A DNA stretch of 39,972 nt from contig JAFRWY010000054.1 in NCBI GenBank assembly GCA_017437905.1, forward strand, positions 1 to 39,972. The letters run 5' to 3'. Under the pieces are notes generated by a model, which did no database searches, was not told the origin of the DNA, and worked only from the letters and a program-made list of their open reading frames with translations. Source of the DNA: Eubacterium sp. (GTDB lineage: Bacteria > Bacillota > Clostridia > Lachnospirales > Lachnospiraceae). Of the stretch, positions 1 to 39,972 are shown one piece after another. The stretch's first letter is position 1. Each line of letters opens with the position of its first letter. A program made the position numbers and the translations under genes.

Positions 1-3000
1 CTGATGACGGACTTACTGTTCTGGATTCCAAGATGAAGGCCGTAAAGAATGACCTGACGGAGTTCCTGAAGGGAGCCAGCGTTAAGGACGTGATGCGTGA
101 CTCCAAAGGAAATATCTGGGTCTCCACCTCCAGACGATACGGTATTGTTCAATATACGCCCACGGGTGAAGTGCACCCTTACGGCAGGCCCATGGTCCTT
201 CCGACAAATCAGGTCAATACAGCGCTGGAACTGAAGGACGGAACCATTGCGGTTGCAACGGAAGAGGGGATCAGCATCCTCGGAGAAGACTATGAGCCGG
301 TACGGAGCTTCACACGTGCGGAAGGACTGGAGTATCCCAATATCAACTGTCTCTATCAGGATAAGGAGGGACGGCTTTTTGCCGGATCTGACGGCGGAGG
401 ACTGTATATCATCGAAGGCGACAGGATCCGTGATCTGACGGAAGAGGACGGACTGACTTCCAATGTGGTGACCTGTATCACCCCGGGGAAGGAAGGCCTC
501 TGGATCGGAACGGATAACGGGGTGTCCCTTTTCTCCGAAAGCATCCGTGCGATCAGTAATATTGATTTTTCAAATAACGTATATGACATCCTGACGGAAG
601 AGTCGGAAGAGGGCGATGTGGTATGGATCATCGGATCCAAGGGTGTTCTTATGACCACGGAATCGGAGCTTGTGGGAACGGAAGGCGTCAAAGGACGTTA
701 TCTTGCCCAGGGAGACGGACTGGCCGCCAGCCTGAACCTGTATTCACACTCCGTCATCAATGATCATATCCTGTATCTATGCAGTGATCAGGGGATCTAT
801 ATGCTTCCGACGGATAATATCATCGTAAATGACAAGGCTCCGAAGCTGACGGTTTCGGAGATCAATGTGGATGATAAAGAATATCATTTCGATCAGATCG
901 GCGGAAGCCTGAAGATCCCGGCGGATACACAGAGAATGTCCATCTCCTTTGCGGTCCTCAGTTTTACGAACCGTGAAAATATCCAGGTGGAGTATAAACT
1001 GGAAGGCTTTGACAGCAATCCGATCACCATCAGCCCCCAGGACCCCATGCAGGCCGTATATACGAACCTGGAGGGAGGAACCTATACCTTTACGGTACGG
1101 GCCATGAACGGAGACGGTGTATCCAGTGAGCAGGATATTACATTTACCATCGAGAAGGAATTCGGTTTCTTCGAGAAATCTTCCGTAAAGATCCTGTTCC
1201 TTTCACTTCTGGCCGTGCTTGTTCTTTCCGTGACCCTGGGACTCATCTGGTTCCAGCACCGGGTGACCGGACAGAACCGGGAGATCGAGAAGCTGGAGAA
1301 GGAGCATGAAGTGGCGGTGAAGTCCAGTACGGCAAAGACGGACTTCCTTGCCCATATGAGTAACGAGATCAAGACTCCGATCCATGCGATCATCAGTCTG
1401 GCGGAGAATCTGCAGCATGAAGACAGCCAGGAAACACGGGACCAGAGCTTAAAGGCCATCGTGGATTCCGGTCAGGATATCCTGGGAAAGGTGGATGAGA
1501 CCATCCAGCTGGCCCGTCTGGAGGCAGGAAAGGAATCCGCTTCGGAGGCACCGTATTCCATCACTACTCTGGTGTGTGACATCTCCGACAGCATGATCAA
1601 CCGTCTGGCGGACCGGCCGGTCCGTTTCCTGGTGGATCTGGGTGAGAATATCCCGGACATCATGATCGGCGATTTCGACAAGATCAAGCGGATCCTGGAG
1701 ATCATTACGGATAATGCACAGAAATACACAAAGGAAGGCACCATCACACTCTTTGTGGACTGCTACCAGAATATGGAGCCGAACGGGAAGGATACGCTGT
1801 TCTTCAGCGTCTCCGATACGGGTGTCGGTATCCAGAAGGACCGTCTGCAGCATATCTTTGAGGTGTATAATATCGCGGACAATAAAAAACAGACCGGATA
1901 TACCGGAAGCGGGATCAGCCTTGCCATAGCCAAGAAACTGACGGAGATCATGGACGGAGAACTGGATGTGGAAAGCACCTACGGTGCCGGCTCCACATTT
2001 ACCGTGTCCCTCCGGCAGAAGCGGCCGGAAGGAGATGTGGTTCCCGTGGTGACGGATCCGGAGATCCTGGAACGCGTGACGCGGGAAGAAGCGGAGAAGA
2101 TGCAGCTTTCCGAGACGAGTGTCCTTCTGGTGGATGATATCGAGATCGGAAGAACGGTTGCCCTGGGCGTGCTGAAGCAGCTGGATATCCGGGCGGATGT
2201 GGCATCCTCAGGGGTCGGAGCCGTGGATATGGTGATGAACGGGAACTATGACATGGTATTCCTGGATCTCTCCATGCCGGTAATGAGCGGAGAGGATGCG
2301 CTGCATGAAATCCGGGAACTGGAGAAAGAAGGGATCGCCGATCTGCCCATCATAGCCATGACCGACGATGCGATCCGTGAGGATTACGACCGGCTGATCG
2401 AGACGGGATTTACGGATGTGATCGTGAAGCCTCTGGATCTTGTGACTCTGGCCACCATGGCCAAGAAGTATCTCCCCATGGAGCAGATCAGGTATCGTTC
2501 CGTAAATCTCAGCGGTTATACAAATGAGTCCCGTTTCCGTGAAGGACTTGAGAGTCTCCAGGGACTTCTGGATGTGGCCGGGACGCTGGAGAGGATCGGC
2601 GGAAGCGTTGAGGTTTATAACAGGATCATCAGTACCTTCTACAATCAGAACAAGAATGCGCCGGAAGAACTGCAGGCCAAGTTCGGAAAGAATTTCCGGG
2701 CATTCCGTACCAGGCTGCACAGCACCCGTACGGGAGCACAGAATATCGGTGCGGTGGAGATCGTAAATCTGATCTCACGTCTGGATGCGGCGATCAATAT
2801 CAATAATAAGGGATATGTAAGAGACAATCTGCCTTCCCTGATCCGGATGCTGGAAGAGGTCCTGAATGCGGTGGCAGCCTATCTTGAATTCGCAGTCGGA
2901 AAACAGGAACTGACGGACAGTGAGGCGGATGAGGTGGAATTAACGTTCCAGACCTTACCGGATACCGCGCCATCTGATGATGCATCAACCAAGGCTCCGG

Positions 3001-3242
3001 AACAGAAGGAGGAGCCGGTGCTGCGTGACCGTGTGGATGCGGATACCCTGGACCGGATCAGTAAGGAAGCAAAGGCCGGAAATATCGAAGGCCTTGTGGG
3101 CGAACTGGAGCTTTTGGCGGAAGACCGTTTCGGAACGGAAGATACGGAATTCCTGCAGGCTCTGGCGGATCAGGTGCGGGAGCAGAATATGGATGCGATC
3201 CTGGACATGATCGACACCTACCGGGCTCTGAAGAAGGGGTAG
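1..3242 (+). CDS. hybrid two-component sensor histidine kinase/response regulator with HPt (5' partial)
   Basis: The frame is open from base 3, so the true start lies outside the window; residue numbers here count from the ATG at 33. The N-terminal third has repeated motifs such as EEGISIL, DNGVSLF and DQGIYML, typical of Reg_prop two-component propeller repeats. A Y_Y_Y-like Ig domain follows (about 285-375), then one membrane segment (about 387-407). The histidine-kinase core has His441 in HMSNEIKTP, an N box at about 560 (DNAQKYT) and DTGVGI at about 595. The receiver has phospho-acceptor Asp745 in FLDLSMPVMSG and Lys in VKPLD. A C-terminal HPt-like domain has His896 in LHSTRTGAQNIGA. The layout predicts an extracytoplasmic ligand sensor that relays phosphate His-Asp-His. 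No DNA-binding domain or partner gene is visible downstream; the ligand is unknown. Confidence 0.93.
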   Translation, partial: DDGLTVLDSKMKAVKNDLTEFLKGASVKDVMRDSKGNIWVSTSRRYGIVQYTPTGEVHPYGRPMVLPTNQVNTALELKDGTIAVATEEGISILGEDYEPVRSFTRAEGLEYPNINCLYQDKEGRLFAGSDGGGLYIIEGDRIRDLTEEDGLTSNVVTCITPGKEGLWIGTDNGVSLFSESIRAISNIDFSNNVYDILTEESEEGDVVWIIGSKGVLMTTESELVGTEGVKGRYLAQGDGLAASLNLYSHSVINDHILYLCSDQGIYMLPTDNIIVNDKAPKLTVSEINVDDKEYHFDQIGGSLKIPADTQRMSISFAVLSFTNRENIQVEYKLEGFDSNPITISPQDPMQAVYTNLEGGTYTFTVRAMNGDGVSSEQDITFTIEKEFGFFEKSSVKILFLSLLAVLVLSVTLGLIWFQHRVTGQNREIEKLEKEHEVAVKSSTAKTDFLAHMSNEIKTPIHAIISLAENLQHEDSQETRDQSLKAIVDSGQDILGKVDETIQLARLEAGKESASEAPYSITTLVCDISDSMINRLADRPVRFLVDLGENIPDIMIGDFDKIKRILEIITDNAQKYTKEGTITLFVDCYQNMEPNGKDTLFFSVSDTGVGIQKDRLQHIFEVYNIADNKKQTGYTGSGISLAIAKKLTEIMDGELDVESTYGAGSTFTVSLRQKRPEGDVVPVVTDPEILERVTREEAEKMQLSETSVLLVDDIEIGRTVALGVLKQLDIRADVASSGVGAVDMVMNGNYDMVFLDLSMPVMSGEDALHEIRELEKEGIADLPIIAMTDDAIREDYDRLIETGFTDVIVKPLDLVTLATMAKKYLPMEQIRYRSVNLSGYTNESRFREGLESLQGLLDVAGTLERIGGSVEVYNRIISTFYNQNKNAPEELQAKFGKNFRAFRTRLHSTRTGAQNIGAVEIVNLISRLDAAININNKGYVRDNLPSLIRMLEEVLNAVAAYLEFAVGKQELTDSEADEVELTFQTLPDTAPSDDASTKAPEQKEEPVLRDRVDADTLDRISKEAKAGNIEGLVGELELLAEDRFGTEDTEFLQALADQVREQNMDAILDMIDTYRALKKG

Positions 3243-3267
3243 GTTGTGTCATAAGAAATCATCGGAT

Positions 3268-3291
3268 GATTGTATTAAATTTTATACAATC
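3268..3291. repeat. short inverted repeat GATTGTAT-N8-ATACAATC
   Basis: Two perfect 8-base arms (3268-3275 and 3284-3291) separated by an AT-only spacer lie just after the sensor kinase stop. This could be a regulator site for the downstream pan operon or a weak hairpin. There is no T-run, so a terminator role is unlikely. Confidence 0.4.
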
Positions 3292-3308
3292 GAAATGTAA
3301 AAATATGC

Positions 3309-3338
3309 TTTACAAAAAGGGTACAGTTCCGATATACT
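3309..3338 (+). promoter_or_regulatory. possible promoter of the pantothenate operon
   Basis: TTTACA (3309-3314) and TATACT (3333-3338) are separated by 18 bases. They lie upstream of the first pan-cluster gene with no better candidate in the gap. The left arm of a long inverted repeat (3316-3328) fills the spacer, so repression by looping or steric block is conceivable. The match is moderate. Confidence 0.4.
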
Positions 3339-3374
3339 CACTTTGGATGGTATTCGGAAGAAACTGTACCCTTT
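3316..3374. terminator. long inverted repeat: terminator of the sensor kinase gene or promoter-spanning operator
   Basis: Thirteen-base perfect arms AAAGGGTACAGTT (3316-3328) and AACTGTACCCTTT (3362-3374) are extended inward by CCGATA/TATTCGG. The following sequence is only weakly T-rich (TTTAAAATTT), so terminator function is plausible but imperfect. The repeat also straddles the candidate promoter at 3309-3338. Confidence 0.5.
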
Positions 3375-3452
3375 AAAATTTCATAGGAAGCACGCATCGA
3401 TTACTTATTCATGGACCGTAAATCGGCCTTACATGGAGAAGGAGGTGATCGT

Positions 3453-4316
3453 ATGAAGATTGGATTTTATGGTGCCGGCCGGGTCGGTTGTACCCTTGGC
3501 AGGTATTTCACGGAGCACGGTCTTTCGGTTACGGGATTCTACAACCGGACGAGAGAACGGGCAGAGGAAGCGGCACGATGGACCGATACTTGCAGCTACG
3601 ACTCAGTTCGCAGTTTACTTCTTGAAAATGATGCGTTGTTTCTGACAGTCAGTGATCAGGCGATTCCTTCTGCCGTGGAGGAACTCATGCGTTCAGGATC
3701 ACTTTCGGGTAAGCTCCTCGTCCACTGTAGTGGTGCGCTTTCCTCCGATGTCTTTGTCGGAACCGGAGCATTTGGTTATTCCATCCATCCCCTTTATGCA
3801 ATTTCAGATCGTGAAAAAGCTTATGAAACTCTTTCCAATGCTTTTTTTACCGTGGAAGGAGATCCGCAGTATCTGGACTTCTGGTGCAGAACACTTACGG
3901 ATATCGGCCTTACCTGCCGTACCCTCGGCAAAGAAGAGAAGACACGGTATCATGCAGCGGCAGTCATGGCCAGCAATCTGGTCTGCGGATTATATGCTGC
4001 GGCTGCAAAGGAGCTGAGGACCTGCGGATTTACGCCGGAGGAGGCGGATCAGGCACTGGCCGGCCTCTTTCTGGATAACGCCCGGGGCATTGCGGAAAAA
4101 GGCCCGGTGGGCCAGCTGACAGGGCCGCTGGAACGCGGCGATGCATCTACGGTAAGGGGCCATCTGGCAGTCCTTCAGGGAGAGCAGAGAGACCTGTATC
4201 TTCGATTGTCCCGCCAGGTGCTGGAGATCGCAGAGAAGAAAAATCCGGACAGGGATTATACGGAACTGAACATATTGACAGGCAGATTTGAAGAGAAGGA
4301 GGGATCGGACGTATGA
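3453..4316 (+). CDS. Rossmann-like/DUF2520 oxidoreductase, probable PanG-type ketopantoate reductase
   Basis: The 287-residue protein opens with a Rossmann nucleotide-binding motif ([13 protein letters not shown]) and continues as a helical dimerisation domain of the DUF2520 type. I chose the ATG at 3453 because a perfect AGGAGGTGATC site precedes it; an in-frame ATG at 3411 has no ribosome site. The stop overlaps the panB start (ATGA), so the two are translationally coupled. The cluster has panB, panC, panD and coaBC but no canonical panE or ilvC. Family members of this kind (PanG) reduce 2-dehydropantoate to pantoate with NADPH, the step between PanB and PanC. The ketopantoate reductase role therefore rests on family plus position; an unrelated NADP oxidoreductase remains possible. 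Confidence 0.85.
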
Positions 4317-5164
4317 AAAACACGGTTGTTACATTTCAGCAGATGAAGGATAAGGGCGAGCGGATTTCCATGCTTACCGCCTATGATTATTCCACGGCAA
4401 AACTGGAGGACAGTGCAGGGATCAACGGGATCCTGGTGGGAGATTCTCTCGGAAATGTGATACTGGGGTATCCGGACACCATTTCCGTTACCATGGAGGA
4501 TATGATCCGTCACGGTGCGGCGGTATCCCGCGGTGCGGAGAATTCACTGGTGTTGATCGATATGCCGTTCATGTCCTATCAGGCATCGGTCTATGATGCG
4601 GTTATGAATGCAGGGCGTCTGATGAAGGAAGGACGCGGCCAGGCTGTGAAGCTGGAAGGCGGCGAGGAGGTTTGCCCGCAGATCAAAGCCATCTCCCAGG
4701 CAAGCATTCCGGTTATGGCACATCTGGGACTTACACCCCAGTCCATCAATGTATTCGGCGGCTTCAAGTCCCAGGCGAAGGAACTGGAACCCGCAAAGAA
4801 GCTGATCCGTGACGCGCTGGCGGTACAGGAGGCAGGAGCATTTGCGGTGACACTGGAATGTGTACCTGCAAAACTGGCGGAGATCGTGACGAAGATGCTC
4901 CGGATCCCCACCATCGGCATCGGTGCCGGTGCGGGTTGTGACGGACAGATCCTGGTATATGCGGATATGCTGGCTATGTTCAGTGATTTCCGTCCGAAAT
5001 TCGTAAAGGCATTCGCCAATGTGGGCGAGGTCATGAAGGAAGGCTTCCGGGCGTACGATGAGGAAGTGAAGGCCGGCAGTTATCCCGCAGAGGAGCACAC
5101 CTATCCCATGGAGGATGAGGTCTACGGTGCCATCGAGGCCTATGCAAATGAGATCATAAAATAG
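4313..5164 (+). CDS. panB: 3-methyl-2-oxobutanoate hydroxymethyltransferase
   Basis: At 283 residues this is full length for PanB, a cytosolic TIM-barrel enzyme that moves a hydroxymethyl group from 5,10-methylene-THF to 2-oxoisovalerate, giving ketopantoate. Visible family landmarks are [12 protein letters not shown] near the N-terminus, the metal-binding [12 protein letters not shown] segment, VKLEGG, the [11 protein letters not shown] segment and [18 protein letters not shown]. The start overlaps the previous stop by four bases, and GGAGGG lies upstream. It is the second gene of the pan operon. Confidence 0.97.
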
Positions 5165-5171
5165 GGATGTG

Positions 5172-5192
5172 GCATCCTGAGCGAAGAATCTT
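5172..5192 (+). repeat. dispersed CATCCTGAGCGAAG repeat, copy 1
   Basis: The panB-panC gap holds CATCCTGAGCGAAGAATCT, a short form of the motif seen again at 14977, 32645 and 34191. It sits inside the operon, so it is probably transcribed. Confidence 0.5.
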
Positions 5193-5229
5193 ATCATCCG
5201 CGGAACATAAAATTATAAAGGAGATCAGT

Positions 5230-6081
5230 ATGAAAATCGTATCTACAGTTGCAGAAGTAAGAGAAATCGTTAAGGGCTGGAGAGCCGCAGGAGAGACGGT
5301 AGGTCTCGTTCCCACCATGGGCTTCCTGCATGCAGGCCATCAGAGCCTGATCGCTGCCAGCGTAAAGGGAAATGATCATACCGTGGTCAGTGTATTCGTA
5401 AATCCGACCCAGTTCGGACCGAATGAGGATCTGGCAAGCTATCCGAGAGATCTGGACCGGGATGCAGCCCTTTGTGAGAGCACCGGCGCCGATGTGATCT
5501 TTCATCCGGAACCCGCGGAGATGTATCCCGAAGGGTTCGTCTCCTTCGTGGATATGAACGGTCTTACCAATCATCTGTGCGGACTGTCCCGGCCGGTACA
5601 TTTCCGCGGTGTATGTACCGTTGTATCCAAACTGTTCAACATCGTGCAGCCGGATCATGCATACTTCGGACAGAAGGATGCACAGCAGCTGGCGGTGGTA
5701 AAGCGCATGGTGAAGGATCTGAACATGCCGCTGGAGATTGTGGGATGCCCCATCGTTCGTGAGGCGGACGGTCTGGCCATGAGTTCCCGGAACACCTACA
5801 TGAACGCGGAGGAGCGGAAAGCGGCCCTGATCCTGTCCCAGTCCATCCGTCTCGGTGAGCAGATGGTGAAGGACGGAGAGCGGGATGCAAATGTGGTTAA
5901 ATCCGCCATGACAGCCCTGATCGAATCCGAGCCCATGGCTGAGATCGATTATGTAGAGGTAGTGGACGGTCTGACCATGGAATCCATTGACACCATTAAG
6001 GGAGATATCCTCTGCGCCATTGCCGTTAAGATCAACAATAAGGTTCGTCTGATCGACAACTTTATCGCAGAAGTGGAGTAG
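5230..6081 (+). CDS. panC: pantothenate synthetase (pantoate-beta-alanine ligase)
   Basis: The 283-residue enzyme joins pantoate to beta-alanine through a pantoyl-adenylate. It shows the nucleotidyltransferase signature [10 protein letters not shown] at about residues 28-37, [24 protein letters not shown] and the KMSKS-like AMSSRN loop. The start at 5230 is set by AAAGGAGATC eight bases upstream; the frame extends further 5' but without a ribosome site. It lies between panB and panD, whose products supply its two substrates. Confidence 0.97.
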
Positions 6082-6136
6082 AAAAGGTGGCGGGAGCATT
6101 CTCCCGGGAAAGTTTATAAAAGAACGGAGAAATAAT

Positions 6137-6562
6137 ATGCTGATCAATGTATTAAAGAGTAAGATCCACAGGGCAACCGTAACCCAGGCCGAACTGAACT
6201 ATGTGGGAAGCATCACCATCGACCAGGAACTGATGGATTCTGCAGGTCTGATCGAGTATGAGAAGGTTCAGGTCGTAGATATTGATAACGGTGCACGTCT
6301 GGAAACCTATGTGATCGCAGGCGATGCCGGCTCCGGCGTGATCTGTCTGAATGGTGCGGCAGCCCGCTGCGTAGCTACCGGTGACCGGGTGATCATCATG
6401 AACTATGCCATGATGACACCGGAGGAGTTTGCGGAGAATCCGCCGCGCGTGATCTTCGTGGATTGTGAGAATCATGTGATCCGCTCCACCCGTTATGAGA
6501 AGCACGGGACTCTTGAGGATATGCCGGAAGACGAAGACGGCACGGACGGTATTGAAGAGTAG
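6137..6562 (+). CDS. panD: aspartate 1-decarboxylase proenzyme
   Basis: PanD makes beta-alanine from aspartate using a pyruvoyl group formed by self-cleavage between Gly24 and Ser25. Here residues 24-25 are exactly Gly-Ser, in YVGSITID. Tyr58 of the family motif ([11 protein letters not shown]) and the NGAAAR segment are also present. At 141 residues it is somewhat longer than typical (about 126) because of an acidic tail ending [17 protein letters not shown] precedes the start. No PanZ-like maturation factor is visible, which is usual outside enterobacteria. Confidence 0.97.
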
Positions 6563-6620
6563 TAAGGGATTCTCCTGACGGTTGTTCGGAGTTTAGGTCC
6601 GTTAATATGGAGGAATGATT

Positions 6621-7841
6621 ATGCTGACAGGAAAGAATATCCTGCTGGGCGTATCCGGCGGGATCGCAGCCTATAAGATGGCAAATGTGGCCAGCATGCT
6701 GACGAAGCTGCATGCGGACGTGCATGTGATGATGACACGGAATGCAACGCATTTTATACCCCCGCAGACCTTTGAGGTACTGACCAAGAATAAAGTATAT
6801 CTGGATACCTTCGATGAAGCGCCGGATGATGCGGTGCATGTGCCGCATATTTCCCTGGGAACGGGAGCGGATTGTATCCTCATCGCACCGGCCACCGCAA
6901 ATGTGATCGGTAAGATCGCAAACGGCATTGCGGATGATATGCTTACCACCACAGTTCTTCCCGCACGCTGCCCGATCCTGGTATGCCCCTCCATGAATGT
7001 CTACATGCTGGAGAACCCCATCGTGCAGGATAATATCGGGAAACTGAAGCGCTTCGGCTATCAGATCATTGAGCCGGATGAGGGATATCTTGCCTGCGGC
7101 TATGAAGGAAAGGGAAAGCTTCCGAAGGAAGAGGAACTGGTGGAGCGTATACTGCTGGCCTGTGCCTGCGAAAAGGATCTTTCCGGAAAGCATGTGGTGG
7201 TTTCCGCGGGACCGACGGAGGAACCCCTGGATCCGATCCGTGTGATCACGAATCATTCTTCAGGCAAAATGGGATATGCGCTGGCGAAGGCGGCAGCATA
7301 CCGCGGAGCGAAGGTTACGCTGGTTTCCGGTCCCACGGCGCTGGAAAAGCCCATCGGAGTGGAACGGGTGGACATCCATACCGCGGAAGAAATGTACCAG
7401 GCGGTCACATCCGCAGCCGAAACGGCGGATATCGTGGTCATGGCTGCGGCAGTGGCGGATTATACACCGGCCACCGTGGCGGACCAGAAGATCAAAAAGA
7501 AGGAAGGAGACCTTTCCATTCCTCTTAAGCGGACCAAGGATATCCTGCTGTCCCTCGGACAGAATAAGCGGCAGGGACAGTTTATCTGCGGCTTCTCCAT
7601 GGAGACGGAGAATCTGCTGGAGAACTCCTCCGCCAAACTGTCGAAGAAGAATGCAGATATGATCTGTGCGAATTCCCTGACCCAGGAGGGTGCGGGTTAT
7701 CAGGTGGATACAAATATCCTGACCCTCATCACGAAGGACGGTACGGAGCAGCTTCCCATGATGTCCAAACTGGAAGCGGCGCACAGGATCTTTGACAAGA
7801 TCCTTTCCCTTCAGACACCCCGTGAGACAGAAGAAGCCTGA
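6621..7841 (+). CDS. coaBC: bifunctional phosphopantothenoylcysteine decarboxylase/synthase
   Basis: The 406-residue fusion carries out two consecutive CoA steps. The N-terminal CoaC flavoprotein half has GVSGGIAAYK, His in PHISLG, the PSMNVYM motif and the ACGYEGKGKLP substrate-clamp cysteine. The C-terminal CoaB half has SAGPTEEPLDPIRVITNHSSGKMG, AAAVADY and the KIKK lysines. The start at 6621 is seven bases after GGAGG; the ATG at 6615 is too close to that site. Being last in the pan cluster, it links pantothenate synthesis to CoA, although coaA is not in view. Confidence 0.96.
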   Translation: MLTGKNILLGVSGGIAAYKMANVASMLTKLHADVHVMMTRNATHFIPPQTFEVLTKNKVYLDTFDEAPDDAVHVPHISLGTGADCILIAPATANVIGKIANGIADDMLTTTVLPARCPILVCPSMNVYMLENPIVQDNIGKLKRFGYQIIEPDEGYLACGYEGKGKLPKEEELVERILLACACEKDLSGKHVVVSAGPTEEPLDPIRVITNHSSGKMGYALAKAAAYRGAKVTLVSGPTALEKPIGVERVDIHTAEEMYQAVTSAAETADIVVMAAAVADYTPATVADQKIKKKEGDLSIPLKRTKDILLSLGQNKRQGQFICGFSMETENLLENSSAKLSKKNADMICANSLTQEGAGYQVDTNILTLITKDGTEQLPMMSKLEAAHRIFDKILSLQTPRETEEA

Positions 7842-7843
7842 CA

Positions 7844-7872
7844 TTGAAATATCTTATGTGTTGTGATAAAAT
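7844..7872 (+). promoter_or_regulatory. pyrE promoter
   Basis: TTGAAA (7844-7849) and TAAAAT (7867-7872) are 17 bases apart with an extended TGA just before the -10. It begins three bases after the coaBC stop. Transcription would start near 7879, inside the left arm of the terminator hairpin. Confidence 0.75.
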
Positions 7873-7873
7873 A

Positions 7874-7909
7874 GGGCGTGAGTGTGAAAACTCATGCCCT
7901 TCATTTTTT
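7874..7909 (+). terminator. terminator of the pan/coaBC operon
   Basis: GGGCGTGAGT (7874-7883) pairs with ACTCATGCCC (7890-7899) with one G-U pair and is followed by TTCATTTTTT. Because the pyrE promoter starts transcription within the first arm, only read-through from coaBC would make the full hairpin. Confidence 0.75.
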
Positions 7910-7964
7910 AGGGCAGGACAGGGTTCCTGCCGGAGGGGACGCAAGTACACGGCAAGGAGGAACT

Positions 7965-8630
7965 ATGGAAGCATATAAACAGGAATTTGTTGATTTTATG
8001 CTGGACAGTCAGGTGCTCCGGTTCGGGGATTTTACCCTGAAAAGCGGACGGAAGTCCCCGTTCTTCATGAATGCGGGTCTTTATATCACCGGAACCCAGC
8101 TGATGAAACTGGGAGAGTTCTATGCAAAGGCGATCCACAACACCTACGGAGATGATTTCGATGTACTGTTCGGACCGGCTTACAAGGGAATTCCCATCAG
8201 CGTGGCAACGACCATAGCCTACAGCCGTCTTTACGGGAAGGAGATCCGTTACTGCTCCAACCGGAAGGAAGCCAAGGATCACGGAGATGCAGGTATCCTG
8301 CTGGGAAGTCCCATCCGGGACGGTGACCGGATCGTGGTGATCGAGGACGTGACCACCTCCGGGAAATCCATGGAGGAAACCATTCCCATCGTAAAGGCAC
8401 AGGGAGACGTTAAGATCGTGGGTCTTATGGTATCCCTTGACCGGTGCGAACGCGGAAAGGGCGATAAGAGCGCCTTGGCAGAGATCAGGGATCTCTACGG
8501 CTTTGATACACATGCCATCGTATCCATGAACGAGATCATCGGTTATCTGGTGGAGAAGGGTGTGATCGATGCCGAGCTGAAGGCCAGGATCGATGCATAT
8601 TATGAGCAGTACGGAGTGAAACAGGCATAG
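7965..8630 (+). CDS. pyrE: orotate phosphoribosyltransferase
   Basis: The 221-residue enzyme converts orotate and PRPP to OMP in pyrimidine synthesis. Visible motifs are FTLKSGRKSPFFMN, FGPAYKGIPI and the PRPP-binding signature RIVVIEDVTTSGKSMEE. The start at 7965 follows AAGGAGG by six bases; the frame is open back to 7878 but has no other ribosome site. The leader holds a small GGCAGGA/TCCTGCC hairpin (7912-7931). I do not see a PyrR-binding loop. Other pyr genes are not nearby. Confidence 0.96.
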   Translation: MEAYKQEFVDFMLDSQVLRFGDFTLKSGRKSPFFMNAGLYITGTQLMKLGEFYAKAIHNTYGDDFDVLFGPAYKGIPISVATTIAYSRLYGKEIRYCSNRKEAKDHGDAGILLGSPIRDGDRIVVIEDVTTSGKSMEETIPIVKAQGDVKIVGLMVSLDRCERGKGDKSALAEIRDLYGFDTHAIVSMNEIIGYLVEKGVIDAELKARIDAYYEQYGVKQA

Positions 8631-8663
8631 ACCGCAGCATTTATAGAAAGTGGAGGCAGGAAT

Positions 8664-8813
8664 ATGGAACGTGTATATAGACAGATCAAGCGTGCCGGGG
8701 GATATAATATCGCACTTGGCGTTGTACTGATCGTATCGGGGATCACTCTCGGGACCCTGAATATCGTGACCGGCGGAAAACTACTGAAGAGCAGAAAGCA
8801 GATCCTGTTCTAA
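8664..8813 (+). CDS. 49-residue single-pass membrane peptide
   Basis: The reading frame starts at an ATG six bases after GTGGAGGCAGG and ends at TAA. It encodes a basic N-terminus (MERVYRQIKRAGGY), one hydrophobic helix of about 25 residues (from NIALGVVL to NIVTGG) and a basic tail (KLLKSRKQILF). It lies 33 bases after pyrE and before a hairpin, so it is probably the last gene of that transcript. I do not know its function; the strong ribosome site and clean membrane helix argue that it is real. Confidence 0.7.
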   Translation: MERVYRQIKRAGGYNIALGVVLIVSGITLGTLNIVTGGKLLKSRKQILF

Positions 8814-8838
8814 AGTGTCGGCGAAAGATGCGTATGAA

Positions 8839-8860
8839 GCGGCAGGGGAGGCCCTGCCGC
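8839..8860 (+). terminator. hairpin terminator after the pyrE transcript
   Basis: GCGGCAGGG pairs perfectly with CCCTGCCGC around a four-base loop. The tail TTGTATGTGT is only moderately T-rich, so termination may be partial and the downstream regulator could receive read-through. Confidence 0.55.
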
Positions 8861-8940
8861 TTGTATGTGTGCAGGCAATGAGCCGTATCGGCTGCGAATA
8901 CATTTCTCATGTGTGATACGAATTGAAAGGAGAAGGTATC

Positions 8941-9393
8941 ATGGACAATATCGATCGAAGGATACTTCAGTGTCTCAGTAAAAATGCAAGACTTCCGGCT
9001 TCTGCCATCAGCGAGGAGATCAGTCTGTCCGTTTCGGCGGTGATCGAGCGGATCCGCAAGCTGGAATCCTCCGGATTGATCAAGGGTTATACCATCCAGA
9101 TCGATCAGGAGGCTCTCGGGAATACCATGGTGGCGCTGATGGATGTATCCCTGAAGCATCCGGATTATTATGACGGATTCGTTACCCTGGTGAAGAAGAA
9201 TTCAAGCATAGCCTCCTGCTACTATCAGACAGGTGAGTTTGATTTCGTACTTCGGATCGTGACTGACAGTACTGACAGTCTGGATCAGGTTTATAAGGTG
9301 ATCAAGGGCTACGAAGGTGTGGAGAAGACCGAGACCCATATCGTGCTTCGGACCATCAAGGAGGAAACGGCACTTCTTCCGGATGAACAGTAA
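8941..9393 (+). CDS. Lrp/AsnC family transcriptional regulator
   Basis: The 150-residue protein has the family's N-terminal winged HTH (DNIDRRILQCLSKNARLPASAI, then SAVIERIRKLESSGLI) and the AsnC/RAM ligand-binding domain with GEFDFVLRI in its C-terminal half. The start at 8941 is set by AAAGGAGAAGG. It is followed 44 bases later by a patatin gene and then by birA, probably one transcript. Feast/famine regulators usually respond to amino acids; the effector here cannot be read from sequence. Confidence 0.92.
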   Translation: MDNIDRRILQCLSKNARLPASAISEEISLSVSAVIERIRKLESSGLIKGYTIQIDQEALGNTMVALMDVSLKHPDYYDGFVTLVKKNSSIASCYYQTGEFDFVLRIVTDSTDSLDQVYKVIKGYEGVEKTETHIVLRTIKEETALLPDEQ

Positions 9394-9437
9394 TCTGAAC
9401 GGACAGAAAGCCGATCGTGATGAAAAAGGAGGAGTCT

Positions 9438-10304
9438 ATGGATGAGTCAGGAAAACGTCTCGGCCTTGTACTGGAAGGCGGCGGGATGCGCGGCATATAT
9501 ACCACCGGCGTTCTGGATGAATTCCTGGAGCAGGGTATCCGGGTGGACGGACTTGTGGGCGTATCTGCAGGAATCCTGCACGGAGTGACCTTCATTTCCG
9601 AGCAATACGGACGGAATGTCCGGTATATGGTTAAGTACCGCGGGGATAAGCGGTTTATGAGTTTTTCATCCCTGATCAAAACGGGAAACCTCTGTGAGAC
9701 GGAATTTTGTTACCATGAGATTCCGGATAAGCTGTTCCCGTTTGATTATGAAACGTTCCGGAAGAATGCGGAGAAGACGGAAGTTTATTCCTGTACCACC
9801 AATCTGGAGACCGGGAAGGCGGAGTATCTCCGTGTTACGGATGTGAAGGAGCAGACGGATGCACTCCGGGCTTCCGCATCTCTTCCCATGGTTTCCGAAA
9901 CCGTGGAGTATGACGGGAAGAAGCTGCTGGACGGAGGGACCGCGGACAGTATCCCCATCGAATTCATGCGCAGCCGGGGATTTCAGAAGAATATCATCAT
10001 TCTGACGCAGACGGAGGGCTATCGGAAAAGTGCGGATAAGACCATATTCCTGATGAAAAGGAAATATGCCGACTATCCGGCTTATGTTGAGGCTGCGGCG
10101 AACCGGCACCTGAATTATAACGAGACCCTGGAGAAGATCCGGGAATACGAAGAAAAAGGCGAAGTGTATGTGATCCGGCCCAGCCGGGACCTTGGGATCG
10201 GCCGGACGGAGAAGAGTGTCGAAAAACTAAAGCGGATGTATAAGCTCGGCCGTTTCGATGCGAAGAACAGACTGGAAGAGATACTGGCCTATGTTAAAAA
10301 ATGA
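9438..10304 (+). CDS. patatin-like phospholipase (RssA/YlbK-like)
   Basis: The 288-residue protein has the complete patatin catalytic set: oxyanion loop GGGMRG, nucleophile Ser43 in GVSAG, and catalytic Asp165 in DGGTAD. It has no signal peptide, so it is probably a cytosolic acyl hydrolase acting on membrane lipids. I chose the ATG at 9438 because AAGGAGGAG precedes it; GTG and ATG codons at 9417-9422 lack a site. Its stop overlaps the birA start by 14 bases. The natural lipid substrate is unknown. Confidence 0.92.
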   Translation: MDESGKRLGLVLEGGGMRGIYTTGVLDEFLEQGIRVDGLVGVSAGILHGVTFISEQYGRNVRYMVKYRGDKRFMSFSSLIKTGNLCETEFCYHEIPDKLFPFDYETFRKNAEKTEVYSCTTNLETGKAEYLRVTDVKEQTDALRASASLPMVSETVEYDGKKLLDGGTADSIPIEFMRSRGFQKNIIILTQTEGYRKSADKTIFLMKRKYADYPAYVEAAANRHLNYNETLEKIREYEEKGEVYVIRPSRDLGIGRTEKSVEKLKRMYKLGRFDAKNRLEEILAYVKK

Positions 10305-11154
10305 TGTACTGAAGACACTGGAGTCCATGCGTCCCGAGCCTGTATCCGGGCAGGCACTGGCAGACCGGTTCGGTGTGTCCAGAAATGCGGTCTGGAAGGT
10401 GATCAATCAGTTGAAGGACGAAGGACATAAGATCACATCCGTCCGGGCGGGATACTATCTGGAAGAGGAGTCGGATATTCTGTCCGCTCCCGGGATCCGC
10501 TTTTTTCTTTCGCCGGATGCCGCAACGGAAGGAGAGGCTTCGAAGGATATTCCGGAGATCGTGGTATATGACAGCATCGACTCCACAAACAATGAGGCAA
10601 AACGGAGACTGGGTGCCGGAGATAACCAGAATCTGCTGATCGTGGCGGACACCCAGACTGCAGGACGCGGCAGGATGGGCCACAGCTTCTATTCACCGAA
10701 GCATACGGGGATCTATATGACCCTCAGTGTGGAACTGGATCAGCCCTTGTACCAGCCGGAACGGATCACTTTGGCGGCGGCGGTTGCCGTGGTGCGTGCA
10801 GTGGAGCCTTTCCTTACGGAGCAGCTGCGCCTGAAATGGGTAAATGATATCTTCTTAGGGGATAAGAAGGTCTGCGGGATCCTCAGTGAGGGCATCACGG
10901 ATCTGGAGACCGGTCTCATCCAGCATGCGATCGTGGGAATCGGACTGAATGTGCGTCCGCTGGATTTCCCCGTGGATCTGGAGGGGATCGCCGGAAGTCT
11001 TGGACTGCTGTCTCCCACAAGAAATGAGATCGTGGGAAGGATCACAACAGAGCTTCTCTGCCTGTACCGGGAACTGGGTTCCGACAGGTATCTGGAGGAG
11101 TATCTGGCACGTTCCATGCACCCGGAGAAGGTTCGTGCATTTTTGAATCAATAA
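10291..11154 (+). CDS. birA: biotin-[acetyl-CoA-carboxylase] ligase and biotin operon repressor
   Basis: The 287-residue protein has an N-terminal HTH (SGQALADRFGVSRNAVWKVINQLKDEGH) followed by the biotin ligase core: SIDSTNNEAKR, the adenylate-forming GRGRMGHSFYSP loop, LKWVNDIF and KVCGILSEG. It should therefore both charge biotin carriers and repress biotin genes. The start at 10291 lies within the end of the patatin gene, with weak GGAAGAG upstream, so expression is probably coupled. No biotin synthesis genes or targets are visible here. Confidence 0.95.
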   Translation: MLKNDVLKTLESMRPEPVSGQALADRFGVSRNAVWKVINQLKDEGHKITSVRAGYYLEEESDILSAPGIRFFLSPDAATEGEASKDIPEIVVYDSIDSTNNEAKRRLGAGDNQNLLIVADTQTAGRGRMGHSFYSPKHTGIYMTLSVELDQPLYQPERITLAAAVAVVRAVEPFLTEQLRLKWVNDIFLGDKKVCGILSEGITDLETGLIQHAIVGIGLNVRPLDFPVDLEGIAGSLGLLSPTRNEIVGRITTELLCLYRELGSDRYLEEYLARSMHPEKVRAFLNQ

Positions 11155-11169
11155 ATTTTAAAAATGTAG

Positions 11170-11198
11170 TTGACAGAACCGCACCTTTATGATAACAT
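11170..11198 (+). promoter_or_regulatory. promoter of tRNA-Gly
   Basis: TTGACA (11170-11175) and TAACAT (11193-11198) are 17 bases apart with TGA before the -10. Start would be near 11205, giving a short leader before the tRNA. Confidence 0.8.
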
Positions 11199-11228
11199 AC
11201 ATTCTGTTGTCAGCCGGACAACAGATAT

Positions 11229-11300
11229 GCGCGAGTGGCTCAGCGGTGGAGCATCTCCTTGCCAAGGAGAGGGTCGCGGGTTCGATTCCCGTCTCGCGCT
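11229..11300 (+). tRNA. tRNA-Gly (anticodon GCC)
   Basis: A full cloverleaf can be drawn: acceptor GCGCGAG/CTCGCGC, anticodon stem TCTCC/GGAGA around loop TTGCCAA with anticodon GCC at 11261-11263, and a T arm GCGGGTTCGATTCCCGT. CCA is not encoded directly after the discriminator base, so it must be added after transcription. A terminator follows immediately. Confidence 0.97.
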
Positions 11301-11304
11301 CACC

Positions 11305-11333
11305 AGGGAGTTTCCGAGAGGAAGCTCCCTTTT
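11305..11333 (+). terminator. tRNA-Gly terminator
   Basis: AGGGAGTTTCC (11305-11315) pairs with GGAAGCTCCCT (11320-11330), with one G-U pair and a GAGA loop, followed by a short T-run. Confidence 0.85.
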
Positions 11334-11399
11334 CTGTTTACATAAAGATATCCTTTTATCCGGCAGAGGAGCCGGGTATCGGAATCATATCGAACATGT

Positions 11400-11442
11400 C
11401 GAAAAATGGCACAAAACAGAGGGCCATTTTCGGCATTTTTTT
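11400..11442 (+). terminator. second hairpin with T-run upstream of the guaB promoter
   Basis: CGAAAAATGGC (11400-11410) pairs with GCCATTTTCG (11423-11432) with one bulge, followed by GCATTTTTTT. It lies upstream of the guaB promoter, so it insulates guaB from tRNA read-through rather than attenuating guaB. Confidence 0.6.
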
Positions 11443-11456
11443 GGTTCGGAAACTTG

Positions 11457-11485
11457 TTGACACTGACGGGTATCTTTGATAGCAT
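11457..11485 (+). promoter_or_regulatory. guaB promoter
   Basis: TTGACA (11457-11462), a 17-base spacer ending TGA, and TAGCAT (11480-11485). Start near 11492 leaves a leader of about 48 bases with no purine riboswitch visible. Confidence 0.8.
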
Positions 11486-11536
11486 AAGTGATAATTACAA
11501 CAAGGAAACCTAAAAGAATAAGGAAAGAAGAGGTAG

Positions 11537-13000
<1,464 letters not shown>

Positions 13001-13079
13001 AATGAAACAATGAGCCCTGCAGGCCGTAACAGGCAGGCATGGAACGACAGGATATGTGGTACTTAATGAAATAAACGAC

Positions 13080-13100
13080 AGCGCGGGTTTAACCCGCGCT
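13080..13100 (+). terminator. GC-rich palindrome after guaB
   Basis: AGCGCGGGTT and AACCCGCGCT form a near-perfect palindrome, followed by TGTTGTGTG rather than a clean T-run. It ends 26 bases before the typA start, so it may attenuate read-through from guaB into typA. Confidence 0.5.
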
Positions 13101-13126
13101 TGTTGTGTGATATGGAAGAGGAGTTT

Positions 13127-14956
13127 ATGAAAAGAGAAGACATCAGAAATGTGGCGATCATCGCCCACGTAGATCACGGTAAAACAACACTGGTGGACGG
13201 ACTGCTGCAGCAGAGCGGCATTTTCCGTGAGAATCAGGAAGTGGCAGAGCGTGTAATGGATTCGAATGATATCGAGCGTGAGCGCGGGATCACCATTCTT
13301 TCCAAGAATACGGCAGTTACCTACAACGGTGTGAAGATCAACATCATCGACACTCCGGGCCATGCGGACTTCGGTGGTGAGGTGGAGCGTGTCCTGAAGA
13401 TGGTGAACGGCGTGATCCTTGTGGTAGATGCATTTGAAGGACCCATGCCCCAGACCCGGTTCGTGCTTCAGAAGGCACTGTCCCTGAATCTTTCCGTGAT
13501 CGTCTGCGTGAACAAGATCGATCGTCCGGATGCGCGTCCGGCAGAGGTGGAGGAAGAGGTTCTCGAGCTTCTGATGGATCTGGATGCTACGGATGAACAG
13601 CTGGATTGTCCCTTTGTTTATGCATCTGCAAGAGAGGGAATCGCATCCTACAGTGCGGATGAGCCGGGTACGGACATGAAGCCGCTGTTCGAAACGATCC
13701 TTTCACATATTCCGGCACCGGAGGGTGACCCGGAGGCAGGTCTTCAGATCCTCATCAGTACCATAGATTATAACGAATATGTGGGCCGGATCGGCGTTGG
13801 CAAGATCGATAACGGTACCATCCGCCTGAACCAGGATGCCCTGATCGTGAACCATCACGATAAGGATCGTTCCGAAAAGGTAAAGATCGGTAAGCTTTAC
13901 GAATATGAAGGACTCGGCCGGATCGATGTATCCGAAGCAACCATCGGTTCCATTGTGGCAGTTTCCGGTATCGCGGATCTGAAGATCGGTGATACGATCT
14001 GTTCCCCGGATCATCCGGATGCCATTCCGTTCCAGAAGATCACGGAGCCGACGATCTCCATGCAGTTCATGGTAAATGATTCGCCGCTGGCAGGTAAGGA
14101 AGGTAAATTCATTACCTCCCGTCATATCCGTGACCGTCTGTACCGGGAACTGAATACGGATGTAAGTCTCCGGGTAGAGGATACCGAATCCACGGACTGC
14201 TTCAAGGTGTCCGGCCGTGGCGAGCTGCATCTCTCGGTTCTGATCGAGAATATGCGCCGTGAGGGCTATGAATTCGCAGTCAGCAAGGCGGAGGTTATCT
14301 ATAAATATGACGAGCGTAACAAGCGGACCGAGCCCTATGAGATCGCGGTCATTGATGTACCGGATGAATTCTCCGGCACCGTCATCAACATGATGAGTGT
14401 GCGGAAGGGCGAGCTTTCCGGCATGTCTCCGTCCGAGAGCGGAACCACACGTCTGGAATTCCGGATTCCGTCCCGCGGCCTGATCGGTTTCCGCGGCCCC
14501 TTCATGACGGCTACCAAGGGAAATGGCGTGATCAATACCATTTTTGACGGCTATGATGATTTCAAGGGAGAGATGAATTACCGTTCCAACGGTTCCCTGA
14601 TCGCCTTTGAAGCGGGAACCTCCATTACCTACGGACTGTTCAATGCCCAGGAGCGTGGTACCATGTTTATCGGACCCGGCGTGGAGGTCTATGCGGGAAT
14701 GGTGGTCGGTGAGACCGGACGTTCCGAGGATATCGAGGTAAATGTCTGCAAGACCAAGCATCTGACGAATACGCGTTCCTCCGGATCGGACGAAGCATTG
14801 AAGCTGGTTCCGCCGAAGCAGCTGTCGCTGGAGCAGTGCCTGGATTTCCTGGATAATGATGAGATACTTGAGATCACACCGAAGAGTCTCCGGATCCGGA
14901 AGAAGATACTGGATTCCCGTCTGAGACTGCGTGAGAACCGTAAGAACCAGGGCTGA
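13127..14956 (+). CDS. typA: ribosome-associated GTPase TypA/BipA
   Basis: At 609 residues this matches the TypA/BipA translational GTPase family. G motifs are AHVDHGKTT (G1), RGITI (G2), DTPGHADFG (G3), NKIDRPDA (G4) and a G5 SAR-type motif (YASAREG). EF-G-like domains follow, then the family-specific C-terminal domain ([14 protein letters not shown]). The ATG at 13127 follows GAGGAG; an upstream TTG at 13100 lies in the palindrome and is rejected. BipA assists 50S assembly under stress such as cold. No dedicated promoter is obvious. Confidence 0.97.
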
Positions 14957-14976
14957 TGCTGTCCGAATAAGTACAT

Positions 14977-15006
14977 GTCATCCTGAGCACGAAGTGCGAA
15001 GGATCT
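14977..15006 (+). repeat. dispersed TCATCCTGAGC...GAAGGATCT repeat, copy 2
   Basis: The typA-pncB gap contains TGTCATCCTGAGCACG followed by AAGTGCGAAGGATCT, the most complete single copy of the motif in the window. Confidence 0.65.
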
Positions 15007-15045
15007 AAAATATGAAATTATGGGGTTACAGGAGAGGAGTACAAA

Positions 15046-16494
15046 ATGAGAAATCTTACGATGCTGATGGACTATTACGAACTGACCATGGCAAATGGTT
15101 ACTACGTAACTGGAAACAAGGACAAGGTTGCGGTATTCGATATGTTCTACCGCAAGAACCCGGACGGCGGCGGATTCGTTGTCAGTGCCGGACTCGGTAT
15201 GCTGATCGATTACGTGAAGGGACTGCATTTCACGGATGAAGATATCGCATACCTTCGCGGACGGAATATGTTCGATGAGGGCTTCCTGGATTATCTGAAG
15301 AATTTCAAATTCACAGGAACCATCGAGGCGGTACCGGAGGGGACCATCGTATATCCGAATACACCGATCGTAACCGTTACGGCTCCCATCATCGAAGCAC
15401 AGATCCTGGAGACCATGCTTCTGATCTGCATCAATTTCCAGTCCCTGATCGCTACCAAGGCAAATCGTATCGCAAGGGCTGCAGGTGCAGGAAATGCCAT
15501 CGTCATGGAGTTCGGTGCACGTCGTGCCCAGGGACCGGATGCGGCAGTATGGGGAACCAGAGCCTGCTTTATCGGCGGTGTAAACACAACGGCAACCGTT
15601 CTGGCTGACCAGCAGTTCGGCATCAAGGCAGTGGGTACCATGGCTCACAGCTGGATCGAGTTCTTTCCGTCGGAGTTTGATGCATTTAAGGCATATGCAG
15701 AGGTTTATCCGGATGCATGTACCCTTCTGATCGATACCTATGATATCTTAAAGAGCGGTCTTCCGAATGCCATCCGTGTGGCTCATGAGGTTCTGGAACC
15801 CATGGGCAAGCGTCTGGCGGGAATCCGTATCGACAGCGGCGACCTTGCTTACTTCTCTAAGAAGATCCGGAAGATCCTGGATGCAGAGGGACTTCAGGAC
15901 TGCGCCATCGTAGTATCCAACAGTGTGGATGAGTACCTGATCGATTCTCTGAACAAGCAGAAGGCCTGCATCAATTCCTACGGTGTCGGCGAGCGTATGA
16001 TCACCTCCAAGTCCGATCCGGTCTTCGGCGGTGTATACAAACTGGTAGCCGTAAAAGAAGGAGATGAGTTCGTACCTAAGATCAAGGTGTCCGAGAATGT
16101 GGAGAAGATCACCAACCCCGGCAAGAAGACCCTTTGGAGAATCTTCAGCAACGAGACAGGATACGGTTATGCAGATCTTCTCGCGCTGGAAGGAGAGGAT
16201 GTGGATGTAACAGAGCCTTACAGATTCATCGATCCTACACGTCCCTGGAAGAAGATGCATTTCAAGAACAGCACGGCACGTCCGCTGCAGGTAACCGTCT
16301 TCAAGGACGGAGAGCTTGTTTATGAGCAGCCTTCCTTAAAGGAGATTCAGGAGTATGTAAAGAAGCAGTTGAAAGATGAGGTATGGGAGGAAGAGCAGCG
16401 TTTCGCAAACCCGCATATCCACTACCTGGATCTCTCCAGGAAGCTTTACGAGACGAAGGAACGCCTGCTTTCCGAGGCTACAAATATCGAGTAA
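15046..16494 (+). CDS. pncB: nicotinate phosphoribosyltransferase
   Basis: The 482-residue enzyme of the NAPRTase family salvages nicotinate to NaMN with PRPP and ATP. Seen: TMLMDYYELTMANGY at the start, EFGARRAQGPDAA, the GTMAHSW loop carrying the phosphorylated histidine, and IRIDSGDLAYFSKKIR. GGAGAGGAG lies upstream of the ATG. It ends in a strong terminator. It is a solitary NAD-salvage gene here. Confidence 0.96.
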   Translation: MRNLTMLMDYYELTMANGYYVTGNKDKVAVFDMFYRKNPDGGGFVVSAGLGMLIDYVKGLHFTDEDIAYLRGRNMFDEGFLDYLKNFKFTGTIEAVPEGTIVYPNTPIVTVTAPIIEAQILETMLLICINFQSLIATKANRIARAAGAGNAIVMEFGARRAQGPDAAVWGTRACFIGGVNTTATVLADQQFGIKAVGTMAHSWIEFFPSEFDAFKAYAEVYPDACTLLIDTYDILKSGLPNAIRVAHEVLEPMGKRLAGIRIDSGDLAYFSKKIRKILDAEGLQDCAIVVSNSVDEYLIDSLNKQKACINSYGVGERMITSKSDPVFGGVYKLVAVKEGDEFVPKIKVSENVEKITNPGKKTLWRIFSNETGYGYADLLALEGEDVDVTEPYRFIDPTRPWKKMHFKNSTARPLQVTVFKDGELVYEQPSLKEIQEYVKKQLKDEVWEEEQRFANPHIHYLDLSRKLYETKERLLSEATNIE

Positions 16495-16523
16495 TTACGG
16501 AACAACCGAAACAGGCAAAAGTA

Positions 16524-16560
16524 GGGCCCGGCAACCTGCCGGGCTCTTCTTAATTTTTGT
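16524..16560 (+). terminator. pncB terminator
   Basis: GCCCGGCA (16526-16533) pairs with TGCCGGGC (16537-16544) around a three-base loop, followed by TCTTCTTAATTTTTG. Confidence 0.8.
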
Positions 16561-16615
16561 TAAAAATAAACATACATTTTCTATATATTGGTGAACATAA
16601 TTTTTAGGAAATAGA

Positions 16616-16644
16616 TTGAAGAAACGATAGAAAAATGATATGAT
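16616..16644 (+). promoter_or_regulatory. promoter of the FHA-domain gene
   Basis: TTGAAG (16616-16621), a 17-base spacer ending TGA, and TATGAT (16639-16644). The -10 overlaps an upstream in-frame ATG at 16640, which shows that the real start must lie further downstream. Confidence 0.75.
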
Positions 16645-16672
16645 GAATGCGAATATGGGGAGGTATGGCAAC

Positions 16673-17596
16673 ATGGCTGATACAAGTACAAGTTATGATG
16701 AGTTTATACTGAATTTCCGGCTTGAGGAGAACGTTCCGGTAGATCAGAATGAGCTCACAATGTTTAATTATGAGTTTGTCGGAAACCGTACGACATGTAC
16801 GGTGGTTGAAACGGATGAGCAGAGGGCGCTTCAGTTTAAGATCCCTGCAACGCTTCCTTTGGAGCAGTTTCTTCAGAAACAGTTATATAAGGGCGAATTC
16901 CTTTCGATCCTTTCCAATATTCTGAATCAGATGATCTACTTTGATGAGAATCAGATGTCCTTCAATAAGCTGCTTCTCAATGTGCATTATATGTATATCG
17001 AGCTTTCAACGCTTGATATCCAGCTGATCTACATGCCGGTCATCAAGAAATTTGCCGACTGTAATGTGACGGAGTTTATTCAGACCTTTATCAGTAAGGT
17101 CCGTTTCGCAAATATGGCCTGTGTGGAGTGCGTAGAGAAGCTGCTGAAGTATCTGGACAACAAGCTGATGTTCGACCTGAATGATTTCTATCATTATGTG
17201 CTTTCACTGGAGGAGGAGACGATCCTGGAGGATTCCATGGATAAGACGTCTTCCGAGTCCCAGACTACGGTACTCAGTCCCACATCCTCGGATTACAACA
17301 ATCCGATCCCGTATCTGGTACGGATCAAGACAAATGAGCTGATCCCCATCATAAAGGCGGAATTCCTGATCGGAAAGTCTCCGGATGCGGATTACCAGAT
17401 AACGGACAACCGCCGTGTCAGCCGGAAGCATGCAACCTTCCGCATCAGCAACGGTGAGTGCTATGTCCGGGATCATAATTCCACCAACCACACCTTCATC
17501 AACGGCAAACTGATCCAGCCGGAGTTCGAGATCATGCTCGCGAATAATGACTACATCAGATTAGGAGATGAAGAGTTCAAGTACTGGGTTCGATAG
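16673..17596 (+). CDS. DUF6382 and FHA domain protein
   Basis: The 307-residue protein has an N-terminal domain of the DUF6382 type (about 1-190) and a C-terminal forkhead-associated domain (about 230-305). The FHA part shows the phosphothreonine-binding residues in IGKSPDADYQI, RRVSRKHATFRI and STNHTFINGK. FHA domains bind phosphothreonine made by Ser/Thr kinases, and a transmembrane kinase lies 6.7 kb downstream at 24291. The ATG at 16673 follows GGGGAGG by about ten bases. DUF6382-FHA proteins often sit in type IV pilus/Tad or type VII loci, but no such genes are present here. The binding partner is unknown. Confidence 0.88.
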   Translation: MADTSTSYDEFILNFRLEENVPVDQNELTMFNYEFVGNRTTCTVVETDEQRALQFKIPATLPLEQFLQKQLYKGEFLSILSNILNQMIYFDENQMSFNKLLLNVHYMYIELSTLDIQLIYMPVIKKFADCNVTEFIQTFISKVRFANMACVECVEKLLKYLDNKLMFDLNDFYHYVLSLEEETILEDSMDKTSSESQTTVLSPTSSDYNNPIPYLVRIKTNELIPIIKAEFLIGKSPDADYQITDNRRVSRKHATFRISNGECYVRDHNSTNHTFINGKLIQPEFEIMLANNDYIRLGDEEFKYWVR

Positions 17597-17611
17597 AGTT
17601 GCTATTTGCAG

Positions 17612-17673
17612 CATAAAAGAAAAAGATGACCGATGCGTGCTCGCACGCTGATCGGTCATCTTTTTCTTTTATG
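17612..17673. terminator. bidirectional terminator with a 23-bp stem
   Basis: The arms at 17612-17634 and 17651-17673 are perfect complements, opening CATAAAAG and closing CTTTTATG, with an inner GCGTGC/GCACGC stem. A-runs on one side and T-runs on the other allow termination both of the FHA gene and of minus-strand transcription coming from argH. Confidence 0.9.
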
Positions 17674-17683
17674 TATTGCGAAG

Positions 17684-17947
17684 CAGGAACCGCCCGTCCC
17701 GCCGCAGCCATGAGTCACGAAGTGACGACAGACGCGCAGAGCGCGGATGGGCTGCGGCCGGGTGCGGCGGCTGCAGATAGCAACTCGGTATCTGGTGGCG
17801 AATTGCTACGCCAGTCAGGAACCGCCCGTCCCGCCGCAGCCGTGAGTCACGAAGTGACGACAGACGCGCAGAGCGCGGATGGGCTGTGGCCGGGTGCGGC
17901 GGCAGCAATAGCAACGCAGCATCCGGAGAGGTGGCGAATTGCTACCT
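17684..17947. repeat. two tandem copies of a 132-bp GC-rich structured unit
   Basis: Unit 1 is 17684-17815 and unit 2 is 17816-17947. Their first 90 or so bases differ at only two positions, they diverge in the middle, and both end with GTGGCGAATTGCTAC. Each holds GTCAC/GTGAC and GCCGCAGCC/GGGCTGCGGC inverted repeats, so each could fold into a multi-stem structure. GC content is far above the flanks. The gap otherwise holds only the terminator at 17612. Open frames through it are an artefact of 132 being a multiple of three. Confidence 0.85.
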
Positions 17948-18123
17948 CAATTATCCAACCCCATCATAGCCCTTTTATCCTGAATCTCATCCCGAAGCTC
18001 AAACTGCAGCTTCTTTACTTCTTCCTCGGTAAGCCCGCTCATGGAGACAACCTCCTCCACGGGGATATTCCCCTTCAGCATACGTGCTGCCAGATCATAT
18101 TTCGCTTTTGTCGTATTATTCAT
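17947..18123 (-). CDS. 58-residue helical protein, gene behind argH
   Basis: On the minus strand, 48 bases after the argH stop, AGAAGGGA precedes an ATG that opens a 58-residue frame (MNNTTKAKYDLAARMLKGN... to ...MMGLDN). The middle, IPVEEVVSMSGLTEEEVKKL, looks like the short helical/HTH-like tail found at the end of Rpn/YhgA-type PD-(D/E)XK transposase-nuclease proteins, here as a free-standing peptide. It is probably cotranscribed with argH. The stop abuts the GC-rich tandem repeat. Function unknown; a decayed remnant of a larger gene is possible. Confidence 0.65.
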   Translation of the reverse strand: MNNTTKAKYDLAARMLKGNIPVEEVVSMSGLTEEEVKKLQFELRDEIQDKRAMMGLDN

Positions 18124-18171
18124 GATTTTTCCCTTCTTTCAATCATTTATGAGACCTTCGATCTTCGCTTA

Positions 18172-19566
18172 TTATGCCGGATCTACGGTAAGCCCCGCCA
18201 GGAACGCCGCATTCTCATCGATCACGGCCTTCATGGGAGCATGCCCCGGTGCACCGATGGTGTTTCTTGCCTCAACGCAGGTCTCCAGGGAGATTGCCTC
18301 GTAAATATCCTCTTCGAAATGAGGATCGATGGCCTTCAGTTCCTCCAGAGACAGCTCGTCAATGGCGCATCCCTTGTCGATGCAGAAGAGTACCAGCCGG
18401 CCGATGATGCCGTGGGCATCACGGAAGGGAACTCCCTTCTTGACCAGGTAATCCGCAGCATCCGTTGCATTTGTAAAGCCCCGCATGGCACTGACTGCCA
18501 TGGTATCCTTCCGCAGCTGCATGGTTGCGATCATTCCGTTGAAGAGCGTAAGACACCCTTTTGTGGTGTCGAGAGCATCGAAAGTCAGCTCCTTATCCTC
18601 CTGCATGTCCTTGTTGTAGGCCAGAGGAATTCCCTTCATGGTGGTGAGCAGTGCGGTAAGCGCTCCGTAGACACGACCGGTCTTTCCGCGTACCAGTTCT
18701 GCGATATCCGGGTTCTTCTTCTGGGGCATGATGGAACTTCCGGTGCTGTAAGCGTCATCCAGCTCGATAAAGCCGTACTCATTGGAGTTCCAGAGGATGA
18801 TCTCCTCCGAGAAACGGGAGAGATGCATCATTATGGTGGCGCAGGCGGAGAGCAGTTCGATACAGTAATCCCGGTCAGAGACGGAATCCATGGAATTCAG
18901 TGTCGGACCGTTGAATCCCAGCAGACGGGCCGTCAGATTACGATCCAGCGGATAGGTGGTTCCTGCCAGGGCTCCGGCCCCGAGAGGGCAGTAGTTCATC
19001 CGCTGATAGATGTCCGTAAGACGGCTGAAATCCCGCTTGAACATTTCCATATAAGCGCCGATGTGATGGGAGAAGCTGACCGGCTGTGCCTTCTGCAAAT
19101 GGGTAAATCCCGGCATATAGGTGGAAAGATTCTCATCCATCAGCTTCTGCAGAGTCTCCATCAAAGCCTTTACACGGGCTTCCAGCTCGGAAACCTCCCC
19201 GCGGATATAGAGCCGCATGTCCAGAGCAACCTGGTCATTCCGGCTGCGTCCGGTGTGCAGCTTTTTGCCGGCATCACCGATCCGGTCGATCAGGTTTGCT
19301 TCAACGAAACTGTGAACATCTTCATATTTCGTAGTGATCTCAAGCGTTCCGGCCTTCACGTCGTTGAGGATGCTGTCCAGCCCGGAAAGGATCCGGTCCC
19401 TTTCTTCCTCCGTGATCACGCCGACGGCGGCAAGCATCGTGGCATGCGCCTTGCTGCCCCGAATATCCTGGGGGAGAAACCTCTGATCGAAGGTAATGGA
19501 AGCATTAAAATCATAAACCAGCTGATCGGTCTCCTTGGTGAACCGACCGCCCCATAGCTGTGCCAT
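18172..19566 (-). CDS. argH: argininosuccinate lyase
   Basis: The 464-residue enzyme splits argininosuccinate into arginine and fumarate. It has the fumarase/aspartase superfamily signature [25 protein letters not shown] and the opening [15 protein letters not shown] chose the ATG at 19566 (MAQLWGG) because GAGGT lies eight bases upstream; a longer start at 19581 has no site. It is the only arginine gene in the window, unlike the common argGH pair. Confidence 0.97.
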
Positions 19567-19695
19567 ACTTGTGTACCTCATGTTTCGTAGTATAGTGAGA
19601 GGGTGAATGGGTAGTCTGTGGAATGAAATGAATCATCCCCGGATGTCTGCAGCCCTTCATACGACCGGGCAGGAACCCCGCCGACCCTCCGCATC

Positions 19696-19724
19696 ATTAT
19701 ATAGCATAAAATGGAACAGGGCAA
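19696..19724 (-). promoter_or_regulatory. argH promoter
   Basis: On the minus strand, TTGCCC (19719-19724) and TATAAT (19696-19701) are 17 bases apart. The leader of about 120 bases is GC-rich; I looked for a T-box and did not find its conserved AGGGUGGnACCGCG element. Confidence 0.7.
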
Positions 19725-19805
19725 GGGTGGAAAATCGGCGGGATTTATGATAGGATATCCGTTGGAAACCCTTTATTTATTTAGCAAAGGAATTCGGAAG
19801 CCGAC

Positions 19806-20963
19806 ATGAAAAAGTGGCAAAAAGTATTATTGGAAATCTTGGTAGGAGCTTTCCTGATCGTCGTCTGTCTGAAACTCGTGGAGTTATGGACCGGAGTGAA
19901 TCCGGTAGATAACCTGACCCACCGGTCGGAGGCGCTGGCGGATATCAACGAGGTTGCGGCCGCACTGACCCAGGAAATGGAGAAGGGAGTCGACGGGCAG
20001 GTGGTGCTTTTCGTCGGGGATGTGCCGGAGGATGACCTTCTGAATATTAATTATATCCTCAGCAACCTGAACGGAAGTGTGGATTCCTTCCAGATGCATG
20101 CGAAGATGTTCGGGATCCGGAGGATCGATTTTCAGATCGTCCGGTCGGATAACAGTTACGTATATGATGCGTATAAGAACGGTGCCCCGATTCCGGCGGA
20201 CCGTCCGGAGGCACAGAAGCTTTACGAGGTTGTATGCAATATCCTGGATAAAAAACTGGGAGACAGGCCTATGACGGAGTATCAGAAGGAACTGATCCTT
20301 CATGATTATCTTGTTGAGCATTGCACTTACAGCTTCGGAAGCGAGACAAATGATAATGAGTACCGTGCGTACGGGGCACTGGTAGAGCAACAGGCGGTAT
20401 GTAACGGTTACGCGGAAGCGATGGCACTGCTCCTTTCCTGTGCTGGTGTGGAGAACCGGTATGTTGTAGGAACCGTCAGCTCCGGCAGCCGTTCCGCAAC
20501 GGAGAATACGGATGCTGTCAGTGGAGAACAGAAGCTGAAGAAGAAGGAAAACCACGCATGGAACCAGGTGAAGCTGAACGGAACCTGGTATCATCTGGAT
20601 GCTACCTGGGATGATCCGGTGGGAGAGAAGGATATCCTGTCCCATGCATATTTCAACCTGAGTGATGAGTTGATGGCGCGGGATCATATCTGGAAACAGG
20701 ACAAATACGAAGCCTGCCCGGACATGAGCTGGAATTATTTCTACCGGAGTCAGTCGTATTTCGAGAATTCCAATGATCTGGATGCGTATGTGACGCAGAT
20801 GGTCATGGTGCACCCCTACGGAACGCTGGAATGTGCCTTCTCGAAATTTGAGATGACAAATACCACATTACAGGGTCTTTCCACGGTTCCGAACCTGCAA
20901 TCCGTGTATTATTCCACGGTCGGAAACTTCAGTTTTTCCGTTCTGACTCTCTATATTAACTGA
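19806..20963 (+). CDS. membrane-anchored transglutaminase-like protein
   Basis: The 385-residue protein has an N-terminal uncleaved signal/anchor (about residues 7-25), so the rest is extracytoplasmic. The transglutaminase-like fold is complete: Cys199 in AVCNGYAEA, His250 in NHAWNQV and Asp265 in YHLDATWDD. Such domains act as cysteine proteases or cross-linkers at the cell surface. It has no cell-wall repeats in this form. The ribosome site is weak (GGAAG). Its substrate is unknown. It ends about 95 bases before a separate promoter and has no strong terminator of its own. Confidence 0.88.
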   Translation: MKKWQKVLLEILVGAFLIVVCLKLVELWTGVNPVDNLTHRSEALADINEVAAALTQEMEKGVDGQVVLFVGDVPEDDLLNINYILSNLNGSVDSFQMHAKMFGIRRIDFQIVRSDNSYVYDAYKNGAPIPADRPEAQKLYEVVCNILDKKLGDRPMTEYQKELILHDYLVEHCTYSFGSETNDNEYRAYGALVEQQAVCNGYAEAMALLLSCAGVENRYVVGTVSSGSRSATENTDAVSGEQKLKKKENHAWNQVKLNGTWYHLDATWDDPVGEKDILSHAYFNLSDELMARDHIWKQDKYEACPDMSWNYFYRSQSYFENSNDLDAYVTQMVMVHPYGTLECAFSKFEMTNTTLQGLSTVPNLQSVYYSTVGNFSFSVLTLYIN

Positions 20964-21057
20964 GTTTTTTTGGCCGTTTGTGAAATATGCCTTTTTTCGC
21001 AACGAGAAACCGTAAATTGTCAGACTAATCTTTGTGCACTTTTTCCGAAAAAAATTG

Positions 21058-21086
21058 TTGAAATTCACGAAGAGATATGATATATT
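21058..21086 (+). promoter_or_regulatory. orphan promoter upstream of a terminator
   Basis: TTGAAA (21058-21063), a 17-base spacer ending TGA, and TATATT (21081-21086). No gene starts before the terminator at 21138, so this drives a short RNA. Confidence 0.65.
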
Positions 21087-21092
21087 TATTAC

Positions 21093-21174
21093 AGAATTAT
21101 TAAGAAAGATTAAGAAAACCATCCTTTACCAAAACATGATGCCGGATTCCCCAAAGTCCGGCATCTTTCTTTTT
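21093..21174 (+). ncRNA. candidate small RNA of about 80 nt
   Basis: The predicted start at about 21093 and the terminator ending at about 21174 define an RNA with no ribosome site. The 5' part is A-rich and has two ATTAAGAAA repeats eleven bases apart; the 3' half is the terminator stem. This is predicted from signals only; I do not recognise a family. Confidence 0.45.
21138..21174 (+). terminator. strong intrinsic terminator
   Basis: GATGCCGGA (21138-21146) pairs with TCCGGCATC (21157-21165), followed by TTTCTTTTT. It ends the candidate small RNA and any read-through from the transglutaminase gene, and insulates htpG. Confidence 0.85.
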
Positions 21175-21235
21175 GCTTCATAACCCCAGTTATATCAAAG
21201 ACCGGATGCGGTTTTTCATGGGGTGCGGATCGTAG

Positions 21236-21262
21236 TTAGCACTCCGATTTGGTGAGTGCTAA
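21236..21262. promoter_or_regulatory. CIRCE element (HrcA operator)
   Basis: TTAGCACTC (21236-21244), a nine-base spacer, and GAGTGCTAA (21254-21262) match the CIRCE consensus exactly. The HrcA repressor binds this site and releases it on heat stress, so htpG should belong to the HrcA regulon here. Confidence 0.96.
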
Positions 21263-21269
21263 CTTTTTC

Positions 21270-21298
21270 TTGACTTTTTTGCTACAGCGGACTAATAT
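21270..21298 (+). promoter_or_regulatory. htpG promoter
   Basis: TTGACT (21270-21275) and TAATAT (21293-21298) with a 17-base spacer, starting seven bases after the CIRCE element. The operator lies just upstream of the -35, whereas CIRCE more often overlaps or follows the start site. Confidence 0.8.
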
Positions 21299-21403
21299 AG
21301 ATGTTGTTTGTAAGGGAGGGAACCTTAAGGATTCTGTCCGGAGGGTATCTTATATTCCTTACAAAAAGCATGAACAGAACATAGAAGAAAGAAGGATCGA
21401 TCA

Positions 21404-23434
21404 ATGGCAGCAAAGAAGACGAACAAGGGCAGTTTATCCATCAACAGCGAGAATATATTTCCGATCATCAAGAAATGGCTGTATTCGGATCATGATATCT
21501 TCATCCGTGAGCTGATCTCCAACGGCGTGGATGCCGTGACGAAGATGAAAAGGCTGGTGTCTCTCGGTGAAGCACAGGTTCCGGAGGGGGAACAGTACCG
21601 TGTAACGGTTTATGCATCACCCAAGGATAAGACGCTTACCTTTGAGGATAACGGAATCGGTATGACCGCCGAGGAAGTGGATAAATACATCAATCAGATC
21701 GCATTTTCCGGAGCAACGGATTTCCTGGAGAAATATAAGGATAAGGACAGCCAGGACCAGATCATCGGACATTTCGGTCTTGGTTTCTACAGCGCGTTCA
21801 TGGTCGCTGAGAAGGTTGTGATCGAGACCCAGTCCTATCAGGAGGATGCAAAAGGCGTTCACTGGGAGTGTGACGGCGGAACCGAATATACCCTGTCCGA
21901 GGTGTCCGGTCTGACCCGCGGAACCCGGATCACGCTGTATATGGCTGAGGACAGCCTGGAGTTCTGCAATGAGTATAAGTGCCGTGAAGTGATCGGCAAG
22001 TACTGCTCCTTCATGCCGGTTGAGATCTATTTTGTAAATGAAGATAAGGCGAAGGAGAAGGCAGAGGCTCCGGAGAAGAAGAAAGCGAAGAAAGAGGCGG
22101 CTAAGAAGGCGGCTGCAAAGAAGAAGGCAAAGCAGGAAGAGGATGATCTGATCGGCGATACACCGAAGGCAGAGGATTCTGACAGCAAAGAGGACGATAT
22201 CGTTGAGACCGACGATGTGGAGGATGAGGAGGAGAAGGAAACTCCGATCAACGATACCCATCCGCTCTGGATGAAGACTCCCGGTGACTGCAAGGATGAA
22301 GAGTATAAGGATTTCTATCAGAAGGTTTTCTATGATTTCAAGGAGCCCCTGTTCTGGATCCATCTTAACATGGATTACCCCTTCAACCTGAAGGGTATCC
22401 TGTATTTCCCGCGGCTGAATCCGAATGTGGATGCGCTGGAGGGTAAGGTAAAACTGTACAACAATCAGGTGTTCGTTGCGGATAACATCAAGGAAGTGAT
22501 TCCGGAATTCCTGCTGGTATTAAAGGGCGTGATCGACTGCCCGGATCTCCCGCTCAATGTATCCCGTTCCGCACTGCAGAATGACGGTTTCGTACGGAAG
22601 ATCTCCGATCATATCACCAAGAAAGTGGCTGACAAGCTGATCGGTATGTGCAAGAACCACAGAGAGGATTATGAGAAGCTGTGGGATGATCTGTCCCCGT
22701 TCGTTAAGTTCGGATGCCTGAGGGATGACAAGTTCAACGAGAAAATGAAGGATTACATCATTTTCAAGAACCTTGAGGGTAAGTATGTTTCGCTGGCTGA
22801 GTACCTGGAAGCAGCGAAAGAGAAGCATGAGAATCAGGTATTCTATGTGACGGATGAGCAGCTGCAGGCACAGTACATCGAGCTATTCAAGTCCCAGGGA
22901 ATCGATGCGGTTTATATGACCCACAACATCGACAGCCCGTTCATCACAAGCCTGGAAGCAAGAGATGATAAGGTGAAGTTCCGCCGGATCGATGCGGATG
23001 TGAATGAAAGCCTGAAGGGTGAGAAGCTTTCCGAGGAGGATGCAAAGGCCTACACGGACAAGCTGACAGAGGTATTCCGGAAGGCTCTCGGAAATGATAA
23101 GCTGAAGGTGCAGGTGGACAGCCTGAAGGATGAATCCATATCCGGTATGCTCCTGCAGTCGGAGGAGTCCCGCCGGATGGCTGAGATGATGAAGATGTAC
23201 AGCATGGCCGGCATGGGCATGGGAGATCTTGGCAAGATCGAGGAAACCCTTGTGCTGAATGCGAATAACACACTGGTCAAGTACGTCTTTGAGAATCCGG
23301 AAGGTGAACTTACGGATACAGTCTGCTGCCAGCTTTATGACCTTGCAGCACTTGCAAACCGTCCGCTGACCGCAGAGGAACTGACACGGTTCGTGCAGAG
23401 AAGTAATGAGATCCTGCAGAAGCTGACGAAATAA
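21404..23434 (+). CDS. htpG: molecular chaperone HtpG (Hsp90) with charged linker
   Basis: The 676-residue ATP-dependent chaperone has the GHKL ATPase motifs FIRELISNGVDA, EDNGIGM, GHFGLGFYSAFMV and GTRITLYM, then the middle and C-terminal dimerisation domains (NVSRSALQND, EETLVLNANNTLV). Between the N and middle domains, residues about 214-281, lies a long charged linker that is first Lys/Ala-rich (KKKAKKEAAKK) and then Asp/Glu-rich. Such a linker is typical of eukaryotic Hsp90 and is short or absent in E. coli HtpG. AAGGATC precedes the ATG. A CIRCE element and its own promoter lie upstream. Confidence 0.97.
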   Translation: MAAKKTNKGSLSINSENIFPIIKKWLYSDHDIFIRELISNGVDAVTKMKRLVSLGEAQVPEGEQYRVTVYASPKDKTLTFEDNGIGMTAEEVDKYINQIAFSGATDFLEKYKDKDSQDQIIGHFGLGFYSAFMVAEKVVIETQSYQEDAKGVHWECDGGTEYTLSEVSGLTRGTRITLYMAEDSLEFCNEYKCREVIGKYCSFMPVEIYFVNEDKAKEKAEAPEKKKAKKEAAKKAAAKKKAKQEEDDLIGDTPKAEDSDSKEDDIVETDDVEDEEEKETPINDTHPLWMKTPGDCKDEEYKDFYQKVFYDFKEPLFWIHLNMDYPFNLKGILYFPRLNPNVDALEGKVKLYNNQVFVADNIKEVIPEFLLVLKGVIDCPDLPLNVSRSALQNDGFVRKISDHITKKVADKLIGMCKNHREDYEKLWDDLSPFVKFGCLRDDKFNEKMKDYIIFKNLEGKYVSLAEYLEAAKEKHENQVFYVTDEQLQAQYIELFKSQGIDAVYMTHNIDSPFITSLEARDDKVKFRRIDADVNESLKGEKLSEEDAKAYTDKLTEVFRKALGNDKLKVQVDSLKDESISGMLLQSEESRRMAEMMKMYSMAGMGMGDLGKIEETLVLNANNTLVKYVFENPEGELTDTVCCQLYDLAALANRPLTAEELTRFVQRSNEILQKLTK

Positions 23435-23480
23435 CCTCCGTTTACATGTATTTTACAGAGATTAAAAAAAGATGATATAT

Positions 23481-23525
23481 AAAAGCGTCAGACACCATGA
23501 TTCTGGTGTGCTGACGCTTTTCTTC
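23481..23525. terminator. bidirectional terminator between htpG and the HTH gene
   Basis: AAAAGCGTCAGACACCA pairs with TGGTGTGCTGACGCTTTT with one small interruption. T-rich tracts follow on both strands, so it serves htpG and the convergent minus-strand gene. Confidence 0.85.
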
Positions 23526-23620
23526 TGATCCGGTGGGAAAGGTTTATTTATCCTTCAGCCTGCTTATAACTATCCCTTTCTTCGGATCGGACCCGGATAT
23601 TAACTGTATCACGAACAGGA

Positions 23621-24055
23621 TCAGTTCAGGGGCTCTTCTCCGTATTTGTCCAGATAAAGGTTTGTGTCTATAACGGTTGCATGCTGATTGATCATTACCG
23701 TGAGGATGATGTCTCTCCGGTTCTTCGGATAGAGAGGAGCGGATTCGTTCAGCTCCAGTGCACGGGTTGTCTCACGGAGTGTAAGGCCTGCGCCGATGCA
23801 GAGCCGGAGCACCTTGTCTCTTCCTGGACGGCGGGAGCCCTTCATGATCTGGTAATAATAGGATTTCTCCACACCGCTTCGTTCGATCAGTTCCGAATCG
23901 GATAATTCCCGTACAGCGGGAAGCGAACGGAAATAAGATATAAAGTCATGGAAGGAATCCACCACCTTCGGGTGCTCCATGAACTGCTCCATACGCTTTT
24001 CATCCTGAATGTCTGAAAGGATATCTGCCAGCTTCTTTGTGGTTGATTCGTCCAT
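23621..24055 (-). CDS. XRE-like HTH regulator, paralogue 1
   Basis: The 144-residue protein has an HTH core in its middle (SELIERSGVEKSYYYQIMKG, then RPGRDKVLRLCIGAGLT) and a conserved tail (ALELNESAPLYPKNRRD). It is clearly paralogous to the protein at 26393: the block from KSYYYQIMKG through DKVLRLCIGAG to NESAPLY is shared almost residue for residue. AAGAAGGGA precedes the ATG. It is transcribed away from the kinase gene from a promoter at 24168-24196. A DNA-binding role is likely; its target is unknown, and it could compete with its paralogue for the palindromes at 26289, 26804 and 27374. Confidence 0.85.
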   Translation of the reverse strand: MDESTTKKLADILSDIQDEKRMEQFMEHPKVVDSFHDFISYFRSLPAVRELSDSELIERSGVEKSYYYQIMKGSRRPGRDKVLRLCIGAGLTLRETTRALELNESAPLYPKNRRDIILTVMINQHATVIDTNLYLDKYGEEPLN

Positions 24056-24076
24056 ATCGGTTCCCTTCTTCTTACA

Positions 24077-24105
24077 TTGAATCCGTTATATGCATTTGAT
24101 ATAAT
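24077..24105 (+). promoter_or_regulatory. promoter of the Ser/Thr kinase gene
   Basis: TTGAAT (24077-24082), a 17-base spacer ending TGA, and TATAAT (24100-24105). Start near 24112 gives a leader of about 180 bases. The promoter lies inside the 5' UTR of the divergent HTH transcript. Confidence 0.7.
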
Positions 24106-24167
24106 CTGATTTGGGTGGCAGTTTTCTGAGTGGTCTGTCCTGCCGTATATGATCCGGAAACAAACGG

Positions 24168-24196
24168 ATGATATCATGGATACATGGCATTGTCAA
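24168..24196 (-). promoter_or_regulatory. promoter of HTH paralogue 1
   Basis: On the minus strand, TTGACA (24191-24196), a 17-base spacer ending TGA, and TATCAT (24168-24173). Start near 24161 gives a 5' UTR of about 105 bases that overlaps the kinase promoter in the opposite sense. Confidence 0.75.
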
Positions 24197-24290
24197 ATTC
24201 GATGGCATGAAGAGACCATCGGGTCCGACGCCATGGGGTGACCGGGGATCTAATTCCTGAAGATGATAGTTGGATATCGCGGAGAAAATG

Positions 24291-26288
24291 ATGGAACAGA
24301 TGGAAGACATCGTTCGCGGAGCGCTTTATACCGAGGTTCGGGCGCTTTCGGACGGGAAAAGTATTGTGATGGATCCGGAAACGGAACATTTGTATTACAG
24401 GAAGAAACTTTCCGTGTACAGTGTTCCGGTTTTTCGGTTTCTGAAAGAACATACGCATAAGAATCTTCCCTCGATCCATCTCTTCTGGAAAGAGGAAGGG
24501 AATCTCATAGTGATCGAGGAACTGATCCAGGGGAAAACGCTGGACTCACTGATCGATCAGAAAAGCATGCCCTTCGAAGAGAAGAAAAGGATTCTTCTGG
24601 AGATCTGTGACGGCCTTCAGTTTCTGCACGGAGCAAAGCCTCCGATCATTCACAGGGATATCAAGGCTTCCAATATCATGGTAACAGAGGATGGCACCGT
24701 AAAGATCATCGATTATGATGCGGCAAAGCAGTTTGTTGCCGAGAAAACGAAGGATACGGTCCTTATGGGAACGCAGGGGGTTGCGGCCCCGGAGCAGTAC
24801 GGATTCGGACAGTCGGACGAACGGACGGATATTTATGCTCTGGGAAAACTCCTGGAACGAATGATCCCGGAATCCGCACATGCCAGGGAGATCGTCCGGA
24901 AAGCCACCAGACTGGAGCCGGATCAGCGTTACGGAAATGTTGCGGAAATGCGGCAGCAGATCAGCCGCCTTTGGGATCCTTCGATTCCGGACAGTGTTCA
25001 CCGGAAGGAGCAGCTGAAGAAGGGACTGAAGGACAGGAGATTCCGTTGGACTGTACTGGCTGTGGCTTTGGCCGCGCTTCTGATCGGCGGCATACTCATT
25101 TTCAAGAATAAGATCTATCCGGAATATTTCGAGAAACGTCCGGCCTACAATAAAGGGATCGAACTGATGGCAGAGGGAGACTACGAAGGTGCGATCGAAC
25201 AGTTCAATATCTGCGGACTTGACTATGAGAATGCGGAACTCCAGGTGCGGGCATGTGAGATGGAAATGGGACGGCATCAGTACGAAACCGATGCCAAAAA
25301 CAAAGTGGAAGCCTGGAAGAATACTCCGGTGAATGTAAAGGAGACGGAGGCTTTGGAGGCCTGTGCCAGGGTTCTGGAGGAGGGCCTGGACAATGGTGAA
25401 TTCCTGGCGGATTTCTGCAGTGCACTCCTGCAGGAGGCGGAGCATTACGTTAAGGAGCAGAAGGTGGGACAGGCATCCCCGATCATCGTCACGCTGGCGA
25501 GGGCTCTGAAGGGAAAGGGCGGGAAGATCGAGACCGTACGAACGGATACGATCGAAGCCTATCGTAAACTGCTTTATGATGCGGGAGAGTACGAGGCCAT
25601 GGCAAGGCTCTACGCAGAACTCTCGGGGATTGACGGAAAAGACTATTCCCGGGAGATCACAGACTGTACCTATCAGCAGGCGTTAAAGGAGCTGGAGAAC
25701 GGGGCATATACAAAGGCGGCGGATACATTTCTCTCCATTTTCGATTATAAGGATTCAGCGGTTCAGAAAAGAAAGTGCAACTATCTCCTGGGAAAGAAAC
25801 TGATGGAGACCCGGAATTACAAAGAGGCGGTGAAGCAGTTTAATCTTGCCGATGACTATGAGGATGCGGCTGAAATGGCGAATATCTGTAAATACGATTA
25901 CTGTCAGGACCATCAGGACGAACCGGATGATCAGACAAGGTATTACCTGGATGACCTGAAGAAAGCCGGGTTCACCGGCGTCACGGAGCTTGCAACTGCC
26001 ATTGAAACCTGGAAGGTTTCCTTTGATGTTAAGGAACTCAGTTCGGATGAAGTGACCATAGATTTGAAGTTTTACGGCGGACCGAAGGATGGCATGAAAG
26101 GATACCGGGCCATCTGCCATACGTCGGATGGAGCTTCGAATACCTATACATCTACCAGAACCATAAGATCCGGGAATAGTGACAGCCTGAAGTTTCAGTA
26201 TCACGGATCCGGCCGTGCCTATAACCGGATCAAAAGCATCGAAATCTATGATCCGGAAGGACATATTATCGGAAAATATAATAAATGA
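24291..26288 (+). CDS. transmembrane Ser/Thr protein kinase with extracellular TPR-like region
   Basis: The 665-residue protein is a Hanks-type kinase at its N-terminus: catalytic loop HRDIKASN (His121-Asp123-Asn128), metal-binding Asp141 in a DYD variant of DFG, and APEQYGFGQSDERTDIYALG. The N lobe is short and lacks a clear glycine loop; Lys38/Lys39 in YYRKKL may be the ATP lysine. One membrane helix (about 253-275) leads to an outside region with TPR-like helical repeats (YNKGIELMAEGDYEGAIEQF; YQQALKELENGAYTKAADTF; GKKLMETRNYKEAVKQF). A C-terminal beta-rich domain ends IYDPEGHIIGKYNK. I chose the ATG at 24291, six bases from GGAG; 24288 is equally in frame. The stop abuts the first palindrome. 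Likely an envelope sensor; its phosphorylation targets are unknown. Confidence 0.88.
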   Translation: MEQMEDIVRGALYTEVRALSDGKSIVMDPETEHLYYRKKLSVYSVPVFRFLKEHTHKNLPSIHLFWKEEGNLIVIEELIQGKTLDSLIDQKSMPFEEKKRILLEICDGLQFLHGAKPPIIHRDIKASNIMVTEDGTVKIIDYDAAKQFVAEKTKDTVLMGTQGVAAPEQYGFGQSDERTDIYALGKLLERMIPESAHAREIVRKATRLEPDQRYGNVAEMRQQISRLWDPSIPDSVHRKEQLKKGLKDRRFRWTVLAVALAALLIGGILIFKNKIYPEYFEKRPAYNKGIELMAEGDYEGAIEQFNICGLDYENAELQVRACEMEMGRHQYETDAKNKVEAWKNTPVNVKETEALEACARVLEEGLDNGEFLADFCSALLQEAEHYVKEQKVGQASPIIVTLARALKGKGGKIETVRTDTIEAYRKLLYDAGEYEAMARLYAELSGIDGKDYSREITDCTYQQALKELENGAYTKAADTFLSIFDYKDSAVQKRKCNYLLGKKLMETRNYKEAVKQFNLADDYEDAAEMANICKYDYCQDHQDEPDDQTRYYLDDLKKAGFTGVTELATAIETWKVSFDVKELSSDEVTIDLKFYGGPKDGMKGYRAICHTSDGASNTYTSTRTIRSGNSDSLKFQYHGSGRAYNRIKSIEIYDPEGHIIGKYNK

Positions 26289-26305
26289 GTGGGCAGAGTG
26301 CCCAC
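26289..26305. promoter_or_regulatory. GTGGGC-N5-GCCCAC palindrome, copy 1
   Basis: A 17-bp palindrome starts immediately after the kinase stop and ends 21 bases before TATAAT (26327-26332). The -35 hexamer position (ACCAAA) does not match consensus and overlaps the palindrome, which suggests an activator site. The promoter serves HTH paralogue 2. Confidence 0.75.
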
Positions 26306-26326
26306 CAAATACGCATTTTCACCTTT

Positions 26327-26332
26327 TATAAT
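26327..26332 (+). promoter_or_regulatory. -10 box of HTH paralogue 2
   Basis: Perfect TATAAT with no good -35; start near 26339 gives a leader of about 54 bases to the ATG at 26393. Confidence 0.6.
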
Positions 26333-26392
26333 ACCATATGGAGTATGACACAGGAGTGTAATCCAATCGGTGTGAAGTGCAGGTTAAATGTG

Positions 26393-26797
26393 ATGGGGAA
26401 GCTCTCGTATAGTGATTTTGATGAATATGACAGAAAGGCGTTGGAAGCAGCCGGAGGAGATGTAACGGATACATTTGCAGATTATTATCGTTCTCGCAAG
26501 AATGCTAAGCAGAGAACCAATGCTGACCTGATCCTGAACTGTGATGTCGAAAAGTCATACTTCTACCAGATCATGAAAGGGAACCGTATCCCCAGTCGTG
26601 ACAAAGTGCTGCGTCTCTGTATAGGCGCCGGCTTCACAATCGAAGAAACCTCCTATGCCCTGATTCTGAATGAAAATGCACCTCTATACCTGAAACGAAG
26701 GCGAGACCGTGTGCTGGCTTTTGCAGTGGCGAAGGGGTTGTCGGTGACAGAGACGAATCTGTTGCTGGATGAACAGGGGGAAAAAACTTTACAATAG
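26393..26797 (+). CDS. XRE-like HTH regulator, paralogue 2
   Basis: The 134-residue protein shares the core KSYFYQIMKG, DKVLRLCIGAG and NENAPLYLKRRRD with paralogue 1 at 23621. I chose the ATG at 26393 because it gives a length and N-terminus similar to the paralogue; the frame is open back to 26285, where it overlaps the kinase stop, and the ribosome site is weak (AGG), so the start is uncertain. It is preceded by palindrome copy 1 and ends in palindrome copy 2, which doubles as its terminator. This arrangement fits autoregulation. Best candidate for the protein that binds the palindromes. Confidence 0.83.
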   Translation: MGKLSYSDFDEYDRKALEAAGGDVTDTFADYYRSRKNAKQRTNADLILNCDVEKSYFYQIMKGNRIPSRDKVLRLCIGAGFTIEETSYALILNENAPLYLKRRRDRVLAFAVAKGLSVTETNLLLDEQGEKTLQ

Positions 26798-26803
26798 AGA
26801 AGA

Positions 26804-26828
26804 GTGGGCAGGCTGCCCACCCTTTTTT
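26804..26828. promoter_or_regulatory. GTGGGC-N5-GCCCAC palindrome, copy 2, also a terminator
   Basis: The 17-bp palindrome (26804-26820) is followed by CCTTTTTTT, so in RNA it forms a terminator for HTH paralogue 2. It also lies 20 bases upstream of TATAAT (26841-26846) that serves the lipoprotein gene. One sequence thus serves both as terminator and as probable operator. Confidence 0.78.
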
Positions 26829-26840
26829 TGTTGGGAGGAG

Positions 26841-26846
26841 TATAAT
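26841..26846 (+). promoter_or_regulatory. -10 box of the small lipoprotein gene
   Basis: Perfect TATAAT; start near 26853 leaves about 21 bases before the ATG at 26874, just enough for the AAAGGAG ribosome site. There is no consensus -35. Confidence 0.65.
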
Positions 26847-26873
26847 TAAGCATAAAATGAAAGGAGTTTCAAA

Positions 26874-27233
26874 ATGAAAATAAAACGAGTTTTTATCTAT
26901 GCGGTGCTATTATCAATAGTACTGTGTGCTTGCGGAAACAATGGAATAAAGACGAAATGGTACATGACGAACGATGATGATTTCTGGATGGATATCAGTG
27001 ACAGTAGTATCAGTTTCTACAGTGTTCATACCGATGAACTGATGGCAAAGGCAGATGTGAGTATATCCAGTAATGAAATTGTGATATCCAACCCGGATAA
27101 ACTCGTGAAAGGGGCCCGTTATCTTTCAGAAGGCTTCTATACGTATGAAATTGAAGGGGATAAGCTGATTCTTCGTACCGGTAAGTATTCCGATACATTC
27201 AGCACAGATATAAAGTATAAACGGGATCATTGA
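26874..27233 (+). CDS. small lipoprotein of unknown function
   Basis: The 119-residue protein has a basic N-terminus, a hydrophobic stretch and lipobox LCAC with lipidated Cys20, so the mature protein is tethered to the outer face of the membrane. The mature part is about 100 residues, with alternating polar and hydrophobic residues (FWMDISDSSISFYSVHT, YTYEIEGDKLILRTGKYSD) suggesting a small beta-sheet domain. AAAGGAG precedes the ATG. It is a single-gene transcript between palindrome copy 2 and a terminator. The family is not recognised. Confidence 0.82.
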   Translation: MKIKRVFIYAVLLSIVLCACGNNGIKTKWYMTNDDDFWMDISDSSISFYSVHTDELMAKADVSISSNEIVISNPDKLVKGARYLSEGFYTYEIEGDKLILRTGKYSDTFSTDIKYKRDH

Positions 27234-27314
27234 TTGCATTAATCTTACTGCTTTAGAACGGAAGATATAGGTACTGTCTTAATGTGACCATTAAAATATC
27301 GGGATTAAGTAAGA

Positions 27315-27345
27315 AGGGTCTGGCAAATCGCCAGACCCTGTTTTG
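27315..27345 (+). terminator. terminator of the small lipoprotein gene
   Basis: AGGGTCTGGC (27315-27324) pairs perfectly with GCCAGACCCT (27330-27339) around a five-base loop, followed by GTTTTGT. Confidence 0.85.
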
Positions 27346-27373
27346 TGGGAGAAAAAGATAAATCCGATACGGA

Positions 27374-27390
27374 GTGGGCTTACTGCCCAC
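27374..27390. promoter_or_regulatory. GTGGGC-N5-GCCCAC palindrome, copy 3
   Basis: The third 17-bp palindrome, with inner bases TTACT, lies 21 bases before TATAAT (27412-27417). As with copy 1 there is no T-run, so it is not a terminator. Confidence 0.78.
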
Positions 27391-27411
27391 CAATTATGAA
27401 ACGGACGATTG

Positions 27412-27417
27412 TATAAT
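27412..27417 (+). promoter_or_regulatory. -10 box of the riboswitch-controlled operon
   Basis: Perfect TATAAT; start near 27424 puts the 5' end just before the aptamer core, as expected for a riboswitch transcript. The -35 position (ACCAAT) is poor. Confidence 0.7.
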
Positions 27418-27431
27418 AAAAAAGGAAAACG

Positions 27432-27548
27432 AACTGAACACTTGGTAAAATCACGGAAACGTGATGACACAAAGCTCCAGAGCCTTTCAAATGGTAGTCA
27501 GCTGCAATTCTGAAAGGAGGGCATTTTCTATTTTGATGCTCTTTTTTT
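27432..27548 (+). ncRNA. cyclic-di-GMP-I (GEMM) riboswitch with terminator expression platform
   Basis: The core reads GGTAAA, then a stem ATCACG/CGTGAT closed by a GAAA tetraloop (27456-27459), then GACACAAAGC. This aligns position by position with the GEMM-I core, with the ligand-contacting G at 27444 and A at 27471 both kept. The P3 arm follows (GCCTTTCA/TGAAAGG, 27482-27489 and 27511-27517) around TGGTAGTCAGCTGC. The AGGGCAT/ATGCTCT stem and T-run (27518-27548) directly abut P3 and form the switchable terminator. Guanine at the position that is adenine in cGAMP-selective members favours c-di-GMP. Whether the ligand turns the operon on or off cannot be read reliably. Confidence 0.82.
27518..27548 (+). 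terminator. riboswitch terminator
   Basis: AGGGCAT (27518-27524) and ATGCTCT (27536-27542) pair with one G-U, followed by a T-run. It lies 72 bases before the membrane-protein start, so it gates that gene and the one after it. Confidence 0.78.
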
Positions 27549-27620
27549 GTCGAAACACCTGGACGGATTGACATTACATGTTTTGAAAGTTGATTAATGA
27601 TTTGTATTCAGGGGTAATTT

Positions 27621-28913
27621 ATGAATAGAGAGACAACATTTGAATCAAATGTGAAATGGTTTGTAATGGGATTTGCCGGATTGACAGGGTTATGTCATTT
27701 AATCCTGTTATTTACAGAGTTTACTTTCTTTAAGTCGGCCGGGATGCTTTTTAATGGTATTTATCATTTGGCTGGGGTTTTGTGTCCCGTTCTTATCATT
27801 TTTCTTTTGATCAAGAGAAAAGAAGACAAAGAAGTATACTCCTGTTATTCAATAGGAATTCTTGGCTTTTTCGGAAGTGTTGCAGGAATATGCTTGTTGG
27901 TGAAGTATATTATCGATACAAATAGCACGGATGGACTGCAGATCTGGCTGACGGTGCTGATTTCTATTCTGGCAGTTTTCGAAATTGTATATGCAGTAGT
28001 ATTTATAAAGTTTGGTTTGGATAAGGTAACCTCGGTACTCCCATTATTACTAACAGGTATTCTTGTTATCATGAAAGGCTGTATATATAATGCGGTTGAT
28101 TCAAGGTTTAAGACTTATGCGCATGATTCTGTTGAAAAAACCATATTCTCGGTTTGGACGCTTATGTATCTGTTCGCATACTTAGGGATGATCATATGTC
28201 TGGTGCTATATCTGGATTCCGGATTTCTTCAGGAATTATTTCATAATCCGAAAGAGTGGTTCTCGAAGAAAGCATTGTTTGGAACCTATTCGAATCTATA
28301 CCTGAAGACAGATATTCCGACGACACATATTACTGAAGCGAGTGAATCGAAAAAACTGAACCGTCAGGGAGAACAGTATAGTCTTTCAAATCAAAATAAT
28401 ATGACTGGCCTGGATTTGGTTATTACGCAAAGTGTTTCATATGATCCTTTATTATATGAAAGTCGAGGGTCCGGTAACCTGGCAAATGGGGACGTCCTGA
28501 AATCTTATAGTGTAGGAGGGGGAATGAAGATGAAAAAAGCATTTAGTATAATTGGGATGATTATGGGACTGGCACTTATGGGTGTCGGGATATATATGTT
28601 CTTAGGGTTTGAGGAAAAGTATATCGGATATTCACCAATGAGTATTAAGTTTGGTGGGGATTATTATACTGAGCAATATGCTGTAACAAGACATGTGGCG
28701 GACAATGTGAATGAACTTGGTGAGTTTATGGAAGAGTCGATAGGTTTCGGATTCAAAGCAGGCGGGCTTATCGTCGCTTTGTTAGGGGGTATAGTTGTAT
28801 GCTTCTTTGCTTGTAAAGCTGCAGAAAATAATATGCCTCCGGTACAGTTGGCTTCTCGTATTACAAATAGTACTCCGCCCAAAGCGGAGAGTGATGAACT
28901 ACCTGAAATATAG
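27621..28913 (+). CDS. polytopic membrane protein of unknown function
   Basis: The 430-residue protein has about six hydrophobic helices in residues 10-200, a soluble stretch of about 100 residues, and two more helices (about 306-328 and 375-398) flanking a conserved-looking segment YIGYSPMSIKFGGDYYTEQYA. The codons are A+T-rich compared with the housekeeping genes. AGGGGT precedes the ATG at 27621. A strong internal site, GGAGGGGG, lies before in-frame ATG codons at 28524 and 28530, so a shorter two-helix product may also be made. It is followed 11 bases later by the zinc-ribbon/TPR gene. No family recognised. Confidence 0.8.
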   Translation: MNRETTFESNVKWFVMGFAGLTGLCHLILLFTEFTFFKSAGMLFNGIYHLAGVLCPVLIIFLLIKRKEDKEVYSCYSIGILGFFGSVAGICLLVKYIIDTNSTDGLQIWLTVLISILAVFEIVYAVVFIKFGLDKVTSVLPLLLTGILVIMKGCIYNAVDSRFKTYAHDSVEKTIFSVWTLMYLFAYLGMIICLVLYLDSGFLQELFHNPKEWFSKKALFGTYSNLYLKTDIPTTHITEASESKKLNRQGEQYSLSNQNNMTGLDLVITQSVSYDPLLYESRGSGNLANGDVLKSYSVGGGMKMKKAFSIIGMIMGLALMGVGIYMFLGFEEKYIGYSPMSIKFGGDYYTEQYAVTRHVADNVNELGEFMEESIGFGFKAGGLIVALLGGIVVCFFACKAAENNMPPVQLASRITNSTPPKAESDELPEI

Positions 28914-28924
28914 GAGAACGTATT

Positions 28925-30895
28925 ATGGGAAGATACATAGAATTATTCCGCATAAAACCGGAACAATACATAGCAGGCAGTCCGGTAATCATTGAAGCCG
29001 GGGCTTTGCAGAAAGATACGGAACAAAATAAGGTTCTGGCACAAATAAAAAACCGAAATGTCTCAGATGAAAAGATAATTGCATGCAAAGTAAAAATACG
29101 GGCATTTGAACCCAATGGAAATGAACTGAAGGGCATAGAGGATTATTCGTATTTGGATCTGAATGTTCCTACAGGCGGAGAGTTTGGTTCAAAGGTTCCG
29201 GTTTATCTGCCCGACATCAAAACAAGAGAATTCTCGGTTAAAGTGTTAGAGGTAGTATTCTCGAACAAATCAGTTTGGACATCAGATGAAAATGCTGAAG
29301 AATGGAATCAGATTCCACCCAGAAAGACGATAAATGAGTATTTTCTGAATTCTGAATTGATAAAGCAATACAATCTGGACGTGGGGGAGAACTTTAGATT
29401 TGTACCCGAAAACTATGAGGATCTTTTTCTGTGTTCATGTGGTGCGGTGACACGTTCCGCTGTTGGAAAGTGTTGTAGTTGTCATCGTACATATGACAGT
29501 TTTTCGCAGTATCTGGATCGGGACTACATGCAGCAACGAACAGACGACCGGATAAAACGGGAAAAGGATGAAGAAGAGGAAAGAAAACGTGCCGCAGCCA
29601 TTGCTGAAGAGCAAAAACGCAAGCAAGAGGAAACGAAGCGGAAAAAGAGAAAAAAAATACTATTCATTTTCTGTCCGATTACAGTTGTTGTAATTGTTCT
29701 TGCTTATCTTACACCGACAGTAATAATCCCCAAAATAAAAAACATGAGTGCATATTCAAAAGCCGAAAAACTGTTAAATGAAGGAATGTTTGATGATGCT
29801 CAGGCGGCATATGATGCGTTGGGGGACTATAACGATTCCCGGAACATGGTTTTTGAGTGTCAATATCAGAAGGCTGAATCATATTTGAAGGAAGGAAAAT
29901 ATGAGGATGCTATGGATATATGGAAAACACTGGGAGATTATTCCGATAGTCCTGACAGAATAATAAATGCAGAAGAAACGTGGAAAGAAAACGACTATCT
30001 GGCGGCAGAAGCTTTAGTCGAAGCAAATGATTTCATGAGGGCTAAAACTGCATTTGAGAAGCTGGATGGATATAAAGATTCAAAAGAAAGAGCGGAAGAG
30101 TGTATAGCACTTAAAAAGGAATTTGATTATCAGGAAGCGATTAAGTACGTCAATGAAAAGAAGTATAAAGAGGCAGTTGGTATTTTAAGAACAATAAAAA
30201 CATATAAAGAAGCCGGGGATTACTATAAAATGGCTGCCTACGGATATGCTGAACAGCTTGTAAGCGAGGGGAAATATGATGGTGCAATTTCTCATTATGT
30301 TGATGCTATCCAATACAAAGATGCAGCAGACCGCGTGCGGGATTTGAGATATATCTATGGTTGTAAACTCATGGAAGAAGCCAGATATGAAAAGGCTATA
30401 GAGCAACTGTCTAAATGTCAGGACTATAAAGATGCAAGGGATAAATTGTTGGATGCTGAATTTGGATATGTGTCTATGCCGGGAAGTCAAACAATCCTGA
30501 ATACGAAAACATATAATTATCTGAATATTTTAATTAAGGAGGGTTATCCAGGGGCAAAAAAACTGTATGATGAGATATTCGGTTTGAAAATCGAAGTTAC
30601 GGCGGTTAATAACAGTGAAGATAGTATGGTGAATTGTACCAGATTGAGTCGGTACGATACGATCTATTATCACTATAAAGTGGTAAATGGCGTGCCGGGT
30701 AAAGAAGAAAAAATAGTAATAAAAACAAAACTCCCGAATGCGAACGCCTCCACTTTTGATTATTCAGTTTATGCAGGGGTTGAATACTGGGTTTCTTCCT
30801 TTTACACATCAGGTGGAGCGTCCGGGACGGCTTCGGTTACCTTCTATGACTCAAAAGGAAATGTGGTCGGAAAAGGATCAGTTTCTTTGTACTGA
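28925..30895 (+). CDS. zinc-ribbon, single-pass membrane protein with extracellular TPR-like repeats
   Basis: The 656-residue protein starts with a beta-rich cytosolic domain (about 1-160), then a likely zinc site (Cys170-x-Cys172 and Cys183-Cys184-x-Cys186), then a charged coiled-coil-like stretch (about 205-243), then a membrane helix (about 245-268). Outside are seven or so TPR-like repeats (AEKLLNEGMFDDAQAAYDAL; AESYLKEGKYEDAMDIWKTL; AEQLVSEGKYDGAISHYVDA) and a C-terminal beta domain ending FYDSKGNVVGKGSVSLY. The outer half mirrors the kinase at 24291 in repeats and C-terminal domain. GGAGAA precedes the ATG. It is the last gene of the riboswitch operon. Perhaps a co-receptor or kinase partner; no enzymatic motif seen. 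Confidence 0.83.
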   Translation: MGRYIELFRIKPEQYIAGSPVIIEAGALQKDTEQNKVLAQIKNRNVSDEKIIACKVKIRAFEPNGNELKGIEDYSYLDLNVPTGGEFGSKVPVYLPDIKTREFSVKVLEVVFSNKSVWTSDENAEEWNQIPPRKTINEYFLNSELIKQYNLDVGENFRFVPENYEDLFLCSCGAVTRSAVGKCCSCHRTYDSFSQYLDRDYMQQRTDDRIKREKDEEEERKRAAAIAEEQKRKQEETKRKKRKKILFIFCPITVVVIVLAYLTPTVIIPKIKNMSAYSKAEKLLNEGMFDDAQAAYDALGDYNDSRNMVFECQYQKAESYLKEGKYEDAMDIWKTLGDYSDSPDRIINAEETWKENDYLAAEALVEANDFMRAKTAFEKLDGYKDSKERAEECIALKKEFDYQEAIKYVNEKKYKEAVGILRTIKTYKEAGDYYKMAAYGYAEQLVSEGKYDGAISHYVDAIQYKDAADRVRDLRYIYGCKLMEEARYEKAIEQLSKCQDYKDARDKLLDAEFGYVSMPGSQTILNTKTYNYLNILIKEGYPGAKKLYDEIFGLKIEVTAVNNSEDSMVNCTRLSRYDTIYYHYKVVNGVPGKEEKIVIKTKLPNANASTFDYSVYAGVEYWVSSFYTSGGASGTASVTFYDSKGNVVGKGSVSLY

Positions 30896-30997
30896 TATTA
30901 TGATCTGTTAATAATATGAGTTATCGGAACTGATGGGGTGATGGTCAATAGAAGCCGGCAACATTTAATCTCTAAAAACATACGAATGGATAAGGGC

Positions 30998-31031
30998 GAC
31001 AGGAACGGCTGAGGCTGTTCCTGTCTTTTTT
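30998..31031 (+). terminator. terminator of the riboswitch operon
   Basis: GACAGGAAC (30998-31006) pairs with GTTCCTGTC (31017-31025), followed by TTTTTTA. The rest of the 367-base gap holds a possible promoter at about 31156 and no gene I can support. Confidence 0.85.
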
Positions 31032-31155
31032 ATGCCGGAAAACCGGGAGGATAAAACATTCATTCCTATAGGTTATCTCGACAAAACGCTTTGTAGTATT
31101 TTACAGGAATGCAATCAATTCTTACATTCTCTGGCCATAGAAGCGTTATTGTTCT

Positions 31156-31161
31156 ATAATC
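31156..31161 (+). promoter_or_regulatory. possible -10 box of the 282-residue lipoprotein gene
   Basis: TATAAT stands 101 bases before the start codon; the -35 position (TGGCCA) is weak. Confidence 0.35.
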
Positions 31162-31262
31162 TCTACACAGAAGGTTACACATTTATGTATAGAATGAAAT
31201 GTGCTGCATTTACGGAAGGAACTATGGAATATATAACCAAGACGAAATAGGAGTGATTTAGT

Positions 31263-32111
31263 ATGAGAAAAAGAATGCTTATCCCGCTGCTTCTGACACT
31301 TTCACTGGCCTTGGCTGCCACCGGATGCGGAAAGGATGGCGGGAAAAAGACCGTCACTGACGACGATATAAAGAATATCTTCAATCCGGGAACCACCCGG
31401 ACTACAGAGGGCGGCATGGGAGGTGATGTCAATTCACCACATGTGGATATCGGTACAGAAGTCAATATCGGTGATGAGTGGGGATATGAGGAAGAAGTTA
31501 CCCTGGAACCGACAGAGGAAGATGTGACGACGGAAGCAAGATCCGTGACGGAGGAGCAACCGACGACAGAAGAACCTCCTGCGGCGGAACCGGTGAAGCT
31601 TCCGATTCAGGGAAGTGTTTGCGTGGTATATCCGGGAATAATCGGAGGAAATGCAAATACATTCTTTATCATCCGTGAAGACGGTTCCTTTGAATACCAC
31701 TATGAAGATCGTGGACAGGCCGAAGATAGTGACGGGTATTTTTCAAGATGGTATGCAGGTTGTAACGGAAGATTCGGGGAGATAACCCAAACCGGCGATT
31801 TCAGTTATACGCTGAAGATCACGGAACTGGAGGAAGCGCCGCTGAAGGAGCCGGTTATCGACGGCGACAGAAAGATATCGAACGAACCGACAGGACTGAC
31901 TGTCGGACAGACATTTGAGTTCTATACAGCGGGTTATCCGGTAAAGGATCTTCCGGAAGGGTTCATGGCATCCTCGGATTTTATCGAGATTTCGGGAAAT
32001 AAGCTGACCGGTTGTGCGTTCTATGATCCTTCGAAATGGGATAACAGGGGACAGGCATTTATGGAGGAGAAGAATGTGCCGGAGCTTATGTTCACGCCCC
32101 AGAACCATTGA
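31263..32111 (+). CDS. lipoprotein with Thr/Glu-rich linker and shared C-terminal domain
   Basis: The 282-residue protein has lipobox AATGC with Cys22, then a long acidic, Thr/Glu/Pro-rich linker (about residues 75-110), then a domain with FFIIREDGSFEYHYED, FSYTLKITELEE and QTFEFYTAGYPVKDLPEGF. That domain matches in pattern the C-terminal domains of the secreted repeat proteins at 35789 and 37225, and resembles a domain common in Lachnospiraceae lipoproteins of unknown function. AGGAGTGA precedes the ATG. After the TGA, the same frame continues with protein-like sequence (GWYDEGIALVCVRYEGKWYAY) to 32210, so the C-terminus may have been lost to a stop mutation. Confidence 0.83.
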   Translation: MRKRMLIPLLLTLSLALAATGCGKDGGKKTVTDDDIKNIFNPGTTRTTEGGMGGDVNSPHVDIGTEVNIGDEWGYEEEVTLEPTEEDVTTEARSVTEEQPTTEEPPAAEPVKLPIQGSVCVVYPGIIGGNANTFFIIREDGSFEYHYEDRGQAEDSDGYFSRWYAGCNGRFGEITQTGDFSYTLKITELEEAPLKEPVIDGDRKISNEPTGLTVGQTFEFYTAGYPVKDLPEGFMASSDFIEISGNKLTGCAFYDPSKWDNRGQAFMEEKNVPELMFTPQNH

Positions 32112-32210
32112 TTACGGAAATGGGGTTGCGATGGCTGGTATGATGAAGGAATCGCACTCGTCTGTGTCCGCTATGAAGGAAAATGGTATGCTTACCTGTC
32201 TACATGGTAA
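32112..32210 (+). pseudogene. possible in-frame C-terminal remnant of the upstream lipoprotein
   Basis: In the same frame as the lipoprotein, directly after its TGA, 32 sense codons follow before TAA. They include DGWYDEGIALVCV and YEGKWYAYLSTW, which read like genuine coding sequence rather than random translation. No start codon or ribosome site of its own is seen. Confidence 0.45.
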
Positions 32211-32229
32211 AATCCTTCAAAATAAATAC

Positions 32230-32258
32230 TTGCATTTCACAGAAAGATTTGTTATCAT
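32230..32258 (+). promoter_or_regulatory. rpsO promoter
   Basis: TTGCAT (32230-32235), 17-base spacer with TGT before the -10, and TATCAT (32253-32258). Confidence 0.75.
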
Positions 32259-32264
32259 AACGCA

Positions 32265-32314
32265 GGTACTGTTACTGCGTGTCCGGAGTCTCCGACCGTC
32301 ACCCGGTAACAGCG
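32265..32314 (+). promoter_or_regulatory. structured rpsO leader, possible S15 autoregulatory site
   Basis: CTGTTAC (32269-32275) pairs with GTAACAG (32306-32312), enclosing a CGGAG/CTCCG hairpin. S15 represses its own mRNA in several bacteria through varied leader structures. I assign the role by position only. Confidence 0.45.
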
Positions 32315-32339
32315 AATTAAAACTATGGAGGAATCGAAA

Positions 32340-32606
32340 ATGATTACCAAAGAACAGAAGGCAGAAATCATTGCCCAGTACGGCAATGGCGAAGGCGACA
32401 CCGGTTCACCGGAAGTGCAGATTGCAATCCTGACCGCACGGATCAATGATCTGATCGAGCATTTCAAGGCTCATCCGCATGATCATCATTCCAGACGTGG
32501 TCTGCTGAAGATGGTTGGTCAGCGTCGTAACATGCTGGCATACCTGAAGAGCAAGGACATCGAGCGCTACAGAGCCGTTGTTCAGAAGCTTGGCCTTAGA
32601 AAGTAA
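32340..32606 (+). CDS. rpsO: 30S ribosomal protein S15
   Basis: The 88-residue protein is full length and shows [45 protein letters not shown] in the expected order (shown here only as the family's conserved core). GGAGG lies eight bases upstream of the ATG at 32340; an in-frame ATG at 32325 overlaps that site and is rejected. It binds 16S rRNA early in 30S assembly. Unusually, pnp is not the next gene but lies 6 kb away. Confidence 0.98.
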
Positions 32607-32616
32607 TTTCGCGAGA

Positions 32617-32645
32617 AGAGCAGCGGGAAACCGCTGCTCTTTTTG
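32617..32645 (+). terminator. rpsO terminator
   Basis: AGAGCAGCGG (32617-32626) pairs perfectly with CCGCTGCTCT (32631-32640) around a GAAA loop, followed by TTTTT. Confidence 0.92.
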
Positions 32646-32760
32646 TCATCCTGATAAGGCCGAAGAATCTCGGGATCCTTCGCTTCGCGCTGCTGCTTAG
32701 TCGCGTTCGACGCATATGCGCGTGCCACCGGCACGCATGCGCCCGCTCAGGTTGACGAGG
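32645..32760. repeat. composite dispersed repeat, copy 3
   Basis: It opens with GTCATCCTGATAAGGCCGAA and returns in the reverse sense as GGATCCTTCGCTTCGCGCTG and CTCAGGTTGAC. Between them are GC-rich palindromes (GCATATGCGCGTGCC, GGCACGCATGCGC). The composite fills the rpsO-aroE gap. Confidence 0.6.
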
Positions 32761-32802
32761 GATTCTCCCTGTTCATGTTACATAGTATATTGAGGAAATG
32801 CC

Positions 32803-34179
32803 ATGAGTAAGAAATACGATATCTCCGGGACCACCGGAACCCTTGGCCTGATCGGAAATCCGGTCCGTCACACCTTGTCTCCTCTGATCCATAACACCAT
32901 ATCAGAAGAAATGGGCATGGATCTTCGTTACCTTCCTTTTCCCGTGGAAGAGGATCCGGTAGCAGCCGTCCGTGGCGCATATCATCTGGGAATTCGGGGA
33001 CTGAATGTTACGGTTCCGCATAAAACGGCGGTCATGGATGCATTGGTGGATATTGATGAATCAGCAAAGATCATCGGCGCCGTGAATACACTGGTGCGGA
33101 CCGAAGGCGGATTCAAGGGGTATAACACGGACATGCCGGGACTGGGACGTGCACTGGCGCGTCGCGGAATCTCACTGGCAGGTCAGCAGGTGGTGGTGCT
33201 TGGGGCAGGCGGGGCATCCCGTGCTGTGTGTACCCTTGCACTTTCCGAAGGTGCAAAGGCCGTCTACCTTCTGAACAGAAGTAAAGAGAATGCGGAGGCG
33301 TTGGCGGAACATTTGAATTCACAATTTGACGGAAAGCGTCTGGTACCGCTTGCGGCTTCCGATTACGGTCAGGTGCCGCGAAATCCATCTGTTTTCATAC
33401 AATGCACCTCTCTCGGATTACATGAAGGGGACGGCCTGCTGATCGAGGATGATGATTTCTATCATATGGCGGAATACGGCTTCGACCTGGTCTACAATCC
33501 GGCGGTCACACCGTTTATGAAAAAACTGGAAAGCTTTATGATCCCGTGTGACAACGGACTTACCATGCTTCTCTATCAGGGGATCATCGCTTTTGAACTC
33601 TGGACCGGGGTGAGTGTTCCGGACACGCTTGCAGATCTGGTACTTAACCGCCTCGAGCGACGGATCTACGGCGACAATATCATCCTGGTGGGATATATGG
33701 GTTCCGGAAAGAGTACCATCGGTCAGGAACTTGCGAAGGAACGGGGAATGCGATTCCTGGATACGGATGCCATGATCGAAGAGGCGGAGGATTGTTCCAT
33801 ACGGGAAATCTTTGAGGAACGGGGAGAGAAGGAGTTCCGGGATCTGGAAACGGAATATGTCAGGAAACTTTCGACAACCGCGGTCCATACCGTGATCGCT
33901 ACCGGTGGAGGGATCATCCTCCGGAAGGAAAACCGGGAACTGCTGCGAAAAACCGGACAGGTGATTTGGCTTATGGCTTCGCCGGAAGAAACGCTGAACC
34001 GTGTGAAGGCGGATACCGGACGGCCGCTGCTGGACAGTGCATCTCTTACGGAAATGGAAGAGAAGATCCGGACCATGCTCCGGGAGCGCGGGGCCGCTTA
34101 CGAGGCCGCGTCTGACAGGAGGATCGATACAGACGGGCGGAGCATTCGGGAGATTCTTGACCTGATTGACAATTACTAA
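32803..34179 (+). CDS. aroE-aroK: fused shikimate dehydrogenase and shikimate kinase
   Basis: The 458-residue protein joins two consecutive steps of the shikimate pathway. The AroE half (about 1-280) has IGNPVRHTLSPLIHN, LNVTVPHK with the catalytic Lys, NTDMPG, GAGGASRAV and YNPAVTPF. The AroK half starts at about 290 with the P-loop GYMGSGKST (297-305) and has DTDAMIE, EKEFRDLE and ATGGGI. The linker is very short (LERRIYGDN). GAGGAAA precedes the ATG. It stands apart from any other aro genes and is flanked on both sides by composite repeats. Both active sites look intact. Confidence 0.96.
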   Translation: MSKKYDISGTTGTLGLIGNPVRHTLSPLIHNTISEEMGMDLRYLPFPVEEDPVAAVRGAYHLGIRGLNVTVPHKTAVMDALVDIDESAKIIGAVNTLVRTEGGFKGYNTDMPGLGRALARRGISLAGQQVVVLGAGGASRAVCTLALSEGAKAVYLLNRSKENAEALAEHLNSQFDGKRLVPLAASDYGQVPRNPSVFIQCTSLGLHEGDGLLIEDDDFYHMAEYGFDLVYNPAVTPFMKKLESFMIPCDNGLTMLLYQGIIAFELWTGVSVPDTLADLVLNRLERRIYGDNIILVGYMGSGKSTIGQELAKERGMRFLDTDAMIEEAEDCSIREIFEERGEKEFRDLETEYVRKLSTTAVHTVIATGGGIILRKENRELLRKTGQVIWLMASPEETLNRVKADTGRPLLDSASLTEMEEKIRTMLRERGAAYEAASDRRIDTDGRSIREILDLIDNY

Positions 34180-34190
34180 AACATCCTGCA

Positions 34191-34325
34191 TGTCATCCGA
34201 GCGGCCGCATGGGTGCCGTGGCACACGAATTTGCGCCGAATGAGACCAGGCGGCAACGCGAAGTGAAGGACCGCATTGGCATTATACGGCATGAGATCCT
34301 TCGGGCCAGAGTCCTCAGGATGACA
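34191..34325. repeat. composite dispersed repeat, copy 4
   Basis: It begins TGTCATCCGAGCGG and ends, in reverse sense, with GAGATCCTTCGGGCC and TCCTCAGGATGACAC, giving TGTCATCC/GGATGACA ends in inverted order. It occupies half of the gap between aroE-aroK and the next lipoprotein. The rest of the gap is AT-rich with no clear gene. Confidence 0.6.
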
Positions 34326-34457
34326 CGATCATTATTTGATTTATTGGCATGAGGTTTTTGTTAATAAATTATATAGTTTACATAAGAATATTATGGAAAC
34401 TGATGGCGTATGGTATAACACAACACAATGCTATGCTTATGAAATGACAGAAAGGAT

Positions 34458-35588
34458 ATGCGTACGAACATGAGAAGAAGACAGTTAACGATCGGTGTCA
34501 TATCGGCCTTATTTTTGAGCCTCCTGTCCGGATGCGGTTCTGATGATCAGAGTGCATCCAATGCGGGGAGTGCATTTGATAATCTGAAAGAGGTCGTATC
34601 CGAGGCGAATACATCAGGAAGCGAAGGTGAACCCTCCAGCTGGGTAAAAGAGAAGGAGCCGGATGAGGTTACGATTGACTGGGCAGTGGAACCTTTTCTT
34701 GAAGTGGATGATATAGAGGTAGAGGATGCCTGCAAGGATCCGCGCTCGAAGGAAGTGGCATTTGTTAAGAAGAATGACCTTTACGGAATGGTACGTTATA
34801 ACGGGTTATACGCAGTTGAGCCGTATTTCGCCAATATGACACCGGATCCGTATTCGCTTTACAATGAACCGGAGGATGGCAGCGGACGTTTCTGTGCCCA
34901 TTTCACCGAAGATCTGAAATTTGAATTCTACATAAATGACGGATGGGGAAGCCCTGCCGGTAACGTTTACTACTACAACATGACAGATCATCGCCTTTAT
35001 CTCAGCGCATACGGTATAGAGTCTGCTGAAGTCAGCGCGCCTGTGGTCGTTGAAAAAGCCGAAAGTCCGGGACCGGACGTGCTTGAACAGCAGCAGCTTG
35101 ATGGGAAGGGCCTGTTTGGTGTTGCGGATAATAAAGGAATCCTGATTGAATGTATCTATGAAGACGGGTATTGTGTGGAAGGGGAAGACGTAACGTATTA
35201 TGCCATGAAGAAGAATGGAAAGTGGGCTTACTTTGCTCCGAACGGAAAGCAGCTTACGGATTTCATCTATGACAGCTTCGACGAACATTTTCAAAGTTGG
35301 AGACAGGTGTTAACCTTTGTTTCGGGTGTGGAATACGAGGATCATACGATGCCTTATCTGCCGACAGAGGGATATATCGCCGTGCAGGTGGACGGAAAAT
35401 GCGGCTATATCGATACCGACCTGAATGAGGTTTACCCGCTCGGGACATTTGAAGACGTCCGGCCGGTTCATGGTGGAAAGGCTTGGGCCAGGAAGGACGG
35501 GAAATGGGGTATCCTGAATTTCCCGACCAAAGAGGTGAAGAAGGTGGAAATCCGTGATGAGGATTATTTCCAGCTTAATTCGCACTAG
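34458..35588 (+). CDS. lipoprotein with WG-like repeats
   Basis: The 376-residue protein has lipobox LSGC with Cys26. The mature part has repeats like KNDLYGMVRYNG, KKNGKWAYFAPNGKQLTDFIYDSFDE, VDGKCGYIDTDLNEV and RKDGKWGILN, in the style of WG beta-rich repeats. The start could be 34458 or 34470; AAAGGA is too close to the first and far from the second. The gene has its own terminator. Function unknown, on the outer membrane face; perhaps a wall- or ligand-binding protein. Confidence 0.82.
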   Translation: MRTNMRRRQLTIGVISALFLSLLSGCGSDDQSASNAGSAFDNLKEVVSEANTSGSEGEPSSWVKEKEPDEVTIDWAVEPFLEVDDIEVEDACKDPRSKEVAFVKKNDLYGMVRYNGLYAVEPYFANMTPDPYSLYNEPEDGSGRFCAHFTEDLKFEFYINDGWGSPAGNVYYYNMTDHRLYLSAYGIESAEVSAPVVVEKAESPGPDVLEQQQLDGKGLFGVADNKGILIECIYEDGYCVEGEDVTYYAMKKNGKWAYFAPNGKQLTDFIYDSFDEHFQSWRQVLTFVSGVEYEDHTMPYLPTEGYIAVQVDGKCGYIDTDLNEVYPLGTFEDVRPVHGGKAWARKDGKWGILNFPTKEVKKVEIRDEDYFQLNSH

Positions 35589-35613
35589 ATCAGTGTAATA
35601 AAATAATGTATGA

Positions 35614-35675
35614 AAAACAGCGCTTCATTTGTGATTACATGAGGTGCTGTTTTTAATTCTACGGACCGGTTCCGA
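35614..35675 (+). terminator. terminator of the WG-like lipoprotein gene
   Basis: AAAACAGCGCTTCAT (35614-35628) pairs with ATGAGGTGCTGTTTT (35659-35673) with two G-U pairs, followed by T. Confidence 0.8.
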
Positions 35676-35710
35676 TCCTGAAACAGGGGTTGCTACACCG
35701 GGAATCTTTG

Positions 35711-35741
35711 TTGACTATTCTATGGGCGGAAGGTAGAATAG
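35711..35741 (+). promoter_or_regulatory. promoter with overlapping palindromic operator
   Basis: TTGACT (35711-35716) and TAGAAT (35734-35739) are 17 bases apart. A perfect inverted repeat, CTATTCTA (35715-35722) and TAGAATAG (35734-35741), lies over the end of the -35, the spacer and the whole -10. Occupancy would block polymerase, so this looks like a repressor site for the secreted protein gene at 35789. Confidence 0.7.
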
Positions 35742-35788
35742 ACATTACATGATTTGTATGTTTTTATGGGAAGGCAGGAGGATATAAT

Positions 35789-37090
35789 ATGAATCGACAT
35801 TGGAAAAAGGGGTTACTGATCGCAGCTTTAGCCGGCGGACTTGCGCTGACATCGGTTCCGGCACCGGCATTTGCAGCAACCACATCGGAGAACAGTGCGC
35901 TGGACACAACGGATCAGGGGACGAAGCGCTCCGGCTGGTTTGGAGCCAATGGAAAGTGGTTTTATTACGATCCGGTAACAGGAGAGAAGGCTGTGGGCTG
36001 GAAGAAGATCGCCGGAAAGGCAACTACATCCTGGTATTATTTTAACCAGTATGGTGTGATGCAGGTGGGCTGGAAGCTGATCGGTGGAAAATACTATCAC
36101 TTTGATTCCGAAGGCCGGATGCAGACCGGATGGCAGAAGATTTCGGGAAAATGGTACTTCCTGAAGGACGGTGTCATGAAGACCGGCTGGGTGAAGCTGG
36201 GCGGTTACTATTATTATTTCTCCCAGAAGACCGGCGCTGCAGTGACCGGCTGGGTTAAGACCGGAGACAAGTGGTATTACCTTAGTCCGTCGGATTATTC
36301 CATGATAACCGGGTGGCGGTATATTGATGACATCCGATACTACTTTGATCTGAAAAGTGGTGCTATGGCTGTTGGGTGGAAGCAGATCTCAGGAGAGTGG
36401 TATTATTTTAAAAAGAATGGTGAAAGAAATATCGGACTGACAAGAATCGGTGAGGATTTATACTTCTTCGATTATACAGGTGTGATGCAGAAAAACCGGA
36501 ATATCGGAGGAGTGAATCTGGCAGCAAATGGAAAAGTAAAACAGATCAAGTTTGAGGTGGATAACGGCGTAAACCTATACCGGGTCACGATCAATCCGGA
36601 CGGAAGTTTTCAGGGTACCATTCAGTATATTGGTGATCTTGGCACCAGTGAGGGAGCAAGAGATGGCTACGCTCTGACATGGTATAAATTCCATGGGGTT
36701 TTTTCTGATTTCATCAGTAACGGATCGATGATCACTACCATGAAAGTAAAGAGTTTCAAACTGGATAAACGTTATGAAAAAGAAGTTTGGAATGAAAACG
36801 GAGAGATTAAGGCAACCGAGAGGAATTATTACCAGGAGAGCATCATAGAAGAGTACAAGGCAGGAGCTTTGTTTACGCTTTATTTCCTGGGTGTATCCAG
36901 ATCATCAATCGAATATGCGATGAAATGTGCCATGAACAGTAGCTATGCTTATCTGGATCTCCCGTCGGTTTTTGGAGATCCGATCGAACAAATCTATCTG
37001 GATAATCTGGCAGGGTCTTTCAATTATCATGGGGGCGCCGGAAGAAAGATTGACAGAAGTGAAGTTCCTGCTTCCTACTGGAATTACTAA
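35789..37090 (+). CDS. secreted protein with choline-binding-type repeats, paralogue A
   Basis: The 433-residue protein has a signal peptide cleaved near AFA-ATT. It is followed by nine repeats of about 20 residues in the CW_binding/glucan-binding style (GWKLIGGKYYHFDSEGRMQT, GWQKISGKWYFLKDGVMKT). Its last third has the domain seen in the lipoproteins of this window (YRVTINPDGSFQG, then FTLYFLGV). GGAGGATATA precedes the ATG. Repeats of this type bind choline or other wall glycopolymers; the ligand here is unknown. The first four repeats are nearly identical in DNA to those of paralogue B. Confidence 0.88.
   Translation: MNRHWKKGLLIAALAGGLALTSVPAPAFAATTSENSALDTTDQGTKRSGWFGANGKWFYYDPVTGEKAVGWKKIAGKATTSWYYFNQYGVMQVGWKLIGGKYYHFDSEGRMQTGWQKISGKWYFLKDGVMKTGWVKLGGYYYYFSQKTGAAVTGWVKTGDKWYYLSPSDYSMITGWRYIDDIRYYFDLKSGAMAVGWKQISGEWYYFKKNGERNIGLTRIGEDLYFFDYTGVMQKNRNIGGVNLAANGKVKQIKFEVDNGVNLYRVTINPDGSFQGTIQYIGDLGTSEGARDGYALTWYKFHGVFSDFISNGSMITTMKVKSFKLDKRYEKEVWNENGEIKATERNYYQESIIEEYKAGALFTLYFLGVSRSSIEYAMKCAMNSSYAYLDLPSVFGDPIEQIYLDNLAGSFNYHGGAGRKIDRSEVPASYWNY
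35921..36190 (+). repeat. 270-bp near-identical block, copy A
   Basis: It aligns without gaps to 37357-37626 with four differences (about 98.5 percent identity). Flanking parts of the two genes are much less alike, so this looks like recent gene conversion or duplication. Confidence 0.93.
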
Positions 37091-37224
37091 TCGCTGTTTT
37101 GGATTGTTTATTGTCGACGAAGATAAATGAACGAGGAGATCTGCATATGACAGCTATTATACCGATAGTTTCCGGTGTAGAGTAAACTACATACAGATAA
37201 AACATAAATTGGAGGTTAATCATT

Positions 37225-38445
37225 ATGAATCAGCATTGGAAGAAGGGGATTTTGGTTGCTGCTTTGGCCGGAGGCCTTGCCCTTGCGGCGTCACCCGCAA
37301 CGGCTTATGCAGAAACAGCATCTGAGAATTGCGTGACGGACACGACGGATCAGGAGACGAAGCGCTCCGGCTGGTTTGGAGCCAATGGAAAGTGGTTTTA
37401 TTACGATCCGGTAACAGGAGAGAAGGCTGTGGGCTGGAAGAAGATCGCCGGAAAGTCAACCACATCCTGGTATTATTTTAACCAGTATGGTGTGATGCAG
37501 GTGGGCTGGAAGCTGATCGGTGGGAAATACTATCACTTTGATTCCGAAGGCCGGATGCAGACCGGATGGCAGAAGATTTCGGGAAAATGGTACTTCCTGA
37601 AGGGCGGTGTCATGAAGACCGGCTGGATAAAACAAGGCGGGGTGTATTATTATTTTGCTCCGAAAACCGGTGCAGCAGTGACCGGAGCTCAGAAGATCAA
37701 TGGTAAGTGGTACTACTTCGATGAGAGCTCTCTGGCCATGAAGACCGGTTTGATCACAATCGATGGTGAAAAGTATTTCTTCAAACCGGGCACAGGTACC
37801 CTGGCTACCGGGTGGGTTAAGGACAATGGCGATTGGTATTATTGCAAATCAAACGGATCTGTAACCCGAGGGCTGGCATGGATTGGGAATGCGTTCTACG
37901 CTTTCGATACCAATGGCAGAATGCTGAAAAATATGACAGTCGGAACCAATGAAGATGATAATTGGTATAACGCGAGAAGCGGGTATGTTGAATTGGACGC
38001 AAACGGGGAAGGCGATAGGATAAAAATATATGTCGGTGATTCTCAGCACAAATGGTATCGTCTGGAGCTTTATTCGGATGGAACCTTCAGCGGAACGGGT
38101 GAAAAACGTCAGAAGACAGAGGAACCCGGTGTGGTTAATCAAGATCTCGTAAAGTTTTCCGGTAGATTTGCAAATTTCAGAAAAATCGGAGATTATGGAT
38201 ATTCAATGAAGATCCAATCCGTATCCGGTGTTGAAAACTTCGATGAGCTGGATGCATATAAAGAGTTTACAAAGGGTGCAACGTTTTATTTGTATTTCCC
38301 CGGGACAGGAAAAGATAAGCTTGTAACCGGATTTGATCAGAATTTCTGTTTATTTGATAACGGAAACCAATTGAAAAATGTTGTATTGGATAATCCGGAT
38401 AATTCAGGTTTCACTCCATATGACGGTGATAATTCTTTCCGGTAA
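37225..38445 (+). CDS. secreted protein with choline-binding-type repeats, paralogue B
   Basis: The 406-residue protein has a signal peptide ending near AYA-ETA, nine repeats (from GWFGANGKWFYY to GLAWIGNAFYAFDTNGRMLK), and the same C-terminal domain (WYRLELYSDGTFSG, FATFYLYFPG-like region read as GATFYLYFPGTG). TTGGAGG precedes the ATG. It follows paralogue A by 134 bases and may have its own promoter: TAGTTT and AAACTA arms lie at about 37168-37191. The N-terminal repeats match A almost exactly while the rest has diverged. Cell-surface adhesion or wall binding is the likely job. Confidence 0.88.
   Translation: MNQHWKKGILVAALAGGLALAASPATAYAETASENCVTDTTDQETKRSGWFGANGKWFYYDPVTGEKAVGWKKIAGKSTTSWYYFNQYGVMQVGWKLIGGKYYHFDSEGRMQTGWQKISGKWYFLKGGVMKTGWIKQGGVYYYFAPKTGAAVTGAQKINGKWYYFDESSLAMKTGLITIDGEKYFFKPGTGTLATGWVKDNGDWYYCKSNGSVTRGLAWIGNAFYAFDTNGRMLKNMTVGTNEDDNWYNARSGYVELDANGEGDRIKIYVGDSQHKWYRLELYSDGTFSGTGEKRQKTEEPGVVNQDLVKFSGRFANFRKIGDYGYSMKIQSVSGVENFDELDAYKEFTKGATFYLYFPGTGKDKLVTGFDQNFCLFDNGNQLKNVVLDNPDNSGFTPYDGDNSFR
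37357..37626 (+). repeat. 270-bp near-identical block, copy B
   Basis: Partner of 35921-36190; the four differences give two or fewer residue changes in the affected repeats (Ala to Ser, Asp to Gly). Confidence 0.93.
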
Positions 38446-38472
38446 AAAGATGAGAATAATTTACCGCAGCCT

Positions 38473-38516
38473 ACGGTCCGTATCGGCAGAATTGTCTGAT
38501 ACGGACCGTCTTTTCT
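38473..38516 (+). terminator. terminator of secreted paralogue B
   Basis: ACGGTCCGTATC (38473-38484) pairs perfectly with GATACGGACCGT (38498-38509), followed by CTTTTCT. Confidence 0.88.
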
Positions 38517-38518
38517 GC

Positions 38519-38547
38519 TTGCCTACATTAGGTAGATATGGTAAAAT
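38519..38547 (+). promoter_or_regulatory. pnp promoter
   Basis: TTGCCT (38519-38524), a 17-base spacer ending TGG, and TAAAAT (38542-38547). Start near 38554 gives a leader of about 120 bases. Confidence 0.75.
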
Positions 38548-38579
38548 GTTAGGGATTGTTCTCATGGTACCCCGAGACT

Positions 38580-38624
38580 ACTGAAAAGCCGGTTGCGGCA
38601 CATTTTCGGAGCCGTTTTTTCAGT
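38580..38624 (+). promoter_or_regulatory. hairpin in the pnp leader
   Basis: ACTGAAAA and TTTTCAGT arms with inner CGG/CCG pairs enclose about 20 bases. Leader stems of pnp mRNAs are used for autoregulation in some bacteria. The right arm is T-rich, so attenuation is another option. Confidence 0.45.
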
Positions 38625-38673
38625 CGTTTCGGAACCCTGGAATGATCGAATATAATCAAAAAGGAGATAAAAA

Positions 38674-39972
38674 ATGTTCAAGAAGTATGAGATGGAACTT
38701 GCCGGACGTACCCTTCGCGTGGACGTGGATCGTGTAGGCAAGCAGGCAAATGGAGCAGTGCTCATTCACTATGGTGATACCGTAGTGCTTTCAACCGCTA
38801 CTGCATCCAAGGAACCCAGAGAAGGAATCGATTTCTTCCCGCTTTCCGTAGAGTACAGCGAGAAGATGTATGCAGTCGGTAAGATCCCGGGAGGCTTTAA
38901 CAAGCGTGAGGGCAAGCCGTCGGAGAATGCGATCCTCACCGACCGTGTCATCGATCGCCCCATGCGTCCCCTGTTCCCGAAGGATTACCGCAATGATGTA
39001 ACCCTTGAGAACCTGGTGCTTTCCGTTGATCCGGAGTGCTCTCCGGAGCTGACAGCCATGATCGGTACCGCCATCGCCGTATCGATCTCCGATATCCCCT
39101 TTGACGGCCCCTGTGCAACCACACAGGTAGGTCTGGTGGATGGCGAGCTGATCTTCAACCCGAACAGCACACAGAATCTGAATTCCGATCTGAAACTGAC
39201 CGTAGCTTCCACACGGGAGAAGGTCATCATGATCGAGGCCGGTGCAAATGAAGTGCCGGAAGCAAAGATGCTGGAAGCAATCTTTGCAGCTCACAAGGTA
39301 AATCAGGACGTGATCGCATTTATCGATCAGATCGTTGCCGAGGTCGGCAAGCCGAAGCACAGCTATAACAGCTATGCGATCCCGGAGGAACTTTTCGCAG
39401 CCATGAAGGAGATCGTTCCGCCGGAAGAGATGGAAGTTGCTGTCTTCACGGATGACAAGCAGACCAGAGAGAAGAATATCGACGACATCAAAGCCCGCAT
39501 GGCTGAGGCGTTCGCTGATAATGAAGAGTGGCTCGGACTTCTGGGCGATGCGCTGTATCAGTACCAGAAGAAGACCGTTCGTAAGATGATCCTGAAGGAT
39601 CACAAGCGTCCGGATGGTCGTGCCATCAACCAGATCCGTCCGCTGGCAGCTGAGGTCGACCTGATCCCGCGCGTTCATGGTTCCTCCATGTTCACCAGAG
39701 GACAGACCCAGATCTGCGACATCGTGACTCTGGCTCCGCTGTCCGAGGCACAGAAGATCGACGGTATCGATCCGAACCTTACAACCAAGCGTTATATGCA
39801 TCATTACAACTTCCCGTCCTACTCTGTAGGTGAGACCCGCGTATCCCGCGGTCCGGGACGTCGTGAGATCGGCCATGGTGCACTTGCAGAGAGAGCTCTT
39901 CTTCCGGTTCTTCCGTCTGAGGATGAGTTCCCGTATGCGATCCGTGCCGTATCCGAGACCTTCGAGTCCAAC
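38674..39972 (+). CDS. pnp: polyribonucleotide nucleotidyltransferase (3' partial)
   Basis: The gene starts at an ATG after AAAAGGAGAT and stays open to the end of the window, giving the first 433 of about 700 residues. The first RNase PH domain is seen from residue 1 (GRTLRVDVDRVGKQANGAVL, GGFNKREGKPSENAILTDR, IDRPMRPLFP). The linker helical domain follows, and the second RNase PH domain begins at about residue 305 with RPDGRAINQIRPL, RVHGSSMFTRGQTQ and MHHYNFPSYSVGE. The KH and S1 domains lie beyond the window. It degrades RNA 3' to 5' using phosphate. It has its own promoter rather than lying behind rpsO. Confidence 0.97.
   Translation, partial: MFKKYEMELAGRTLRVDVDRVGKQANGAVLIHYGDTVVLSTATASKEPREGIDFFPLSVEYSEKMYAVGKIPGGFNKREGKPSENAILTDRVIDRPMRPLFPKDYRNDVTLENLVLSVDPECSPELTAMIGTAIAVSISDIPFDGPCATTQVGLVDGELIFNPNSTQNLNSDLKLTVASTREKVIMIEAGANEVPEAKMLEAIFAAHKVNQDVIAFIDQIVAEVGKPKHSYNSYAIPEELFAAMKEIVPPEEMEVAVFTDDKQTREKNIDDIKARMAEAFADNEEWLGLLGDALYQYQKKTVRKMILKDHKRPDGRAINQIRPLAAEVDLIPRVHGSSMFTRGQTQICDIVTLAPLSEAQKIDGIDPNLTTKRYMHHYNFPSYSVGETRVSRGPGRREIGHGALAERALLPVLPSEDEFPYAIRAVSETFESN

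Follow-up and report, generated by a model that had tools for sequence, protein, structure and literature searches.

Palindromes at a fixed distance from -10 boxes as probable operators of a kinase-linked family of small XRE-like HTH proteins

ComR/Rgg-type activators join an XRE HTH to a C-terminal peptide-binding TPR domain, and lambda cI at PRM places an HTH dimer near -42. ComR-type operators are described, in the available part of PMC4072589, as inverted repeats about 20 nt before TATAAT at promoters whose -35 is missing, and in some species the operator forms part of a terminator stem. The C proteins of restriction-modification systems, according to the available part of PMC4824078, bind palindromic boxes as small dimers and switch on their own gene; they work with two operators, can turn to repression and contact sigma via the E of SQE, and the same text has lambda cI touching sigma region 4. 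Eukaryotic-like Ser/Thr kinases of Gram-positive bacteria are portrayed in the accessible text of PMC4601284 as few per genome and pleiotropic in their targets. Our literature search, conducted over titles and opening lines of abstracts, found no paper on the palindrome site or the regulator family considered here.

Genes and sites of the locus

The window (the whole stretch of DNA that was analysed, 39,972 nucleotides of Eubacterium sp. contig JAFRWY010000054.1) contains the following features of interest:

23621..24055, minus strand: HTH1, a 144-aa XRE-like regulator with the class A helix VEKSYYYQ and an N-terminal Thr-Thr; proposed activator
24270..26288, plus strand: membrane Ser/Thr kinase (Pfam Pkinase, 90.6 bits), start codon uncertain; proposed sensor
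26289..26305, plus strand: palindrome 1, exact GTGGGC-N5-GCCCAC, abutting the kinase stop codon
26327..26332, plus strand: -10 box of promoter 1, TATAAT, 21 nt from palindrome 1
26393..26797, plus strand: HTH2, a 134-aa paralogue of HTH1 with the class A helix, without the Thr-Thr motif; first target
26804..26820, plus strand: palindrome 2, exact GTGGGC-N5-GCCCAC, doubling as the stem of a terminator-like hairpin with a T7 tail to about 26829
26841..26846, plus strand: -10 box of promoter 2, TATAAT, 20 nt from palindrome 2
26874..27233, plus strand: small lipoprotein-like protein, no Pfam family; target 2
27315..27339, plus strand: terminator-like hairpin downstream of the lipoprotein gene
27374..27390, plus strand: palindrome 3, exact GTGGGC-N5-GCCCAC
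27412..27417, plus strand: -10 box of promoter 3, TATAAT, 21 nt from palindrome 3
27434..27509, plus strand: c-di-GMP-I riboswitch aptamer (Rfam RF01051, 50.6 bits, gathering threshold 35), in the leader of the membrane-protein/TPR operon
27512..27548, plus strand: hairpin with a U-rich 3' side, a possible expression platform by fold prediction only, in a stretch no stabler than shuffles (z -0.53)
27621..28913, plus strand: membrane protein, target 3, with relatives behind palindrome promoters in L050, L055, L077, L090 and L092
28925..30895, plus strand: TPR protein with an apparent membrane span, in the same operon as the membrane protein

The HTH2 start was set at the ATG at 26393 because relatives start there; site 1 falls within the longest HTH2 reading frame (from 26285) and is classed as intergenic only on account of that choice. 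The promoter of HTH1 in the window is an ordinary TTGACA/TATCAT pair with no palindrome. Both HTH proteins match Pfam HTH_31 at scores under the curated cut-off of 27 bits (24.7 for HTH1 and 22.3 for HTH2), the Pfam scan returned no further domain in either, and the nearest solved structures by profile are the C proteins C.AhdI and C.BclI (E 0.0019 and 0.0037). Homologues of HTH1 with at least 50% identity occur in 14 of 61 genus genomes. Anti-phage system models gave no match for HTH1 or HTH2, while the kinase matched the kinase domains of several systems; its C-terminal part is similar to the TPR protein. In the c-di-GMP-I riboswitch the membrane-protein/TPR operon has another level of control.

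Rarity and fixed spacing of the palindrome promoters

A search of the window reproduced the three exact palindromes of the first-pass annotation, with their coordinates and identical arms, and the TATAAT starts at 26327, 26841 and 27412 give the gaps of 21, 20 and 21 nt that it had reported. No further match to the palindrome appears in the window with up to two mismatches; a fourth TATAAT, at 26277, pairs with no palindrome. Chance expectations were estimated from 500 dinucleotide shuffles of the window. Perfect 6-N5-6 palindromes located 20 or 21 nt before TATAAT number three in the window against a shuffle mean of 0.006 (maximum 1), and the three exact GTGGGC palindromes compare with a mean of 0.004 (maximum 1). 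The count of GTGGGC palindromes with two mismatches allowed is unremarkable by number alone (shuffle mean 1.18, with 10 of 100 shuffles reaching three). The genome-wide search that had been proposed earlier yielded five exact copies in 3.09 Mb, three of them in the window, and the remaining two are within coding sequences with no -10 box at 21 nt. When the full pattern (palindrome, C, 21-nt gap and TAWAAT, at most three mismatches) was used, the genome returned only sites 1-3, site 2 scoring three mismatches because of its 20-nt gap. A relaxed search of the same genome with two mismatches was uninformative (62 places versus 167 for the reversed control).

Across the 61 genus genomes the GTGGGC palindrome occurs in 39 places versus 2 for the reversed control. 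The 32 intergenic copies give 64 orientations, of which 24 have a -10 box at exactly 21 nt, and no other spacing between 0 and 54 exceeds 5; none of the 10 orientations of the five coding-sequence copies has one at 21 nt. Unrestricted scans point to the same frame: in 35 loci (251,636 bases) retrieved solely through an HTH hit, perfect 6-N5-6 palindromes before a -10-like hexamer number 17 at spacing 21 and 0-4 at each other spacing (14-28), and perfect palindromes with 6-bp arms before such a hexamer number 17 at loop 5 and 0-4 at other loops (0-12). With spacing 21 and loop 5, GTGGGC, GTATGC and GTGTCA are the only arms that recur in at least two of these loci. A wider scan of 49 loci gave 34 matches at spacing 21 and 36 at loop 5, in a set partly fetched for an N5 palindrome and hence biased towards loop 5 and those arms. 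Judged by sequence comparison, the GTGGGC palindrome with its -10 box is a conserved promoter type in the genus. The shuffles, the genus counts and the spacing peak rule out a chance origin of the palindrome promoters. A mobile or REP-like repeat was likewise rejected: the copies have no more in common than the arms and a short flank, and they sit at promoters.

Outside the genus the promoters turned up rarely in the genomes sampled. In an order sample of 392 genomes (gaps 14-28) the real pattern was found 4 times, 3 of them in the genome under study, versus 20 times in 13 genomes for the reversed control, so that rarity outside the genus is indistinguishable from chance by counts. The GTGGGC promoter is present in one of the 392 order genomes besides this one, the reversed control being commoner. 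The corresponding GTATGC promoter was found in two of 397 family genomes, G022 and G405, and the HTH beside the G405 site reads IQRNYGYQ, close to the class B rule but outside it.

The palindrome promoters lack a recognisable -35, as had been noted for this locus. All 29 promoters of the genus set match TTGACA at no more than two of six positions at 16-18 nt, versus 396 of the 814 TAWAAT sites on the plus strand of these loci, although the -35 letters of the palindrome promoters are constrained by the right arm of the palindrome. Sites 1 and 3 belong to this set and site 2 falls outside it because of its 20-nt gap. At sites 1 and 3 the operator centre lies 30 nt upstream of the -10 start, with a gap of 21 nt, which is the geometry of class II activation; site 2 is 1 nt short.

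Co-variation of recognition helix and palindrome

HTH homologues in the relatives were grouped by recognition helix, and three classes pair with palindromes in one promoter frame: A with GTGGGC, B with GTATGC and C with GTGTCA. Counted over the 61 genomes as both, HTH only, site only and neither, the pairs give 13/2/2/44 for class A (Fisher p 1.6e-9), 11/4/1/45 for class B (p 3.6e-8) and 5/3/0/53 for class C (p 9.4e-6), and the six off-class pairs give p of at least 0.28; related genomes are not independent and these values are inflated by kinship. The class B link was predicted before the genome search, and five of nine named genomes carried GTATGC with a -10 at 21 nt (three with the predicted TAWAAT, two with TATCAT). 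GTATGC palindromes without promoter context number only 20 versus 8 for the control. GTGTCA-N5-TGACAC-N21-TAWAAT occurs in 5 of 61 genomes, always on a contig that also carries a class C HTH; the five were already known, and the new information is its absence from the other 56. Among loci picked by the DNA pattern, 30 of the 32 with an HTH homologue are class A and none is B, C or D, the queries used being class A.

The helix residues follow the site, E-K/R-S occurring with GTGGGC, S-R-T with GTATGC and E-H-S/A with GTGTCA. In one locus (L288) the helix IERTYLYQ, intermediate between A and B, adjoins an intermediate site, GTGTGC-N5-GCACAC, which places E-R-T beside GTGTGC. There are exceptions. 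GTGGGC promoters were found on an element-like contig of G027 with no class A HTH found, in G023 with only a class B HTH found, and in L131 with a helix outside the classes. Class A HTHs occur with no site in G081 and G035. Class B HTHs are present with no matching promoter in G012, G033, G063 and G027, and G014 has a weak GTATGC promoter (TAAGAT) with no class B HTH. A further pair for class D (helix IPE[RK]YGYK) is not claimed, being represented by two loci with differing N7 palindromes (L262, L263), and the helices ERTFAEHM and ERSFGYK had no convincing site in the loci examined. An alternative sigma factor is not favoured, given the TATAAT-like -10 and an upstream palindrome that changes with the HTH helix.

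Kinase genes accompany the family, with a kinase within 3 kb of the HTH in 16/20 cases for class A, 14/14 for B, 4/6 for C, 4/5 for D and 8/9 for unclassed or misframed HTHs. The first-pass annotation had called the three promoters a local regulon and proposed a search in relatives; that search, over the 61 genus genomes, found the spacing kept and the site tracking the kinase/HTH locus. Local though it is in this genome, the regulon belongs to a wider family of regulons linked to kinases. The co-variation of helix class with palindrome makes the small HTH family beside the Ser/Thr kinase the most likely binder of the palindromes.

Proposed mechanism and comparison with known systems

We consider it likely that the palindromes are operators of kinase-linked small XRE-like HTH activators, which would work by class II activation at promoters without a -35. 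The missing -35 and a centre near -42 suggest this mode, as in ComR or lambda cI. HTH1, and probably also its paralogue HTH2, would act as the activator, with an HTH dimer binding GTGGGC-N5-GCCCAC centred at about -42 and recruiting sigma-A RNA polymerase to promoters that have a good -10. The three promoters precede HTH2, the small lipoprotein gene and the membrane-protein/TPR operon, as the first-pass annotation had it, and these would be the regulated genes, the lipoprotein only probably. Site 2 is the least secure of the three, with an atypical 20-nt gap and a terminator-like hairpin. The membrane-protein/TPR transcript, which also carries the riboswitch, would need two signals. The putative targets in relatives range over surface proteins, regulators and kinases. 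The kinase may control HTH1, perhaps via the N-terminal Thr-Thr that HTH2 lacks (T5 is conserved in 24 and T6 in 27 of 29 ungapped rows; the motif rule holds for 29/47 class A, 11/13 class B, 3/3 class C and 0/3 class D proteins). The earlier suggestion of an activator over the -35 position is supported by rarity, kept spacing and linkage to the kinase/HTH locus. The sequences themselves show the sites, their fixed geometry and conservation, the missing -35 and the co-variation of palindrome and helix; activation, dimer binding and kinase control are inferred.

Could the adjacent HTH instead repress, its operator blocking polymerase at the -35 position? Many XRE proteins are repressors, a site fixed over the -35 might repress as well, and the site is frequent at HTH2 and HTH1 genes (the palindrome also precedes HTH2-type genes in L046, L047, L048 and L083), as expected of negative autoregulation. 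The column aligned with the sigma-contact E of C proteins is E in 9 of 74 HTHs, so that the alignment does not support a sigma contact; 54 of 74 have E or D in the column after it, an acidic helix-2 column that is not counted as support since the alignment puts the contact one column earlier. Repressors, however, tolerate several operator positions, whereas the palindrome here is fixed at 21 nt, and an ordinary repressed promoter needs the -35 that is missing. We regard repression as unlikely. A regulator encoded elsewhere could bind the sites, with the HTH and kinase genes merely among its targets; this would accommodate G027, G023 and L131, and HTH and kinase genes themselves stand behind palindrome promoters in several loci. 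Yet palindrome and recognition helix differ jointly between clades of one family, down to the intermediate pair of L288, which makes an unlinked regulator quite improbable.

It is more doubtful still that the palindromes are RNA hairpins, as terminators or attenuators, next to incidental -10 boxes. Site 2 does follow the HTH2 stop codon, has the T7 tail and folds as RNA more stably than shuffles (z -3.35), and a T run also lies behind the palindrome in L055, L080, L086, L088, L104, L128 and L138. Sites 1 and 3, however, are followed by CAAAT and CAATT rather than a T run, and a hairpin requires no -10 at 21 nt, a distance that L080, L104, L128 and L138 retain, unlike site 2. Divergent promoters in L120, L129, L170 and L171 share one palindrome, flanked on both sides by a -10 at 21 nt. 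A terminator or attenuator may be a second role of site 2.

Beyond operators of kinase-linked activators, we tentatively entertain a broader possibility, that the locus belongs to a two-component-like family in which a membrane Ser/Thr kinase is paired with a small XRE activator and duplication has given rise to specificity classes insulated from one another. Helix and palindrome would change together in a frozen frame of 6-N5-6, 21 nt and -10; the kinase would phosphorylate the Thr-Thr tag of HTH1; HTH2, expressed from a target promoter and without the tag, would serve as a feedback partner that cannot be phosphorylated; and c-di-GMP riboswitches would give a second input at some target genes. 

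The proposed regulon of kinase-linked activators can be read in rumen and gut Clostridia from recognition helix to a guess at the operator, and from operator to genes that may respond to a Ser/Thr kinase; what these kinases signal to becomes testable. Since helix and site are paired naturally in three or more classes, and apparently in an intermediate too, the family is a clean system in which to study DNA-recognition codes and to build orthogonal promoters.

The closest described systems each share part of this arrangement. ComR/Rgg of streptococci have an XRE HTH in common with the proteins here. As far as the available text describes them, the locus also shares with them an inverted repeat about 20 nt before TATAAT, no -35 and, at site 2, a terminator-stem operator; it differs in its small HTH proteins, in which Pfam matched no C-terminal TPR domain, in the adjoining Ser/Thr kinase and in its palindromes. 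The C proteins (C.AhdI, C.BclI, C.Csp231I) are XRE-type activators and supply the nearest solved structures by profile, but relative to their available description there is one operator here and a kinase neighbour, the SQE contact is not conserved at the aligned column, and a Pfam scan of 9 window proteins showed no restriction or methylase genes. The proposed dimer position near -42 resembles that of lambda cI at PRM, from which the locus differs in that no tandem operators were seen and no further domain was matched in HTH1 or HTH2. Like the Gram-positive regulators under Ser/Thr kinase control covered in the accessible text of PMC4601284, this locus has a Ser/Thr kinase that may feed transcription, and it differs from them in that its HTH genes adjoin kinase genes and have an operator class of their own.

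Three palindrome promoters in the window

The three GTGGGC-N5-GCCCAC palindromes and their -10 boxes were re-located in the window sequence exactly where the first-pass annotation had placed them, with gaps of 21, 20 and 21 nt between palindrome and -10 box (sites 1, 2 and 3). A kinase flanked by two paralogous small HTH proteins is encoded in the same region:

23621..24055, minus strand, HTH1, a small XRE-like protein
24270..26288, plus strand, Ser/Thr kinase
26289-26305, site 1, palindrome before HTH2
26393..26797, plus strand, HTH2, paralogue of HTH1
26804-26820, site 2, palindrome before a small lipoprotein-like protein (its probable target)
27374-27390, site 3, palindrome before the operon of membrane protein 27621-28913 and a TPR protein

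Promoter-type palindromes numbered at most 1 (mean 0.006) in 500 dinucleotide shuffles, against 3 in the window. The exact palindrome has five copies in the source genome (3.09 Mb), three of them within the window and two inside coding sequences, where no -10 box stands at the right distance. A relaxed pattern that adds the next C, the 21-nt gap and TAWAAT to the palindrome, with up to three mismatches, matches only the three window places. The earlier proposal of a local regulon is thus borne out: the regulon appears to comprise at most three promoters in this organism, as far as the searched pattern shows. Site 2 is the least certain target of the three, because of its 20-nt gap and a hairpin.

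Conservation and geometry of the promoters

The palindrome recurs in the genus, with 39 occurrences in 17 of 61 genomes (the source genome included), compared with 2 for the reversed control, and the spacing seen in the window is preferred there too. After two duplicate pairs were merged, 37 unique contexts were read. They were scored as 5 coding sites and 32 intergenic ones, and site 1 went into the second group although the longest frame of HTH2 covers it. Around the intergenic sites, a hexamer matching TATAAT in at least 5/6 positions stands exactly 21 nt away in 24 of 64 orientations; no other distance in the 0-54 nt range scores above 5. No such hexamer occurs at these spacings around the coding sites (10 orientations), nor near 21 nt at a few of the intergenic sites (L078, L082, L087). 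The consensus of the 29 promoters with a -10 box at 21 nt is GTGGGC-N5-GCCCAC-CA-a-...-TAtAAT; placing the -10 hexamer at -12 to -7 puts the palindrome at -50 to -34, with its centre at -42. The claim of no recognisable -35 also holds for these 29: searched at 16-18 nt, none does better than 1-2/6 against TTGACA (29/29), whereas 418/814 plus-strand TAWAAT sites of the same loci reach at least 3/6. At four loci (L120, L129, L170, L171) a single palindrome is flanked by a -10 box at 21 nt on each strand, and there it appears to be a symmetric operator common to divergent transcripts.

Recognition helices and their matching palindromes

Homologues of HTH1 with at least 50% identity are encoded in 14/61 genus genomes. 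Near HTH homologues without a GTGGGC site, other palindromes were found in the same frame: GTATGC-N5-GCATAC adjoins HTHs with the recognition helix SRTYCYQ (class B) in place of EKSYYYQ (class A; VEKSYYYQ in HTH1), and GTGTCA-N5-TGACAC adjoins HTHs with the helix LEHSFCNK (class C). The class B prediction was fixed ahead of the search, and GTATGC-N5-GCATAC-N21-TAWAAT was expected in nine genomes. It is exactly present in three (G077, G029, G023); G067 and G071 have the palindrome with TATCAT at 21 nt, G063 has it without a -10 box, and no GTATGC palindrome was found in G012, G033 and G027. Overall, 20 GTATGC palindromes were found against 8 for the reversed control, and 12 of 19 unique contexts have a -10 box (at least 4/6) at 21 nt; L241 (TATATA) was put among the 7 without, and the site of G022 was observed in L045.

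HTH classes and site lists were combined by hand in a genome table, in which HTHs matched with a weak E-value inside long frames are left unclassed. A site required a -10 box of at least 4/6 at 21 nt (TAWAAT for class C), a threshold that the GTGGGC site of G006 and the GTATGC site of G014 barely reach.

HTH classes and matching promoters in 61 genomes
Class A HTH, GTGGGC promoter: both 13, HTH only 2, site only 2, neither 44
Class B HTH, GTATGC promoter: both 11, HTH only 4, site only 1, neither 45
Class C HTH, GTGTCA promoter: both 5, HTH only 3, site only 0, neither 53

The six off-class helix/site pairs give p >=0.28; genome kinship makes all p-values of the table too small.

As a control that presupposes no arms, 35 loci (251,636 bases) fetched on HTH match alone were scanned for perfect 6-N5-6 palindromes of whatever sequence, provided that each arm contained at least two G or C and that a -10-like hexamer followed. 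Spacing 21 gave 17 matches against 0-4 at each other spacing from 14 to 28, and when the right end was kept 21 nt from the hexamer a loop of 5 gave 17 against 0-4 for other loops from 0 to 12. The recurring arms were GTGGGC (6 loci), GTGTCA (5) and GTATGC (2). A 49-locus version, which included loci fetched by palindrome, gave the same picture, with 34 (spacing 21) and 36 (loop 5) matches.

Maximum-likelihood analysis of 83 HTHs places classes B, C and D in one clade each and class A in two: one of this genus and its kin, with which B and C group, and one of more distant Clostridia. The distant clade keeps the E/D-K/R-S helix motif and GTGGGC despite 26-33% identity to HTH1, which argues that the site follows the helix and not overall kinship. 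The shared helix and site may reflect retention or convergence, on a tree with long branches and a weak root. A further paralogue in the source genome (contig C26, L258 3037-3453; helix LDSSYGHR) groups with the distant clade, and no site was found at its locus. Elsewhere, HTHs with the helix IPERYGYK or VPERYGYK (L262, L263) adjoin 19-nt palindromes whose loop is 7 nt long and whose arms differ between the two loci; these palindromes lie 21 nt ahead of TATAAT. The geometry is shifted, and these HTHs may form a fourth class.

Across 84,980 species genomes, palindrome-N21-TAWAAT matches 86 stretches against about 15 expected by chance, as estimated from base counts; some of the matches are in genus genomes already counted. 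Among the 80 matches listed, 69 are from Bacillota, 34 of these named Lachnospiraceae. Class A accounts for 30/32 loci that were chosen by DNA pattern and have an HTH homologue (class A queries were used); the others are unclassed (L131) or a fragment (L123). An even sample of the order (392 genomes) yielded one genome with the promoter besides the source genome, at spacing 21 (14-28 allowed), a count that proves nothing by itself because the reversed control scored 20 matches in 13 genomes. In that genome, G088, some 2 kb separate the GTGGGC site from a class A HTH. Its second HTH, with a helix between A and B (IERTYLYQ), lies beside GTGTGC-N5-GCACAC-N21-TAGAAT, a site intermediate like its helix. 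A tentative reading of this pairing is that the first helix residue recognises arm base 3 and the third arm base 4; class C (E-H-S with GTGTCA) is at odds with the latter half.

Several genomes depart from the class rule. G027 has GTGGGC promoters on two contigs (L074, L075, L076), yet neither a search of one contig nor a genome-wide search with HTH1 turned up a class A HTH. L075 contains group II intron matches (Rfam), the genes on these contigs are ones we take to resemble those of conjugative elements, and the same contexts recur in Eubacterium ruminantium FB3002 (L147, L161, L174); in G027 a mobile element may carry the regulon or have borrowed it. Further mismatches are G023, G014, G081, G035 and L131, as well as the four genomes that have a class B HTH but lack its promoter type.

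Target genes, the kinase and known systems

Among the genes that come first after the promoters are regulators of HTH1 and HTH2 type, kinases, and relatives of membrane protein 27621-28913.

Pfam families of 17 first genes, chosen by us
BspA LRR repeats 5; Big_2 4; choline-binding 1; ChW repeats 1
Zinc ribbons 3 (one with an SPFH domain, one below cut-off); kinase 1; no family 3

An ORF follows within 700 nt of 81/90 promoters (genus and genome-scan loci, the window's own sites left out). An N-terminal hydrophobic stretch is found in 42/81 of these first ORFs against 353/1,214 ORFs of the same loci, a background that includes spurious ones (p 2.8e-5). Many of the genes that follow class B and C sites are membrane or lipoprotein-like, judged by eye from their first residues. 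Downstream of promoter 3, the leader of the membrane-protein/TPR operon contains a c-di-GMP-I riboswitch at 27434-27509 (Rfam, 50.6 bits), and such an aptamer also follows palindrome promoters in 3/17 further loci scanned (L080, L089, L143). A possible terminator hairpin follows the window's aptamer, the two together spanning 27434-27548. Elsewhere in the window, two paralogues in tandem (35789-37090 and 37225-38445) share an almost unchanged N-terminal repeat region, which by eye resembles cell-wall-binding repeats, and differ in their C-terminal parts.

From the gene neighbourhood and an N-terminal Thr-Thr of the HTHs, we infer that the kinase may phosphorylate the HTH regulator. Among 29 ungapped rows of alignment A1, T5 is present in 24 and T6 in 27; the motif occurs in 29/47 class A, 11/13 B, 3/3 C and 0/3 D proteins, and HTH2 is without it. 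A DUF6382-FHA protein (Pfam) at 16640-17596 of the same window is a possible phospho-Thr reader.

On the most likely reading, an HTH dimer at -42 would stand in for the -35 element and recruit polymerase. The nearest solved structures to the HTHs are C.AhdI and C.BclI, small activators with a related HTH. C proteins touch sigma through the E of SQE, according to PMC4824078; the column aligned with it is E in only 9/74 HTHs, so a contact of this kind is not supported by the alignment. The next column is acidic in 54/74. ComR promoters, as described in PMC4072589, are likewise without a -35. Some species have the ComR box within the stem of a terminator, and the site 2 palindrome may be read in this way too.
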